In this document: piece by piece, positions 1 through 64,000 of the stretch
Layout of the letters: each line of letters opens with the position of its first letter
Numbering within the stretch: the first letter of the stretch is position 1
NCBI GenBank assembly: GCA_025057975.1
Contig: JANWUV010000004.1
Coordinates: 62,001 to 126,000 of the forward strand
From: Chloracidobacterium sp.
Lineage (GTDB): Bacteria; Acidobacteriota; Blastocatellia; Chloracidobacteriales; Chloracidobacteriaceae
Direction of reading: 5' to 3'
DNA length: 64,000 bases
Translations under genes and position numbers: made by a program
Notes under the pieces: model-generated
Told to the model about the DNA's origin: nothing
Databases searched by the model: none
The model's input: only the letters and a program-made list of their open reading frames with translations

Positions 1-1062
1 GCGCAGGCGTTTGAGATTATGCGCGCTTATCCGGGCGTTGTCCCGCCGTTACGCGATGAAGTCGTGTCGTACGGTGAACGGTTGTCGGCGACGTTGTTGG
101 CCGCTGTCATCGCCGCCGCCGGCGCGGCATGTCAGGCGGTGGACGCCCGGACGTGCATCGTGACGGATGATGTCTATGGGCGCGCGCGACCGCGTTGGGA
201 GGATACCATTGCACGGACGCGCGCGACGCTCCGGCCGGTGTTGGCGGAAGGCGTTATTCCGGTGTTGGGCGGTTTTATCGGCGCGACGCTCGACGGCGCA
301 ACAACGACCCTGGGACGGGGCGGCTCGGACTACTCGGCGACCTTGATCGGCGCGGCGCTTGAGGCGCGTGAGGTTCAAATCTGGACCGACGTGGCCGGCA
401 TTTACTCGGCCGACCCGCGCCTTGCGCCCGACGCGCGCCGGTTGGACCATTTGGCTTACGGGGAAGCGACGGATTTGGCGCTGTACGGCGCGAAGGTGCT
501 CCATCCGCGGACGATTGAGCCAGTGGAGCGGCTTCGGATTCCGGTGAGCATCCGCAACTCGTACGACCCGGAGGCGGGCTATTCAATGATTACGCCGGAT
601 TCCGGCGCGCCGGCTGGAGCGATTCTGGCGGTGACGCATCGCACCGGTATGGCGGCCGTCCATGTTCGTTTGGCGGGCGCACAACTGGCGGCGGGAGCGC
701 TGGAAGAACTGGCTCGGACGCTCAACGCTCATGGCGTGTTGGTGGAGCATTTGGCCGCGTCGCGGATGGGGCTGACGGCGACGGTGGAAGACGGCGACGC
801 CTTGGACGCCGCCTGCCGTGACTTACGCGGTATGGGCGAAGTTCAGGTCAGACCGCAGCGAGCCTTGCTCTGCGTGGTGGGAAACTTCGGAGATGACGCC
901 ACGGAACTGCATCCGACGCTAAGTGAAATCCTTGCCGATTTTCGGGTGACGCCGCTACTGCCGCATCCGTCGGCGCACTCGCGGTTGTTTCTAATGGCCG
1001 AAGCCGACGCCCCGACGGCGGTACGGCGGCTGCACGCACGGCTTATTGAAAATTCCCCCTAA
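1..1062 (+). CDS. lysC: Aspartokinase, C-terminal part (5' end outside window)
   Basis: Phosphorylates L-aspartate to aspartyl phosphate, the first step toward lysine, threonine and methionine. The frame is open to base 1 with six sense codons before the first ATG at 19, so the gene begins upstream of the window. The kinase domain shows the GRGGSDYSA substrate/ATP motif near residue 100 of the visible part and a downstream KVLHPRTIEP motif, both standard in aspartokinases. The last ~140 residues look like the paired ACT regulatory domains that usually give feedback inhibition by lysine or threonine. It ends in TAA about 110 bp before the next gene, so co-transcription with it is uncertain. 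Family assignment is firm; the allosteric effector cannot be read from the sequence. Confidence 0.93.
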   Translation, partial: AQAFEIMRAYPGVVPPLRDEVVSYGERLSATLLAAVIAAAGAACQAVDARTCIVTDDVYGRARPRWEDTIARTRATLRPVLAEGVIPVLGGFIGATLDGATTTLGRGGSDYSATLIGAALEAREVQIWTDVAGIYSADPRLAPDARRLDHLAYGEATDLALYGAKVLHPRTIEPVERLRIPVSIRNSYDPEAGYSMITPDSGAPAGAILAVTHRTGMAAVHVRLAGAQLAAGALEELARTLNAHGVLVEHLAASRMGLTATVEDGDALDAACRDLRGMGEVQVRPQRALLCVVGNFGDDATELHPTLSEILADFRVTPLLPHPSAHSRLFLMAEADAPTAVRRLHARLIENSP

Positions 1063-1171
1063 GCGTGTAGAGTTCGCCGCATGGTTATTTTGGTCGAAGC
1101 GACGCGCCGGCAAAGCTGAACCTTGCCGAACGGCGATAAAGCCGCCGCCTATGTGAGGAGAACTATGACCG

Positions 1172-1903
1172 ATGGCTGAACTTTCTGACGCCAGTCTCCT
1201 TGTCCGGTCGTTTATGCGAGCGTATCGCTACACGGTGTCGAGTTGGCGGCCGGCACATCTAAGCAAGCCGCTGACCGCGTGCAAGGTCGGTCTGGTGACG
1301 ACGGCGGCCTTTCACCTGCCGACGCAGCCTACCTTTGATCTCAGATTGGCGGGCGATCCGTCGTTTCGGGTGATTCCAACGGATGTCGATTTGGCGACGC
1401 TTAGGGTGGGGCATGTGAGTCCGTCGTTTGACCATACGGGCATTGAACGCGATCCGAACTTGGCGCTGCCGATCACGCGCTTTCAGGAGCTCGTCGCCGA
1501 GGGGGTAGTGGGGCGGTTGAATGAGCGGGCGTGGTCGTTCTGCGGCTCGATTCCCAAGCCCGGCGAACTCATCAATCGAACCGCCCCGGAAGCGGCGCGT
1601 CAGGCGCGGGCGGACGGGGTGGAGGTCGCCCTGCTGACGCCTGTCTGACCGATGTGCAATCAGTCGGTCGGACTGATTCAAGCTGCCTTTGAGAATGAAG
1701 GGATCGTGACGGTTTCGATTTCGCTGTACCGTTTTGTGACGGAGAAAGTGCGCCCGCCGCGTGCGCTCTGGGTACCGTTTCCCCTGGGGTATCCCTTGGG
1801 TGAGCCGCATAACGCGGCGCTTCAGCGGCGGGTGATTCTGGCGGCGCTGGATTTGTTGACGACGGAGGAGCCGTTGCCGGTCATCCGTGATTTTCAGCCA
1901 TGA
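1172..1903 (+). CDS. PrdB/GrdB-family selenoprotein with in-frame TGA (Sec159)
   Basis: A 243-residue member of the glycine/sarcosine/betaine/D-proline reductase selenoprotein B family, closest in layout to D-proline reductase subunit PrdB. The frame is interrupted only by TGA at 1646-1648; downstream it continues in the same frame through a family-typical C-terminus (WVPFPLGYPLGEP). Reading TGA as selenocysteine gives LLTPV-U-PMC-NQSVGLIQ, a UxxC redox motif where relatives have UxxC or CxxC. A near-perfect bacterial SECIS hairpin follows. Start ATG 1172 has GAGGAG at 1155-1160. The stop overlaps the next gene by ATGA. Substrate is unknown: no other reductase subunit is nearby, so a general thiol/selenol redox role is as likely as proline reduction. 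Standard gene callers would split it in two. Confidence 0.85.
1658..1678 (+). promoter_or_regulatory. Bacterial SECIS hairpin
   Basis: Perfect 8-bp stem AATCAGTC / GACTGATT closing the five-base loop GGTCG. The loop begins 17 nt after the TGA at 1646-1648. In E. coli fdhF the GGUCU loop starts 18 nt after UGA, so spacing and loop sequence both fit SelB recognition. The hairpin lies inside the coding sequence, as bacterial SECIS elements do. Confidence 0.85.
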
Positions 1904-2703
1904 CCGACGTGCCGCGCCTGCTGGTGGGGACGGTGGCGATGCGTCCCTACGTGTTTGTGTTTTTGCTGGCCTATCTGTTTTTGGCGGTGTCGCGGATGGG
2001 CTGGGTGCGGGCGCTGGTCTGGACGGTGCTAGCGTATTTGCTGGCTTTTGCCTGTGAGTGGAGTTCCATCCACAACGGATTCCCCTTCGGGTTGTATCGC
2101 TACTTTGATGACACGCGCGACCGTGAATTGTGGGTCGCCGGCGTGCCGTTTTTCGATTCGCTGTCCTTTGCGTTTCTGTCGTTTGTGAGTTTTGAAGCGG
2201 CGGTCATTCTGCGGACGCCGTGGGTTTCATGGCACACGACGGTTGGGGACGCAGCCGCGCGGCGCTCATGGTTGACGGTGGTTTACGCCGGTCTGCTGAT
2301 GATGTTTCTGGACGTGGTGATTGACCCAGTGACGTTGCAGGGGGAGCGGTGGTTTCTGGGCAAGCTGTACGACTACCCGCACGGCGGCTCCCACTTTGGC
2401 GTAACGATTGAGAACTACCTAGGGTGGTTTGTGGTGGCAGTGTTGATTACGACGAGCTTCCGGTTGTTGGAGGAGACGGTGTTGCGGACGGTTTCGCAGC
2501 GTGGGGCGTTCGATTTTCCGTTGAAGCACGCCGCGCCGCTAGGGGTGTATTTTGGGATTTTGGGCTTCAACATCGCCGTGACATTTTGGATTGGCGAAAC
2601 GACGATGGGGTGGGCGAGTACGTTCATCGCCCTGCTGCTTGGCTGGATGTTTGTCCAGCACGTGGCGTCACCCTATCGGCGCGGGGAAGGGGAACGAGGT
2701 TGA
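1900..2703 (+). CDS. Carotenoid biosynthesis protein, CruF-like (1',2'-hydratase family)
   Basis: A 267-residue integral membrane protein of the Caroten_synth (DUF422) family, which includes CruF, the gamma-carotene 1',2'-hydratase that adds water to the psi end of carotenoids. Visible support: about seven hydrophobic segments, the family-like WSSIHNGFPFGLYRY stretch near residue 53, and the acidic motif FLDVVIDPVTLQGERW near residue 137. Length is usual for the family. The start ATG overlaps the stop of the selenoprotein gene (ATGA), indicating translational coupling. Acidobacterial phototrophs carry hydroxylated monocyclic carotenoids, which fits. The exact substrate is inference. Confidence 0.8.
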   Translation: MTDVPRLLVGTVAMRPYVFVFLLAYLFLAVSRMGWVRALVWTVLAYLLAFACEWSSIHNGFPFGLYRYFDDTRDRELWVAGVPFFDSLSFAFLSFVSFEAAVILRTPWVSWHTTVGDAAARRSWLTVVYAGLLMMFLDVVIDPVTLQGERWFLGKLYDYPHGGSHFGVTIENYLGWFVVAVLITTSFRLLEETVLRTVSQRGAFDFPLKHAAPLGVYFGILGFNIAVTFWIGETTMGWASTFIALLLGWMFVQHVASPYRRGEGERG

Positions 2704-2802
2704 ACCGTCTTGTGGGGCGGGGAGGCGAGTCGAATTACACCGGATTGACCCACAACCAAGCAAAGCGTTGTTCGGTGCGCCCGTAAGTACTTAGTGGTGA
2801 AG

Positions 2803-2875
<73 letters not shown>

Positions 2876-2921
2876 CCAAGCGAGAGTGGGCAAGCCTAAG
2901 CTTTTCGCGTCGTGTTGTCAA

Positions 2922-4100
2922 TTAGCGCTGGGTTGATTCAACGGGTGTATGTCGGCCTTCATTCGTCGCCCTCAGCTCACGGCCGTCCGCGCCTCCGCTG
3001 AAAAGCCGCATTAGCCACGGCCACTCACGCCGTCCGTAGAGACCCTGCGGCCGCGCAATCATTAGCCCTACCAGCAGGAGCGAATAAAACACCATCCGGT
3101 AATCGGGCAAATTCGCTAGAAACGGCGCAGCAGCCGTCACCGACGGCGGCAACAGGCGAGTCAGGTCGCGCAACGCCTCCGGTAAAATGGTCAAAACGCT
3201 CGCCCCGACAATGGCGCCCGAAATGCTCCCCAAGCCGCCTAGCACGATCATCGTTACGATTTCCACCGACCGCAAAAACGTAAATGAACTTGGGTTGAGA
3301 TAATTGTCATAGTGCGCGTACAGCCCGCCGGCTACGCCGGTCAACGCCGCACTCACGACGAACGCCGTTGTTTTGGCGCGCGTCGTGTCAATCCCCATCG
3401 CCGCCGCCGCGATTTCATTTTCGCGCACGGCCGCCAGACTGCGCCCAAAGCTTGAATAGGCTAGGCGTCCTACCACCAGCACCGTCCCTGTCGCCGCCAG
3501 CGCAACCCAGAAAAACATCGTGTCTTCCAAAAACAGCGCGAACCGCTGGTCGGGGAGTCGCCCTGGTACGTCCGGCCCCTGCGCAATGTTGGTGAAGCCC
3601 AGTGCGCCGCCGGTCGGCTCAATGTTGAGCAGCACGACGCGAATGATCTCACCGAACCCCAGCGTGACAATCGCCAAGTAGTCACCCCGCAGCCGCAGCG
3701 TCGGCAAACCGACCAGCCATCCTGCGACGCCACTGACGGCCGCTCCGACTACAAGCGAGACCAGCAGCCGCACGGCGTGTACCGGCCAGGCGGGCAAGGT
3801 GTCCAGTAAAGCGACAAAGGGTGCGCCTCCGAAGTGCGTCACGGCTCCAGCCGCATACGCCCCAAGAGCCATAAATCCGGCATGCCCAATCGAAAACTGG
3901 CCGGCGCACCCATTGACCAGCGTCAAACTCACCGCCAACACGATGGAAATGCCCACCAACGTGACAACGCGTAGGTAATAAGCCGACAGCCCATAGCCCA
4001 ACAGGCCGTGGACGAAAACATGGTTGAGCAGAAACCAGCCCATCGTGACGACAACGACGCCAAGCCATGAACGAGCAGGATGTGGTCGTTGGTCATTCAC
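2922..4100 (-). CDS. livM: Branched-chain amino acid ABC transporter permease, LivM type
   Basis: One of the two inner-membrane permeases of a Liv-type importer for leucine/isoleucine/valine or related substrates. About 392 residues with many hydrophobic segments. Typical LivM stretches are visible: NGCAGQFSIGHAGFMALGAY near residue 60 and LRGDYLAIVTLGFGEIIRVV near residue 135, followed by the EAA-like loop region VRENEIAAAAMGID. I start at GTG 4100 because AAGGAG lies seven bases upstream; an in-frame ATG at 4124 lacks a comparable site. The LivH, LivG, LivF and binding-protein partners are not beside it, so it is an orphan here. It is divergent from the following permease gene. Confidence 0.88.
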   Translation of the reverse strand: MNDQRPHPARSWLGVVVVTMGWFLLNHVFVHGLLGYGLSAYYLRVVTLVGISIVLAVSLTLVNGCAGQFSIGHAGFMALGAYAAGAVTHFGGAPFVALLDTLPAWPVHAVRLLVSLVVGAAVSGVAGWLVGLPTLRLRGDYLAIVTLGFGEIIRVVLLNIEPTGGALGFTNIAQGPDVPGRLPDQRFALFLEDTMFFWVALAATGTVLVVGRLAYSSFGRSLAAVRENEIAAAAMGIDTTRAKTTAFVVSAALTGVAGGLYAHYDNYLNPSSFTFLRSVEIVTMIVLGGLGSISGAIVGASVLTILPEALRDLTRLLPPSVTAAAPFLANLPDYRMVFYSLLLVGLMIARPQGLYGRREWPWLMRLFSGGADGRELRATNEGRHTPVESTQR

Positions 4101-4275
4101 AGCGAATCTCCTTCGGCATCCCAACCAACGTTTTGCAAGCCAGTGCGCATTCGCGCTATGTTTGACGCCACCGGCAAGGCAAGCGATCTAGGGGGTACGC
4201 CCAAACGCAACCTGCAGGCGTGTGCGCCGGTGCGCCAAGGCCTGAATCTCACCCAGAGTAACCGAGGAACGCAGC

Positions 4276-5733
4276 GTGGCAAATCAACTCTTCGTGGTCA
4301 AATCCATTGACGAACTCCAAGCTGAGTCGTCCGTTGAGGAAGGCTCGCTCAAACGAACCCTCGGCCCCGTCAACCTAACGACTCTCGGCATCGGGGCTAT
4401 TATCGGCGCCGGCCTGTTTTCCATTACTGGCCTCGCCGCCGCTAACAACGCCGGCCCTGCTGTCACGATTTCCTTCGTCATCGCCGCCGTCGGCTGTCTT
4501 TTCGCCGGACTCTGCTACGCCGAATTCGCCGCGATGATCCCTGTCGCCGGCAGCGCCTACACCTACTCCTATGCCACTATGGGCGAACTTGTCGCATGGA
4601 CCATCGGCTGGGACCTTGTCCTAGAGTATGCCGTCGGCGCGGCGACCGTCTCGATTAGCTGGTCGCGGTACTTGGTTAAGTTTCTGGAGTACTACAACAT
4701 TGTCCTGCCGCCGCATTTGACCATGTCACCGTTTGATTCCATCACCACCGCCAGTGGCGCGACCATCTACGGCGTCATCAACTTGCCGGCAGTGTTCATC
4801 GTGGTGACGATGTCGCTGATTTTGATGAAGGGCACGCGGGAATCGGCGCTGGTCAACAACCTCATCGTCGCGCTCAAGGTCGGCATCGTCCTGGCGTTTA
4901 TCGCCTTGGGGTGGGCGTTTATCAACCCGAAGAACTACGAACCCTACATTCCACCCAACACTGGCACGTTCGGCGAGTTCGGCTGGAGCGGGATTGTTCG
5001 CGCCGCTGGCATCATCTTCTTCGCCTACATTGGTTTTGACGCGGTTTCCACCGCCGCGCAGGAGGCGCGCAACCCGCAGCGGGATATGCCGATTGGCATC
5101 CTTGGTTCGCTGGGAATTTGCACGGTGCTATACATCCTCTTTGCGCATGTGATGACCGGCTTGGCGCACTACACCGAGTTTCGGGGCGTCGAGGGTATCG
5201 CGCCGGTCGCCACCGCCATTGCGCATACGCCCTACAAGTGGCTCAACCAAGGCATCATACTGGCGATTTTAGCCGGCTACGCTTCGGTGATTCTTGTCAT
5301 GCTGCTGGGGCAGTCGCGCGTTTTCTTCTCCATGTCGCATGATGGTCTGCTGCCAAAGATTTTCTCTGAAGTACACCCGCGCTTCCGTACGCCGTGGAAG
5401 TCCAACGCCCTATTCGCCGTCTTCGTGAGCTTGTTCGCCGCGTTTGTGCCAGCACGCGTCGTAGGTGAAATGACCAGCATCGGGACGCTGTTTGCGTTCA
5501 TTTTGGTGTGCGTCGGCGTCATCGTGCTGCGCTACACGCAGCCGGAGCGGAAGCGGCCGTTCAAGACGCCGTTTGTCCCACTGGTGCCGGTGTTGGGGAT
5601 TCTAGTCTGCTTTGCAATGATGGCCGCCCTCCCGTTGGACACGTGGTTGCGGCTGGTTATCTGGATGGCCACTGGCTATGCCATTTATTTCACGTACGGC
5701 GTCCGGCACAGCAAGCTGAAGTTGGTCACCTAG
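4276..5733 (+). CDS. APC-superfamily amino acid permease (cationic amino acid transporter type)
   Basis: A 485-residue secondary transporter with about 12 or more transmembrane segments. After a ~25-residue cytosolic leader comes the APC signature LTTLGIGAIIGAGLFSITG at TM1, then AGLCYAEFAAMIPVAGSAY at TM2-3 and FFAYIGFDAVSTAAQEARNP at TM6, the pattern of the CAT/YfnA branch. Members import basic or neutral amino acids with protons; the substrate cannot be decided from sequence. Start is GTG 4276 with GAGGAA at 4264-4269. It faces the LivM gene across ~175 bp that should hold both promoters; I see no convincing -35/-10 pair there. Confidence 0.88.
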   Translation: MANQLFVVKSIDELQAESSVEEGSLKRTLGPVNLTTLGIGAIIGAGLFSITGLAAANNAGPAVTISFVIAAVGCLFAGLCYAEFAAMIPVAGSAYTYSYATMGELVAWTIGWDLVLEYAVGAATVSISWSRYLVKFLEYYNIVLPPHLTMSPFDSITTASGATIYGVINLPAVFIVVTMSLILMKGTRESALVNNLIVALKVGIVLAFIALGWAFINPKNYEPYIPPNTGTFGEFGWSGIVRAAGIIFFAYIGFDAVSTAAQEARNPQRDMPIGILGSLGICTVLYILFAHVMTGLAHYTEFRGVEGIAPVATAIAHTPYKWLNQGIILAILAGYASVILVMLLGQSRVFFSMSHDGLLPKIFSEVHPRFRTPWKSNALFAVFVSLFAAFVPARVVGEMTSIGTLFAFILVCVGVIVLRYTQPERKRPFKTPFVPLVPVLGILVCFAMMAALPLDTWLRLVIWMATGYAIYFTYGVRHSKLKLVT

Positions 5734-5749
5734 TTGTGGGCGGGGGCTT

Positions 5750-5804
5750 TTCGGCAAGCCAGACTCGTGCGCTGCCGAATGGAGGAAATGCCTGCTGAGG
5801 CATT
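5750..5804. terminator. Possible bidirectional terminator between convergent genes
   Basis: Two inverted repeats lie between the convergent permease and dehydrogenase genes: TTCGGCA (5750-5756) with TGCCGAA (5773-5779), and AATGCCT-GCTG-AGGCATT (5787-5804). Neither has a strong T tract, so a terminator role is a positional guess. Confidence 0.35.
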
Positions 5805-5903
5805 AGGGAGGCTTCCGAGAGAATGTGTGGCGAGTAGCACAGTAGCACGTCAAACCACTGGTGCCGTTCGCGTAGGACATCGTTTGCTAACATGGAGACG
5901 GCC

Positions 5904-7217
5904 CTAAGCCTTGACGACCTTGCCACGCCGAAGCTCAATCGGGACCGCTGCACAGGCGTTGCGGGTGTCAATCACCAGCGGTGCATGCTCAACGACAAAG
6001 GCGTAGTCAATCACGTCGTGCGCTGTACAGATCACCACGGCGTCGCTCTGCGCCAGGACATCAGCGGTCAGCGGGACGGAAGGCGTTCCGGCGTAGGTGG
6101 GGTACTCGCGCATTGGCGGGGCAGTGGGGATGTACGGGTCGTGAAAGCGAACCTTCGCTTGCCGCGCGCGCAACAAGTCCCAAATTGCGAACGTCGGCGA
6201 CTCGCGCGGGTCATCCACGTTTTTCTTGTAGGCCAACCCTAAGAGCAGAATATTCGCCCCGCGCAACGGTTTGCCAGCGTCTGAAAGGGCTTCAAGGAGG
6301 CGTGTGACGACGTAGCGCGGCATGCTGGTGTTGATGTCGCCGGCCAGCTCAATGAACTTGGTCTGAACGCCGAACTCGCGCGCCTTCCACGTCAGGTAGA
6401 AGGGGTCAATCGGGATGCAGTGTCCGCCGAGGCCCGGCCCTGGCTCAAACTTCATAAAGCCAAACGGCTTGGTTTTGGCGGCCTCAAGCACTTCCCACAC
6501 GTCAATCCCCATGGCGTCAAAGACGATTTTGAGTTCGTTGACCATGGCAATGTTGACGCACCGAAAGATGTTCTCAACTAGCTTAGTCGCTTCGGCGATG
6601 CGCAGCGAAGACACCGGGACGAGCGTGTGGACGGCATGCCGGTAAAGCGCTATGCCGGCCGCCAGGCAGTCGGCGGTTAGCCCGCCAATGACTTTTGGAA
6701 TGTCGCGCGTGCTGAAATGGGGGTTGCCGGGGTCTTCACGTTCCGGTGAATAGACGACGTGGAAATCCAGACCGGCGCGCAGACCCGAACCGCGTTCCAG
6801 ACGGGGGACAAGCTCTTCTTCCGTTGTACCGGGATAGGTAGTGGATTCCAGACTAATAAGTTGCCCACGTTGGATGTGCGGCGCGACAGCCTCGGCCGTG
6901 CGCGTGATGAATGACAAATCCGGTTCCCGATGCGGGGTGAGCGGCGTTGGGACGCAAATCAGAACGGCCGTCGTCTCGGCCAAATGCGTGAAATCGGTCG
7001 TCGCCCTCAGGCGTCCAGCGGCGACGGCTTCGGCGATCACTGCCGTCGGGACGCTTTTGATATAACTGTGTCCGGCGTTGACGGCCGCCGTTTTGCGCTC
7101 ATCAATGTCGAACCCGATAACGCGACAGCCGCCGCGAATAAACTGTACAGCGAGCGGAAGCCCCACATAGCCCAGTCCAATAACGCCGACTGTTGGATGA
7201 TCCGTACCGTGAGACAT
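5904..7217 (-). CDS. Nucleotide-sugar dehydrogenase (UDP-GlcNAc/UDP-glucose 6-dehydrogenase family)
   Basis: Oxidises C6 of a UDP-hexose to the uronate using two NAD+, supplying acidic sugars for surface polysaccharide. About 437 residues: N-terminal Rossmann domain with VGVIGLGYVGLPLA, central dimerisation domain, and PGPGLGGHCIPIDPFYLTW containing the catalytic Cys in GGHCIP. The C-terminal UDP-binding domain has KKNVDDPRESPTF. The wording fits the WbpA/WbpO (UDP-GlcNAc or UDP-GalNAc dehydrogenase) branch somewhat better than UDP-glucose dehydrogenase. The start at 7217 follows an AGGAGAA site; an upstream ATG (7268) lacks one and would run further into the divergent histidine kinase promoter region. 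It is separate from the glycan cluster ~11 kb away but probably feeds it. Confidence 0.88.
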   Translation of the reverse strand: MSHGTDHPTVGVIGLGYVGLPLAVQFIRGGCRVIGFDIDERKTAAVNAGHSYIKSVPTAVIAEAVAAGRLRATTDFTHLAETTAVLICVPTPLTPHREPDLSFITRTAEAVAPHIQRGQLISLESTTYPGTTEEELVPRLERGSGLRAGLDFHVVYSPEREDPGNPHFSTRDIPKVIGGLTADCLAAGIALYRHAVHTLVPVSSLRIAEATKLVENIFRCVNIAMVNELKIVFDAMGIDVWEVLEAAKTKPFGFMKFEPGPGLGGHCIPIDPFYLTWKAREFGVQTKFIELAGDINTSMPRYVVTRLLEALSDAGKPLRGANILLLGLAYKKNVDDPRESPTFAIWDLLRARQAKVRFHDPYIPTAPPMREYPTYAGTPSVPLTADVLAQSDAVVICTAHDVIDYAFVVEHAPLVIDTRNACAAVPIELRRGKVVKA

Positions 7218-7318
7218 CAAGTTCTCCTGCCGTTGCCGCCGGCGCGGCCTACTGGTTACCCAACCCATACCGTGCGCTGGAAACCAGCGTCAAGCTCGGC
7301 GTCGGCGTCCGACCTGCC

Positions 7319-8881
7319 ATGGCTTTGAAACTGCATACCCGTACGACGCTTCTGGCGTCGGTCATCACGATTGGCGTCTTGGGCGCGTTTGTCTGGCTGT
7401 CGAGCCGCGAACTGGGCCGGCTGCTGGGTGAGGAGCAACGGGCGCGCGTCAAGCTCCACGCCGTCACGCTTGCCGAGCAGATTGCGCGCCTACCAAATGA
7501 ACAAACGGCGTTGAACCGTCTCGTCACGGTGGCGAAAAATGCGCGGCCGGGCGCGGTCGGCGTCCGCGTATGGGAGCGCGTCGGGAAAACCTACCAGGTG
7601 ACGGCGGCCGTGGTGGACGACGACCTGCCGCCGCCCGACTCCGAAGCCGTCGCTATGTCGCTCCGTACGCCGTCCGTCGCCAACTTGCCGACTAAACGCC
7701 GGCTGATGGGCGTTGGCGGAGAAGCCTACTGGGTGTGCGTGCCCATCAAGCGGACGGGGCGGGCGGAAGGCGCGGTGGAATACGTTGAGCGATGCGACGC
7801 TGCCGGCGACGTTGTTGCGCGCTACCGCACGCTGGCGCTGTGGCTCGCGCTGGGCTGTGTAGCGGCGATTACCTTGGCGATGAACTGGTTTTTCCGCAGC
7901 ACCATCTACCGGCCGATTGAACGTCTGCTGACGGCGATGCACCGAGTCCAGCAGGGCGATTTGTCGGCGACCGTGGAAACGCGCTCGACCGATGAACTGG
8001 GACGCTTAGCGGACGGCTACAACCAAATGCTGGCGCAGGTGCGTTCGATGACGGAAGAACGGGAGCGTCAGCGCCAACTGTTGGAAGAGCGCGTCGCCGA
8101 AGCGACGCTAGCCCTTTCAGAGCGCAACGCGCAGCTTGAGGCGCTCAACCGCGAACTGTGGGAGACTACTCGCCGCTTGACCGATATGGAGCGTCTGGCG
8201 GCCGCGGGACAGACGGCGGCGCAGTTGGCGCATGAAGTCGGGACGCCGCTCAATCTGATCAGTGGCCACGTCCAGCTTTTGAGCGCCGAAGTCGCCGGCA
8301 ACGCCAAGGCGCAGCGGCGGCTGGAAACCATTGGGGCGCAGATTGAGCGGATTGAACGCATTGTACGCGCCATGCTGGATCGGACACGCCCGGATGTCAG
8401 CGAACACCAGTTGCTCGATTTGAACGCGGTGTTGCGCCGGACGTTTGAAGTCATCCAACCGGCGCTGGAGGCGAGGAACATTCATCTGATAACGCAAGTG
8501 GACGGTGTGCCGCTGCTCTTGCGTGGCGTGGCGGATCAACTACAACAGGTGTTTATCAACCTGTTCAACAATGCGCTGGACGCTATGCCGGAAGGCGGTC
8601 AACTTATTGTGACCAGCGCCCGCTGGGAAAGCGGAACGGGTGTTGAACGGTTTGTCGTCGAGGTGCGTGACACAGGGCAGGGCATGCCGGAAAAGGTGCG
8701 GGCGCGTATCTTTGAACCGTTTTTCACGACGAAACCGCGCGGTAGCGGTACGGGTTTGGGTTTGGTGGTGGCGCGGCAAATCATCCGCGACCACGGCGGC
8801 GACCTGACGGTGACAAGCCAACCCGGTCGCGGAACAACCGTTCGGATTGAGTTACCTCCAGCGACGGAGCAAGCCGTATGA
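7319..8881 (+). CDS. Membrane sensor histidine kinase, NtrB-like
   Basis: Sensor of a two-component system. About 520 residues: TM1 near residues 10-28, an extracytoplasmic sensor region to ~165, TM2 to ~190, a HAMP domain (STIYRPIERLLTAMHRVQQG), a coiled coil, then HisKA with phospho-acceptor His305 in LAHEVGTPLN and a HATPase_c domain with N box NLFNNALDAMPEGG and G box GSGTGLGLVV. The start chosen is ATG 7319 (MALKLHTRTTLL...), directly before TM1; an earlier in-frame start at 7193 would overlap the divergent dehydrogenase. It overlaps the response regulator by ATGA, so the two are a cognate pair. The signal is unknown. Confidence 0.9.
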   Translation: MALKLHTRTTLLASVITIGVLGAFVWLSSRELGRLLGEEQRARVKLHAVTLAEQIARLPNEQTALNRLVTVAKNARPGAVGVRVWERVGKTYQVTAAVVDDDLPPPDSEAVAMSLRTPSVANLPTKRRLMGVGGEAYWVCVPIKRTGRAEGAVEYVERCDAAGDVVARYRTLALWLALGCVAAITLAMNWFFRSTIYRPIERLLTAMHRVQQGDLSATVETRSTDELGRLADGYNQMLAQVRSMTEERERQRQLLEERVAEATLALSERNAQLEALNRELWETTRRLTDMERLAAAGQTAAQLAHEVGTPLNLISGHVQLLSAEVAGNAKAQRRLETIGAQIERIERIVRAMLDRTRPDVSEHQLLDLNAVLRRTFEVIQPALEARNIHLITQVDGVPLLLRGVADQLQQVFINLFNNALDAMPEGGQLIVTSARWESGTGVERFVVEVRDTGQGMPEKVRARIFEPFFTTKPRGSGTGLGLVVARQIIRDHGGDLTVTSQPGRGTTVRIELPPATEQAV

Positions 8882-10242
8882 CCAAGCGAATCCTGGTTGT
8901 GGACGACGACGCGGCTTCGTGCGAGCTGTTACGTGAAATCTTTGCCGCGCGCGGCTGGGAAACAACGACGGCGACGACCCCAGCCGCTGCACGCTCGTCC
9001 TTTGCGAAGCAAAGCTTTGATCTGGTGGTCAGCGACATCAACCTTGAAGCCGACGCTACGGGTCTCGACCTTCTCAAGGATTTTCGGGCCCGTTGTCCAG
9101 TTGTTCTGGTGACGGGTTTTGGAACGCTTGATGCAGCGGTGGCAGCGACGCGCGACGGCGCTTGGGATTTCATTTCCAAGCCGTTCAAGGTGGAGGAGGT
9201 CATCGCCGCCGCGCAAGCGGCGTTCACGCGCACAACGGAGACGCCGCCGCCGACGCCAGCGGCTGTAATGGACACTTCCGGCATGGTGGGGCGTTCGGCG
9301 CTGATGGTTGCGCTGTACAAGGAAATCGCCCGCGTCGCACCGACGCGCTCAACGGTGCTCATCATTGGTGAATCGGGGTCAGGGAAGGAACTTGTTGCGC
9401 GCGCGATCCATCGGCACAGCCGACGCGCCGAAGGCCCCTTTGTGCCGGTCAACTGCGGCGCGCTGCCCGAACATCTGCTTGAAGCCGAGTTGTTTGGTCA
9501 CGTACGCGGCGCGTTCACCGGGGCTGTCGCCGACCGGAAGGGGTTGTGGGAGGAAGCCGACGGGGGCACGCTTTTTCTCGATGAAATTGGCGATATTCCA
9601 TTGTCCATGCAGGTCAAGCTGCTGCGCGCGCTACAGGAAGGCGAGGTGCGGCGGGTCGGCGCGGCACGCTCTCGGCAGGTGGATGTGCGCGTCGTCGCCG
9701 CTACGAACCGGAATCTTGAAGCTGACGTGGCTGCTGGACGGTTTCGGGAAGACCTCTACTACCGGCTCAGCGCAGTCACGCTGCGCGTACCGCCGTTGCG
9801 CCAGCGGCGGGAAGATGTGCCGTTGTTGGCGGAGGCGTTTCTTCAGAGCGCCGCTCAGAGCCTTGGTCGGGGCTTGCGGCTAGCTCCAGAGACGTTGGCA
9901 GCGCTAGCGGCCTATGACTTTCCCGGCAACGTGCGTGAGTTGCAGGCGGCGGTCGAGTACGCCGCGCTCCATGCGCGCGGCGGCGTCATTCGTCCCGAAG
10001 ACCTGCCGCTCAAGCTGCAAACAGCGGAGGTGCGGTCTGAAGCGTTGCCGGCGCCAACCCGTTCGGCGTCAGATTTCGCCGATTTACCAACCCTTGATGA
10101 GCTTGAACGGCGGTATCTGCTTTATGTGCTGGAGACGGTCAAGGGCAACCGGACACGGGCGGCGGAAATTCTGGGGATTGACCGCCGGACGCTCTACCGC
10201 ATGGCGGAACGTTTTGGCATTAAGCTTACCGACGACGTTTGA
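8878..10242 (+). CDS. Sigma-54-dependent response regulator, NtrC family
   Basis: Activates sigma-54 promoters after phosphorylation by the adjacent kinase. 454 residues in three parts: a receiver domain with the DDD acidic pocket at the N-terminus, phospho-acceptor Asp53 in [10 protein letters not shown] and the conserved Lys in ISKPF; an AAA+ domain with Walker A GESGSGKE (from residue 164), the sigma-54 loop GAFTGA (211-216) and Walker [12 protein letters not shown]; and a C-terminal Fis-type helix-turn-helix ([18 protein letters not shown]). Complete and of normal length. Target genes are unknown; no -24/-12 sequence stood out next to it. Confidence 0.93.
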
Positions 10243-10260
10243 GGACGTGCGCCTTGTGGA

Positions 10261-10288
10261 TTCAGCGTGGGCGGCGTTCCACGCTGAA
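10261..10288 (+). terminator. Hairpin just after the ntrC-like gene
   Basis: Perfect 10-bp stem TTCAGCGTGG / CCACGCTGAA around an 8-base loop, starting 18 bp after the response regulator stop. No T tract follows, so it may be a weak terminator or an RNA-stabilising hairpin. Confidence 0.45.
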
Positions 10289-10696
10289 GACCTCCGCTGA
10301 CCGACCGTGAGGCGGGATCGCCGAAAGCCACGCCTGTACGGCCTAGCTACGGTCAGGCGTCGTGCAGACTTCACCTATGAAGCAGACGGCGGCTGATCGC
10401 CTGGGAGACAGCTTCCGGTAAGCATGTCCCCGCGCGGACCGCGCCAACGGTTTGGCGCGCCGCGTTAGCCGCCGAACTCCAAAAGCGGTCCTATTCGCTA
10501 CTTTGGCTCGGAAAATGCGCGAACCCGCCTTTGCTGGCTAAGCGTCGCGGCCCCTTTCCGGCGGCTACGCAAGCTTATGAGGCGACGTGAATGGTCGTCG
10601 CCTTTGCGTCAACCACTTGCTGGCCCATGCGCGCCCCAGCCCATTACAACGTTAGATCCCGTTCAAGCTGCCGGACAAGCGGACGGCGCTGACTTT
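10289..10696. other. Gene-free, hairpin-rich intergenic region
   Basis: About 400 bp with no credible ORF. Strong inverted repeats are present: ACGCCTG with CAGGCGT (about 10332-10355), an 8-bp stem CGCGCCAA-CGGT-TTGGCGCG at 10440-10459, and AGGCGACG with CGTCGCCT at 10580-10603 followed by TTTGCG, which looks like a terminator on the + strand. A segment near 10310-10335 loosely resembles part of a c-di-GMP-I riboswitch (GGGATCGCCGAAAGCCACG) but lacks a convincing partner half. A small RNA ending near 10605 is possible; nothing identifies its family. Confidence 0.35.
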
Positions 10697-10736
10697 GCAT
10701 ATCTATGCTTGACAGATGCATAAATATGCGTAACAT
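10697..10736 (+). promoter_or_regulatory. Arginine operon promoter with two ARG boxes (ArgR operator)
   Basis: Two perfect 5-2-5 palindromes of the form GCATA-NN-TATGC: GCATATCTATGC at 10697-10708 and GCATAAATATGC at 10718-10729. Their centres are 21 bp apart, the spacing of paired ARG boxes bound by an ArgR hexamer. A promoter overlaps them: -35 TTGACA at 10709-10714 and -10 TAACAT at 10731-10736, with 16 bp between. The second box fills the spacer, so bound ArgR would block RNA polymerase. The AT-rich boxes stand out from GC-rich surroundings. The argR gene follows, implying autorepression. Confidence 0.75.
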
Positions 10737-10796
10737 CCGCCGCCTGCGCGCTTGGGCGCGAACGACAGCCGTGGGAAGGAGTCACGCCTGGGCCGG

Positions 10797-11303
10797 ATGG
10801 ACAAGGCCGAACGCCACCGAGCGTTGCTGGAACTCGTCAGTGTTGAGCGGTTGCGTACGCAGGCCGAACTCCGCGCCGCTCTCGCCAACCGGTACGGTAT
10901 TGTCTGTGACCAAGGTACGATCTCGCGCGACATCAAGGAGCTTGGTTTGGTCAGGCTTGTGGACGCTAACGGAGCCTACTACGGGCGGACGGCGGCCGTG
11001 CCACCCAGCTCCAACGAGGCGTTCCTCCTGTCGCGTTTGGTGCGCCGGGTGCAGGCGGCGGAAAATCTGGTTGTGGTGCATACCGACGCTGCTAACGCCC
11101 ATCCGGTCGCCGAAGCGATTGACCGGTTGGCGTTCCCGGAAGTCGTCGGTACGGTGGCCGGCGACAATACGGTGTTGGTCGTCGCCAAAACCGCCGCGAA
11201 GGCGCAGCAGGTGGCGAAGCGAATCCTGCGCGTCGCCGGATTGAACGAACCGGCCGACGTACGGCGCAAACAAAACGGTAAGAAAGGCGGGCGAAAGCCA
11301 TGA
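10797..11303 (+). CDS. argR: Arginine repressor
   Basis: Hexameric, arginine-sensing DNA-binding regulator. From ATG 10797 it has 168 residues. The N-terminal winged helix contains the ArgR-type recognition segment [19 protein letters not shown]; the C-terminal oligomerisation/arginine-binding domain contains [16 protein letters not shown], matching the family GT-(I/V)-AGDDT-(I/V)-LV pattern. A basic tail of ~15 residues follows. AAGGAG lies at 10776-10781, 15 bases before ATG 10797 but only six before an in-frame CTG at 10788, so a CTG start (three residues longer) is possible. It overlaps argG by ATGA and is probably autoregulated through the upstream ARG boxes. Confidence 0.9.
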
Positions 11304-12496
11304 AGAAAATTGCGCTGGCCTACAGCGGCGGTCTCGATACGAGCGTCATCCTGACGTGGCTCAAGGAGACCTACGGCGTTCCCGTCGTGGCCTTTGTCGC
11401 CGATGTCGGCCAAGACGAAGACTTGGCGGCCGTCCACGAAAAGGCGCTGGCGACCGGCGCGAGCGAAGTCGTCATTGCTGATGTCCGAGAGGAATTTGTC
11501 CGCGACTACGTGTTTCCGGCGCTCGCGGCTAACGCCGTGTACGAAGGCGCGTACCTGCTCGGTACAGCGCTGGCGCGGCCCGTCATCGCCAAGGCGCTGG
11601 TCGCCGCCGCGCGCGCGACCGGCTGCGACGCCGTCGCTCACGGCGCCACTGCCAAAGGCAACGACCAAGTGCGCTTTGAGCTGACGATCGCCGCCCTCGC
11701 GCCGGATTTGAAGGTCATTGCGCCATGGCGCGAGTGGCCGTTCGTCGGTCGGCGGGATTTGCTGGCCTACGCCGAACGGCACGGCATTCCCGTCCCCATC
11801 ACGGCGGAAAAACCGTACTCAATGGACGCCAACGCCATGCACATCAGCTATGAGGGCGGCATTCTTGAAGACCCGTGGCAGCCGCCGCCGGACGGTATGT
11901 TCCGCTGGACGACCGATCCCGAAAAGGCTCCCGATGAACCGGCCTTGGTGGACGTGACCTTTGAAGCGGGCGTCCCGACGGCGCTCGACGGCGAGCCGCT
12001 GTCCCCGTTTCGGTTGCTTGAACGCGCCAACGCGCTCGGCGCGCGGCACGGCGTCGGGCGCGTGGACATTGTTGAAAACCGTTTCATCGGGCTGAAGTCG
12101 CGCGGCGTCTATGAGACGCCGGGCGTGACTATCCTAATGCAGGCGCATCGGGCGGTGGAGTCACTGACGCTCGACCGCGAAGTGGCGCACTTCAAGGAAA
12201 CGCTGACGCCGAAGTTCGCCGAGTTGGTGTACAACGGCTTCTGGTTCTCGCCTGAAATGGAACTGTTGCGCGCAACGATCGCCCATACTCAACGGAACGT
12301 CACCGGAACGGCGCGGTTAAAGCTCTACAAGGGGGCGGTACAGGTCGTTGGTCGCAAGTCGCCCGTTGGGCTGTACGACGCCGAAGCCGTGAGCTTCGAG
12401 ACGCGCACGCGCGTTTCACCCGCCGACGCCGGCGGCTTCATTGCCGTTCACGGGCTGCGCCTGCGACGGCAGGCGCAAACGTCCACCGGGACATAA
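11300..12496 (+). CDS. argG: Argininosuccinate synthase
   Basis: Condenses citrulline and aspartate with ATP to argininosuccinate, the penultimate step of arginine synthesis. 398 residues, the usual size. The ATP-pyrophosphatase PP-loop [10 protein letters not shown] is at residues 7-16, followed by [29 protein letters not shown] and [19 protein letters not shown], all conserved in ArgG. The start overlaps argR (ATGA). It is the first enzyme gene of the operon, followed by a small membrane protein gene and argH. Confidence 0.96.
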
Positions 12497-12617
12497 CCGG
12501 CGCAGTCTTTATTTCCTCGACGTGTTTCTGAAAGACCGAGTTTACACGTCGCCCCCATCGTATCGCGCACGCTTTGCGCGGGCGCGTCCAAACCCATCTC
12601 TGGTGGAGGTTTCTGTC

Positions 12618-12884
12618 ATGCCGATGTTCCCCTTCGATGTCTCCGCGCGCGCCGCCGTCGGCGACGCCCGTCACCGGCGGTTGTTTTGGGAGGAAACGCT
12701 GGCGACGTTGGGTTTTATGACCGCCATTACGACGGCTTTGGTCGTTGTGTTTGGAACCTTGCAGCCGGAGCGCGTCAACCTTTTGACGCATGTCTCCTTT
12801 GCGCTGTTGACCGTGGCGCTCTTCGGCTTTGAGGTGACAGTGTATCGGCATTGGCATCCCGAACCTCCATCGAGTCACGAATGA
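12618..12884 (+). CDS. Small membrane protein of unknown function between argG and argH
   Basis: I do not recognise this 88-residue protein. ATG 12618 is preceded by GGAGG at 12605-12609, which decides the start; the longer open frame upstream runs back into argG and has no ribosome site. Two hydrophobic segments are visible (about residues 29-47 and 54-75), separated by a short loop (GTLQPERVNL), so it should be a two-helix membrane protein with both ends on the same side. The stop overlaps the argH start (ATGA), which argues that it is translated. A role in arginine metabolism is only suggested by position. Confidence 0.6.
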   Translation: MPMFPFDVSARAAVGDARHRRLFWEETLATLGFMTAITTALVVVFGTLQPERVNLLTHVSFALLTVALFGFEVTVYRHWHPEPPSSHE

Positions 12885-14266
12885 CCCACGCCGCCGGTTT
12901 TCCAACATCGTCGTCCGAATCGTCGCCGGCGCAGAGCCTGCGCGCCGCCTTCAGCGCGCCGATGGACGCCGACATCGCCGCCTTTGTCGCTTCGGTGGAA
13001 ACCGACCGCCGCCTGCTGGACGCCGACCTGCGCGGCTCGCTGGCGCACGTCGCCATGCTGGAAGCCTGCGGCGTGCTGACGTCCGACCAAGCGGCGCGTT
13101 TGCGGACGGGTCTCGAACGAATTCGCGCCGAAGGTCTGACGCTGGACCCGGCCTATGAAGACGTTCACATGAACGTCGAACGGCGGCTGGAAGAACTCAT
13201 CGGTGAGGACGCCCACCTGCTGCATACGGCGCGCAGCCGCAACGACCAGGTAGCGCTGGACTTGCGGCTCTACGTGCGCGATTGCGAAACGAAGTTGCGC
13301 GCCGCTCTTGGGGAGCTGACTGTCGCGCTAGTGGACAAGGCCGAAGCCTGCGCCGATGTGGTCATGCCGGGCTATACTCATCTGCAACGAGCGCAGCCGG
13401 TGTCGTTCGCTCATGTTTTGCTAGCCTATCACGCCGCGCTGATGCGCGACGCGCAGCGCTTGCGTCAACCGTTGATCTCACCGTTGGGCGCTGGCGCATT
13501 GGCTGGGACGGCCGTCCCGATTGACCCCTTCCTGACGGCGCGACTGCTTAACGCCGACGGCCTGTTCAGCAACGCGCTGGACGCCGTAATGGATCGCGAT
13601 TTTGCCGTGGCGTTTGTCTTCGCCTGCACGCTGCTGGCTGTTCACCTGTCGCAGTTGGCTGAGACCCTCATTCTTTGGTGCTCGCAGGAGTTCAACTTCA
13701 TTCGTTTGCCGGATGAATTGACGACCGGTTCGAGCCTCATGCCGCAAAAGAAGAACCCTGATTGTCTGGAGTTGGTGCGCGGTCGCGCTGGCCAGTGCAT
13801 TGGGGAATTGGTCAACCTGCTGACGACGCTCAAGGGTTTGCCGGTCGGCTACAACCGCGATTTGCAGGAGACAAAGCCGCCGGTGGCGCGCGTCGCGGAA
13901 ACTGTGGCGGCGTCGGTCAAGGTATGTACGTTGGCTGTGCAACGCCTGACGGTGAACCGTGAGATTATGCGTCAAGCGGCGTCAGACGAAAGGCTTTATG
14001 CGACCGACCTAGTTGAAAAACTGGTTGCGCAGGGCGTGCCGTTCCGAACGGCATACACAATGATTGGCAATGTGGTGCGTCATGGCGTACCTTTTTCTCA
14101 GGTCTCTGCCGATGAGTGGGCGGCGCTCGGTCTGAGCGTGACGCCTGAAACCTTCACGCCTGAACAATCCATCGCCGGACGCGCCTCGCATGGGGGCACG
14201 TCGCCGGCGCGAATCGCCGACCAGATTGCCGCTGCGCGCGCAGCACACCGGGAGGATGCGCCATGA
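12881..14266 (+). CDS. argH: Argininosuccinate lyase
   Basis: Splits argininosuccinate into arginine and fumarate. 461 residues of the fumarase/aspartase superfamily. Visible conserved elements are EDVHMNVERRLEELIG, HTARSRNDQVALDLRLY, GYTHLQRAQPVSFAH, and the superfamily signature GSSLMPQKKNPD with the catalytic serine in its flexible loop. I start at ATG 12881 because it overlaps the preceding stop by ATGA; an in-frame ATG at 12851 would add ten residues inside the upstream gene. The stop overlaps the next gene by ATGA as well. Confidence 0.96.
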   Translation: MTHAAGFPTSSSESSPAQSLRAAFSAPMDADIAAFVASVETDRRLLDADLRGSLAHVAMLEACGVLTSDQAARLRTGLERIRAEGLTLDPAYEDVHMNVERRLEELIGEDAHLLHTARSRNDQVALDLRLYVRDCETKLRAALGELTVALVDKAEACADVVMPGYTHLQRAQPVSFAHVLLAYHAALMRDAQRLRQPLISPLGAGALAGTAVPIDPFLTARLLNADGLFSNALDAVMDRDFAVAFVFACTLLAVHLSQLAETLILWCSQEFNFIRLPDELTTGSSLMPQKKNPDCLELVRGRAGQCIGELVNLLTTLKGLPVGYNRDLQETKPPVARVAETVAASVKVCTLAVQRLTVNREIMRQAASDERLYATDLVEKLVAQGVPFRTAYTMIGNVVRHGVPFSQVSADEWAALGLSVTPETFTPEQSIAGRASHGGTSPARIADQIAAARAAHREDAP

Positions 14267-15309
14267 AACGAGGTTCTTCGACGCTCCGGGCCGTTATCGG
14301 CAAGAACATTTCCATTCAACCCCGTTCGACCGCGCAGCTTGGCGATGTCGTGGCCGTCGAAGTGCTGCGGGTCAACGAAAACTACCCGCATCTGGAACTG
14401 TTGGACGGAGCTACGACGCCGCTGGTCGCCGGTGAACGCATCATCGGCGTGCTTGGCTCACGGCAGGCGCTACGCGGCTTTGTCGGCTGCGTTCCCGACA
14501 TGCTGGCTGAAAACGACCAACTCGCCCTGCTCAACGTTGGCGGGGTCATCGGGAAGTTTCTGGACGCGACGACGGCGCTCGGTGAGGCGACGCAGGTGCG
14601 CTACCTTGGCACGCTCCACGACGAGCGCGGCGTCGTCACCCTGCAGCGCGATGCACTCCCGATGGCGACTCACTTGCTGCGGCGGCGTCCAATCGTGCTG
14701 GTCGTCGGGACATGTATGAACGTTGGCAAAACGGTCACAGCGTCGGAACTTATCCGCGTAGCGACGGCGCACGGCTTCCGCGTCGGCGCAGCCAAGCTTT
14801 CTGGCGTCGGTGCCATCCGCGATCTCAAGAAGTTTGAAGCCGCCGGGGCTGTGGATGTCAAAAGCTTCCTTGATTGCGGTCTTCCTTCGACAGTGGATGC
14901 CCGCGATCTCGCTCCTATCGTTAAGACGATCGCCAACGCGCTAGACGGTGACTTGCTCATCTTCGAGCTGGGCGACGGAATTTTCGGGCACTACCGCGTA
15001 GATTCGGTTATTACAGACGCCGACATTATGGCGTCTGTGGCGGCGGTCGTGGTGTGCGCCGGCGACCTCATGGGCGCATACGGCGCGCGCATTTACCTTG
15101 ACCAACTCGGCGTGCGCATTGCCGCCTTTAGCGGGCTGGCGACGGAAAACATCTCCGGCTCGGACTACCTTGAAGCCCATTTGGGGATTCCGGCCGTCAA
15201 CGCCCTGAAGTACCCAGAAAGGCTGTTCGCCACCTTGAACTTGACGGGCAACATTTTGCATTTGGCGCAGCCGGCCGTCTGCTACGCGCCGGATGTCGCC
15301 GTGGCATGA
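14263..15309 (+). CDS. P-loop NTPase-like protein of unknown function inside the arg operon
   Basis: 348 residues, not a recognised arginine enzyme. The N-terminal ~140 residues form a domain rich in beta-strand-like sequence that I cannot name. From residue ~145 a P-loop fold begins: VLVVGTCMNVGKTVTASELI has the Walker A pattern GxxxxGKT, followed by a Walker-B-like DLLIFELGDGIFG and SGVGAIRDLKKFEAAG between them. The layout recalls DUF1611-type and dethiobiotin-synthetase-like NTPases. It overlaps argH by ATGA and sits eight bases before argC, so it is surely co-translated with arginine genes. A role in acyl-amino-acid handling or regulation is a guess from context. Confidence 0.65.
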   Translation: MKRGSSTLRAVIGKNISIQPRSTAQLGDVVAVEVLRVNENYPHLELLDGATTPLVAGERIIGVLGSRQALRGFVGCVPDMLAENDQLALLNVGGVIGKFLDATTALGEATQVRYLGTLHDERGVVTLQRDALPMATHLLRRRPIVLVVGTCMNVGKTVTASELIRVATAHGFRVGAAKLSGVGAIRDLKKFEAAGAVDVKSFLDCGLPSTVDARDLAPIVKTIANALDGDLLIFELGDGIFGHYRVDSVITDADIMASVAAVVVCAGDLMGAYGARIYLDQLGVRIAAFSGLATENISGSDYLEAHLGIPAVNALKYPERLFATLNLTGNILHLAQPAVCYAPDVAVA

Positions 15310-15316
15310 ACAACGA

Positions 15317-16354
15317 ATGACTGAGTCTCCATCCGCCCCAGCGACGCCGTTGCACGTCGCTGTGGTCGGGGCTTCCGGCTACATCGGCGGCGAAATTGTT
15401 CGCCTGTTGCTCGATCACCCGCACGTTGAGCTTATTGCTGTGACCGGACGGGAATCGTCCGGCAAAACGGTGGCAGATGTTCACCCGAATCTGGCGGATG
15501 TTAATCTGACCATCGCCCCGCTGACCGAAGTCGGCGCAGCTGAGGTTGTGTTTCTCGCGCTTCCGAACGGCGAGGCCATGACGCACATTGACGCTTTTAC
15601 TGCCGCTCGTCGCGTCATTGATGCCTCGGCCGACTTCAGATTGTGCGACCCAAAAGTTTACGAAGCCACCTACGGCCGTCCGCACCAAGCGGCGGCGTGG
15701 CTTGGTCGCTTCGTTTATGGCCTACCGGAGCTTTTCAGGGATGACATTCGTCAAGCGCGCTATGTCGCCGCCCCGGGGTGTTTCGCCACGGCGGTGACAT
15801 TGGCGCTGTATCCGCTCGCCGCCGCCGGCTTGCTCGACGAGGCGTTTGTCAACGGCGTCACGGGTTCTTCTGGGGCGGGCGTCGCGCCGCGTGCAACGAC
15901 GCACCATCCTTTCCGCACCGACGCGCTCTTTGCCTACGAGCCGTTTACGCACCGGCATGTGCCTGAGATTGCCCAAGCTCTCCGCCGTGCCGCAGGCTGT
16001 GACGTGGCGTTTGTCTTCCAGCCGCATTCGGGTCCCTTTGTGCGCGGCATCCTCATCACCGCCTATGTACGGCTGCGACAAACGATGACGGATAACGCGC
16101 TGCGTCATCTCTACGCGGAGAGCTATGCCGCCGCACCGTTTGTCCGTTTGCGCGGCGAGCCGCCCAATATCAAGTGGGTTGTTGGGACAAACCGCTGCGA
16201 TCTTGGGTTGGCCGTGCGAGGGCGAACGGCCGTCGTCTGGGCGGCGCTCGACAACCTGCTCAAGGGCGGCGCAGGCCAGGCTGTTCAGTGTCTTAACCTG
16301 ATGTACGGCCTCCCGGAGACCGCCGGCTTGACGCTGCGTTCACGCAACCCATGA
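15317..16354 (+). CDS. argC: N-acetyl-gamma-glutamyl-phosphate reductase
   Basis: NADPH-dependent reduction of N-acylglutamyl phosphate to the semialdehyde. About 345 residues. The N-terminal Rossmann domain carries VAVVGASGYIGGEIVRLLLDHP; the catalytic cysteine is Cys155 in AAPGCFATAVTLAL; the downstream HHPFRTDALFAYEPFTHRHVPEI region is typical of ArgC. I chose ATG 15317, which lies past the end of the preceding gene; an in-frame ATG at 15293 would overlap it and add eight poorly conserved residues. The stop overlaps the carbamoyltransferase start by ATGA. Confidence 0.94.
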   Translation: MTESPSAPATPLHVAVVGASGYIGGEIVRLLLDHPHVELIAVTGRESSGKTVADVHPNLADVNLTIAPLTEVGAAEVVFLALPNGEAMTHIDAFTAARRVIDASADFRLCDPKVYEATYGRPHQAAAWLGRFVYGLPELFRDDIRQARYVAAPGCFATAVTLALYPLAAAGLLDEAFVNGVTGSSGAGVAPRATTHHPFRTDALFAYEPFTHRHVPEIAQALRRAAGCDVAFVFQPHSGPFVRGILITAYVRLRQTMTDNALRHLYAESYAAAPFVRLRGEPPNIKWVVGTNRCDLGLAVRGRTAVVWAALDNLLKGGAGQAVQCLNLMYGLPETAGLTLRSRNP

Positions 16355-17298
16355 GGCATTTCATAGACACGAGCGAATACGACCGTTCAACCCTTGAAGC
16401 CATTTTGACGTACGCCATAACACATCGCGGGGAACGCTCCACGGCGTTGGCTGGGCGGGCTGTGGCGTTGATTTTCTTTGACAGTTCGCTTCGGACGCGC
16501 ACGAGCTTCGCCGTCGGAATTGCGCAACTGGGCGGCATGTCGGTCACGCTTGAAGTCGGGCGCGGCGCGTGGAACTTGGAATACCTTGACGGCACCGTGA
16601 TGGACGGCGACAAACCCGAACACGTCGCCGACGCCGCGCGCGTCCTGTCGCGGTACTTCGACGTGCTCGCCGTCCGGTGTTTTCCATCGCTCAAACAGGC
16701 GGCGGAGGATCAGGCTGATCCGGTGATTGAGGCTTTTCGCCGGCATGCCACTGTGCCAGTCGTCAATTTAGAGTCGGCGCTTTATCACCCATGTCAGGCG
16801 ATGGCCGATATGATGACCATTCGTGAGCGTTTTGGACGGACGGACGGCCTGCGGGTGGCGTTGGCGTGGACGCCGCACGTCAAGGCGCTGCCGACTGCTG
16901 TTCCGAATTCGTTCGCTCTCGCCGCCGTGCAACTCGGCTGTCAGTTGACAATTGTCGCGCCGCCGGGTTTTTCGCTTCCTGAAACGGTCATGGCGCGGCT
17001 GCCGGGCGTCGAAGTCGTCCATGACCAGTCCGTACTGGCCACGCAAGATGTGGTGTATGCGAAGTCGTGGACTTCGCTAGAGAACTACGGCGCGCCGCCG
17101 CCGGCGCATTATCGAAGCTGGATGCTGACCCCGGAAAAGCTTGGACGGGCGCGTTTTCTCCACTGCATGCCGTTGCGCCGCAATGTCGAGGTCACGGACG
17201 CGGTGCTCGAATCGGCGCAAAATGATTGCTATGACGAAGCTGAAAATCGGCTACACGTCCAGAAGGCAATTCTGCTGTATTGTTTGAACCTAATCTGA
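16351..17298 (+). CDS. argF': N-acylornithine carbamoyltransferase (acetyl- or succinyl-ornithine type)
   Basis: Transfers carbamoyl phosphate to an N-acylated ornithine, giving N-acylcitrulline. 315 residues. It follows the Xanthomonas acetylornithine carbamoyltransferase pattern throughout: SSLRTRTSF (45-53) for carbamoyl phosphate, GTVMDGD (81-87), HPCQ (146-149), AKSW (237-240), HCMPLRRNV (271-279) and EAENRLHVQKAI near the end, rather than the ordinary ornithine enzyme. Residue 89 is Pro where the Xanthomonas enzyme, as I recall it, has Glu92; Pro at this site marks the Bacteroides succinylornithine enzyme. Glu280 replaces the carboxylated Lys302. The pathway here should therefore use acylated citrulline and require a deacylase encoded elsewhere. 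Confidence 0.85.
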   Translation: MRHFIDTSEYDRSTLEAILTYAITHRGERSTALAGRAVALIFFDSSLRTRTSFAVGIAQLGGMSVTLEVGRGAWNLEYLDGTVMDGDKPEHVADAARVLSRYFDVLAVRCFPSLKQAAEDQADPVIEAFRRHATVPVVNLESALYHPCQAMADMMTIRERFGRTDGLRVALAWTPHVKALPTAVPNSFALAAVQLGCQLTIVAPPGFSLPETVMARLPGVEVVHDQSVLATQDVVYAKSWTSLENYGAPPPAHYRSWMLTPEKLGRARFLHCMPLRRNVEVTDAVLESAQNDCYDEAENRLHVQKAILLYCLNLI

Positions 17299-17304
17299 AA
17301 GGCT

Positions 17305-18213
17305 ATGGGATTTGATGTCAATGTGTTGCGGGAGGCGCTCCCGTACATCAACCGTTTCAAAGGCAAGACATTTGTCGTGAAGTTCGGCGGCAAGGTCGCC
17401 GCCGACGAGGCTACGCTGGATTCCTTCTGTGAAGAACTGGCGCTGTGCGCGCAAATTGGCATTCGCGTCGTGGTGGTTCATGGCGGGGGAATACAAGCCA
17501 ATGAACTCAGCCGGCAACTCGGCATCAAGCCGAAGACCATCAACGGCCGGCGCGTAACGGACGAGCGGACGTTGGATGTGGTCAAGATGGTGTTCGGCGG
17601 TAAGGTCAATGTTGAGATTCTGGGGGCGCTGCGGCAGGCAGGCGTGCCAGCGGTAGGCCTAAGCGGCGTGGACGGCAACATTCTGACGGCGCGCAAGCGT
17701 CCGCCGCAAGTCATCGTCAATCTAGAGACCGGCAAGCCGCAGACAGTGGACTACGGCTACGTCGGTGAAATTCTTGATGTAAATACGCGCCTGCTGGACA
17801 CGCTGATCGAGAAGGATTTTGTGCCGGTGATGGCGTCGCTGGCGGCGGATGAGGACGGTGACATCTACAATGTCAACGCCGACACGGTGGCGGCGGCGAT
17901 CGCGGCCGAAATGCGGGCTGAGAAGCTGGTGTTGGCGACGAATGTGGACGGTGTTCTGGACGAGCGGGGCGAACGCATCAGCCGGATGACATTGCACCAA
18001 GCGGCGGCGTTGATGGCGGCAGGGCGGGTCGCCGGAGGGATGCTGCCGAAACTGGAAGCGGCGGCGCGGGCGTTGCGGTCGGGCGTCCGGTCGGTGCATA
18101 TCATCAACGGCATGAAGGCCGGCGCATTGCTGCGGGAGATTTTCACTGAAGAAGGGGATGGGACAATGCTCACCGTCAATGGCTACCACGGTTCGGCGAA
18201 ACACAGGCCATGA
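17305..18213 (+). CDS. argB: Acetylglutamate kinase
   Basis: Phosphorylates N-acetyl- (or N-acyl-) glutamate, the second step of arginine synthesis and usual point of feedback control. 302 residues of the amino acid kinase fold: FVVKFGGKVAADE at residues 23-35, the glycine-rich VVVVHGGGIQANELSRQLG, substrate-binding VGLSGVDGNILTARKR, NVNADTVAAAIAAEM and the nucleotide site LVLATNVDGVLDERG. The start is seven bases after the carbamoyltransferase stop. Its own stop overlaps the first polysaccharide-cluster gene by ATGA, linking the two pathways in one transcript. Confidence 0.95.
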   Translation: MGFDVNVLREALPYINRFKGKTFVVKFGGKVAADEATLDSFCEELALCAQIGIRVVVVHGGGIQANELSRQLGIKPKTINGRRVTDERTLDVVKMVFGGKVNVEILGALRQAGVPAVGLSGVDGNILTARKRPPQVIVNLETGKPQTVDYGYVGEILDVNTRLLDTLIEKDFVPVMASLAADEDGDIYNVNADTVAAAIAAEMRAEKLVLATNVDGVLDERGERISRMTLHQAAALMAAGRVAGGMLPKLEAAARALRSGVRSVHIINGMKAGALLREIFTEEGDGTMLTVNGYHGSAKHRP

Positions 18214-18905
18214 GTTGGGCGGCGCTTCTGACACGGCGGACGCCAACCCCCGTCACAATCCTAGCGGGACCGTTTCGCGGCGCGCGTCTCATTCTCAATC
18301 CGGCTCATGCCAAGCGGAAGATGCTGGGGGCGTACGAGCACGTCCTCAACCCGTGGCTGAAGGCGGCGCTCAAGCAGGTTGAGGTTGTCTGGGATGTTGG
18401 GGCCAACGACGGCTATTTCACCTATGGTTGTGCAACGGCCATCCTGAAGCAGGGCCGGCGGCCGCATGTTGTCGCGTTTGAGCCGGGACTGGGTGAGGAC
18501 GCCGTCCTGAGCGAGCAGTTGACTCGCCCGGCGCGTGTCTGGGCGGAAGCCTATGCGGACGCGACCTTTGAGTTTGTCACGGCGTACGTCGGCGCGACCA
18601 ACAACGCGACAACCGTCACGCTGGACGCCGCCTTGGAGGCGCGTCCGGCGCTGGTCGGTCGTCCGGCGTTGGTCAAAGTGGATGTTGAAGGCGCGGAAGT
18701 GGATGTACTGGACGGCGCGGCGCGGCTGTTGGCGGCGCCGACGCAGTGGGTGGTGGAAGTGCATGGCGAGCACCTACTGGAACCCGTCGTTGGCCGCCTG
18801 CGCGCAATGAATCGGGCGGTTGAGGTGCGCCGATTGAAACCGCACTGGCTGTTCGGCCCGGAAGCGCGCACGATTCCCACTTGCTGGGTGACAACCCGCT
18901 TGTAG
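18210..18905 (+). CDS. FkbM-family methyltransferase
   Basis: 231-residue SAM-dependent methyltransferase. Motif I is VVWDVGANDGYFTYG near residue 58, followed by VVAFEPGLGED; the FkbM hallmark LVKVDVEGAEVDVLDGAA lies near residue 153 and WVVEVHGEH near 182. Members O-methylate sugars or small molecules. It opens the surface-glycan part of the long operon and overlaps argB by ATGA, so its probable job is methylating a sugar of the polysaccharide. The acceptor is unknown. Confidence 0.8.
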   Translation: MSWAALLTRRTPTPVTILAGPFRGARLILNPAHAKRKMLGAYEHVLNPWLKAALKQVEVVWDVGANDGYFTYGCATAILKQGRRPHVVAFEPGLGEDAVLSEQLTRPARVWAEAYADATFEFVTAYVGATNNATTVTLDAALEARPALVGRPALVKVDVEGAEVDVLDGAARLLAAPTQWVVEVHGEHLLEPVVGRLRAMNRAVEVRRLKPHWLFGPEARTIPTCWVTTRL

Positions 18906-18927
18906 CCGGCCGCCCCGGCGCGACGCC

Positions 18928-20145
18928 ATGAACGTTTTGCTCGTCCATCCCGGTACGCAGCATGCCTTCCAGCTTGCCCGGCAGTTGGCGCGGCAGGGTC
19001 TGTTGGGCGGATTCTGGACTGGGCTGGCGCTCCGCGAAGAAGCGTGGTGGGTGCGGTGGTTATCTCAATCGGCTGGCGTCCGCGAACGACTGGGCAATCG
19101 GCTGCTGGCGGGTGTGCCGCGCAACCGGCTTCACTTGCAGCCGTGGCGTGAACTGGCGGCGTTGTGGGCGGTTCGGCGCGGAAAACCGGCGCTCGACGTG
19201 TTCCTGACGCGCAACGCGCGCTTTCAAAGGGCTGTGCCGCTCGCGGCATTGCGCGCGGCTGGAGCAGTGATTGGCTTTGATACGTCGTCTTGGATTCTGG
19301 CCGAACGCTGCCGCGAGTTGGGCAAGCCGTTCATCTTGGATCAGAGCATCGCCCATCCGCTGTGGAAAAAGCAGGTACTTGAGGCGGTTGCCGCCCGCTA
19401 CCCGGACTGGCGCGAAACCGTCGTTCCGCCGCCACCGGAAATGTTGGCCCATGAGCAAAAAGAACACGAACTGGCGACGGCGATTGTCGTTGCGGGGAGT
19501 TTCACAAAGCGGTCGCTGCTGGCGCATGGCGTTCCTGAAGGCAAGGTGATGGTGAATCCCTACGGCGTAGACTTGGACGCCTTCACGCCGCGTTCAGCGC
19601 GGGAAGAGGGGCGTCCGTTTCGGTTTTTGTTTTTGGGATCGCTGACGGCGCGCAAGGGGCTTCCGCTCTTGCTGGAGGTGTGGCGCAAGCTGGCGGCGCG
19701 GCAGGCCGAACTGTGGCTGGTCGGGCCGGTCGCCCCGGCCGTTCGGCGGCTGATACCGGATTTGCCGGGGCTGAGCGTCTTGGGGAAGCGCCCGCACCGC
19801 GATCTGCCCGACCTCATTCGGCGCTGCGACGTATTGGTGTTTCCGAGTTATTTTGAAGGCTTCGGACTGGTTGTGCTGGAGGCGATGGCGTGCGGCGTAC
19901 CGGTCATTGCCTCGGACGCCACGGCGGGGCCGGATGTGATTGAGGACGGCGTGGACGGCTGGCTGATGGCGGCCGGCGACGCGGAGCGGTTGCAAGCTGT
20001 CATGGAAGCGGCGCTCACCCGACCTGACCAAACTTTTGCCATGGGACGACTGGCGCGGCGAAAGGCGGAGGCGTACACTTGGGAAACTTACGGCCTGCGC
20101 TGGAAAACACTTTTGGAGCGGGTTTTAGACAGCCCAAACCATTGA
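18928..20145 (+). CDS. Glycosyltransferase, GT4 type
   Basis: 405-residue GT-B-fold retaining glycosyltransferase. The N-terminal half begins MNVLLVHPGTQHAFQLARQL; the C-terminal donor domain has VNPYGVDLDAFTP, FRFLFLGSLTARKGLPLLLE and the nucleotide-sugar motif VFPSYFEGFGLVVLEAMACG with the EX7E glutamates, followed by GVPVIASDATAGPDVI. This is the classic glycosyltransferase group 1 layout. Cytosolic or peripheral to the membrane. It probably adds one sugar to the lipid-linked repeat unit made by this cluster; donor and acceptor are not readable. Confidence 0.85.
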   Translation: MNVLLVHPGTQHAFQLARQLARQGLLGGFWTGLALREEAWWVRWLSQSAGVRERLGNRLLAGVPRNRLHLQPWRELAALWAVRRGKPALDVFLTRNARFQRAVPLAALRAAGAVIGFDTSSWILAERCRELGKPFILDQSIAHPLWKKQVLEAVAARYPDWRETVVPPPPEMLAHEQKEHELATAIVVAGSFTKRSLLAHGVPEGKVMVNPYGVDLDAFTPRSAREEGRPFRFLFLGSLTARKGLPLLLEVWRKLAARQAELWLVGPVAPAVRRLIPDLPGLSVLGKRPHRDLPDLIRRCDVLVFPSYFEGFGLVVLEAMACGVPVIASDATAGPDVIEDGVDGWLMAAGDAERLQAVMEAALTRPDQTFAMGRLARRKAEAYTWETYGLRWKTLLERVLDSPNH

Positions 20146-20157
20146 TGAGGGCGTGGT

Positions 20158-21468
20158 ATGGACGGACTGTTTCCGCTGGTTGTTCTGGTTCAGACGGCGC
20201 TGTTGGCGTTCGCTGTCGTCTGGTTTTTCCGCCGCAACGACGAAACGCCGCTCATTATCGCCGGGCTGACGATGTTCTTCAGCTCCTACCGGTACTTTGC
20301 TGTGACACAAGGGTGGGGCGAGTGGATGGAGACGGTGCACACGTTCGGCCTGCCGCCCATTACCGACGAGGACGCGCTGGAGACGCTGCCCTATATCGCC
20401 TTCGGCGAGTTTGTGCTAATGGCGTCCTACTGCGCCGCCATGCGGCAGAAGCTCCCGGTCGTTGTCCCGGAAGGTTTGCGCCGGCTGCCACCGCGTACGG
20501 TGTCGTCGCTGCTAACGTTGGGAATTGTGTTTTTCTTCTTGAGCGAGTACGCCCGCAGCATAGCCTTCGTCGTCAGCAACAGTAGTTATTTGTTCCTCGC
20601 TCCCCTGATACTGATCGGCGTGGCGACGTTGTTGGTTGCCGCTTGGCGCTTCGGCGCACTGGAAACGTCGTTTCAGAAGGCGGTGTGCTTGATCATCGTG
20701 GCGGCGGCGGCGTACAACAACTTTAGCGCCTTCCTCCGGTTTCAGTTCGTTGGGTTGGTGATCGGCATTGCCGTGGCGCTTTCCGTGTTCTATGCGCCGC
20801 GTAAGCGTGCCGTGGCGCTGTTGCTTGGCGCGGTGTTCACTGTCTTTGCTTTCAGTGTGGGTGGGGCGGCACGGCAGACTAATGTAAACGACAAGTTATT
20901 CATTTTCCAGCAGACTGATAGCTCTTGGGATCGACTGGTGGCGGGTGAAGACGCCAACATGCTGGACGGCTTCGTGATGGTTCGGTTTGTGTATCCTGAA
21001 CTGATGGACTTCACGCTCGGTATGGAACACCTTGAAGTTTTGACACGCCCGATTCCACGCGATCTCTGGCCTGACAAGCCGGTTGGCGGATATGTTAACA
21101 AACTCCGCCTGCGGGATGAGTCTTTAGGTCCACTAGGTATTTCCCAGTCCCTCTATGGGTCGTTTTACGGCGAAGGCGGCGCGGTCGGTATTGCCGTATT
21201 TGCCGTCATCTACGGCGTAGCTTTGGCCGCCCTGACGCAATGGATGGCTGGCTTGCATCCATTTATTTACACCGTCTTCCGTGGGTTGTTCGTCGCTTGG
21301 CTCGTCCCACTCCTACGTGGCGGCGACTTGCCGGGCGTTTACGCTTGGTTAGGGATGTCGTCACTAACCGTGCTGACCTTTGCTTGGTTCAACCGCCATC
21401 TGTTGAAGAAAGCCGACGACCAGCCCACACCTTGGACGCCGCCGAGGCCGATTCCGGCCCGGATTTGA
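20158..21468 (+). CDS. Wzy-like polysaccharide repeat-unit polymerase (O-antigen polymerase family)
   Basis: 436-residue polytopic membrane protein with roughly ten hydrophobic segments and few recognisable residues, as usual for Wzy. A long loop near residues 240-320 contains MVRFVYPELMDF and RPIPRDLWPDKPVGGYVNK, followed by LGISQSLYGSFYGEGGAVG; the RPIPR..WP...G pattern before an E-G-G segment recurs in oligosaccharide repeat-unit polymerases. Set between glycosyltransferase genes, 12 bp after the previous stop. It should join lipid-linked repeat units on the outer face of the inner membrane. An O-antigen ligase (WaaL) is the alternative. Confidence 0.75.
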   Translation: MDGLFPLVVLVQTALLAFAVVWFFRRNDETPLIIAGLTMFFSSYRYFAVTQGWGEWMETVHTFGLPPITDEDALETLPYIAFGEFVLMASYCAAMRQKLPVVVPEGLRRLPPRTVSSLLTLGIVFFFLSEYARSIAFVVSNSSYLFLAPLILIGVATLLVAAWRFGALETSFQKAVCLIIVAAAAYNNFSAFLRFQFVGLVIGIAVALSVFYAPRKRAVALLLGAVFTVFAFSVGGAARQTNVNDKLFIFQQTDSSWDRLVAGEDANMLDGFVMVRFVYPELMDFTLGMEHLEVLTRPIPRDLWPDKPVGGYVNKLRLRDESLGPLGISQSLYGSFYGEGGAVGIAVFAVIYGVALAALTQWMAGLHPFIYTVFRGLFVAWLVPLLRGGDLPGVYAWLGMSSLTVLTFAWFNRHLLKKADDQPTPWTPPRPIPARI

Positions 21469-21495
21469 AGCGCGTTTCCATCCGATTAGGTAAGC

Positions 21496-22431
21496 ATGAC
21501 GAATGTGCTCGTCACCGGCGGCAACGGCTTCATCGGCTCACATCTTGTTGATCGGTTGGCGCAGCAAGCTTCCGTGATTGTTTTTGACCGCCGCGAGCGG
21601 CGCTATGACCCACTGCCGCCCAGCGTGCGATTGGTGTTGGGCAGCCTCGCCGACCACGATCTTGTCCGCAATGTGCTGACCGAATTCGGCGTCGAGACGG
21701 TGTATCACCTTGCTTGGAGTTCAATCCATGAAAGCGCTACTCGTCATCCGATGGCGGACGTTGAGTCAAACCTGATGCCAACCGTTGGCCTCCTCGAAGC
21801 CTGCCGTGAAGCCGGCGTCCGGCGTGTGGTGTATGTCTCTTCCGGCGGAACGGTTTACGGCCTGCCCCAAACGGACGCCATCGCCGAAGACCATCCGACC
21901 CGACCCATTAATGCGTATGGGGTGACGAAACTGGCTGTTGAAAAGTACCTTGGGGTCTATCACCACCTCTACGGCCTTGAGTATGTCGTCTTCCGTCCGT
22001 CAGTGCCGTATGGCCCACGCCAGAATCCGCTGGGTCGGCAGGGAGCAGTGGCGGTTTTTTTGTACCGCGCCCTGCGGGGCGAACCTATCGTGATCTTCGG
22101 CGATGGGCAAACAAGCCGTGATTTCTTTTTTGTGACAGACATGGTGGAGCCACTGGTGCAAGCTGGGGTGAGTCACCGGGGTGTCAACCAAGTGTTCAAC
22201 CTCGGCGGCGGACGCAGCTACAGTTTGAACGAGCTAGTCGCCGTGATTGAGGAAGCCATCGGTCGGTCGCTCACGGTGCGCTACGAGCCGGCGCGGCCGA
22301 TTGACGCGCCGCATATCCGCCTTGATTGCCGGGCGGCGGCGGATGTTTTCGGCTGGCGTCCCGTCACGACATTGGCGGAAGGCGTTCGCCGAACGGCCGA
22401 GTGGCTGCAGTCGGCGCGGCTCCTGTCCTGA
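21496..22431 (+). CDS. NAD-dependent epimerase/dehydratase (UDP-glucose 4-epimerase-like SDR)
   Basis: 311-residue extended short-chain dehydrogenase acting on nucleotide sugars. N-terminal NAD site VLVTGGNGFIGSHLVDRL (GxxGxxG), then VYVSSGGTVYGLP, catalytic YGVTK (YxxxK) near residue 138, FRPSVPYGPRQ, and DGQTSRDFFFVTDMVEP near residue 205. It resembles GalE/WbpP-like epimerases that interconvert gluco- and galacto-configured UDP sugars. It probably supplies a precursor for the neighbouring transferases. The exact sugar is not determined by sequence. Confidence 0.85.
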   Translation: MTNVLVTGGNGFIGSHLVDRLAQQASVIVFDRRERRYDPLPPSVRLVLGSLADHDLVRNVLTEFGVETVYHLAWSSIHESATRHPMADVESNLMPTVGLLEACREAGVRRVVYVSSGGTVYGLPQTDAIAEDHPTRPINAYGVTKLAVEKYLGVYHHLYGLEYVVFRPSVPYGPRQNPLGRQGAVAVFLYRALRGEPIVIFGDGQTSRDFFFVTDMVEPLVQAGVSHRGVNQVFNLGGGRSYSLNELVAVIEEAIGRSLTVRYEPARPIDAPHIRLDCRAAADVFGWRPVTTLAEGVRRTAEWLQSARLLS

Positions 22432-22444
22432 GCGTGGAAGCGCC

Positions 22445-23608
22445 ATGCGGGTTTTGTTTGTCGTTCCTTACTTAGGCGCGAAATACGGGGGGATTGCAAA
22501 GGTGGTCACGGAGCTTGCCCAGGCGGTTGGTCAGGCAGGAGCGACCGCCGACATCGTCACCACCGACGCCGACGGCGACCGCCGCCGCCCGGTGACGCAC
22601 CACACTTGGCTTCTGGAAGACGGCTACCGGGTGATGTATTTCCCCTGCCGGCATCGCAAGGATTTCATCCTTAGTCCCTCACTGGCGCGATGGTGTTGGC
22701 GTTATGGTCGCGGCTACGATGTGGTGCATACGCACTCCATCTTTGCGCCGCTGATCGCCGCCGTACAGTGGGGGTGCCGCCGACAACGCATCCCGTACGT
22801 CACGACACCGCATGGGATGCTTGAACCGTGGGCGCTCGCCTACAAAGCGTGGAAGAAGCGTTTGTATTTCAACTGGATTGAACGTCCGGCGTTGTGTGGA
22901 GCGCGCTTGATTCAGGCGACCGCTTCGCAGGAAGCCGAACACATCGGCCGGCTCAACCTCGGCACACCTATTGAACTGATTCCCAACGGCCTGCACCGAG
23001 CGGAGTTTGAGACGTTGCCCGACGGCGAGCCTTTTTACGCGAACCACCCGACCCTGCGCGGCAAGCGTTTGGTGTTGTTTTTCGGGCGGATTGATCCCAA
23101 AAAGGGACTTGACCTGCTTGCGCCGGCCTTTGCGCGCGTGCACGCCAAGCATCCGGAGACGCATTTGCTCGTGGTTGGACAGGACAACGTCGGCTTTCTG
23201 CCGCGCGCCAAACAGTTCTTTATTGACGCCGGTTGTATGGAGGCGGTGACGTTCGTCGGCTGGATGAGCGGGCCGCCGCTCTACGCGATGCTGCGCAGCG
23301 TCGCGGTGCATGTTGCGCCTTCCTATTCCGAAGGCTTTAGTATGGGCATTCTGATGTGCTTGGCGGCGGGCGCGCCGACCGTGATGACGACCGGCTGCAA
23401 CTTCCCGGAGGCCGGCGCGGCCGGCGCGGCGCGCATTGTGGAGGCTTCAGTGGAGGCCATCGCGGACGCACTGGACGGGCTGTTGTCTGACCCGGTTGCG
23501 GCGCAGGCGATGGGCGCGCGGGCGCGGGACTTTATTCTCAACAATTACACTTGGGATCGGGTGGCGCAGAAGTTGCTGGCGACGTACGAACGCATCCTTG
23601 CCGCATGA
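22445..23608 (+). CDS. Glycosyltransferase, GT4 type
   Basis: About 387 residues. It starts at ATG 22445 (MRVLFVVPYLGAKYGGIAKV), 13 bases after the epimerase stop; the open frame runs further upstream inside the epimerase gene but the protein fold begins here. Donor-binding half: LIPNGLHRAEFE, LVLFFGRIDPKKGLDLLA and APSYSEGFSMGILMCLAAGA with the EX7E-type motif. The family includes capsule and exopolysaccharide mannosyl- and glucosyltransferases. Its stop overlaps the acetyltransferase start by ATGA. Confidence 0.85.
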   Translation: MRVLFVVPYLGAKYGGIAKVVTELAQAVGQAGATADIVTTDADGDRRRPVTHHTWLLEDGYRVMYFPCRHRKDFILSPSLARWCWRYGRGYDVVHTHSIFAPLIAAVQWGCRRQRIPYVTTPHGMLEPWALAYKAWKKRLYFNWIERPALCGARLIQATASQEAEHIGRLNLGTPIELIPNGLHRAEFETLPDGEPFYANHPTLRGKRLVLFFGRIDPKKGLDLLAPAFARVHAKHPETHLLVVGQDNVGFLPRAKQFFIDAGCMEAVTFVGWMSGPPLYAMLRSVAVHVAPSYSEGFSMGILMCLAAGAPTVMTTGCNFPEAGAAGAARIVEASVEAIADALDGLLSDPVAAQAMGARARDFILNNYTWDRVAQKLLATYERILAA

Positions 23609-24192
23609 CGACGGTTGACCTATCGCGCTTTGACAACGCTTGGTATCGTCCGGGGCCGATGTTCAAACGGGCGCTGTGGATGTTGGTCAACGCCTGGGTG
23701 TTCAAATCCGACCTGCCGTACCCCTCGGCGTTCAAGGCGGCGCTCTTGCGGGCGTTCGGGGCGCGGATTGGGCGCGGCGTCGTCATCAAACCGAACGTCA
23801 ACATCAAGTACCCGTGGTTTCTCTCCGTCGGCGACTTTACGTGGATTGGCGAAGGCGCGTGGATTGACAACCTCGCCCAAGTGACGATTGGTGCGCATGC
23901 CTGCATTTCACAGGGGGCGTACCTGCTGACAGGCAACCACGATTACACGTCGCCGTGCTTTGACCTGATAACGGCGCCGATTGAGATCGCCGACGGCGCG
24001 TGGGTGGGAGCAAAAAGCATTGTTTTGCCCGGTACGCGCCTGGAAAGCCACGTTGTCGTCGCCGCCGGGAGCGTCATTGGCGGAAAAACCGAGCCGTACG
24101 GGATTTATCGTGGTTGCCCGGCGCAGTGGGTGCGCCGGCGGATCATTCGCCAAGCCGACGCCGCCGACCCAGTGGCTGAAACCGTCCCATGA
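23605..24192 (+). CDS. WcaF-like hexapeptide acetyltransferase
   Basis: 195-residue left-handed beta-helix acyltransferase close to colanic acid acetyltransferase WcaF. Hexapeptide-type repeats run through IGRGVVIKPNVNIKYP, VGDFTWIGEGAWIDNL and VTIGAHACISQGAYL, with the catalytic-loop sequence TGNHDYTSP near residue 112 and the C-terminal YRGCPAQWVRRR. Start ATG 23605 overlaps the preceding stop (ATGA); the upstream in-frame extension lies within the previous gene. It would O-acetylate a sugar of the polysaccharide using acetyl-CoA. Confidence 0.87.
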   Translation: MTTVDLSRFDNAWYRPGPMFKRALWMLVNAWVFKSDLPYPSAFKAALLRAFGARIGRGVVIKPNVNIKYPWFLSVGDFTWIGEGAWIDNLAQVTIGAHACISQGAYLLTGNHDYTSPCFDLITAPIEIADGAWVGAKSIVLPGTRLESHVVVAAGSVIGGKTEPYGIYRGCPAQWVRRRIIRQADAADPVAETVP

Positions 24193-25490
24193 ACGACGCC
24201 GCTTCCGCTGTGACACCGCCACAGCTGGTACAATCCCCCGTCGCGCCGCCCAAAATCCTGATTTTGACGCACTACTTCCACCCGGAAACGGCCGCCGTCG
24301 CGCAGTTCACGACGGAAATCGCCCAAGACCTCGCCCGACGCGGCTGTGAAGTCACCGTCGTCACTAGCCGTGCGCCGTACCAGCGCAATGCGCCGCGCTT
24401 GCCGGCCAATGACCGCCTCGGCCCAGTACGCATCCGCCGCGCGCTGGGGACGCGCTTCGACAAACGCCGCCTCTGGGGGCGGATGTGCAACTTGGCGACC
24501 TTTATCGCCGGAGCCGCTGTTGAACTGACCTTGGGATTTCGCGGCTACGACGTTCTGCTGGTATGCAACGCGCCGTTGCTGGGAGCGGTCGGCTGGCTGG
24601 GGCGGCTGCTTCGGCGACGCCCCTATGTGTGCGTCGTGGAAGATATTTACCCCGACCTCGCCGTGCGCTTCGGCGTGATTGGGGAGCATTCGCTTATCCG
24701 CCGTCTCTGGGACGCCGTCAACGCGCGCGTCTACGCCAAGGCCGCCGTCGTCGTGACGCTCGGCGAGCGAATGCGCGCCACGCTCGCCGCCAACCATGCG
24801 CGTACGGGCCGGCCGCCGCTGACCATTCGCGTCATCCCAAGCTGGGCCGACGGCGACGCCATTCGTCCGCTGCCGAAAACCGACAATCCCTTCGCCCGCG
24901 AACACGGAACGCACGACAAACTGACCATTCTCTATTCGGGCAACATGGGGCTGGCGCACGATCTGGAGACGGTCATCGCCGCCGCCGCCATGCTGCGCGA
25001 CGATCCTCGTTTTTTCTTTCTTTTCATCGGCGACGGCGGCAAACGCGCGCGTCTGGTTCAAATGGCGACCGAAGCACGGTTGACCAATGTGAAATTCCTG
25101 CCCTACCAGCCGCTTGAGCGTCTGCCGCTGTCGCTGACGTGCGGGGATGTCTCCGTGGTGACGATGGAGCCGGCCGCCGAGGGTTTAATCATTCCCAGCA
25201 AGATTTACGGTTCGCTGGCGGCGGGGCAAGCGATTCTGGGTTTGGTAGGCGAGGCGACCGAAGTCGCCGACATTATTGAGCGGCATCAGTGCGGCGTTCG
25301 GGTGTCACCGGGCGATGTGACGGCGCTTGCGGCGGCGCTGCGTCGGCTGGCGGATGACCCAACGACGTTGGCCGCGATGCAGCAACGCGCGCGGGCGTGT
25401 TTCGAAGCCCACTTCCGCCGTGAGATGGCGCTGGATGCCTACTGGGAAACCATCTTGACGGCGACAGGACGAGTCAAGGCCAGCGTGTAA
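24189..25490 (+). CDS. Glycosyltransferase, WbuB-like GT4
   Basis: 433 residues, last gene of the long operon. The start ILILTHYFHPETAAVAQFT after an ~18-residue leader and the later VVTSRAPYQ are typical of WbuB-type (putative L-fucosamine) transferases. The C-terminal half has ILYSGNMGLAHDLETVIAAA, FFLFIGDGGKRARL, FLPYQPLERLPLSL and PAAEGLIIPSKIYGSLAAGQ. Overlaps the acetyltransferase by ATGA. A convergent terminator region follows. Sugar specificity is inference only. Confidence 0.85.
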   Translation: MNDAASAVTPPQLVQSPVAPPKILILTHYFHPETAAVAQFTTEIAQDLARRGCEVTVVTSRAPYQRNAPRLPANDRLGPVRIRRALGTRFDKRRLWGRMCNLATFIAGAAVELTLGFRGYDVLLVCNAPLLGAVGWLGRLLRRRPYVCVVEDIYPDLAVRFGVIGEHSLIRRLWDAVNARVYAKAAVVVTLGERMRATLAANHARTGRPPLTIRVIPSWADGDAIRPLPKTDNPFAREHGTHDKLTILYSGNMGLAHDLETVIAAAAMLRDDPRFFFLFIGDGGKRARLVQMATEARLTNVKFLPYQPLERLPLSLTCGDVSVVTMEPAAEGLIIPSKIYGSLAAGQAILGLVGEATEVADIIERHQCGVRVSPGDVTALAAALRRLADDPTTLAAMQQRARACFEAHFRREMALDAYWETILTATGRVKASV

Positions 25491-25509
25491 AAAAGCAGAA
25501 AAAGAAAAG

Positions 25510-25536
25510 CGGGAGATGCGCTTGGCGCATCTCCCG
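25510..25536 (-). terminator. Strong rho-independent terminator for the TonB receptor gene
   Basis: Perfect 12-bp stem CGGGAGATGCGC / GCGCATCTCCCG with a three-base loop. On the minus strand it is followed by a T-rich tract (CTTTTCTTTTTC). It lies 24 bases beyond the receptor stop and 19 beyond the stop of the convergent glycosyltransferase; the T tract favours termination of minus-strand transcription. Confidence 0.8.
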
Positions 25537-25560
25537 TGGAGTTTGCTGTGCGGCGTCGGA

Positions 25561-28500
25561 CTAGAACTGATACCGCACGCCGACCTGGAACTGAAACACC
25601 GAATTGCCCAGCGTGTTGTTGAGCAAGAGCTGACCTAAGCGGGGGCTGGCTGGGTTGCGCTCACGCAGTGAGAGGAAGTTCGGGTTGAGTGGGACGTTCG
25701 CCTGCGGAATGCCGCAGTTGCGCTGCGCCGCAATCAGGGCGTTGCCCGTCAGACCGGCGAAGTTGCACATGCTCGTCACCGCCGCGCCGCTGTACTGCAA
25801 GCCCATCAGGTTGAAGATGTTGAAAAACTCGCCCGAAATCGTGACATTCTGCGATTCAGTAATCTTGAACCGCTTCTGCAAACGCAGGTCAACGTTGTAG
25901 ATCGGACGATTGCGGAAGGCGTTGCGCGGAAATGGCTCGCCTGGCGCACGGTACGGCCGGTCAAGTAGGCCACCCGCGCCCGCGCCCAGTGTGCCGTCGC
26001 GGTTGACATCAGCTAAGCCGCCGCCAATGTTGCCCACAATTGCATCAACCGGGAAAGCGGATTGCAACCGAACGATACTCGACACTTCAAAGCCGTACGG
26101 CAGGAAGATAACCGGATTGACGACAAACAGATGCCGCCGGTCAATGTTCGAGAAACCGCGCTCGGCGCGCAGGTCAAAAGAGTTCACCGGGAACGAGCCG
26201 CCCGCTTCGCGCTCGTTGTCATCGTCGGAGCGGTTGTCCGACAGCGTGTAAAAGGCCGAAAACTGCCCCCACTTGCGCTCAAACTTCGTCCGCAGCACCA
26301 TCGCGCGATACACCGACCGCGCCGTAGATTCGCGTACCGTAAGTTGCCCGACACCTAGGTTCGGCCGCGTCGCAAACGGTGCCACTGTCGGGTTGAAAAT
26401 CGGCCGCAGCGAGATGTCACCCGGAATGTTGTCCGGGTTGATGCGCGGCGCAGGCAGATTCAACTGCCGGTTGCGCTGGAGGTACACCGTGTTGATATAC
26501 GAGAAGTCCACTCCCACCGTTAGGCCGCGCGCCAGTTGATACTCGTAACCAAAGTTGGCCTGCACCGAACGCGGGTTGCGGAAGTCTTCAGCAATAAACA
26601 ACGGCGACGCCGCCACCGCCAGTGAGAACGGCGTTGCGCCCGCCGGCAGAAACTGGTTCAGAATGTTCGCAATCTGCGTCAGCTGCGCTGGCGTTACCGT
26701 CGGCAGGGCGCTCAACTGGAAGTTGTTGAGGTTGATGCCCGCCAGCAGGAGTTGACGAAACACCGTGTTTGGCGCAGCACCCGTTCCCATGACCGCCCGA
26801 TAACCAGCCGTCGCCGGCGAAGCGTCAAACGCCGCTTGGTTGAAGCCAGCCGGCAACGCAAACGGAATTTGCGCCGACAGGTTGCCCGGTGGAATACGGA
26901 AGTTGTTTGTAGCGTCGGCGAAGAGCAACAGCGGCGTCGTCGCATAATAGATGCCGCCGTTAGCACGGAAAACCGACTTGCCGTTGTTGAGCGGGTCCCA
27001 CGCGATGCCCACGCGCGGCGCAAATTGGTCAGTGGCATCGGGAATCGTCGTCGGGTTGCGCCGGAAGCCGGGGGCGTCAATCGGGTACTGCACGCTGCGC
27101 ACAATGTTCACCAAGTCGGTGTTATTCGTCGCCGGGGTTGGGTTGTATTGCCCTTCCCAGCGCAGCCCGTAGTTCAAGGTGAAGTTCGGGCGAATGCGCC
27201 ACGAATCCTGACCAAAGAAAGCCAGTTGGTGAACCGTGTACTCGGTGAAGCGGTTGCCGATCTGCACGGTGTAGTTGGCCGGTACGTCAAACCGCCCACG
27301 CTGCGCTGTCGGAGGCGCGCCCGGCGGTACAACCGGCACCTGCACGGCGTTAATGACCGCCAGCGTCGTGTTGGCGCCGATAAGCGAATAGGCCCCAAAC
27401 TGGTTGAAACCGAACAACTGAGTGGCGAAGACCCGGCTGTACTCAAAGCCGAACTTCATTGTGTGGTTGCCGGCCAGGAACGTCAGGTTGTTGACGAACT
27501 GCGTCCGCGTGTCGTACTGCGTCGTCGGCAGAAAGTTGACCGCGCCCACGTTGCCGATGAAGCTGTTAAAGGTCGGACGGCTGGAGTTCGAGCCGCGCGG
27601 ACGATCCTCCCGCGCGAACTGAAAGCGAAACTCGTTGAACAGGCTCGGCGTGAGCGTCGTGTAAAGCGACACGACGCCGATGTTGTTCCGGTTGCGCTCT
27701 GCGCCGTTGTTCGCCAGCGAGCTGCTAGTGATCGGAAAGATTTGCGGCCCGGTGGAGTTCGCGTTGAGCGCACGGTTGTAGCTAAAGTTGTAGCGAACCG
27801 TCAGCAGGTTTTTGCTGTTGATTTGCCAATCAAGGCGCAGAAGCGGCGCCCAAGCGTCGTTGGTCTGCTCAAAATTGCCTTGCTCGCTGACGTAAAAATC
27901 ATAGACCGCTCGCTGGGATGGTGTCAGCGTCGCCGGATCAACCAGCGCCAAGTTGGAGAAAACCGTGCTGCGCGTCTGACGCAGGATCTGCTGCTCGTAC
28001 GCGAAGAAGAAAAACAGCTTGTTCTTGAAGATTGGCCCACCGATGGAGCCGCCGAACTGATGCTGCGTCGGCGCAGCATTGATGCGCCCAGTGATGCCCT
28101 GATTACGAAACTCAGCTTCCTGAGCGCGGAAGAAATCGTTAGTGCGCGACGCTTCCTGCGGACGGATCAGATAAAAGGCTGTGCCGTGGAACTCGTTTGT
28201 GCCGCTCTTTGTGACGGCGTTGACCGTCCCGCCGGTAGAGCGGCCGAACTCGGCCGAATAACCCGCTGATACCACTTGGAACTCGCGGATGGCCTCCTGC
28301 GGAATCGTAAACGCCGAGTTGGAGCGTTCGCCGCCGCGAATACCGCCGAAAAACGGCTGGTTGTAGTCCATCCCGTCCACGTTCACGTTCGCGCCGTAGA
28401 CGCCGCGCTGACCAGACAGTGAGATCTGCTGCCGGCGCGGTTCCACCTGGGCGTTAGGTGCCAGCGTCACAAAGTCTTGGAAACGCCGACCGTTGATGGG

Positions 28501-28959
28501 TAGGTTTTGGATGGCGGTGGCGTTCTGAATGGCGTCGGCTTCGCTGCGGGTCGTCTGGATACTGACGCCACTGGCCGTCACCTCAATGACTTCGCCGGCG
28601 ACGGTCCCGACGCCCAGTGTCAGGTTGAGATTAAATGTCCGACCGACAATGACCGTGACGTCCTCCACCGTGGTAGCAGAGAAGTTGGTCGCCTCGGCCG
28701 TTACGGTGTAGTTGCCGACCGGCAACTGGACAAGGACATACTCGCCGTTGGCTTTTGAGGTCGTGGTTTGCTTGAAGCCGGTTTTTTTGTTTTCAGCCGT
28801 TACGGTGGCGTTGGCGATGGCCGCGCCGGTTTGGTCAACGACCACGCCGGCGATCTGGCCGGTCGTCGCCTGCGCTTGCGCCCACGTTTGCGCCGGGAAG
28901 GCCAAGCCAAGCGCCGCCGCAAGCAGCCAGAGCCACTTCAGTCGCAGAACATCTCGCAT
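25561..28959 (-). CDS. TonB-dependent receptor with N-terminal carboxypeptidase-regulatory-like domain (Oar-like)
   Basis: 1132-residue outer-membrane protein. Start ATG 28959 after GGGAG gives a clean signal peptide (MRDVLRLKWLWLLAAALGLA, cleavage near AQTWAQA). Residues ~32-115 form a CarboxypepD_reg-like beta-sandwich (GVVVDQTGAAIANATVTAEN). A plug domain follows, including NLPINGRRFQDFVTLAPNAQ, VNVDGMDYNQP and SAEFGRSTGGTVNAVTKSGT. The rest is a long beta barrel ending in the outer-membrane signature VGVRYQF with terminal Phe. This form is strongly expanded in Acidobacteriota. The substrate is unknown. It is monocistronic with its own terminator; a 505-codon open frame on the other strand is a shadow. 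Confidence 0.9.
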   Translation of the reverse strand: MRDVLRLKWLWLLAAALGLAFPAQTWAQAQATTGQIAGVVVDQTGAAIANATVTAENKKTGFKQTTTSKANGEYVLVQLPVGNYTVTAEATNFSATTVEDVTVIVGRTFNLNLTLGVGTVAGEVIEVTASGVSIQTTRSEADAIQNATAIQNLPINGRRFQDFVTLAPNAQVEPRRQQISLSGQRGVYGANVNVDGMDYNQPFFGGIRGGERSNSAFTIPQEAIREFQVVSAGYSAEFGRSTGGTVNAVTKSGTNEFHGTAFYLIRPQEASRTNDFFRAQEAEFRNQGITGRINAAPTQHQFGGSIGGPIFKNKLFFFFAYEQQILRQTRSTVFSNLALVDPATLTPSQRAVYDFYVSEQGNFEQTNDAWAPLLRLDWQINSKNLLTVRYNFSYNRALNANSTGPQIFPITSSSLANNGAERNRNNIGVVSLYTTLTPSLFNEFRFQFAREDRPRGSNSSRPTFNSFIGNVGAVNFLPTTQYDTRTQFVNNLTFLAGNHTMKFGFEYSRVFATQLFGFNQFGAYSLIGANTTLAVINAVQVPVVPPGAPPTAQRGRFDVPANYTVQIGNRFTEYTVHQLAFFGQDSWRIRPNFTLNYGLRWEGQYNPTPATNNTDLVNIVRSVQYPIDAPGFRRNPTTIPDATDQFAPRVGIAWDPLNNGKSVFRANGGIYYATTPLLLFADATNNFRIPPGNLSAQIPFALPAGFNQAAFDASPATAGYRAVMGTGAAPNTVFRQLLLAGINLNNFQLSALPTVTPAQLTQIANILNQFLPAGATPFSLAVAASPLFIAEDFRNPRSVQANFGYEYQLARGLTVGVDFSYINTVYLQRNRQLNLPAPRINPDNIPGDISLRPIFNPTVAPFATRPNLGVGQLTVRESTARSVYRAMVLRTKFERKWGQFSAFYTLSDNRSDDDNEREAGGSFPVNSFDLRAERGFSNIDRRHLFVVNPVIFLPYGFEVSSIVRLQSAFPVDAIVGNIGGGLADVNRDGTLGAGAGGLLDRPYRAPGEPFPRNAFRNRPIYNVDLRLQKRFKITESQNVTISGEFFNIFNLMGLQYSGAAVTSMCNFAGLTGNALIAAQRNCGIPQANVPLNPNFLSLRERNPASPRLGQLLLNNTLGNSVFQFQVGVRYQF

Positions 28960-29234
28960 GATGATTCTCCCTGTAAGACAAAGGACAAAATTCCGACGGA
29001 GAGAACGCACCTTGCGCGGAACGACAATCTCTTGCCGACCACCGTTTACTCAGAACGCCTTCTCCGCCGCCTGGAACCTTTTTGCAAAGTTCAGTTGGCG
29101 TCAACAGCCAGTCGGTTCGCCATTATTCGCACTCATGTGAACACAATGTGAACGGACAGGTAAAGTCCTTCCTGTCGTTTCGCGCAAACAGGCTGCAAAA
29201 AGACCGAATTCCTATTGGTTTGAAAATGATGACT

Positions 29235-30047
29235 TTAGACCTGAAGCATTCCGTGCATGACCGTCACGGCGCGGCCGCCGAGTGTGACGCGCGCGCCGCG
29301 ATCTTCAACTCGCACAACGCCGCCGCGTTTTGACGCCTGAAAACCGACAAGTTTCGTCCTGCCGAGCTTGGCGCTCCAGTACGGTGCTAGCGAACAATGC
29401 GCCGAGCCGGTGACAGGGTCTTCGCCGACGCCCTTCGCCGGCGCAAAGAAGCGCGAAACGAAGTCGTAGTCAGGTTCGCCTTCGTGGGCGGCGGCGCGAC
29501 AGGTCACGATGACGCCCCACTTAGGCAACGTCGCCAACAGTCGCAAATCGGGTCGAATGCCGCGTAAGGTCGCTTCATCCTCGACCTCAACCAGATAGTT
29601 GGATTCGCTTGCGCCGACATAAGCCAACGGTACGCCCAGCGCCGCAAACAACTCCATCGGCGCAACCGTCGGCGTCACCGGAATGGCAGGGAAGTCCATC
29701 TCAATGTCACCGTCCGCATGCCGGACGCACGTCAACGGCCCGCTTGCCGTGTGAAACACGACTACGCCGTCGGCGGAGACAAGCCCCTGTTCATAGAGCA
29801 CATGCGCCGCCGCCAGCGTCCCGTGACCACACAACTGCACTTCGGCCTCCGGCGTAAACCACCGCAACCGCCACCCGCCTTCCGCTTCCTCCGGCAGGAC
29901 GAAGGCCGTTTCCGACAGATTCATCTCCAACGCGACGGCCTGCATCAAGCGCGGGTCAATCGCTGCTTCCAGCAGGCACACGGCCGCCGGATTACCTTGA
30001 AAAGGCTTGTCCGTGAAGGCGTCCACGGTGATGACTTGAATCGGCAT
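29235..30047 (-). CDS. PhzF-family isomerase/epimerase
   Basis: 270 residues with two similar halves, the diaminopimelate-epimerase-like fold. The PhzF signature is clear: VITVDAFTDKPFQGNPAAVC at the N-terminus, NLSETAFVLP (catalytic Glu region) near residue 44, RWFTPEAEVQLCGHGTLAAA near 63 and DPVTGSAHCSLAPYWS near 216. Most members outside phenazine clusters have no known substrate. No phenazine genes are nearby. It lies between the TonB receptor and the respiratory cluster on the same strand, with no overlap to either. Confidence 0.88.
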   Translation of the reverse strand: MPIQVITVDAFTDKPFQGNPAAVCLLEAAIDPRLMQAVALEMNLSETAFVLPEEAEGGWRLRWFTPEAEVQLCGHGTLAAAHVLYEQGLVSADGVVVFHTASGPLTCVRHADGDIEMDFPAIPVTPTVAPMELFAALGVPLAYVGASESNYLVEVEDEATLRGIRPDLRLLATLPKWGVIVTCRAAAHEGEPDYDFVSRFFAPAKGVGEDPVTGSAHCSLAPYWSAKLGRTKLVGFQASKRGGVVRVEDRGARVTLGGRAVTVMHGMLQV

Positions 30048-30100
30048 GATGGCGACTCCTCAGAGTGAAGCGTATGAGTACGCTGGCGGTGCGCCGCCGT

Positions 30101-31009
30101 TTAGACGCGGTTCAGCGTCATGACCAGAAACAACAGGGGAAGATAAACCACCGACGCTCGTAGGACACGCTTGGCCGCCAAATTCGTGCGCGTCCGCGCT
30201 AGCGTTAGGCAGGATTGCAGAAACAACCCGCCTAACAGCAGCGCCCCGACCAAATACACCCAACCAGACAGCCCAAACCAGAACGGCAACAGACTCAAGC
30301 CGACCGTTGCCACGGCGGTGACAAGCGTTTGCCGAATGGTGCGCCGGCCGTCGGCTTCAATCACCGGCAACATGCCAATGCCCGCCCGCCGGTAGTCTTC
30401 GCGGTACATCCACGCGATGGCGTAGAAGTGCGGAAACTGCCAGAAGAACATGATGGCGAAGAGCGTCCACGCCTCCAGTGAGAGCGTCCCGGCGGCGGCG
30501 GCCCACCCGACCAACGGCGGCATCGCGCCGGGAAACGACCCAATGGCCGTGGAAAGCCACGTTCGCGTTTTGAGCGGCGTGTAAATCCAAACATAGCCAA
30601 TCGCCGTCGCCAACCCCAGCAGCGCCGTCAGCGGATTCACCGTCGGGCACAGGTACGCCTCGGCGGCCGTCGTCAGCGTGACGCCAAATAAGAGCGCCTG
30701 CCATGGTGTGACCTGTCCGCTGGGGATTGGGCGTGTCGCCGTCCGGCGCATTTTGCCGTCAGCGTCATGCTCCATCCACTGGTTGAGTGCCGCAATCCCG
30801 CCCGAAAGCAGCCCAATCCCCACCATGGCGTGGAAAAAGCGTCGCCAATCGAAGTCGCCCGGTGTGCCAAGGATGAAACCGAAGGCGGCAATCAGGATGA
30901 CCTCGAAGGTAATGCGCGGTTTGGTCAGCGCCCAGTACGCTGTCAAGCGCTCGCGGAGCGCAGGCGTCAACAGCGGCGTTGGAAAAGCGGCGGCAAAAGA
31001 CTTTGGCAT
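30101..31009 (-). CDS. ctaB: Protoheme IX farnesyltransferase (heme O synthase)
   Basis: 302-residue UbiA-type prenyltransferase that farnesylates heme B to heme O, the precursor of heme A for the adjacent oxidase. About eight or nine hydrophobic segments. The substrate motif is NQWMEHDADGKMRRTATRP near residue 77 (family NxxxDxxxDxxMxRT-RP), preceded by LTKPRITFEVILIAAFGFIL, with the second acidic region AIAWMYREDYRRAGIGMLP near residue 200. It is the last gene of the respiratory cluster, about 25 bp after subunit IV. No heme A synthase (ctaA) is present in the window. Confidence 0.93.
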   Translation of the reverse strand: MPKSFAAAFPTPLLTPALRERLTAYWALTKPRITFEVILIAAFGFILGTPGDFDWRRFFHAMVGIGLLSGGIAALNQWMEHDADGKMRRTATRPIPSGQVTPWQALLFGVTLTTAAEAYLCPTVNPLTALLGLATAIGYVWIYTPLKTRTWLSTAIGSFPGAMPPLVGWAAAAGTLSLEAWTLFAIMFFWQFPHFYAIAWMYREDYRRAGIGMLPVIEADGRRTIRQTLVTAVATVGLSLLPFWFGLSGWVYLVGALLLGGLFLQSCLTLARTRTNLAAKRVLRASVVYLPLLFLVMTLNRV

Positions 31010-31035
31010 AGCGAATCAAGAACGGCGGCGCAGGG

Positions 31036-31419
31036 CTACTGCTGTTTCAAAATCGGATCGGAAGAGTACAGCGACGGTATCTCGTGCGTCTTCTCGCGGG
31101 TGAGGTAGTCGGAAAACGTCAGCCCGAACAAAACCAGCAGAAAGAAAAACGAGCCGATGACGACCGTCCGCGTCAGCCATTTGCTGTAAAGGACGTGCAT
31201 GAAATACAAGATGATGAGCGTGGCTTTCGCCACGGCGATGGCCAGCGCTACCGGTGTATTGAACGGACCCAAATCCATGCTCGCCGTCCAGACCGTGGCG
31301 ACCGTGCCGATCACCAGCGCCGCAAACACCCTCAGGCATGTCGCGGCTGAAATGCTGTGGTGGGCATGGTCACCCCCATGCGTTTGATGTCCGGTGTGAT
31401 GGTTCGTTTCGTGCGCCAT
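31036..31419 (-). CDS. Cytochrome c oxidase subunit IV (CtaF-like)
   Basis: 127-residue prokaryotic cytochrome c oxidase subunit IV. Start ATG 31419 has a GAGGTGG site; the longer open frame upstream runs into the subunit III gene. A His-rich N-terminus (HETNHHTGHQTHGGDHAHH) is followed by three transmembrane helices, with VAKATLIILYFMHVLYSK in the second, the family hallmark. It may stabilise subunits I and III. The position after subunit III and before heme O synthase is typical of caa3 operons. Confidence 0.85.
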   Translation of the reverse strand: MAHETNHHTGHQTHGGDHAHHSISAATCLRVFAALVIGTVATVWTASMDLGPFNTPVALAIAVAKATLIILYFMHVLYSKWLTRTVVIGSFFFLLVLFGLTFSDYLTREKTHEIPSLYSSDPILKQQ

Positions 31420-31433
31420 AAAACACCACCTCG

Positions 31434-32111
31434 TCAGTGATGACCGCCGCCGCCCGGCGGCAGGTGCGCGCCCAGCAGGTACAGCAGCGGGAAAAGGAAA
31501 ATCCAAACCAAGTCCACGAAGTGCCAATACAGCCCGAACATCTCCACCGGGTTGTAGTATTCGGGCGAGTACTTGCCCCAGTAGGCCGTGAGGAAAATCC
31601 AAATCAGCAGACCTAAGCCGACGACCATGTGCAGGGCGTGCAGGCCTGTCATGAAGAAGTAGAGGAAGAAGAACATCTGCGCACCGTTGGCCAGTTCAGG
31701 CGCGCCCGTCCACCGGAAGTTCAGACCCGGAATGTCGTGGTCGAGGTAGTGGTGCTTGTACTCAAAGTACTTCACGACCAAAAACAGCGTCCCAAAAAAA
31801 CCGGTCGCGGCGAGAAAGCCCAGCAAGCCGCCACGCTGCCCCTTTTCGGCGGACGACACGGCGAATACCATCGTCACGCTGCTGATGATGAGGAACAGCG
31901 TATTGAGGCCGCCCAGTTTCCAATCCATGCGGGAACTGGCGACCATGAAGGCGTCGGGAAACTTGTGCCGATAGACGGCGTAGGCCGTAAACAACGCGCC
32001 GAAGAGCAGAATTTCCGTCGCCAGAAAGAGCCACATGCCGATGGTGGCCGACTCTTTCTGCTGCTCAATGGTGTAGAAGTGATGGGCGACAGGGCTGTGT
32101 GCGTTAGACAA
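31434..32111 (-). CDS. ctaE: Cytochrome c oxidase subunit III
   Basis: 225 residues with about five helices. [20 protein letters not shown] at the N-terminus and [20 protein letters not shown] near residue 150 are standard subunit III motifs, and the C-terminal [20 protein letters not shown] is the most conserved stretch of the family. The five-helix form lacks the first two helices of the seven-helix mitochondrial type. It overlaps the subunit I gene by eight bases. No cofactor; it supports proton uptake and stability. Confidence 0.94.
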
Positions 32112-33798
32112 CTTCGGCCTCCCTTCCTTTGCCGGTCGTCCCTACGGGTTGCGCGAGGCCGCCGGTCAGCTTACCAGTGTGCCGGGTCGGCTGCGCTGGG
32201 CGCACCGGATAGTTGTAGGCTTCTTCAGTGACAATCGGCTGCTCGAAGAAGTTTTCGGGCGGCGGCGGTGAGGTGGTCGTCCACTCCAGACCCTTGGCGC
32301 GCCACGGATTGGCGGCGACCTTACCGTAGCGCAACGACCAGATGAAATAGATGAGCGGGAGCACGTAGCCCACGCCCAGAATGGACGACCCAGCCGTGGA
32401 CATCACGTTGAGCACCTGAAACTCCGGCGCATAGACGTGGTAGCGGCGCGGCATCCCTAGGTAGCCGATGATGAACTGCGGGAAAAACGACAGGTTGAAG
32501 CCCACAAACACAATCAGCGCGCTCAACCGGCCCCACCATTCGGGATACATCCGACCAAACATCTTCGGCCACCAGTAGTGCAGCCCGCCGAAGTAGCCCA
32601 TGACCGCGCCGCCCACCATGATGAGGTGGAAGTGAGCGATGACGAAGTAAGTGTCGTGCAGGTGACGGTCAAGCCCCATCGAGGCCAAAAACAGCCCCGT
32701 TAGCCCGCCAATCGTGAACAAGCCGATGAACCCCAGTGCGTAGAGCATCGGCGTGTCATATGACACCGAGCCTTTGTAGAGCGTCGCCGTCCAGTTGAAG
32801 ACCTTGACCGCCGACGGGACGGCTACCAAGTAGCTTAGAATCGAAAACAGCATGCCGGCGTAGATGGACATGCTGGAGACGTACATGTGGTGGCCCCACA
32901 CGATGAAGCTGAAGATGGCGATCATCAGCGAGGAAACGGCGACGAACTTGTAGCCGAAGACGCGCTTCCACGTGAACGCCGAAATCAGTTCGCTCACCAC
33001 GCCCAAGCTCGGCAAAATCATGATGTACACGGCCGGGTGGGAGTAAAACCAAAACATGTGCTGGAAAAGCACCGGATCGCCGCCCAGCGCCGGGTCAAAA
33101 ATGCCAACGCGCGCAAACCGCTCGACGGCGACCAGCACCATCGTGATGCCCAGCACTGGCGTGGCTAGGACCTGAATAATGCTTGTCGCGTAAAGCGACC
33201 AGATAAAAAGCGGCAGGCGAAACCAAGTCAGCCCCGGCGCACGCATCTTGTGGATGGTGACAATAAAGTTCAGCCCCGTCAGAATCGAGGAAAAGCCGGT
33301 GAAAAACACGCCCAGCGTCGCCGCGATGACGTGCGTGTTGGCAAAGGTTGTGCTGTAGGGCGTGTAGAACGTCCAACCCGTGTCAATCCCGCCGACAGCC
33401 ACCACCCACAGGGTGAACAGCGAGCCGATGACGAAGATGTACCAGCTCAATAGGTTCAGCTTAGGAAAGGCGACATCCTTCGCCCCAATCATTAGCGGGA
33501 TCAAAAAGTTGCCCAGCGTCGCCGGAATCGAGGGCACGAGAAAGAAGAAAATCAGGATGACCCCGTGCAGCGTGAAGAACTTGTTATAGGTGTCCGCATT
33601 GAACAAGTCCGCCTGCGGCGTCAGCAGCTCAAGCCGAATGAGCAGCGCAAAAAAGCCGCCGAGGAAAAACATCAACGTGATGGAAACCATGTAGAGCAGA
33701 CCGATCCGCTTGTGGTCGGTCGTGAACAGCCACGATTTCCAGCCATAGTGCGAGTTCAGGTAATGAATGCGCGGTAGGGAGACGTTTTCTTCAATCAT
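32104..33798 (-). CDS. ctaD: Cytochrome c oxidase subunit I, A2-type heme-copper oxidase
   Basis: 564-residue catalytic subunit with 12 or more helices, holding low-spin heme, heme a3 and CuB. Low-spin heme His lies in [13 protein letters not shown]; the CuB/cross-link site reads [15 protein letters not shown], so the K-/D-channel glutamate of HPEVY enzymes is replaced by the YSHP motif that defines A2 enzymes such as Thermus and Rhodothermus caa3. [10 protein letters not shown] supplies the CuB His pair and [16 protein letters not shown] the heme a3/a ligands. It overlaps subunit III; 41 bases separate it from subunit II. Confidence 0.95.
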
Positions 33799-33839
33799 GG
33801 CGTCACTCAGGGCGGGTTGCGTCCCGCCGACGGGCGAAG

Positions 33840-34994
33840 TCAGTTAGATTTCAGGCGCGCGCCTTCCGGTGTCGGGCGCGACGACGGTGCAGCAGGTGTC
33901 GACGCCGAAGGCGTCGGCACGCTGGGTTTGACATTGCCGGTCGGCAGGGTCTGATCGGGGTTCTGTCCGGCTGGACGCGGCGCCGGCGCGGTCGGCGGCG
34001 CGACCGGCTCAAACTGGTCGTACTTCTTGCCCAAATGCTTGATGTAAGCCACCAACTCAATGATTTGCTCCTCGGTCAGTTGTCCATCGTAACCGGGCAT
34101 AATGTTGTCGTATCCGGCGGCGATCTTCGCGCCCGGCTTGAGGATGGACTCCCGAAGGTAGTTCTCGTCCGCCGTGATGACTTCGCCAGTCGTGAGCTGG
34201 ACGTTGCGCCCGTATAAGCCCGGTAGGTACGGCGCTCGCGCTTCAGCGTCGCCCGTATGGCAACCGTTGCACGCCAGCTTGTTGAAGAGCGCCTCGCCGC
34301 GTAACGCCAACGAGCCGGTCGCCGCGCCGTTGAGCCAGGTCTGATACTCGTGCGGCTCAAGCGCCACCACCGAGCCAATCATGTTGGCGTGTTCCGTCCC
34401 GCAGTACTGCGAGCAGAACAAGTGGTACTTCCCCGGTTTTGTCGCCTGAAACCACACTTCGGTGTACCGCTTGGGGATGACATCCATGTGGATGCGGAAC
34501 GCCGGAATAAACACGCTGTGGATGACATCTTCCGACACCATCACCAGTTTGACCGGTCGCCCAACCGGAATATGCAGCGTGTTGATTTCGCGCTGGCCGT
34601 CAGGATGCTGAAACTTCCACATCCACTGCCGACCCGTGCAGGCAATCTCCAACGCGTCCTTCGGCGCTTTGGCGTCTTGGAAATACAGCCACGCGCCCCA
34701 GCCGAAAAACGACATGAAAAACAGCGACGGAATGATGATCCACGCCCATTCCAGCGCGATCGGTACGTGGGATTCTTCGGCAAGTTGGTCTGGCGTGCGG
34801 CGGCGGTACTTGACGGCGAAGTAAAAGATAAGCAGCACAATGGCGATGGAGACGCCGCCGCACACCGCGAGCATGAAGAAATACAGCCGATCCACATTGG
34901 GCGCGTTGGTCGAGGCCTGCTCTGGGAATAGCGGCAGGCGGAACACTGTGGCCGCCCAGCCGAAAAACGTAGTCAACAAGGTCAATAGCATCAT
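33840..34994 (-). CDS. ctaC: Cytochrome c oxidase subunit II with fused cytochrome c (caa3 type)
   Basis: 384 residues. Two N-terminal transmembrane helices are followed by the periplasmic cupredoxin domain with the CuA site [15 protein letters not shown] (two Cys, His, Met) near residue 191, then a C-terminal cytochrome c domain with CNGCH heme-binding site near residue 239 and a Met-ligand region [14 protein letters not shown]. The last ~55 residues are low-complexity Pro/Ala. The fused heme domain makes the enzyme caa3: it accepts electrons directly from ACIII or a small cytochrome. First oxidase gene after sco. Confidence 0.95.
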
Positions 34995-35004
34995 GACAGA
35001 ACCC

Positions 35005-35895
35005 CTACTCAGCGTTGGCCGTTTTAGCGGTCGCCGCCAACGTTTGCCGTTCTTTCCGTTCCTGCCACAGGAAGTAACCGATCAGGCTGCCCAGCGCGAG
35101 CACCGTCAAAACAGCGGCAATCTTGACAACCGTCAGAATGATGGGGGTGTAGCGACCCGTCACCGGATCGTAGTGGAAGCAGTAGAGCAGAACCTGTTCA
35201 ACTGGGCTGCCGATCTTGCCCTGCGATGACTGAACGAGCGCAAAGCGCAGGTCATTGGGACGGTACTCAACGCCGTAGAAATAGTGCGACAGCTTGCCCT
35301 GCGGCGTGGCGACCATAATCGCGCTGGCATGGGCGTACTGCTGGGTGGCTTCATCCCAGGCGTAGCGAAAGCCCAGCGCCGCCGCCAGCCGCGACACTTC
35401 CTCCTCGCGCCCAGTCAGAAAGTGCCAGCCGTGTTCCGTGCCGGGGCGTCCATAACGCTTGAGGTAGCTCTGTTTCTTGCCGGCGGCGAGTTCGGCGGTC
35501 TCACGCGGGTCAATGCTGACAATGACGACTTCAAAATCCTGTCCCGGCATGTAGTGGACATCCCGCAGACCTTTGATGACGCCGTTGATGATCTGTGTGC
35601 AGAGCATCGGGCAGGTGAAGTACACCGGCGCGAGAATGACCGGCTTATCCGTAAAGTACGTGCGCAGCGGGCGCTCAACGCCAGTCTCATCCCGCAGTTG
35701 GACATCCAGCGGCAGCTGCGCGCCAAGATTTTGCGTGACGCCGATTTGCTTGAGCAGTTCCGGGGAACCCGACGGCCTCCCGTTCCGCTGTGGGATTTCA
35801 ACCTGTTGCCCGACGCCGTACTGGGCCAGCGCGACGGAAACGCTCAACCAGCAGCCAACCACTGTCAGCAGCACGACTTTGAGGACGTGTTTCAT
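35005..35895 (-). CDS. SCO1/SenC copper-delivery protein
   Basis: 296-residue membrane-anchored thioredoxin-fold protein that loads copper into the CuA site of subunit II. Start ATG 35895 gives a signal peptide (MKHVLKVVLLTVVGCWLSVS). The copper-binding CPMLC motif (CxxxC) occurs in VILAPVYFTCPMLCTQIING, with the third ligand His probably in AHASAIMV. A C-terminal helix (IAAVLTVLALGSLIGYFLW) would give a second membrane anchor, an arrangement often seen in Sco proteins of ACIII operons. It sits directly between the ACIII genes and oxidase subunit II. Confidence 0.88.
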   Translation of the reverse strand: MKHVLKVVLLTVVGCWLSVSVALAQYGVGQQVEIPQRNGRPSGSPELLKQIGVTQNLGAQLPLDVQLRDETGVERPLRTYFTDKPVILAPVYFTCPMLCTQIINGVIKGLRDVHYMPGQDFEVVIVSIDPRETAELAAGKKQSYLKRYGRPGTEHGWHFLTGREEEVSRLAAALGFRYAWDEATQQYAHASAIMVATPQGKLSHYFYGVEYRPNDLRFALVQSSQGKIGSPVEQVLLYCFHYDPVTGRYTPIILTVVKIAAVLTVLALGSLIGYFLWQERKERQTLAATAKTANAE

Positions 35896-35911
35896 AACCT
35901 TACCCTGTCTT

Positions 35912-36535
35912 TCAGTGCGCTCCGTGCAACGCTCCGGGACTGTCTTTGGTCGGATTGGGCGCGGACGGTGACTGGACGGATTGATTGACGGCCGCCGGAC
36001 GCGGCAGCGGACGACCCGAATTTGAGTCGCCGGAGTGCCGCAGCACTTCTTCCTTGTCAAACAGCGGCGCGCCCGTCCCACCAGGACGCTGGACGCCGGT
36101 CGGCGCATTGAACGCCGTCACCCGGTTGCTGCTCGGCAGTCCGCGCTCCAGCGTGAGCTGCATCGCGCGCTCAATCGGAATGTGGACGATGCCTTTTTCC
36201 TTCGAGACCCAGCCGTAGCTCCGCAAATGGGCGTCTTCCTTCGCCCGCCAAGCGCGCATATCGGCTTCCGGCGACTCCTGCAGCGGCGGTTCATGGTCGT
36301 TGACGACGCGCGGTTCATCTTTGGCGCGCTCCGTCTTCGGCTGGGCCACGCGCCGGCTGCCGCGTTCATCCAGATAGCCGTACAGCATATTGATGACCAC
36401 GGCGCAGCAAATCGTGAAAATGAGTACTGCGATTCCAACGCCGAATACGGCTTTGATGTTGGCGTCGCTTTGCTCGAAGCCGACGCCGTTGGGTGGTTCG
36501 TGGTGATTGGACTTGTCGTGCTTAGTGTCCGCCAT
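35912..36535 (-). CDS. Single-helix protein of unknown function between actF and sco
   Basis: 207 residues; not an assigned ACIII or oxidase subunit. One transmembrane helix (VFGVGIAVLIFTICCAVVIN, about residues 30-49) anchors a soluble domain containing LRSYGWVSKEKGIVHIPIER-AM near residue 105, then a Pro/Ser-rich tail. The Y-G-W-V...G-I-V-H-I-P-I...A-M pattern looks like a conserved core, and from memory similar proteins accompany ACIII-oxidase operons of Acidobacteriota. The start overlaps the end of actF by 14 bases. It could bridge the two complexes or aid assembly; that is inference from position. Confidence 0.65.
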   Translation of the reverse strand: MADTKHDKSNHHEPPNGVGFEQSDANIKAVFGVGIAVLIFTICCAVVINMLYGYLDERGSRRVAQPKTERAKDEPRVVNDHEPPLQESPEADMRAWRAKEDAHLRSYGWVSKEKGIVHIPIERAMQLTLERGLPSSNRVTAFNAPTGVQRPGGTGAPLFDKEEVLRHSGDSNSGRPLPRPAAVNQSVQSPSAPNPTKDSPGALHGAH

Positions 36536-37757
36536 GCGCAAACGCCTCCGTCAGGCGGGGATCATGCCGGGGGAGCAGCGGTCGTTGCTGAAGATTCCGC
36601 AGGTAGAACCACACCCAAACGCCGCCGATGGCCAGCGGAGCGGCGACATCCATCCACGACAGGCTGAAATGCGACAAGTGTTCAACCGCGTGGAAGCCGT
36701 GTCCCGCGTCATAAGCCGGCTTGATCCACCAGAACAGGTCCACCATCCGCATAAAGATGATGAACGCGCCGACGTAAATGAGTGGCTTGCCGGGGTCCTT
36801 GACCTGCCGCTGGAGCAAGACGGCAAACGGCAGCATGAAATGCCCCACCAGCAGGCTCGCCGCCACATAGCCCCAACCGCCGTTGAGCCGGTTCAAGTAC
36901 CACGGCGTTTCCTCCGGTAGGTTGCCGGAATAGGTGATTAGGAACTGCGACAGCGAGGTGTAAGTCCACAGCATCGTGAACGCCAGCATTAAGTTCCCGA
37001 AGTCGCGGAAGTGCTTAGAGCTGATCAGCCCCTTGAACGGCGCGTTGTCCGCCATCAGCGTCACGACGGCGACCGTGAAGCACACCGCCGACAGCAGATT
37101 GCCCACCATGTTGATGAGCGGATACATCGAGGAAAACCAGTACGGCTCCAGCGACATCAGCCAGTCAATGTTGGAAAACGTCATCGTGATGGCCATGACG
37201 AGCAATCCCGGACCGCTCAGGTTGCGCAGCTTTTGCGCCAGCTTCTTGTCGCCGCTCTGGTCCTGCTGGAGCGACCAGCGGCTTAGAAAATGCGCCCACA
37301 CGATCCAGACCGTGAAATAAAACGCCAGCCGCCCAAGGAAAAATGGTACGTTGAGGTAGGTGGCTTTGTGGTGCAGGTGGTGATCCGCTTCGACCCGCGC
37401 CGTGTCCGTCCAGATGTACAGCTTGTTGAGCAGCACGCCCGCGAGAATCGGTAGGAAAAACAGCGCCATCAGCCACATGTTGCGGACGGCGGCTTCCATA
37501 GTGCGGCGTCCAAGAATGCCCCAGCCGCCGCCGGTGAGGTACTGAATCATCAGCAGCGCCATCGCGCCGAGCGTCACGCCGTTCCAGAACGTGAAGGCAA
37601 ACAGGTAGGCATGCAGGAACTGCCGGAAATCCAAAACGGCGGCGACCACAGCGGCTACCACGCCCAGCACGCCGACAATGAGCGCCGGCGTTTGAAACCG
37701 CATCACGGCCGACGGTACGGGGGCGTCCCACTGCACTTGCGTCGCATCGTAGCTCAT
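36522..37757 (-). CDS. actF: ACIII subunit ActF (quinol:cytochrome c oxidoreductase membrane subunit)
   Basis: 411-residue polytopic membrane protein with about ten helices, distantly related to ActC/NrfD. Residues such as VEADHHLHHKATYLNVPFF near 133, FSNIDWLMSLEPYWFSSMYP near 213 and LIYVGAFIIFMRMVDLFWW near 335 are typical of ActF. It forms part of the membrane sector next to ActC. Its start shares one base with the actE stop (TGATG), and its end overlaps the following unknown gene. Confidence 0.9.
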   Translation of the reverse strand: MSYDATQVQWDAPVPSAVMRFQTPALIVGVLGVVAAVVAAVLDFRQFLHAYLFAFTFWNGVTLGAMALLMIQYLTGGGWGILGRRTMEAAVRNMWLMALFFLPILAGVLLNKLYIWTDTARVEADHHLHHKATYLNVPFFLGRLAFYFTVWIVWAHFLSRWSLQQDQSGDKKLAQKLRNLSGPGLLVMAITMTFSNIDWLMSLEPYWFSSMYPLINMVGNLLSAVCFTVAVVTLMADNAPFKGLISSKHFRDFGNLMLAFTMLWTYTSLSQFLITYSGNLPEETPWYLNRLNGGWGYVAASLLVGHFMLPFAVLLQRQVKDPGKPLIYVGAFIIFMRMVDLFWWIKPAYDAGHGFHAVEHLSHFSLSWMDVAAPLAIGGVWVWFYLRNLQQRPLLPRHDPRLTEAFAHGGH

Positions 37758-38422
37758 CAGTGCACTCCTCCCGAATGTGGGGCTGCGGGTGCGGCGGTCG
37801 GTTTCGCCGTCGCGGGGGGCGGGGCGTCAAGGTCTTTTCGATGTTCGGCCGGTACGTCCTCAAGGCGCGCGTTCTGACTTAGTTGCAGCGCTCGGACATA
37901 CGCCACAATTGCCCACCGGTCAGAGACCGGAATCTGATGCGCGTGGCCAGGCATCGCACCGTAGCCGTTCGTAATGACCGAAAAGTAGTAGCCGACCGGC
38001 TTCTCGCGGGTTTCCGGGTCGTGGAACGACGGTGGAGCGGAAAAGCCGCGCTGCACGACCATCCCGTTGCCGTACCCGGAAAACCCGTGGCACATTGTGC
38101 AGTAAATCGTGAATCGCTCCTGCCCGCGCTTCAGCACTTCTTCGGTAATGGGGAAGGGAAACTCAGTCACGTAGTCGCCGTTTTCCTTACGCCCCAGAAA
38201 CACCTCCGGGTCGTCGCGCAGAAAGCCGCGCGCGACCGTCCCGGCCGGCAGCGGGCGCGCCGATGACCGGTCGTTGAAGATTTCGCTTCGCTCCAGCGGA
38301 TCGTAGCGAGGTTGGTAGCTCATTTTCTGCTTGCAGCCCGCGCCGCCGGCCAACAGCGCCGCCACGACGCCCGCCCGGAGCGCCTGTCGCCATCGGCCCG
38401 GCCGTTTACTCGTCCTCGACAT
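37757..38422 (-). CDS. actE: ACIII subunit ActE, monoheme cytochrome c lipoprotein
   Basis: 221 residues. The N-terminal signal ends in a lipobox-like LLAGGAGC, so the protein is probably lipid-anchored to the periplasmic face. One heme c site, FTIYCTMCHGFSGYGNGMVV, lies near residue 105, with the axial Met probably in GYGAMPGHAHQI. Downstream YVRALQLSQNARL is typical of the ActE C-terminus. It is thought to pass electrons from ActA toward the oxidase. It overlaps actD at its start and touches actF at its stop. Confidence 0.9.
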   Translation of the reverse strand: MSRTSKRPGRWRQALRAGVVAALLAGGAGCKQKMSYQPRYDPLERSEIFNDRSSARPLPAGTVARGFLRDDPEVFLGRKENGDYVTEFPFPITEEVLKRGQERFTIYCTMCHGFSGYGNGMVVQRGFSAPPSFHDPETREKPVGYYFSVITNGYGAMPGHAHQIPVSDRWAIVAYVRALQLSQNARLEDVPAEHRKDLDAPPPATAKPTAAPAAPHSGGVH

Positions 38423-38954
38423 CGTGAATCTCCATCGGCTTCAGCCCTTCAAGAAACTTGTGAACCGCTTCGAGATCAAACTTCGGGTCGGCCGATTCAA
38501 TACACAGGAAGAACCGACTCTGACTCGCCTGGGAAAAGCTCGGCACGTTGAACAGCGGGTGGTGTGGACGCGGCAACCCGTTGAGCGCCAGCATCGCCAG
38601 CACACCCGTAAACGCCGCGAACGCCACCGTGCACTCGAAGGTGATGGGAATGAACATCGGCCACGCATAGAGCGGCCGTCCGGCGATGTTCATCGGGTAG
38701 TGAATCAGGTTGGCGTAGGTCTGCATGCCGAACCCAACGCACGCACCGATTAACCCGGCGAAGAACACAATCTTGGAAATCGGGTTTTTGTGGTCGTGCA
38801 TGGCGTCGGCCAGCTCTTCGATGGGGAAGGGCGAATAGGCGTCATACTTGCGATAGCCAGCCTCATGCGTGGCGCGGGCCGCCGCGACCAACGCTGCCGG
38901 CGACTCAAACTCGGCCAACACGCCGTAGTAACGCGGTCGGGTGCTTGGCTTCAT
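38406..38954 (-). CDS. actD: ACIII subunit ActD
   Basis: 182-residue DUF3341 protein. Start ATG 38954, preceded by AAGGAG, overlaps the actC stop by ATGA; the much longer open frame upstream lies inside actC. An N-terminal soluble part ([36 protein letters not shown]) is followed by two helices (ISKIVFFAGLIGACVGFGMQ and ITFECTVAFAAFTGVLAMLA) and a short soluble tail (SRFFLCIESADPKFD). This matches ActD, a two-helix structural subunit of the membrane sector with no cofactor. Confidence 0.9.
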   Translation of the reverse strand: MKPSTRPRYYGVLAEFESPAALVAAARATHEAGYRKYDAYSPFPIEELADAMHDHKNPISKIVFFAGLIGACVGFGMQTYANLIHYPMNIAGRPLYAWPMFIPITFECTVAFAAFTGVLAMLALNGLPRPHHPLFNVPSFSQASQSRFFLCIESADPKFDLEAVHKFLEGLKPMEIHDVEDE

Positions 38955-40357
38955 AACTTCGCCTCTCCTTTCTGGAGCGCGCCGCTCGCGCCCGGCAGGA
39001 GCATCTGCATCTCGGACATCGAAATCATCGGCAGCAGCCGAATGAATAAGAACAGCAACGTCAGGAAGAAGCCCATCGTGCCGATGTAGAGCGTCCAGTC
39101 CCAGAACGTCCCGGCGTAGGTGCCCCAGCCCGACGGCAGGAAGGTGCGGTGCAGGCTGACGACAATGATGACGTACCGCTCTAGCCACATGCCGACGCTA
39201 ACGAACATCGAAATCCCGAACAGCCACCAAGCGTTGCGCCGGATGCGCCTCGACCACAGAAACTGCGGCACGATAATGTTGCACACGATAAGCGCCACGT
39301 AGAGCGTCCAGTACGGCCCCAGCACGCGGTTGTGCACCATAAACTGCTCGTACTCGTTGGCGCTGTACCAGCCGTAGAACAGCTCCATAATGTAGGCGTA
39401 GCCGACCATGTTCCCAGTCACGAGCGTAATCAGCCCCATGTTTTCGAGGTGCTTATCGGTGATGAAATCCTCCAGCCCGTAGACCCAGCGCACCGGAATC
39501 GCCAGCGTCAACACCATGGCGAACCCGGCGTAAATCGCCCCGGCGACGAAGTAGGGCGGGAAAAACGTCGCGTGCCAGCCCGGAATGATGGATACCGCAA
39601 AGTCGAAGCTGACGATGGTATGCACCGACAGCACGAGCGGCGTCGAAAGTCCCGCCAGCAGCAGGTAAATGGATTCATACCGATGCCAGTGCCGCGCCGA
39701 GCCGCGCCAGCCAAGGGAGAAAAACCCGTAAACGGTCTTCGTAAACCAGTTGCGCGCCCGGTCGCGCATCGTCGCCAGGTCGGGAATCAGGCCGACGTAC
39801 CAGAACACCAGCGAGACGCTCGCATAGGTCGAGACGGCGAACACATCCCACTCCAGCGGGCTGCGGAACTGGGGAAAATACATCCCCATCGTGTTCGGGT
39901 AGGGAAAGAGGAAGTAGGCGTACCATGGCCGCCCAAGGTGCAGCACCGGAAACAGCGCCGCGCAGGCGACGGCGAAGAGCGTCATCGCTTCCGCAAAACG
40001 GTTAATCGAGGTGCGCCACTTCTGGTGGAGCAGAAGCAGAATCGCCGAGATGAGCGTCCCGGCGTGGCCGATGCCAATCCACCAGACGAAGTTGATGATG
40101 TCGAACCCCCAGCCGACCCGGTTGTTGATGCCCCAGACGCCGACGCCCTTGTAGAGCAGGTAGCTGATCGAGCCAAGCATCATCATGAAAATCATGAACG
40201 AGATGCCAAACCCGACTAGCCAGCCAAGGGTCGTCCCGCGCAGGAGGACTATGGCGCTGATCTTTTCGTTAATGCTGGCGTAGGTGTGTCCGGGGGCGAT
40301 GACCGGCAGCCGACTGGTCGGCGACACGGATGGTTCAAATTCGTTCGACGCTGCCAT
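38951..40357 (-). CDS. actC: ACIII subunit ActC, NrfD/PsrC-type quinol-binding membrane protein
   Basis: 468-residue polytopic protein with about ten helices. Family features: VGWGFDIINFVWWIGIGHAG near residue 80, LHLGRPWYAYFLFPYPN near 140, SFDFAVSIIPGWHATFFPPY near 248 and YGWYSANEYEQF near 325. ActC holds the proposed quinol site and lies beneath ActB. The start is 24 bp after actB and its end overlaps actD. Together with ActB it resembles complex-iron-sulfur-molybdoenzyme membrane modules. Confidence 0.93.
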   Translation of the reverse strand: MAASNEFEPSVSPTSRLPVIAPGHTYASINEKISAIVLLRGTTLGWLVGFGISFMIFMMMLGSISYLLYKGVGVWGINNRVGWGFDIINFVWWIGIGHAGTLISAILLLLHQKWRTSINRFAEAMTLFAVACAALFPVLHLGRPWYAYFLFPYPNTMGMYFPQFRSPLEWDVFAVSTYASVSLVFWYVGLIPDLATMRDRARNWFTKTVYGFFSLGWRGSARHWHRYESIYLLLAGLSTPLVLSVHTIVSFDFAVSIIPGWHATFFPPYFVAGAIYAGFAMVLTLAIPVRWVYGLEDFITDKHLENMGLITLVTGNMVGYAYIMELFYGWYSANEYEQFMVHNRVLGPYWTLYVALIVCNIIVPQFLWSRRIRRNAWWLFGISMFVSVGMWLERYVIIVVSLHRTFLPSGWGTYAGTFWDWTLYIGTMGFFLTLLFLFIRLLPMISMSEMQMLLPGASGALQKGEAKL

Positions 40358-40381
40358 GCGATTCCTCGCTCCTATGCTTCA

Positions 40382-43300
40382 TCAGTGACCTGACGAATGG
40401 CCGTCTGTGGACGCGCCGTGCGCGTCGCCGCCGTGATGTCCGCCGTGGCCGGCCGCGCTCTTGCGCGCCGGAGCCAAGTCGGGATGGACGTTGCGCACTT
40501 TCGCCAGATACGAGGTGCGCGGGCGGACGTTGAGTTCCGCCAGCAGACCGTAGTTGGTCGGCTCCTTGCGCAACCGGGCGACCTGACTGTTGGGGTCGTT
40601 GATGTCGCCGAAGATGATGGCCTGCGTTGGGCAAACCGCCTGACAGGCCGTGATCACTTCGCCGTCCAGAATGCGCCGGTCTTCCTTTTCGGCCTCGATG
40701 CGCGCCGCGTTGATGCGCTGGACGCAGTAGGTACACTTTTCCATCACGCCGCGCGTCCGCACCGTCACGTCGGGGTTGCGGCCGAGCTTCAGCACCGGCG
40801 TGTCATAGTCCGAATAGTGTAGGAAGTTGAACCGGCGCACTTTGTAGGGGCAGTTGTTGGCGCAGTACTTCGTGCCGACGCACCGGTTGTAGGTCATCTC
40901 GTTGACGCCTTCCGGGCTGTGCGTCGTCGCGGCGACCGGGCAAACCAGTTCGCACGGCGCCATCTCACAGTGCTGACACATAACCGGCTGGAGGTGCAGC
41001 GCAAGGTTCGGATCGTTCGGGTCGCCAGCGTAGTACTGGTCAATGCGAATCCAGTGCATTTCGCGTTCGCGCAGCACCTCGGCTTTGCCGACAATTGGAA
41101 TGTTGTTTTCCGCCGTACAGGCGACGACGCAGGCCTGGCAGCCGATGCAGACGTTCATATCCACGACCATGCCCCAGGCGTAGCCCTGCGAATAGTCGTC
41201 GGGCGGCTCAAACAGCGTCAGTTTGCGCGCCTTTGGGTCGTCAAATTCCGTGCGGGCGAACGTCGGGTCAGAGAGGTACTCAGCCAGCGTCGCTTCCCGG
41301 ACGAGTCGGCGGCGCTCAAAGGCTCCGGCGGCTTCAATTTCCCAGTGCATCTGGGTGCAGGCGAGCCGCATGGTCTCGTCGGTCTTGACGACGCTGGCGC
41401 CGGCGGCATGCCACAGCGTCTCGGCGGCGCGCAGCGCGTTGGCGTTGAAGCCCGCGCCGTTGCCGACGCTCCCGGCGCGCTCGCGGCCGTAGCCAAGGTG
41501 AATCGTCAGCGTGTCGTCGGGATGACCCGGCAGCACCAGTGCTGCACCGCGTACCTTACGTCCGCCGACAGTGACCTCGACCACAGGGTAGGGGTCGGTA
41601 TCATGCGTCCGCACGACGCCCAGTTTGGCGCCGGTGCGCGGCGACACAATCACGGCGTTGTCCCACGTGAGTTTCGTCCGGGGCTTGGGCGTCTCTTGAA
41701 GCCAGCCGTTGTTGGCGAAACGCCCATCGTAAATCGTCGGATCGGGCCGGAAGACGACCTCCATCCCGCCGGTGGACGCCGGCGGAAGCGTCTTCATCGC
41801 GTCGGCGACGTTGCCGGTAAACGCAACTTCCACCGGCTTGAAGGCGGAGTCCGCCAACAGGCCGTCGTGCAGCGTGCGCCGCCACTGCTTGTCAAAGTCG
41901 CTTTGCAGGCCGACAGCATTGCGCCCGACTTGGAGCGTCCCGGTCAGTGTCGGCTCAAATGCTCGGCCGGATTTCAATAGCGCTAGGTTGCGCTGCCAGA
42001 AGTTGCGGACAATTTCATCCGCATTTTGGTTGAACTCGCCTAGAAACGCCGCCAGCAGTTCGAGCGGCGACTTGGTTTCCTTGTAAAGCGGCGCAATGAG
42101 CGGCTGCTGAACAGAAACCGTCCCGTCGTGTGCGCGGGCGTCGCCCCACGTTTCAAGGAAGTGCGAGGCCGGAATGTGCCAGTGGCAACGCGCCGAGGTT
42201 TCGTCGAAATACAGGCTCAGATGAACCGAGAGCTTGACCTTCTGCAGGCCGCCGGCGAAGTCCACGTCGGCGGCCGCCGTGTAAGCCGGGTTGCCGTCCA
42301 GAATGACGAGCGTTTCAACCTGCCCGGCGTGCATCTCGGCGACCAGTTGACGAAAATCAGCTTCCTGCTCGGTCGGGGCGATTTCAGGCGGGTCGGTGTA
42401 AACGAGGGTTTTCCCAACGTTGCCGAGCTTGGCGTTGACAGCGTGCGCCAGCGCGTGCAGCGCCGCTGGCTGGTAGTCGCCGACCAAAAACACGCTCCTG
42501 CCCGCATGAGCCTGAAGGTCTTTGATAAGCGTTTCAACAAATTTGACGTGCGCGGCGGGCGGCTGCGCAGGGCGTCCGGTTTCGACACCCAGCCCGACGG
42601 CGACGGCGTTGGCGATTTCAATGAGTTCGCTAGGGCGGACAGCGATGCGGTGGTCAGCCACCGTGCCGGTCGCAGTCGGCGTACATTCCACCATGTAAAG
42701 CCGTGACATCCGCTTGGTTGCTTCCTCTCCGAAGCGGGCGCGTCGGCGGCGACTGAAGTCGTGGGCGTAGCGGACGTTGCCGGGGCCGGCGGCAAGAAAG
42801 TCGGCGTCAAAGGCGGCGACGACATCGGCGGCTTCAAACCGGTACTGTGTGGCGACAACGCGCCCAAAAGCAAGTTTGGCTCCGGCGCGAACGGCGTCGC
42901 GGTGACATGGCTCGTATTGAATCCACTTGGCTTTTGGAAACTCGGTCAGCACGCGCCGAATTTGCGCCCCCAGCGTCGGCGAGACGACGGTTTCGGTCAG
43001 AATCCGCAGACCCGCGCCTTGGTTGGCGCGATGTTGATCAAGCGACTTGCGCAGGTCGCGCAGGAACATGTCGTAGGGGCGGGCGTCGCCGTAGTAGCGC
43101 GTCGTCTGGGAGCGATCCGGGTCGTAGAGCGTCAGGATGGCGGCCTGCGCGAACAAATCTGTCGCGCCAAGGCTGGCCGGGTGGTCGGGGTTGCCTTCAA
43201 TCTTGGTCGGGCGGCCCATGTGGCTTTCGACAAGCACGCCCGTTGTGAGCGGCCCCATACTGAAGGTGGAGGCGTAGAAAAGCGGCTTGCCCGGAACAAT

Positions 43301-43582
43301 CTCCTCCGGCGCTTTGACGTACGGCACGATTTTGCCGTCGTCGGGGTAGGCGCTACAGGCGGTCAATCCAGCTAGACCGAACGACGCGCCCATGATCTTG
43401 AGGAAGTGGCGTCGGTCGAGGGCGTCGCCCAGCAGAGCCGCTTGGCGTGGGAACCGCTCAACGAGCGCGGCCTGCGCCTCCGGGTCGGCCAGCAGGCGTT
43501 CAATGCCGCGCCAGTGTGCGGGTTCGGGCAGTTTGGCGACGGGCGAGGTGGGGACAGACGAACGGACAAGATGATCGGTCAT
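40382..43582 (-). CDS. actB: ACIII subunit ActB, fused molybdopterin-like and iron-sulfur protein
   Basis: 1066 residues. Start ATG 43582 lies 11 bp past the actA stop. A twin-arginine element ([20 protein letters not shown], near residue 58) directs it to the periplasmic side. The large N-terminal part (~100-720) resembles molybdopterin oxidoreductases but, as in characterised ActB, probably binds no cofactor. The C-terminal part (~740-1000) holds four clusters of Cys: [37 protein letters not shown] and CTYCV...CQAVCP, for three [4Fe-4S] and one [3Fe-4S] centres in known ActB. A His/Gly-rich tail ends the protein. Confidence 0.94.
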
Positions 43583-43593
43583 GGCGTCGCGCT

Positions 43594-44262
43594 TCAATGG
43601 TGACAGGTTGAGCAGCTGGTCAGCTTGCGGGGCGACTCGATGTTGTATTCCTTGACGAGCCGTGCGCCGAGGGTCGCCTGCGTTTCGCCAATGTCTTCCG
43701 GTTTCCACGTCATGTTGAAGACTTGGTCACGCGGCCGGATGTGCTGCGCCGGGTTGCGGTGGCAGCTCAGGCACCACTCCATCGTGTGGGGCTGGTCTTT
43801 GTAGACGAGCTGCATTTGATCCACTCGTCCATGGCAGGAAACGCACCCGATGCCCTTCTGGACGTGGACGCCGTGGTTGAAATAGACGTAGTCGCCAAGG
43901 TTGTGGACGCGATTCCATTCCAACGCCTGCCCGGATTTCCAACTGGCGCGCACCGGCTCCAGCATCGGCGCGCCGAACCAGATTTGCTGATGGCAGTTCA
44001 TGCAGGTCGAAATTGGGGGCACGTTGGCGAAGGCTGAATGTTCAACCGACGTATGGCAGTAACGACACTCAATGCCCAGACCAGCAACGTGGTGTTGGTG
44101 ACTAAACTGCACCGGCTGGGGCAGGGCAATGCCGACGTTGGTCACATTCGATGAGCGGTTGATTTCAAGCAGCAACCACGCGCCGAACCCAATGATGAAC
44201 ACGGCGCCAAAGATCGAAACCTTGGCGACAGTGTTCATGCTGCGGTGGAAGTGTTGAGCCAT
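43594..44262 (-). CDS. actA: ACIII subunit ActA, pentaheme cytochrome c
   Basis: 222 residues with one N-terminal helix (VSIFGAVFIIGFGAWLLLE) and five CxxCH heme sites: CRYCH, CMNCH, CVSCH, CLSCH and CSTCHH. This is the defining pentaheme subunit of alternative complex III, located on the periplasmic side. First gene of the cluster in transcription order; the promoter should lie within the ~535 bp upstream (44263-44797). Heme attachment needs the Ccm or Ccs system, which is not in the window. Confidence 0.95.
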   Translation of the reverse strand: MAQHFHRSMNTVAKVSIFGAVFIIGFGAWLLLEINRSSNVTNVGIALPQPVQFSHQHHVAGLGIECRYCHTSVEHSAFANVPPISTCMNCHQQIWFGAPMLEPVRASWKSGQALEWNRVHNLGDYVYFNHGVHVQKGIGCVSCHGRVDQMQLVYKDQPHTMEWCLSCHRNPAQHIRPRDQVFNMTWKPEDIGETQATLGARLVKEYNIESPRKLTSCSTCHH

Positions 44263-44797
44263 AGCAAATCCCTTTCTCGTGCGCCGCCGCCGTCACAACC
44301 GCAGCCAAAGCGCCCTCAGCCCGTCGGACTGAAGACGGACGCAATGAGCGCTGGGGCACGGTTTTCCAATCTGGGACGGGGTCACTTTGATTCAGGGCGG
44401 TCATCAAGCGTTCCAGTCCTGTTGTCGCCGGCGGCGACGGCTGTTCCGGGGGGAAAAGCAAACAGGACAAACGCTTGAAGCGTCGGTCATACGGATTCAA
44501 TGTACCATTTCGTACGTTCAGCCGTCACGACAGAACCACATTGGGGGTACTGTCCTGCCGACGAAGCCGAGGCTTCGTGCGCTGCCGTACGAAGCGGGCG
44601 TAATCTAGCGTGTTCTTTCGAACATTCCAAGCCCTTTTCGTACGTTTTTTCCCAAAAGCGTCGGGGCCAAACGCCGGCTTCGGGCGGTTCGGGGTTCAGT
44701 CAGGGTGGTCGTAGGGAAGCGTGGTAGGGGAAAAAGCCGCCATCTGCGCCTTTGTGTCGCCGCGCAGGGGAACCTCCGCCGTGCTTGGCATAAGCGC
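44263..44797. other. Gene-free region upstream of the respiratory operon
   Basis: About 535 bp without a credible gene, expected to contain the minus-strand promoter of actA. I see a palindrome ACGAAGCC-GA-GGCTTCGT at 44561-44578 and a TGTTC-TTTC-GAACA repeat at about 44611-44624, either of which could be a regulator site, but no clear -35/-10 pair. Confidence 0.4.
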
Positions 44798-45943
44798 TCA
44801 CCGGCGTTCGGCGAACCGTTGGGTAACGCGCGTGTAATAGGCTTCGTAGCGGGCGACAATATCATCGGCGTTGAACATCTCGACGGCGACGCGCCGACAC
44901 GCCCGGCGCATTCGCGCGCGGAGATCAGGGTCGGTCAGAATCCGCAGTGTCCCGTCGGCCATCGCCTGAATGTCGCCGACTTCCGCCAGAAAGCCCGTTT
45001 CGCCGGGGATGACAACTTCCGGCAGCCCTCCTGTACAACTGGCAATGACCGGCACTTCACACGCCATCGCCTCCAGCGCCGCCAGTCCGAAGGATTCAGA
45101 CTCGCTCGGCAGCAGCAGGACGTCGGCGATTGAGAGGTAGGCGGCGATGTCCGGCTGCTTGCCGACAAAGTGTACGCGGTCGGCGATCCCCTTCTGCCGC
45201 GCTAGCCATTGCGCCTGCGCGCGTTCTGGGCCGTCGCCCACCATGACTAGTTGCACCGGCAGGTGGCGGTTGAGCCGCGCCGCGATGCGGACGCAATCGG
45301 TGGTGCGCTTGACGGCGCGAAAGTTTGAGACGTGAACCAGCACCGACTCATCAGGTCGAGCGAACGTCGCGCGCAGTGCCGGGTTCTCCACCCGCCGGTA
45401 TACCTCGCTGTTGACGAAATTGGGGATGACCTCAATCGGCGTGTCCGCACAAATGTCAAACTCACGGCAGGTTTCGGCTCGCAGGTACTCCGAAACAGCC
45501 GTCACCCCATCGCTTTGGCGAATGGCGAAGCGTGTGATGGGCAGGTACGAGCGATCCGTGCCGACCAGCGTGATGTCCGTTCCGTGCAGCGTCGTGATAA
45601 ACGGGACGGGGCGGGTGTCTTTGAGCATCTCGCGCGCCAGGAAGGCGCTCACTGAATGGGGGATCGCGTAGTGGACGTGCAGCAGGTCAAGTTCGTATTC
45701 GAGCGCGACTTCCGCCATCCTAACGGCGAGCGCCAAGGCGTACGGCGCGGTATCAAAGAGCGCGTAGTTGGTAGCTTCGACCTCATGGAAGTGCATGTTG
45801 GCCGGCATGCGCGACAGGCGCAGCGGCAGGGTCGCGCAAATGAAATGCACGTCGTGGCCGCGCGCGGCTAGTTCCAGCCCCAGTTCGGAAGCGACGATGC
45901 CGCTGCCACCATAGGACGAGTAGCAGGTGATGCCGATTTTCAC
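44798..45943 (-). CDS. bshA: N-acetyl-alpha-D-glucosaminyl L-malate synthase (bacillithiol synthesis)
   Basis: 381-residue GT4 glycosyltransferase that joins GlcNAc from UDP-GlcNAc to L-malate, the first step of bacillithiol. BshA hallmarks: [20 protein letters not shown] at the N-terminus, [19 protein letters not shown] near 85, [19 protein letters not shown] near 117 and [13 protein letters not shown] near 175, then the donor motif [20 protein letters not shown]. Bacillithiol is known outside Firmicutes, including Acidobacteriota. The partner genes bshB and bshC are not in the window. Confidence 0.9.
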
Positions 45944-45971
45944 GGTAAGTTGTTCCTCCCCGAAGGCTTAC

Positions 45972-47549
45972 TCAGTCGCGGCGGCGGAGGCGGGCGGCGA
46001 AAAAGCCATCTGTCCCGTCTTGGTCGGGCCACAAGCGTAGGAAGCCTTCGCTGGTTAGGGCGTCGCCGGCGTCGGGCGGGGGGGCAATCTCAAAGTGCCG
46101 GTGGTGCTTGAGAAAGGTGCGCAACACTTCCTCGCCTTCGCGGGCTTCCAGGGAACACACGGCGTACAGCAGCACACCGCCTGGCTTAACGACGCGCGCA
46201 GCGTTCCACAGGAGTTTGGTCTGAAGCCCGGCGAATTCGGCGAGTTTGCGTAGAGTCAGCCGCCATTTGATCTCCGGGTGGCGGCGCAGTGTCCCTGTTC
46301 CCGAACAGGGCGCGTCAACCAGTACGGCGTCGAACGAGTCGGGGAACAACGAGAAGGGAAGTTTTTTGCGTGACCGCCGGTGGTCGGCCAGCGAAACCAA
46401 CGTCGCCGCCGTCGCGTCCGCCGTGTAGCACCGGGCGATCCGCACGCCTAGGCGGGCAAGATTGCTTTCCATCGCCGCGACGCGGTGCGCGTGCTGGTCA
46501 AGCGCCGTGATTGTTCCTTCATTGTGCATCATCGCGGCGAGTTGGGCGGTTTTGCCGCCGGGCGCGGCGCACATATCCAGCACCCGCTGACCGGGTTGGA
46601 CGCCCAACCAGCGGGCGACGCGCTGCGAGCCGGCGTCCTGAACGTACACCGTGCCGTCAGCGATGAACGGCCCGAGCGCCGACAGGTTGCCGTCCGTCAC
46701 TTCCCAAGCTTCTTCGTTGAGACCAGCGACGGGTTTGAGCGTCAGTCCAGCGGTTTCCAGCGCGGCGCGGGTGAGCTGTGGGTCCTGGCGCAGGGGATTG
46801 AGCCACACAAAGGTCGGCGCCGGTAGGTTGTTTGCGGCGGCGATGCAGGTGGCGCGAGCTTCGCCAAGCGCGCGCGCCCAATGACTAAGCAGCCACGCCG
46901 GATGCGACAGTTCGGCCTCACGGTCAAGGATGGTGGACGCCGTGGTGCGAGCCGGCGGCGGCGTGATGATGGTTTTTTGTCGGATGCGCTTGGTTGGAAC
47001 AGGCGGCGGCGCAGGTTTTTTGAGAATGCGCCGAACCGGAGCCAGTTGACTGTCGTCTATTCCGCGTCGCCGCAGGATTTCGCGCAGGATGGCGTTGACG
47101 AATCCGGCGGCATGAGTGGTTTCAGAGGTCTGCTTGACGAGTTCGACTGCGTCGTGGACGACGGCAAACGGGGGCGTCCGCGTTAGGAAGAGGATTTGGT
47201 ACAGCCCCATGCGCAACGCCGTCCGTACGGCCGGGTCAAGGCCGGCAAGATCGCGCCCGATGTGCTCCCGCAACTGGGCGTCCAGCTTCCCGCGCCAGCG
47301 CAGCACGCCCATGACGATTTCCGTCGCCAGCCGGCGGTCGGCGTCCAGTTGTTCGGCCGACCCAGTGTGCGCGGTGCGCGCAAACGCCGCGTCAAGGGCT
47401 TCATCCGACCAAGCGTCGGCGGTTTCCACGCGCATGAGGGCCAAGAAAGCCGCCCGCCGCGCGCGACTCACCTCTCGTATTGGCTCACCACGAACCGCCG
47501 TCGGCAAAGAGGCATCCGATGCTTCCGGCGCAGGGGCGCGAACGCTCAT
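45972..47549 (-). CDS. rsmB: 16S rRNA (cytosine-967-C5)-methyltransferase
   Basis: 525 residues. The N-terminal NusB-like RNA-binding domain (~25-150, including RRAAFLALMRVETADAWSDE) is followed by a linker rich in Pro/Lys and the Rossmann methyltransferase domain. SAM motif VLDMCAAPGGKTAQLAAMM, catalytic DAPCSGTGTLRRHPE and second-cysteine motif YAVCSLEAREGEEV are all present. Start ATG 47549 gives MSVRAPAPEASD; the longer open frame upstream is the tail of the cytochrome gene on the same strand. The ~30-residue Pro/Lys insertion before the catalytic domain is unusual. Confidence 0.92.
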   Translation of the reverse strand: MSVRAPAPEASDASLPTAVRGEPIREVSRARRAAFLALMRVETADAWSDEALDAAFARTAHTGSAEQLDADRRLATEIVMGVLRWRGKLDAQLREHIGRDLAGLDPAVRTALRMGLYQILFLTRTPPFAVVHDAVELVKQTSETTHAAGFVNAILREILRRRGIDDSQLAPVRRILKKPAPPPVPTKRIRQKTIITPPPARTTASTILDREAELSHPAWLLSHWARALGEARATCIAAANNLPAPTFVWLNPLRQDPQLTRAALETAGLTLKPVAGLNEEAWEVTDGNLSALGPFIADGTVYVQDAGSQRVARWLGVQPGQRVLDMCAAPGGKTAQLAAMMHNEGTITALDQHAHRVAAMESNLARLGVRIARCYTADATAATLVSLADHRRSRKKLPFSLFPDSFDAVLVDAPCSGTGTLRRHPEIKWRLTLRKLAEFAGLQTKLLWNAARVVKPGGVLLYAVCSLEAREGEEVLRTFLKHHRHFEIAPPPDAGDALTSEGFLRLWPDQDGTDGFFAARLRRRD

Positions 47550-47571
47550 AAGCAAACCCGTAGTGGACGTG

Positions 47572-48957
47572 TCATTTGCCTTCCGCCGTCGCCGCCGGGC
47601 GGCGCAGCTTATGACTTTCCGGTTTGGTTTTGCTGATGGTCGGCGGATGGCAACGGTCGCAACTCCCGATGTTGAACACTGCGATGAAATTATGCTGCGC
47701 CGGCGCGAAGCCGGGCAAGGGCGCAAGTCGCTGGACGCGCTCCTTGGCGTCTTTTTCGTTAACTTTCTCAATGCGTTCAAACCCATGGCAGCCGGCGCAG
47801 GCTAGATTGGCTGGATAGGTTGGGTTGCGCCGAAAGGTGGTTTGCACCAGCCAGTCCCATTCCAGTTTCTCTCTGGCGAATTCTTCCTGACTTTTTTTAC
47901 CGCGTTTGGGACGGGCGTCGCGCAGTTCCTTGGTGAGCGTTAGCAGATTGCCATGACAACTCTTGCAGGAGAGCGCGGTTTGGCGACTTACTGCATCGGG
48001 ATGCGTCATGGCGGCGAGCGGCGTCGCTGCGCCCAATCCCTTGAGAAACTCAATGGTTTCAAACGGCTTGCTGGGGTTCCACTGGCGATTGAAAACGGCA
48101 TGTGGGCCGTCGTGCTGAAACTCCGAGGTCAGCGTCGTATAGCGCGGCGCGCGCAAAAGTCGCCGCTCAGGCCGGCGTTCCAGCGGGTGGCAACCGGCGC
48201 AGTTTGTCGCGTAGGGTTCGGCGGCGTCCCTGCCCGTCAGCGCCTTGGCGTTTTCGATATGGCACACGAAGCATTCACGGTGTTCGGGTCGTGACGCATA
48301 CACATTGCGGATGGGCGCTTCCTTTGTCCCCGCCAAGGTCGGCAACGCTTGCACCTGATGGCAGCTTTCACAACTTTCCTTCGCATGCGCCGCGACGGCG
48401 TGTGAGTAAAGCGCACCGAACTGCGTTTGGCGGGTCGGATTGGGGAAGGGATGAATGTCTTTGGCGGTTTGTCCGATAGGCGGGCCGTTGTGACAGACGG
48501 CGCACAGCGTCTGAAGCTTGGCCATGCGCGCGCGATCACCGGGCGTCACCATAAAGCTGTGGCAGGCCGTACAGGCCGAGTGAGCGGTCGGCGCTTTTCG
48601 CCCGGCGTACCGCTTCAGATATTCAGGCGTTTCCAGCGGATACTTGCCGAAGCCGTCGGCGCGCACCTCATCCGGTTCGACGAGGTGGCAGTAGTTGCAG
48701 TCAAGCTTGATGGTCGGCTTGCCGCCGTTGAAGCGGATGAGTTCTTTGTCCACGATGGTGACCTCGCCGGTCGGGTGTTGGTCGTGCCGGAACGCCCCCT
48801 CCGGCAGGTTGTCTTCCGGCGTTGGCGGGTAGATCGGCTCGGCGGTCACCGCCGCTGCGCCCCGCGGCTCCGGCTTTTGCTGCGCCAAGCTCAGCCAGCC
48901 GGCCCCGACGAGGGCGAGCAAAACCAGCGCCGGTTTGAGTTGCGCCGCCTTGGACAT
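47572..48957 (-). CDS. Nine-heme cytochrome c
   Basis: 461 residues with an N-terminal signal/anchor (AAQLKPALVLLALVGAGWLS) and nine CxxCH sites in order: CNYCH, CTACH, CAVCH, CESCH, CFVCH, CAGCH, CKSCH, CAGCH, CDRCH. Spacing is irregular, and many extra His residues could serve as sixth ligands. I do not recognise a named family. Start ATG 48957 is preceded by a weak AGG site. The stop of the preceding HbpS-like gene is 53 bp upstream on the same strand. Likely a periplasmic electron-transfer protein; partner unknown. Confidence 0.85.
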   Translation of the reverse strand: MSKAAQLKPALVLLALVGAGWLSLAQQKPEPRGAAAVTAEPIYPPTPEDNLPEGAFRHDQHPTGEVTIVDKELIRFNGGKPTIKLDCNYCHLVEPDEVRADGFGKYPLETPEYLKRYAGRKAPTAHSACTACHSFMVTPGDRARMAKLQTLCAVCHNGPPIGQTAKDIHPFPNPTRQTQFGALYSHAVAAHAKESCESCHQVQALPTLAGTKEAPIRNVYASRPEHRECFVCHIENAKALTGRDAAEPYATNCAGCHPLERRPERRLLRAPRYTTLTSEFQHDGPHAVFNRQWNPSKPFETIEFLKGLGAATPLAAMTHPDAVSRQTALSCKSCHGNLLTLTKELRDARPKRGKKSQEEFAREKLEWDWLVQTTFRRNPTYPANLACAGCHGFERIEKVNEKDAKERVQRLAPLPGFAPAQHNFIAVFNIGSCDRCHPPTISKTKPESHKLRRPAATAEGK

Positions 48958-49010
48958 CTTGCACCGTACCTCACCTGAACGTACGTCGTGCGTTGGGAAG
49001 CCTGCCGTCT

Positions 49011-50807
49011 TCACAGGTTTGGGTTGGCCGGGAATTTGACGAACGCCAGTCGAACGCCGCGCACGATGAGTTGGTCACTGCGGATGTTGGCCGGCGATTC
49101 AAAACCGGCTGAACCGAATGACGCGATGATATCGTCTTGGTCAATGCCGTCGCCGCTGATGCCGATGGCCCCGACAAGGACGCCGTTTTTGTACAGCGGC
49201 ACGGCGCCGGCGAAGATTTGCAGCCCGTTACGGATGTTGTTCGGCGGTCGCCGAATGACCGGCACGCTGCCGGGGTTGACGTAGTTGGCGAGGATGTCCA
49301 GCAGCGACCCGGCGATCAGGTCAAGTTGTAAGCCTGTGTTGAACGGACTCCAGACATTTGTTGTAGTGAACAGACGGCTGGCGGTGGAAAACGGCCCTGG
49401 TGCGTTGGGGACGCAAGGGTTTGAGCCAGTGCAGTCAATGCCGTCCGGGAAAAACGGCCGGTGCAGGTCGCCCAATCCGCGAGAACTGAAAGCGACAGAG
49501 CCGTTGAGCTGCACGCCGTCGGCCGCCGCCCGGCTGACGTAGTTGCCCATTCCGGCAGCGTTGAGGATCGCTCTGGCGTTTGGGTTGCTCATAAAGGCCG
49601 CCGACCGCGCTTTCTGCACGCAGACATCCACGCCAAAGAGGGGGGCGTCGGGTGTTGCGCGCAGACCCAGCAGGTTGCCGTCGGCGTCCACGACGGCCAC
49701 GTTGACTTCAGCGAAGTTGTTGAGCGGGAGGCGGATGCCGGCGCGCGTCACGTACGCCTGCTGGATGGCTTGGCTCAGGATGCGTTCAACTTCCGCGACC
49801 GACAGTTGCGCGCTTGGGACGATGTTGGCGTGTGGCGTAAAAATCCGCACCGGACGGCCGCCCAGCGTGCCGCAGGTAAACTGGCTGCCTGGGCCGAGGA
49901 AGGGAACACCGGCCTTGGGCGTCGCCTGCGTCCCGAAGGCTGGAATGACCATAAAGCTTCCCTGCGTCGCCAGATTGACCAGCGGCTCCGGTGTAGGCGG
50001 CGGGGCGTTGACGAAGCGCAGCGCGACGCCGTCCACGAGGATTTGGTTGCCGCGAATACCAGCTGGCGCTTCAAAGCCCCGCGAACCGGCGACGGCGATG
50101 AGTTCTTCAGGCGACTGGTCATTGTCGGTTGGGTCGAGGTCAAGTGAGTAGACGCCATCGAGTTCGACGCCGATGCCACCGACGGGTGAATCGCCGATGT
50201 AGAGCGGGACGCCGCCGGCGTCGGCCGACAGCCCCAGCGGCAGGCGGGGGTTGATGTCGCTGAAAAGCAGGCTGGAAAACTGGACGCCGAACAGCGGCCC
50301 GCCACGGGTGAACGCCACGCCCGGCGGGAAGTGCTCTTGGATGATGAAACTTGCCGTACGCGGTGTGAAGGCGTTGCCCGTCGTGCCGAAAAACGAACAG
50401 GTTCCCGCTTTGGAAATCGCCGCCAGTTCGCTGGGGATGGGTCGCCCGCCGAGCGGCCCGCCGGAGATGAACGTGTTGGGATTGGCGCCCGTCATCCGAA
50501 ACACAGCTAAGACGTTGGCTTCACGGTCGGTTACGGCGATGGTGGCGCGTAGGTTGAGCGCAACGGCTCGCGTCACAGCTTGGGTGATGATTTGCGTCAC
50601 ATCGCTGGCCGAGAGGGCGCGCTCATTTGGCGTCGGACACAGAGGCTTGTTGAGCGCCTGGGTTTGGGGCGGCGGAATGATGACAGCGTTGCTTCCAGCG
50701 ATGTTGCGCGAGCCGCAGGCGGAGAGGATGGGGAGGCTAGCGATGAGCAAGGCGACGACCAGGCTTGGCAAAGCAGGCAGGTGGTCACAAAGCGACAAAC
50801 GACGCAT
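49011..50807 (-). CDS. Lipoprotein with two GlcG/HbpS-like (DUF336) domains
   Basis: 598 residues. The signal peptide ends in a lipobox (SLPILSAC, Cys31). Two related halves follow. Each begins with a helix of the form (L/V)-x-x-(I/V)-...-Q-A and a strand such as ATIAVTDREANVLAVFRMTG (first) and VNVAVVDADGNLLGLR (second), and each ends with a GxxGIxxDGxxxD-like segment (GGIGVELDGVYSLDLD and GAIGISGDGIDQDD). This is the heme-binding-protein/GlcG fold, duplicated and enlarged by insertions. Some members bind heme, others corrinoids or small acids. Position just upstream of a nine-heme cytochrome suggests a heme or redox link, which is inference. Confidence 0.75.
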   Translation of the reverse strand: MRRLSLCDHLPALPSLVVALLIASLPILSACGSRNIAGSNAVIIPPPQTQALNKPLCPTPNERALSASDVTQIITQAVTRAVALNLRATIAVTDREANVLAVFRMTGANPNTFISGGPLGGRPIPSELAAISKAGTCSFFGTTGNAFTPRTASFIIQEHFPPGVAFTRGGPLFGVQFSSLLFSDINPRLPLGLSADAGGVPLYIGDSPVGGIGVELDGVYSLDLDPTDNDQSPEELIAVAGSRGFEAPAGIRGNQILVDGVALRFVNAPPPTPEPLVNLATQGSFMVIPAFGTQATPKAGVPFLGPGSQFTCGTLGGRPVRIFTPHANIVPSAQLSVAEVERILSQAIQQAYVTRAGIRLPLNNFAEVNVAVVDADGNLLGLRATPDAPLFGVDVCVQKARSAAFMSNPNARAILNAAGMGNYVSRAAADGVQLNGSVAFSSRGLGDLHRPFFPDGIDCTGSNPCVPNAPGPFSTASRLFTTTNVWSPFNTGLQLDLIAGSLLDILANYVNPGSVPVIRRPPNNIRNGLQIFAGAVPLYKNGVLVGAIGISGDGIDQDDIIASFGSAGFESPANIRSDQLIVRGVRLAFVKFPANPNL

Positions 50808-50996
50808 AGAAGTCTCCTCCCAAAGGGCGCGCGACGGAAGGCTGAATCACATCAGGCTAATGTCCGTCGGAGCGGCGGATGGCGCGCGGGTACAGCGCGG
50901 GCAAGGCGAACCAGAACTGTCTGAAAACATACCAAAAAGCTTTTAGATGACAATCTGAAAAGCGATGTTGCTCTGAAGCTTTGCCTGCCGTTTTGC

Positions 50997-52172
50997 CTAC
51001 TGGTGTTCCGGGAGTGGGGGCGGGGAAAGTTTGCCGTCGTCCGCCAGCCGGTAGATTTGCCCATGCCAAGTGACTGTACGTCCCCAAAGGCCGCCAATCC
51101 AAACAGCGAGGTGAAGCAGGTCGCGCAGCGGCAGCCAACCAAGGTTGCGGATGGTCGCTTGGTCGCCAAGGAGGCGCGCTGTTTGCCACGCGGTGAGGAA
51201 GCGCAGCGCCAACCCAATGAGCGCCAGCGCCCAGGCGAGGGTGATGGTGGGAAACGCAGCGACCAGCAGCATCCCCAGCGCAAACGTGTGCGTGACCGCC
51301 AGCCCGACGTAGCCGCCGAAGCGGGCTGTCCGAATGGTGCGCGCCCACCGGAGTTGATGGCTTAGGAACTCACGCCACGTCATCCGTGGGACAACAGTTT
51401 CCACGACGCACGAGGAAAGCCGCACCTCATATCCCGCCCGGTGGGCGAGGTTACCGAGGAGGTAGTCGTCGCCCAAGTGGTCGGCTAATCGCGCCAAACC
51501 GCCGAAGGCGGCGATGACCGACTTACGGGTGGCGATGGTGGCACCGAAGGCGAAACTCAAGCCTTCCGTGATCCGCGCCGCTAGTACGCCGCCGATGAAG
51601 TCCGTGCTGACGCCCAAACATTCGAGACGGGACGGTAGTCCGCCGGCGTTGACGCCACGGTACAGGCAGGTGACGACGCCGACCTGTGGATTCTGCAAGG
51701 GGCGCACGACGGTGCGCATGTAGTCGCGTGGGACGCGGATGTCGGCGTCGCTCAGGATCAAGGTGTCGTGCCGTGCCGCTTCTAGTGCATTGGCCAGATT
51801 GACGACTTTGGGGTTGACGCCAAGCGGCGGTGGACGAAACACGCAGGTGACTGGCGTCGTCGGGTGAGTTTGCTTCAGCCGCTCGATGATGGGGACGGCG
51901 GGATCGCTTGGGTCGTGCAGCGCGAAGACAATTTCGTAGTGTGGGTAGTCCTGCCGGAAAAAGCTTTCGAGGCAAGCTTCGGTGTCGGCGTCCGCGCCCC
52001 GGATGGGTTTGAGCAGGCTGACCGGCGGCGTGAAGACGATTCCCGAGGCGCGGCGTTCCCGGCAGGTGAGCCGCCGAAACCAGATTGTTCCGGCAAGAAC
52101 AACAAGTTGATACGCGCACGAGGCGACCACCAGCAGGGCGAGAAGCGTAAAAAGCCAAGGCGCGAGACGCAC
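50997..52172 (-). CDS. hpnI: HpnI-like lipid glycosyltransferase (GT21, ceramide glucosyltransferase family)
   Basis: 391 residues. N-terminal helix, then a GT-A catalytic domain: PPVSLLKPIRGADADTEACL, DTLILSDADIRVPRDY (D2-type aspartates), LGDDYLLGNLAHRAGYEV and the processive-type QLRWARTIRT (QxxRW). Two or three C-terminal helices follow. This matches ceramide glucosyltransferase-like proteins and HpnI, which adds N-acetylglucosamine to bacteriohopanetetrol. The hpnK-like gene three positions upstream supports HpnI. No squalene-hopene cyclase is in the window, so hopanoid versus another lipid is not settled. Confidence 0.78.
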   Translation of the reverse strand: MRLAPWLFTLLALLVVASCAYQLVVLAGTIWFRRLTCRERRASGIVFTPPVSLLKPIRGADADTEACLESFFRQDYPHYEIVFALHDPSDPAVPIIERLKQTHPTTPVTCVFRPPPLGVNPKVVNLANALEAARHDTLILSDADIRVPRDYMRTVVRPLQNPQVGVVTCLYRGVNAGGLPSRLECLGVSTDFIGGVLAARITEGLSFAFGATIATRKSVIAAFGGLARLADHLGDDYLLGNLAHRAGYEVRLSSCVVETVVPRMTWREFLSHQLRWARTIRTARFGGYVGLAVTHTFALGMLLVAAFPTITLAWALALIGLALRFLTAWQTARLLGDQATIRNLGWLPLRDLLHLAVWIGGLWGRTVTWHGQIYRLADDGKLSPPPLPEHQ

Positions 52173-52248
52173 GGTTTAGCCTCCGGTGTTTGTGTGATGC
52201 GGGGTGATCGAAGAGCCGCCGGTCGTCATGCGCGGTCGTGGTTTGTGT

Positions 52249-52629
52249 TCAGAAGAACAAGAGATACGCGCCGCCGGTGACCAGCAGGGTGCCGATCCAG
52301 CGCGTTCGGTTGACCCGTTCTTTGAGAATGAACTGTGCGCCGAGCGTGTTGAGGACAAAACTCAGCGAGGTGGCCGGCTCGACCAGACTGACCGGCGCAA
52401 CGGAAAGCGCCGCCAGAAGCGAAAAGAACGCGCCGGCCATGCAGGCGACGCCGATGTAGAACCCCGGCGCGCGGAGCGTCCGCCATACGAGGCTGAGGGT
52501 GTCGCGCCAGGTGCGCAGTTTACCTTCGCCGACGCGCTTCATCGTCCGGCTGAGCGTGAGGTCGCCCAGTGTCCCGAAGAGGACGATGCCGCCGATGAGC
52601 GCCACGACGACCGGGAGTGAAGCCGTCAT
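52249..52629 (-). CDS. Small EamA/SMR-type membrane protein
   Basis: 126 residues with four predicted helices, half of a DMT-superfamily transporter. Helix-end sequence LVEPATSLSFVLNTLGAQFI followed by KERVNRTRWIGTLLVTGGAY is the usual EamA/SMR C-terminal pattern. Start ATG 52629 overlaps the next minus-strand gene by ATGA; the longer open frame extends through that gene in another frame and is not coding. Paired small proteins of this kind work as heterodimers, for example the lipid flippase ArnE/ArnF, so with its neighbour it may flip a glycosylated lipid. Confidence 0.72.
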   Translation of the reverse strand: MTASLPVVVALIGGIVLFGTLGDLTLSRTMKRVGEGKLRTWRDTLSLVWRTLRAPGFYIGVACMAGAFFSLLAALSVAPVSLVEPATSLSFVLNTLGAQFILKERVNRTRWIGTLLVTGGAYLLFF

Positions 52630-53042
52630 GACGCGCTCTCCATCGGTAGGGTGCGCCGCTCCGCCTCGGCGCTGCGTGTAACGAGATAGACGCCGACGGC
52701 AATCGCCACAATGCCCAGCCAACGCAGCGCCGACACTTCTTCGCCAAGCAGAACCGCGCCCAGCAGTGCGGTGACGACATAACCCAGCGAAGTCACGGGC
52801 AGCACATAGCTGAGGTCGAGCTTTGACAGCAGTGTGAGAAAGAGCATGAAAAACGCGATGAGCAGCGTTAGGCCGCTCAAAAAGGTTGCGTCTGTGGCGA
52901 CGGTGGCGAGCAGCGCCGTGAGATCGTAGGCCGCGAGTTGGGCTTCCAGTGTTGGCGCGAGTCGTTTCATCGCCAGCGTCAAGAGGACGTTTCCCATGGA
53001 GTTGACGATGACGGAAGCGGTGACAAGCGGGTGGAGTTTCAT
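52626..53042 (-). CDS. Small EamA/SMR-type membrane protein, second subunit
   Basis: 138 residues, four helices. LSYVLPVTSLGYVVTALLGA and LLGEEVSALRWLGIVAIAVG give the DMT-superfamily pattern, including the glutamate pair typical of EmrE/ArnE relatives. It overlaps both neighbours by ATGA (hpnK-like upstream, second SMR protein downstream), so the three are translated together. Probably forms a dimer with the following protein. Substrate unknown; a lipid-linked sugar fits the operon. Confidence 0.72.
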   Translation of the reverse strand: MKLHPLVTASVIVNSMGNVLLTLAMKRLAPTLEAQLAAYDLTALLATVATDATFLSGLTLLIAFFMLFLTLLSKLDLSYVLPVTSLGYVVTALLGAVLLGEEVSALRWLGIVAIAVGVYLVTRSAEAERRTLPMESAS

Positions 53043-53923
53043 AGCAAATCTGCATACGTCGCCGGTCGGAAGTTGGCGCGGCGCAGACGCGCTCGAACCG
53101 CCGGACTAAGGAGCGCCGCGAGTTCGTCCGGGCCGTGGGCGTTATGCGCGGGCAACATAGGCGATGGCGCTTCTGGGTGGCAATAGATTTCATGGGTGAG
53201 GGTGGGTGCTCCCTCTGCGACGCTGAGCGCTTCCGCGCCAAGGCGGTCGAGGAGCGCGAGCCAGTAGTCTTCTGTGAAGCGCCCAGTTTCATAGAGGCCG
53301 TGAACTTCATCGGCGCAACGCAGGCCAAGACAGGTCATCCGGCGGGAAGCTTTGTGCGAGAGCCATCCAAATATCGCCCAGTGGAGCAGCTTGACCGGCC
53401 AGCCCTGTCGGCGAATAGCGAGATTGCGCCGGAGACGCTCACGCGGCAGGCGGACGAAGCGGACGCCGAACGCGGCGGCGCAGTCGGCAAGGATGGGAAA
53501 GACCGTCGGGTGTAGATGGAAATGCAAATGGCCGTCCACGTGCGAGCAGGGCAGTCCCGTCGCCATAAATCGCTCAAACTGGGCGCGAATTTCACGGCGT
53601 AGTTCTTCCTGACAGTGTGGATTGAGAAAGTACCGCAGACCGGCGGTCACCGGATTGGATGAGAACTGCCGTTGTACGTCCACCAAATGAGGAATCTTGG
53701 CGGCGGGCAACACTGATTTGCCGCAGACAAGCGTGAGGTGCAGCCCAACCGCAAGTCCGGGACGCGCCTTAGCTAGCGCCACAGCTTCATCGAAGGCGTC
53801 GCCGCCGACCATCAGGCTGCAGCTTGTCAAAACGCCTTCGTCATACGCTTTGGCGACCGCCTGGTTGACGGTGGGTGACGCGCCAAAGTCGTCGGCGTTG
53901 ATGATGACCAGTCGGGTTGACAT
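53039..53923 (-). CDS. hpnK: HpnK-like YdjC-family deacetylase
   Basis: 294 residues of the YdjC/ChbG carbohydrate deacetylase family. Metal-site motif LVIINADDFGASPTVNQAV at the N-terminus, VGLHLTLVCGKSVLP near residue 57 (the HpnK variant of the GxHxxL motif), and SHVDGHLHFHLHPTVFPILA near 125 with several His ligands. HpnK removes an acetyl group from the GlcNAc added by HpnI. First gene of the four-gene minus-strand operon ending with hpnI. Confidence 0.85.
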   Translation of the reverse strand: MSTRLVIINADDFGASPTVNQAVAKAYDEGVLTSCSLMVGGDAFDEAVALAKARPGLAVGLHLTLVCGKSVLPAAKIPHLVDVQRQFSSNPVTAGLRYFLNPHCQEELRREIRAQFERFMATGLPCSHVDGHLHFHLHPTVFPILADCAAAFGVRFVRLPRERLRRNLAIRRQGWPVKLLHWAIFGWLSHKASRRMTCLGLRCADEVHGLYETGRFTEDYWLALLDRLGAEALSVAEGAPTLTHEIYCHPEAPSPMLPAHNAHGPDELAALLSPAVRARLRRANFRPATYADLL

Positions 53924-55217
53924 GGCGGCAATGCAGGGTAGCTCACAGCGCAGCCTAACGGAGCGATACGTTTACGAAACTGACGCCGCTCTGCAAGTGC
54001 ATATTGGGCTACATTTAGGGACGGGCTTTCAAAGCTAACTCGTTCACCATACCTTTGACCAAGGGCTTGTGTACCTATCGTTTGATGTCAACCAGCCGCG
54101 AGGGAGTTAGCGAGGGAGGTAGCAAGGGCGCTCTAACATTACATTGTTGAAGTATCCAGCTGCTTGCTGCAAGGAGAGCAAACGCCGACTACGCCATAGC
54201 TTGAAGCACACTCCAGTTGTTGAGAAACCACTGAAGTCCTGGTTGCCAAGGGAGAGAGCGCTAGTTAGAAGGGCGGCCTAATCCTGTTTTGTAGGGTCTC
54301 GTCGTTGGAGAATAACCTTGGATTTCATGACTCAAGGATAAAAATGATAGTTCTTAGATTTACCGTGAATTGCTGTGAGATGTTTGAGTTGCTTACCAGG
54401 AGGAATAACAATGTACATTAGTTTGACTCAGCTCTCATGTGAGATGAGAAAAGCTACCCAGTGTCAGCTTTAGACTTGACACTCTTTCATAAGAAAGTAT
54501 TAGCCAGCTAGTAGTGACTAAGTTACGTCCAAAATCATCTGAAGCTTCAAATAGCGTAAAATCCTGTGGTAGCTTGACATGAAGGGAGATAAGCTTGGTA
54601 TTCTTCTCATCCGTGATAAGCAAGTCAAAGCCGGTGTCTTTAGGGGAAATCCACGCATTTAATTTGTTGAAAGTCATTTCAATAAGCTCCCCGAAAAGAA
54701 ATTCATTCGCATGAACGGTAAAAAGTAGAGTAAACAAGTCATCCCATCCATGCTAATAAATAGTGACTGATTGATATTGTACATGTATCTGGTTATCACT
54801 GAGCGCCTACAGCTCAGAGTATAAGACCAGTCGCTTGTGGTGCTTTTCCGACTTGTTTAGTTTTAGAAGTTGTACAATGGGCTCTGTAGATTAATGAAGC
54901 GATATAAGTTAACCATACTTATCAGCAAACTCCCATTGGAAAGCTTTTGGTAAGATGTTTCTGGTTCGTAAAAAGCAGCTATCTATTAAGTACATCGAGT
55001 TCACATGACTTAGATATAGGTTCGATAGACTCCACTAGCATAGAGAGTTTATTTGGCACGGGTGCATTGCAGGTTTACGATGGTGTGACAGCAGTTATTT
55101 ATTTAGCTGGACTTTAAGTTTTTTAGATTTTTCCTGACAGTGAACTGACCAACGCTAGAGACGCTTGCAATGCGGAAAAGATAGGGAGCAGTTTATCATT
55201 CAGGCAGCAGACCGCGA
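53924..55217. other. AT-rich, mostly non-coding island beside the CRISPR array
   Basis: About 1.3 kb that from ~54050 on is visibly AT-rich compared with the GC-rich genes on its left and the array on its right. Apart from one short ORF (54435-54737) I find no credible gene, transposase, terminal inverted repeat or tRNA fragment. The base composition suggests a foreign or decaying segment at the trailer end of the array. Confidence 0.6.
54435..54737 (-). CDS. Short ORF, possible remnant of a PD-(D/E)xK-type nuclease
   Basis: Up to 100 residues; a start at ATG 54677 (80 residues) has GGGGAG nine bases upstream. I cannot assign it. The segment DTGFDLLITDEKNTKLISLH-VK has an Asp about 15 residues before an H-V-K, which recalls the D...(E/Q)xK core of restriction-endonuclease-like folds, with His in the Glu/Gln place. 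Too short for a complete enzyme, so a gene fragment is likely if it is coding at all. It lies in the AT-rich island. Confidence 0.35.
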   Translation of the reverse strand: MFTLLFTVHANEFLFGELIEMTFNKLNAWISPKDTGFDLLITDEKNTKLISLHVKLPQDFTLFEASDDFGRNLVTTSWLILSYERVSSLKLTLGSFSHLT

Positions 55218-58200
55218 GCTTCAATGAGGCCGCTTTTTTTCAAAGCGGAAAAGACGCCGTAACTCCTTTAGACTCAAGGTGTTACAGGTGGCTTCAATGG
55301 GGCCGCTTTTTTTCAAAGCGGAAAAGACGCCGCAACGACGGCGCGAATTCGCGGCGCAATCGCTTCAATGGGGCCGCTTTTTTTCAAAGCGGAAAAGGTG
55401 AGCGACCAGCGCGAGCGGCAACGCCCGCTCGTGCGCTTCAATGGGGCCGCTTTTTTTCAAAGCGGAAAAGCTGGAATACGTGGAGATCACCGGCTCGGCT
55501 ATCGGCGGCTTCAATGGGGCCGCTTTTTTTCAAAGCGGAAAAGGCGCATTTTTTCGCAGCACGGAAACGCCGGGTTTACAGCTTCAATGGGGCCGCTTTT
55601 TTTCAAAGCGGAAAAGAGCGTCACGCCGCTGAACTCAGGAGGTGCTATATGGGCTTCAATGGGGCCGCTTTTTTTCAAAGCGGAAAAGGATGAACCCGAT
55701 GGTTTTCTCGTCGAGCGGCGAGCCGGCTTCAATGGGGCCGCTTTTTTTCAAAGCGGAAAAGGTCGTCGCGCGTCTCGACTTGTATGTTAGGCATTGGGCT
55801 TCAATGGGGCCGCTTTTTTTCAAAGCGGAAAAGGTAGCCCCCCAAGCCCAATCTTGCCCAAAAAACCGCCGCTTCAATGGGGCCGCTTTTTTTCAAAGCG
55901 GAAAAGCGACTACCACGTGGTCGGCGAGAAAATCGTCATCCCGCTTCAATGGGGCCGCTTTTTTTCAAAGCGGAAAAGACCCCCAAAATCGCCAATAACG
56001 CAGTCACGACGGGGCTTCAATGGGGCCGCTTTTTTTCAAAGCGGAAAAGCCCCGGCGTGTGCCGGATCCTGGAACGGGACTACTGTCGCTTCAATGGGGC
56101 CGCTTTTTTTCAAAGCGGAAAAGAGCGGACGCGCGCAAATCGCCGCGTACGCTTACATGCTTCAATGGGGCCGCTTTTTTTCAAAGCGGAAAAGCCACAC
56201 GCCGCCCTTGATGGACGGAAGTTGGAGCCTTGCTTCAATGGGGCCGCTTTTTTTCAAAGCGGAAAAGATAAAATGCCTTCAATTCTTTGAATGGAGGTTC
56301 TAGCTTCAATGGGGCCGCTTTTTTTCAAAGCGGAAAAGAGGGTACGGCGGGGACAGTACAGGAGATTGCGCTAGGCTTCAATGGGGCCGCTTTTTTTCAA
56401 AGCGGAAAAGCCGAAGTGGACTCAAAATGCTCGATAATATTGGTGCTTCAATGGGGCCGCTTTTTTTCAAAGCGGAAAAGGAACGCTACGGCTGGATTCT
56501 CGACGAGGACGGCGAAGCTTCAATGGGGCCGCTTTTTTTCAAAGCGGAAAAGGAATCGCCGGCCACGTCGCCCGCAACGTCGCGAGCGCCGCTTCAATGG
56601 GGCCGCTTTTTTTCAAAGCGGAAAAGGAGCACGCCAACCGCTCAGGCTCGACCCATTGCAGGCTTCAATGGGGCCGCTTTTTTTCAAAGCGGAAAAGACG
56701 GCTCCATCGTCGCCTCACGCAACGGAAGCAGCTTCAATGGGGCCGCTTTTTTTCAAAGCGGAAAAGCGAACGCTACGGCAAGATACTCGGCACAAATTCC
56801 AAGGCTTCAATGGGGCCGCTTTTTTTCAAAGCGGAAAAGCGCAGTCACGTACGCGAAACTTCAGGACGTCGCGGCGCTTCAATGGGGCCGCTTTTTTTCA
56901 AAGCGGAAAAGCTTCGAGTCCGAGCGCTTCACGGATGCGCTCGAGCGAGGCTTCAATGGGGCCGCTTTTTTTCAAAGCGGAAAAGCCGATCCGCCAATGG
57001 CGTTGTTGAACAGTACGCAGGCTTCAATGGGGCCGCTTTTTTTCAAAGCGGAAAAGTCCACGGCTTCGTCCGGTCCTCACCGGCGGGCAGCGTGGCTTCA
57101 ATGGGGCCGCTTTTTTTCAAAGCGGAAAAGCGACGGCCCTCCGTCGCCTTCTGGCGCACCCTGACCGCTTCAATGGGGCCGCTTTTTTTCAAAGCGGAAA
57201 AGACCGCCCGGAGTGGCGGCGGCGGGAGGTGTGGAGCGCTTCAATGGGGCCGCTTTTTTTCAAAGCGGAAAAGCGACGGTCACTGGATATATTTTTCGGT
57301 TGGGGACTGGGCTTCAATGGGGCCGCTTTTTTTCAAAGCGGAAAAGAACCGGCGGGAGAGTGACCAATGAGCGAGTTGGAGACGCTTCAATGGGGCCGCT
57401 TTTTTTCAAAGCGGAAAAGTTTTCGGGGCGCGGCGAAAACCGGCGACGGCGCGGCGCTTCAATGGGGCCGCTTTTTTTCAAAGCGGAAAAGCCCAAATTG
57501 GGGATGCGTATGCGGCAGCCGTCGATGCTGCTTCAATGGGGCCGCTTTTTTTCAAAGCGGAAAAGCTCGCGCCCCTGGCGGCGTCCGATGCCGCCGTCCA
57601 GCTTCAATGGGGCCGCTTTTTTTCAAAGCGGAAAAGTTGTTTGACCTTTCTTGCGTTTTGCAGACATGGTTGCTTCAATGGGGCCGCTTTTTTTCAAAGC
57701 GGAAAAGAGTCACCAAGTGGCTGCTGCGCACCGCCGCGCCGTGCGAGCTTCAATGGGGCCGCTTTTTTTCAAAGCGGAAAAGCTTTATTTGCCATTGTGA
57801 CTCTTCTAATTGTGTCCGCTTCAATGGGGCCGCTTTTTTTCAAAGCGGAAAAGATCGCCTTCCAGCCACCCGTCGCGGATCAGCCCTTCGCTTCAATGGG
57901 GCCGCTTTTTTTCAAAGCGGAAAAGCAAGCTGCCGTAAGGATCACGATGCGCCGCAAAAAATGCTTCAATGGGGCCGCTTTTTTTCAAAGCGGAAAAGAT
58001 CGGCGCTCCGCGAATACGCATGTGGTGTATGGGTACGCTTCAATGGGGCCGCTTTTTTTCAAAGCGGAAAAGCAACATGCGAGCAAGCCGGAGCCCCAAC
58101 ATGCGAGGCTTCAATGGGGCCGCTTTTTTTCAAAGCGGAAAAGTGCCCGAAGAAATCTTGGGCATTCCGAAAGCCGTCACGGTGCTTCAATGGGGCCGCT

Positions 58201-61200
58201 TTTTTTCAAAGCGGAAAAGCGCGGTAGGTTTCGATGAAGTCGGCGACGGCTTGTGCTTCAATGGGGCCGCTTTTTTTCAAAGCGGAAAAGGCGTTGCAGC
58301 GCGCCGGACTGTTGCCGCCGGGCGTGCTTCAATGGGGCCGCTTTTTTTCAAAGCGGAAAAGTGGAAAGCATAGAAGTAATCGTCTCTCCCTAGATAGCTT
58401 CAATGGGGCCGCTTTTTTTCAAAGCGGAAAAGTGTCGGAGCCGCGCGATGCGCGGCAGGAGGGCGGTAGGGCTTCAATGGGGCCGCTTTTTTTCAAAGCG
58501 GAAAAGGGACTCGACCGCGCGCCGACCGTCAACGTGACGCAAGCTTCAATGGGGCCGCTTTTTTTCAAAGCGGAAAAGGGGCGTGGAAATCTACAACTGC
58601 GACTACCGCGACTTGGCTTCAATGGGGCCGCTTTTTTTCAAAGCGGAAAAGCGGAAACTCACACGTCGCCCGGCGAACGGCGCGTCAGGCTTCAATGGGG
58701 CCGCTTTTTTTCAAAGCGGAAAAGGTGCTCAATCCCACCGCGTACCAGTCAGGCTCAAACTGCTTCAATGGGGCCGCTTTTTTTCAAAGCGGAAAAGAAG
58801 AGCTTGAGCAAGAAGCCCAGCGCTGGTCATCGCGCTTCAATGGGGCCGCTTTTTTTCAAAGCGGAAAAGGGCCGAATCAACGACTTGAGGCGACGGCTAC
58901 TCAACCGGCTTCAATGGGGCCGCTTTTTTTCAAAGCGGAAAAGTTGCTCTTCGACGCAGGCGTGAACGACGGGTGCACGACGCTTCAATGGGGCCGCTTT
59001 TTTTCAAAGCGGAAAAGGGGTCGAGCGCAATTCGCACGTTGGCGCTATTCGGGCTTCAATGGGGCCGCTTTTTTTCAAAGCGGAAAAGCTGAGGTCGCGG
59101 CGTTGATGGACGCGATCACGGAGGTGCTTCAATGGGGCCGCTTTTTTTCAAAGCGGAAAAGCCCACCCGTCCGTGTTGGAAATTGTAAAAGCGTCCCAGC
59201 TTCAATGGGGCCGCTTTTTTTCAAAGCGGAAAAGCCTGCTCGAGTTCGCGCAGCACCCGGTCGCGCGCGATGCTTCAATGGGGCCGCTTTTTTTCAAAGC
59301 GGAAAAGATATAAGGCGGACATGCAGGCAGCGGGCGTCATAAGGCTTCAATGGGGCCGCTTTTTTTCAAAGCGGAAAAGCGACGGGCGGGGCGTTGGGGG
59401 CGGCGCAGGCGGCGGCTTCAATGGGGCCGCTTTTTTTCAAAGCGGAAAAGCATCCGACGCGCGGCGGCGCTCAAGGGCGTGGAAATGGCTTCAATGGGGC
59501 CGCTTTTTTTCAAAGCGGAAAAGACGCCTGCTGCACCTCGGTCCGATACCGCCAGACCTGCTTCAATGGGGCCGCTTTTTTTCAAAGCGGAAAAGGGATG
59601 CAGGCGCGCAGATTCGCGGCAGCTTGGCGGCTTCAATGGGGCCGCTTTTTTTCAAAGCGGAAAAGCGCCGGAACCAAGCGCACAGCGCCCGGCGGCGCCG
59701 CTTCAATGGGGCCGCTTTTTTTCAAAGCGGAAAAGCAATTTGCAGCGCGTGCGCGTAACACGGCGTCGTCGGCTTCAATGGGGCCGCTTTTTTTCAAAGC
59801 GGAAAAGACGTAACAGGTGTAACGGGTTTTTGGTGAATTTTAGCTTCAATGGGGCCGCTTTTTTTCAAAGCGGAAAAGCGTAACGTTTGCCGGTGCGCTG
59901 ACGCACCACGTCCGGCTTCAATGGGGCCGCTTTTTTTCAAAGCGGAAAAGAAATCGAAAACAAAACCGCCTCCTGCTTGCCCGAAAGCTTCAATGGGGCC
60001 GCTTTTTTTCAAAGCGGAAAAGACGTGATCGTGTCAAACAACGTGCGCGTCAACAAGCTTCAATGGGGCCGCTTTTTTTCAAAGCGGAAAAGCCGGTGGT
60101 GGACGAGTCCAACGTCATCGAGGTGCAAGCTTCAATGGGGCCGCTTTTTTTCAAAGCGGAAAAGGTTCATCGCCAACGACGCAACGGCAACGATAATGGG
60201 CTTCAATGGGGCCGCTTTTTTTCAAAGCGGAAAAGCTTTGACGCGCGCAATCCGCGCGACAATCCGCTCGCTTCAATGGGGCCGCTTTTTTTCAAAGCGG
60301 AAAAGAAGGAAAGGTTCCTGGCCGGGTTTCCGGCGATCGCCGTGCTTCAATGGGGCCGCTTTTTTTCAAAGCGGAAAAGGGTAAAACTCAGAGCCGACAC
60401 CCCGACCCCCTGCCTGCTTCAATGGGGCCGCTTTTTTTCAAAGCGGAAAAGCGTCACGAACGTACTGCCGCCGCCGCCCGGTGGCGGCTTCAATGGGGCC
60501 GCTTTTTTTCAAAGCGGAAAAGGTCGCGTCGTAATTCTCCACCACCCTCTGAGAGAGCTTCAATGGGGCCGCTTTTTTTCAAAGCGGAAAAGATGGCGTC
60601 GCCTCCTTTGCCTCGGATTCGACCGGCGGCTTCAATGGGGCCGCTTTTTTTCAAAGCGGAAAAGACGCGCGGCGAGCGTCGCGTACGACGCGCCCGGCAG
60701 CTTCAATGGGGCCGCTTTTTTTCAAAGCGGAAAAGAACTCAAGGCGTTCGGCGCCCGATGGATCTCCGAACGGCTTCAATGGGGCCGCTTTTTTTCAAAG
60801 CGGAAAAGCCCCGTCGTGAGCGTGATGGTCCCCGCCGCCGTCACGCTTCAATGGGGCCGCTTTTTTTCAAAGCGGAAAAGCTGCGCCGACTGCGGCGCGA
60901 GGGGAGACGTAGTGGGGCTTCAATGGGGCCGCTTTTTTTCAAAGCGGAAAAGCCTCTCGCGCTGGTCGCTCACGCCACGGATTTGCGGCGGCTTCAATGG
61001 GGCCGCTTTTTTTCAAAGCGGAAAAGGAGCTCGAGCAAGAGGCCCAGCGCTGGGCCTCGCGCTTCAATGGGGCCGCTTTTTTTCAAAGCGGAAAAGGCGG
61101 CTTGATTCCCGGCGGCGCGACGATTCCGGGCGCTTCAATGGGGCCGCTTTTTTTCAAAGCGGAAAAGAAGGGGCGGTAGGAAAGGAAAAATCTCGACAAG

Positions 61201-61739
61201 GGCGGCTTCAATGGGGCCGCTTTTTTTCAAAGCGGAAAAGATACCAAGCCAAAATCGAGGCGCTCCGCCAAACCAAGCTTCAATGGGGCCGCTTTTTTTC
61301 AAAGCGGAAAAGTGACTCGCTCATCACCGCTTCCCGGCGCGCTGAAAGCTTCAATGGGGCCGCTTTTTTTCAAAGCGGAAAAGGCGTCCACGCCCCCGCC
61401 TCCAACCACACCAGCCGCACGCTTCAATGGGGCCGCTTTTTTTCAAAGCGGAAAAGTTGTGTGGTGGGGCGACCGCCGCGAAGTTAGGCGGCTTCAATGG
61501 GGCCGCTTTTTTTCAAAGCGGAAAAGGGCTCTCACAGCGAAAACAGAAGCTCAGCTACGCCGCTTCAATGGGGCCGCTTTTTTTCAAAGCGGAAAAGGGG
61601 CGCTGCTCGCGAGTTTGCCGCCACTTAGACTGGCTTCAATGGGGCCGCTTTTTTTCAAAGCGGAAAAGTTGGGTCTTGGCTCACGGGAATACGCGCCTAA
61701 AGGGCTTCAATGGGGCCGCTTTTTTTCAAAGCGGAAAAG
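55218..61739 (-). CRISPR. CRISPR array, 91 repeats and 90 spacers
   Basis: Counted by eye: 91 copies of a 36-bp repeat at a 69-76-bp period, with spacers of 33-40 nt. On the + strand the repeat is GCTTCAATGGGG, then the stem CCGCTTT, loop TTTTC, stem AAAGCGG and AAAAG. All copies look identical except the first (55218-55253), which has A for G at repeat position 10. Since new repeats are copied from the leader end, this puts the old trailer end at 55218 and the leader at the cas2 side. Read on the minus strand, the repeat ends in ATTGAAGC, matching the common 8-nt crRNA 5' handle. The array is therefore called on the minus strand, downstream of cas2. Confidence 0.97.
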
Positions 61740-61931
61740 GCCGCCCGTGTAAACCCTGTGCTGTCAAAGAGCTACAGACCGTTTTGCGAGCGGTGGCGAT
61801 TTTGTAGCCCCGCGCGCGCCGCGTCGTCAAGTCCATTTTTGCAAACTGTTGATCCATAAGGTTCTAAGCTCTGCGAGCGGTTCCCGACACAAGCCTCGCC
61901 ACCTCGCCGCTCGCACCCCACGCTCGCCACA
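61740..61931 (-). promoter_or_regulatory. Probable CRISPR leader
   Basis: The 192 bp between the last perfect repeat and the cas2 stop. It holds no ORF and contains two copies of GCGAGCGGT (near 61787 and 61874) and short T/A-rich runs. Leader identity follows from array polarity and position between cas2 and the first minus-strand repeat; no promoter elements were recognised. Confidence 0.6.
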
Positions 61932-62228
61932 CTACACAATAACGGCAATGCGCTCGCTCGGATTCGGCTCCAACGGCTTGCCCAGCGCCTCAATACACGC
62001 CTTGCCACGCCCATCTACCGGCCCAACATCCACCAGCATCACCCGATCCTCACGCTGATTCATCACCTCCGTCAGCGCCATCAAAAGCAATACACGCTCC
62101 GTCGGCGATAAGTCACAGCGAAAGACCGAATACTGTACCGCATCGCCAAAGCCGCGCATCACTCGATAAACCTGCCGCCATCGTTTTTGGTCGGCGATAT
62201 CATAGCAGACGATGTAACGATTGCGCAT
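61932..62228 (-). CDS. cas2: CRISPR-associated endonuclease Cas2
   Basis: 98 residues, ferredoxin fold. The N-terminal strand RYIVCYDIAD carries the conserved Asp10; RWRQVYRVMRGFGDAVQYSV follows, and the protein ends in an acidic/hydrophobic strand (SERIAVIV). With Cas1 it forms the spacer-integration complex. It starts 24 bp after the cas4-cas1 stop, on the same strand, and precedes the leader. Confidence 0.95.
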   Translation of the reverse strand: MRNRYIVCYDIADQKRWRQVYRVMRGFGDAVQYSVFRCDLSPTERVLLLMALTEVMNQREDRVMLVDVGPVDGRGKACIEALGKPLEPNPSERIAVIV

Positions 62229-62252
62229 CAGCCCCTCTCTTTCCCGCCTTTA

Positions 62253-64000
62253 TCAGCGCGTTACAAATGGGATATAGCGCGGGATTTCACCCATGATCGC
62301 GCGCGCCAAAAGTCGAGCCTGAATTTCAAACACCCGACGATAACTAACCTGATAGCCAAAGACCGGATGCGTCACCAACTGATCAAGACGGCGCTCAAAA
62401 GCCTCGATAAACGTTTTGCGTCCATTCGGTTTCAGTGCAAAAGCCCCACCACGCTCAATAAAATCTGAAGGGCTAATCTCACCGTTGTTAATGACCGTAA
62501 TCACAACCGAGTCCGCCACCAACGGGCGAAACTCCTCCATCAAATCAAGCGCCAAAGCCGGACGCCCATAGCGCGGCTGATGGTAAAATCCCAGATAAGG
62601 ATCAAAACCAACGCCAAGCATCGCCACCAGCATTTCCTTAACCAACAAACTGTATGCAAACGAAAGCAAAGCATTGACCGGGTCCTTCGGCGGACGACGA
62701 TTGCGCCCCGTAAAATCAAACGGCGGGGTGTCCTCCGGCGGCAGCTTGAACATGGTCGGAAAATGCTCGAAGTAAGTCCGCGCCGCACTCCCCTCAACCC
62801 CTAAAAGCGACGCGAGCGCATCCGAACGTTCAGCCGCCGCGCGCAACGCCGCTAACTGCGCCAATACTTCCGACGAAAGCCCACGCCCGTTACGCCGCAG
62901 CAACAAACGGCTGTTGCGAATCTTGCCGCCGACAAAATCCTTCGCCAACCGCAGGCATACCGCCGGGTCAGCCGCCGCCTGAAACTGTCGGCGGCGCAAC
63001 TCAATGTTTTTGTGCGGCGGCGGCGCGGTGACCGCCTGCAACCATCCCCCGTAGCTCAAGTGCAATACCGGAATCTCACGGCTCGCCAACTCGCGCAGCG
63101 CCTGCGCCGAAATCTGGACGTTCCCAAACAAATTCACCTGATTGACTTCCAGCAGCCGTACGGCGTCCACCGTTTGCCCCTTGTCGCGGATTTCCAGTAC
63201 ATCACCCTTGAGACCCAGCGTATAACCCTGCCCCTGAACGTAAACCGCCTTGTTGTCGTCACGCGCAGGCATCAACCGCCGAACCTCGCGCAGCGAAGGC
63301 GCCGGCAACGCCTCCAGCGGCGGCGCAAGTTCCGGCGACGCTTCGGCGACAGGGGCTTGCCCACTCGCTTCCGCCTTCCGCAAATGGTTGATTTCATCCG
63401 GCAAACAAACGCCGACCAGCGAACAACGCGGACACTTGTTGGAGTGAACCAGCGGGGGCGGCGCGACGCCCGACGCCGCCAACGCCCGCGCATCCGCCAA
63501 CAGTCGCCGCGTCCGCGCCTCCAACTCCGGCGTAAACTCAACCCGGACGCGCGTTTTGTCCGCCGCGTAGTAAATCACGCCGTAACTCGAAGCGTAGCCG
63601 TTGGCGCGCAGCAAAAGCCCCTGCAAACACACCTGAATGCGCTCCGGCTCCCATGCGCCTTCCGGCAAGTCCGGGGCCGCGCCCCGTTTGTAATCCACCG
63701 GCACAAGTTGCCCGTCGTCGCTTTCCAACACGTCAATGACCGCCAGCGCGCCAAGCTCCTCCGAGCCGACTTCCACCGAACGCGCATGAATCGCCGTCTC
63801 CGACGTGACGGCTTCGGCGGCGGGTACGCGCCCGCCTGCATCGTCAACCCGCCGATGGACATATCGCCCCTCGACGACATCCAAATTCTCCGCCCACTCG
63901 CGCTGGACATACTCAAGGTAAAACAAGCGCGGACAATAGACGTACTCGTTGAGCATGCGCGCCGGAAGCAACTCCGGCGACGACGTGACGGCGTTGGGCA
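62253..64000 (-). CDS. cas4-cas1: Cas4-Cas1 fusion protein (5' end outside window)
   Basis: About 580 visible residues, open to the window edge: in-frame sense codons precede the first candidate start (TTG 63971), so the gene likely begins beyond 64000. The N-terminal ~200 residues are Cas4: RMLNEYVYCPRLFYLEY with the first Fe-S Cys, VPVDYKRG with the nuclease D-x-K, QVCLQGLLL, and CPRCSLVGVC with the other three Cys. After an Ala/Pro linker comes Cas1 (~230 on): NLFGNVQISAQALRELASRE, DPVNALLSFAYSLL, and GFYHQPRYGRPALALDLMEEFRP with metal-binding His and Asp. Such fusions are typical of subtype I-G (formerly I-U) and V-B. Cas4 trims and selects prespacers by PAM; Cas1 integrates them. Confidence 0.94.
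   Translation of the reverse strand, partial: PNAVTSSPELLPARMLNEYVYCPRLFYLEYVQREWAENLDVVEGRYVHRRVDDAGGRVPAAEAVTSETAIHARSVEVGSEELGALAVIDVLESDDGQLVPVDYKRGAAPDLPEGAWEPERIQVCLQGLLLRANGYASSYGVIYYAADKTRVRVEFTPELEARTRRLLADARALAASGVAPPPLVHSNKCPRCSLVGVCLPDEINHLRKAEASGQAPVAEASPELAPPLEALPAPSLREVRRLMPARDDNKAVYVQGQGYTLGLKGDVLEIRDKGQTVDAVRLLEVNQVNLFGNVQISAQALRELASREIPVLHLSYGGWLQAVTAPPPHKNIELRRRQFQAAADPAVCLRLAKDFVGGKIRNSRLLLRRNGRGLSSEVLAQLAALRAAAERSDALASLLGVEGSAARTYFEHFPTMFKLPPEDTPPFDFTGRNRRPPKDPVNALLSFAYSLLVKEMLVAMLGVGFDPYLGFYHQPRYGRPALALDLMEEFRPLVADSVVITVINNGEISPSDFIERGGAFALKPNGRKTFIEAFERRLDQLVTHPVFGYQVSYRRVFEIQARLLARAIMGEIPRYIPFVTR

Follow-up and report, generated by a model that had tools for sequence, protein, structure and literature searches.

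Comparative evidence for a selenocysteine-encoding TGA in a PrdB-like gene of Chloracidobacterium

Introduction

Is a gene that seems to be split by a stop codon broken, or does the codon encode an amino acid, and what would the protein then do? A locus of Chloracidobacterium sp. (GCA_025057975.1) raises this question. Within the window, by which we mean the whole 64,000-nucleotide stretch of DNA analysed here, two standard open reading frames (1172-1648 and 1652-1903) share one frame, from an ATG at 1172 to a final TGA at 1901-1903. Reading through the single internal TGA yields 243 residues with the motif U159-P-M-C162. The initial annotation, made from the letters alone, had proposed one gene with an in-frame TGA at 1646-1648, encoding a selenocysteine (Sec) protein of the PrdB/GrdB family, which it regarded as unusual in this probably aerobic bacterium, the known enzymes being from amino-acid-fermenting anaerobes.

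Selenoproteins have been recorded in this phylum: an excerpt of a 2006 survey reports Acidobacteria with four selenoproteins of three families (PMC1794560), and one of a 2025 prediction paper an acidobacterium with three known selenoprotein genes (PMC12013277). Sec users stand at 40.4% among aerobes and 35.8% among anaerobes in the excerpted part of a 2016 survey (PMC5029168), while a 2026 review, again as excerpted, describes the PrdB family as D-proline reductase (PMC13188914). For Chloracidobacterium itself, the main text of three papers (PMC4376005, PMC8245765, PMC12816986) contains no word beginning with "selen". Our searches of the open-licence literature returned no paper linking PrdB, selenocysteine and Acidobacteria, and none on PrdB-like selenoproteins or on the selenocysteine of betaine reductase selenoprotein B.

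Results

Gene layout and conservation of the in-frame TGA

The features of the locus are as follows.

1..1062, plus strand: upstream same-strand gene whose 5' end lies beyond the window; also found ahead of the selenoprotein gene in six of the seven congeners, G006 being the exception; presumably an aspartate kinase, judged by its MKFGGTSVQD start
1155..1160, plus strand: GAGGAG, a possible ribosome-binding site 11 nt 5' of the ATG, read from the letters
1172..1903, plus strand: predicted read-through selenoprotein gene (243 aa, Sec159) of a PrdB-like UPxC branch, from translation, family scan, congeners and tree
1646..1648, plus strand: in-frame TGA, the predicted Sec codon, residue 159 (Sec in 45/45 branch rows)
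1655..1657, plus strand: codon of Cys162, the likely resolving Cys of U-x-x-C (Cys in 45/45 branch rows)
1658..1678, plus strand: intragenic SECIS-like hairpin, with stem arms at 1658-1665 and 1671-1678 and the loop GGTCG at 1666-1670
1900..2703, plus strand: CruF-like carotenoid biosynthesis gene (PF04240, 70.5 bits, cut-off 25; below the CruF equivalog cut-offs)

The proposed coordinates were exact, and the TGA occupies the Sec site in all seven Chloracidobacterium genomes examined, the window included (the other six at 86-91% identity). Homologues in many other Acidobacteriota families, at ~40-58% identity, carry it as well. Named relatives were few: a search for related loci gave only five, the closest proteins coming from metagenome-assembled genomes at 86-88% identity (two Chloracidobacterium and one Blastocatellia), and the wider breadth derives from a sample of genomes of the phylum. 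Across the 21 pairs among the seven congeners, dN/dS ranged from 0.00 to 0.12 in the portion 3' of the TGA (codons 160-243) and from 0.05 to 0.18 in the portion 5' of it. Judged by these ratios, the coding part beyond the TGA is under strong protein selection, and the suggestion that the C-terminus continues the family was borne out, as was the read-through UxxC motif at residues 159-162.

Most likely, then, the gene that seems broken by a stop is one intact gene whose "stop" encodes selenocysteine, and its product is almost certainly a selenoprotein. That a true stop, or a sequencing error, divides a once-intact gene, as the two frames from mechanical ORF finding might suggest, is ruled out with hardly any residual probability by a TGA present in 7/7 congeners and 45/45 rows of the gene's own tree branch, by purifying selection that persists beyond it and by a covarying hairpin on its 3' side. 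Because mechanical ORF finding splits the gene into two, as foreseen by the initial annotation, ordinary annotation would probably miss the selenoprotein.

A conserved hairpin downstream of the TGA

Bacterial SECIS elements are recognised by a hairpin that closely follows the UGA and has a conserved stem and a GU in the loop. The hairpin here is exact: AATCAGTC at 1658-1665, the loop GGTCG at 1666-1670 and GACTGATT at 1671-1678. It had been described as perfect and lying 17 nt downstream; the 8-bp stem is indeed perfect, and the hairpin is maintained by compensatory changes across 52 distinct sequences, but the stem starts 9 nt after the TGA, and the figure of 17 nt matches the position of the loop. 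The two strands of the window together contain 2,049 TGA triplets; when these were scanned for a perfect 8-bp stem that begins 6-17 nt 3' of the TGA and encloses a loop of 4-7 nt, only two qualified, this one and another at 27636.

Conservation was assessed in 54 homologues (52 distinct), chosen from the 75 Sec rows by an identity of 39% or more and by a fourth site occupied by C or U. Here the seven inner pairs were formed in 97.8% of cells, both sides had changed in five of these seven pairs, and the covariation score of 0.421 compared with 0.170 in shuffles (0/500 as high); sliding the partner strand by 1-3 columns left at most 41.5% paired. The eighth pair, at the outer end of the stem, persisted in just 25% of the distinct rows. 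For the 8-bp stem, pairing was 89.1% as observed versus 66.2% under synonymous recoding (sd 1.7, highest 71.3), in a control whose codon pools include some out-of-frame triplets, several rows having run past the final TGA. As observed pairing exceeds that of recoded sequences, the hairpin is not forced by the amino acids alone. In the loop, a G (G22) was found in 54/54 rows and the following T (T23) in 53/54, a GU that we take to be the SelB contact.

Thermodynamic predictions were less favourable. In isolation, 1646-1690 folded about as well as its dinucleotide shuffles (z -0.58). Rfam gave no SECIS match within 900-3000. The fold of 1640-1690, which had been put forward as a check, favours a rival hairpin pairing through the TGA (z -3.05), whereas the comparative covariation supports the SECIS-like one. 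The case for the predicted element is therefore one of conservation and not of stability alone, and the predicted decoding of the UGA as Sec via an intragenic SECIS is backed by strong comparative evidence.

Selenium machinery and its co-occurrence with the TGA

A search for selA, selB, selC and selD had been recommended, and all four are found in the host genome (3.52 Mb in 86 contigs, 99.9% complete): profile matches to SelA (527 bits), SelB (359.7) and SelD (385.1) all exceeded their cut-offs, and a tRNA-Sec with anticodon TCA scored 64 bits. The initial annotation had named absence of selB and tRNA-Sec, or related strains with a stop and no conserved C-terminus, as what would speak against it; both genes are present, and the TGA and the C-terminus are conserved in relatives.

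Among 297 genomes of the phylum, SelB (E 1e-60 or better) occurred in 52 of the 53 with a TGA-bearing homologue versus 144 of the 244 others, a table that was counted by eye and whose Fisher p of 6e-10 ignores relatedness. The sole TGA-bearing genome lacking SelB at this threshold was G108 (99% complete). Among 58 relatives, eight had no SelB over the profile cut-off. Three of these (G053, G056 and G057, 97-99% complete) fit the Sec reading because their homologues lack the TGA. The remaining five have a homologue with the TGA; they are the congener G002 (85% complete) together with G012, G030, G050 and G054 (73-92%). They are misfits unless their SelB gene is missing from, or broken up in, the drafts; G030 and G012 hold partial SelB matches.

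Elsewhere in the host genome, on the minus strand outside the window (L172, G000:C4:33833-34207), lies a peroxiredoxin-like gene. Its match to PF00578 (80.7 bits) contains a single in-frame TGA. Its read-through product contains ...RGFIUPFCYPRL, again UxxC, and the hairpin predicted after its TGA has the loop GGTCG, like that of the 1172-1903 gene. By these features it is a probable second selenoprotein. The formate dehydrogenase, CMD and Rdx families gave no TGA-bearing match in the host genome.

Relation to PrdB and GrdB

We examined 101 family loci, a subset of the homologue places listed; together with eight plasmid homologues they make up the 109 rows of the tree. From the alignment (A3), six short or over-long loci were omitted, and the window sequence replaces L009. 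The gene falls in a 45-row branch apart from PrdB, with support of 93/93, slightly short of the level that the program marks with a star. In an AU test, a single clade of this branch and six PrdB-group sequences was rejected (p 0.0042), the PrdB group (6 of 109 rows) having been named after the tree was seen.

D-proline reductase requires the pyruvoyl subunit PrdA. A PrdA-type protein (PF09338) had no match in the host genome or in six congeners and was matched in 3/58 relatives; two PrdA controls scored 79 and 93 bits with the same profile. The reading that our protein is the PrdB subunit of a true D-proline reductase, acting in amino-acid metabolism, draws on PrdB (TIGR04483) being the best NCBIfam match (E 8e-35) and on 20 positions that the six PrdB-group sequences share with 95% or more of the branch, among them Asp62, Arg66, His81, Asp87, Asp94, Asn96, Sec159, Cys162 and Arg197. 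However, its score of 120.4 bits lies under the cut-off of 300, which all three PrdB-annotated controls scanned passed (422.6, 406.7 and 310.2 bits), and 11 positions differ consistently between the branch and the PrdB group, including Pro160 (Gly in PrdB, so that UP stands in place of UG) and Gln164 (Arg). Because no PrdA-type partner was found, PrdB identity is very unlikely in Chloracidobacterium, and the missing PF09338 match, the score below those of the controls and the AU rejection lead us to discard D-proline reductase as a highly improbable assignment.

The GrdB-type cut-offs were missed too (PF07355, 17.4 versus 22 bits; TIGR01918, 30.2 versus 65.45). GrdB, GrdF and GrdH, the selenoprotein B of glycine, sarcosine and betaine reductases, have a homologous C-terminal part and UxxC, but their profiles span 431-435 positions and include an additional N-terminal portion. 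PrdB has 241 versus 243 residues and UxxC in the same place, but differs in having UGTC and Arg where the branch has UPxC and Gln164, and in its PrdA-type partner. A third point of comparison is a Cys-form 'selenoprotein B family' of Alphaproteobacteria (Roseomonas and Haematobacter; L160 and L166), in which the catalytic residue is likewise followed by Pro (CPVC, CPIC) and the annotated neighbours listed include no prdA, but which carries Cys for Sec and sits in another tree branch. By these comparisons the protein is a PrdB relative, and neither PrdB nor GrdB: of the proposed PrdB/GrdB family selenoprotein, homology and UxxC hold, whereas the missed curated cut-offs, the lack of a PrdA-type protein and the separate branch speak against its being PrdB or GrdB itself. 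The shared core combined with consistent differences would be expected for similar chemistry on another substrate.

On a plasmid of Peptoclostridium acidaminophilum, a gene annotated prdB (L159; 310 bits, over the cut-off) has no prdA listed within ~6 kb, in a gene table that is incomplete.

Variation at the Sec site

Within the branch, U at the Sec site and C at the fourth site are invariant (45/45 each), the motifs being UPMC (38 rows), UPTC (3), UPLC (2), UPVC (1) and UPRC (1). Over the 101 family loci, the Sec-site residue is U in 75, C in 13, S in 8, E in 3 and D in 2. Cys at residue 159, which the initial annotation had suggested looking for in homologues, thus exists in 13/101 loci, all of them in other branches, but in none of the 45 rows of the gene's own. 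These rows indicate that Sec/Cys exchange occurs in other branches of the family; in 6 of the 13 the second Cys is replaced by Ser (CxLS). Ser (8/101) and Glu or Asp (5/101) at the site imply that neither Sec nor Cys is needed at this position in some relatives.

The Ser loci (SRLC, second Cys kept) are L033-L038, L125 and L138, all of family f4; those with Glu or Asp are L119, L120, L124, L128 and L137. One PrdB-family homologue (L032, G017:C91:14965-15576) has two in-frame TGA three codons apart, giving U-P-I-U. This UxxU arrangement is listed for other families, and not for the PrdB family, in the excerpted part of the 2026 review (PMC13188914). A second paralogue shows the wider spacing U-P-x-V-C (UxxxC; L089-L095, L149-L153, L122, L123, L126 and L132) and its Cys forms, CPETC and CPEVC, occur in other genomes.

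Neighbourhood and fold

The final stop of the gene and the ATG of the cruF homologue overlap as ATGA in 7/7 congeners, and in Chloracidobacterium the two genes are probably translationally coupled. The coupling to a carotenoid gene that had been noted from the sequence is therefore constant in the genus (7/7), but the cruF homologue was 3' of the gene in none of 16 other loci tested, and we dropped carotenoids as a functional clue on this ground. In the neighbourhoods read (parts of L070 to L074 excluded), no directly adjacent gene was common across families.

The neighbours differ from one family to another; for example, an NCS2/AzgA-like permease, named by eye from its sequence, lies near the gene in seven f7 loci. 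Farther from the gene, large protein families recur across families in a few cases (clusters 1, 2 and 13), and an SDR-like gene occurs ~1.7-2.0 kb downstream in G001, G003 and G005 and, in opposite orientation, in G026 and G030; these recurrences are raw tallies.

An AF2 model built from six sequences (pLDDT 82.5, pTM 0.85) predicts an alpha/beta protein with Sec159 between a strand (152-156) and a helix (160-175). Foldseek against the PDB returned nothing at E 0.001 or better, and sequence searches of solved structures gave no meaningful relative. A second fold comparison retrieved LacI- and binding-protein-like alpha/beta chains (best Z 8.2, a level that the tool calls common). The idea of an Asp/Glu-racemase-like fold is unsupported, the fold searches having yielded no such relative.

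Discussion

The best explanation of the whole, to which we assign a probability of about 0.78, is that the gene encodes a selenoprotein, a stand-alone relative of PrdB performing selenol chemistry on a substrate other than that of a PrdA-dependent enzyme. In the mechanism that we propose, SelB and tRNA-Sec would read the UGA at 1646-1648 as selenocysteine, guided by the hairpin just downstream, and the product would be a stand-alone relative of the PrdB subunit, from an Acidobacteriota branch in which every row examined has Sec. Located where a helix begins, the selenol of Sec159 may attack an oxidised or otherwise activated small molecule or protein; Cys162 would then resolve the intermediate, and a cellular thiol reductant would recycle the Sec/Cys pair. 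Since core residues of the PrdB family are kept (Asp62, Arg66, His81, Asp87, Asp94, Asn96, Arg197), chemistry of the PrdB kind is probably kept as well, and it would run without the pyruvoyl partner PrdA, on a substrate other than PrdB's. Our best reading is thus a putative stand-alone selenol redox or reductive-cleavage enzyme, the type of reaction being suggested by homology.

Alternatively, the selenoprotein could act in redox regulation or as a carrier of selenium or of a metal, and not as an enzyme. The absence of a constant adjacent partner gene and of any substrate clue would agree with such a role, and UxxC is known in thiol-disulfide proteins too, as an excerpt of the 2026 review has it (PMC13188914). 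Yet the conserved core of charged and polar residues held in common with PrdB fits an active site, and we consider a carrier or regulator unlikely.

How new is this protein? PrdB-family selenoproteins are known as a kind; what is new is a Sec-only branch without PrdA. Marine waters such as those behind the published seawater sets are oxygenated. According to excerpts of the two reports, UxxC selenoproteins labelled PrdB ranked third in abundance among the families of the Sargasso Sea set, with 42 genes (2005, PMC1088965), and numbered 235 in Global Ocean Sampling (2008, PMC2398784). The notion that the class is confined to amino-acid fermenters does not hold against this abundance. The occurrence here is consequently less odd than the initial annotation had it, given those precedents of 2005 and 2008. 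The seawater proteins share the family label and UxxC with ours and, going by their excerpted descriptions only, some may belong to the UPxC branch (PMC1088965, PMC2398784).

More tentatively, and with the odds leaning against it, the UPxC branch might constitute an unnamed enzyme family, Sec-only, stand-alone and PrdA-free, that brings the selenol chemistry of D-proline and glycine reductases to oxygen-using bacteria for the reductive cleavage or repair of a non-proline substrate. If this were true, part of the database entries labelled "PrdB" outside fermenters would be the same UPxC enzyme. In any case, a PrdB-like protein is present in many Acidobacteriota, including the oxygen-requiring phototroph Chloracidobacterium; its nearest curated relative is an enzyme of fermenting anaerobes. 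With Sec predicted in 45/45 rows, the branch offers a good system in which to ask why an oxygen-using cell keeps selenium.
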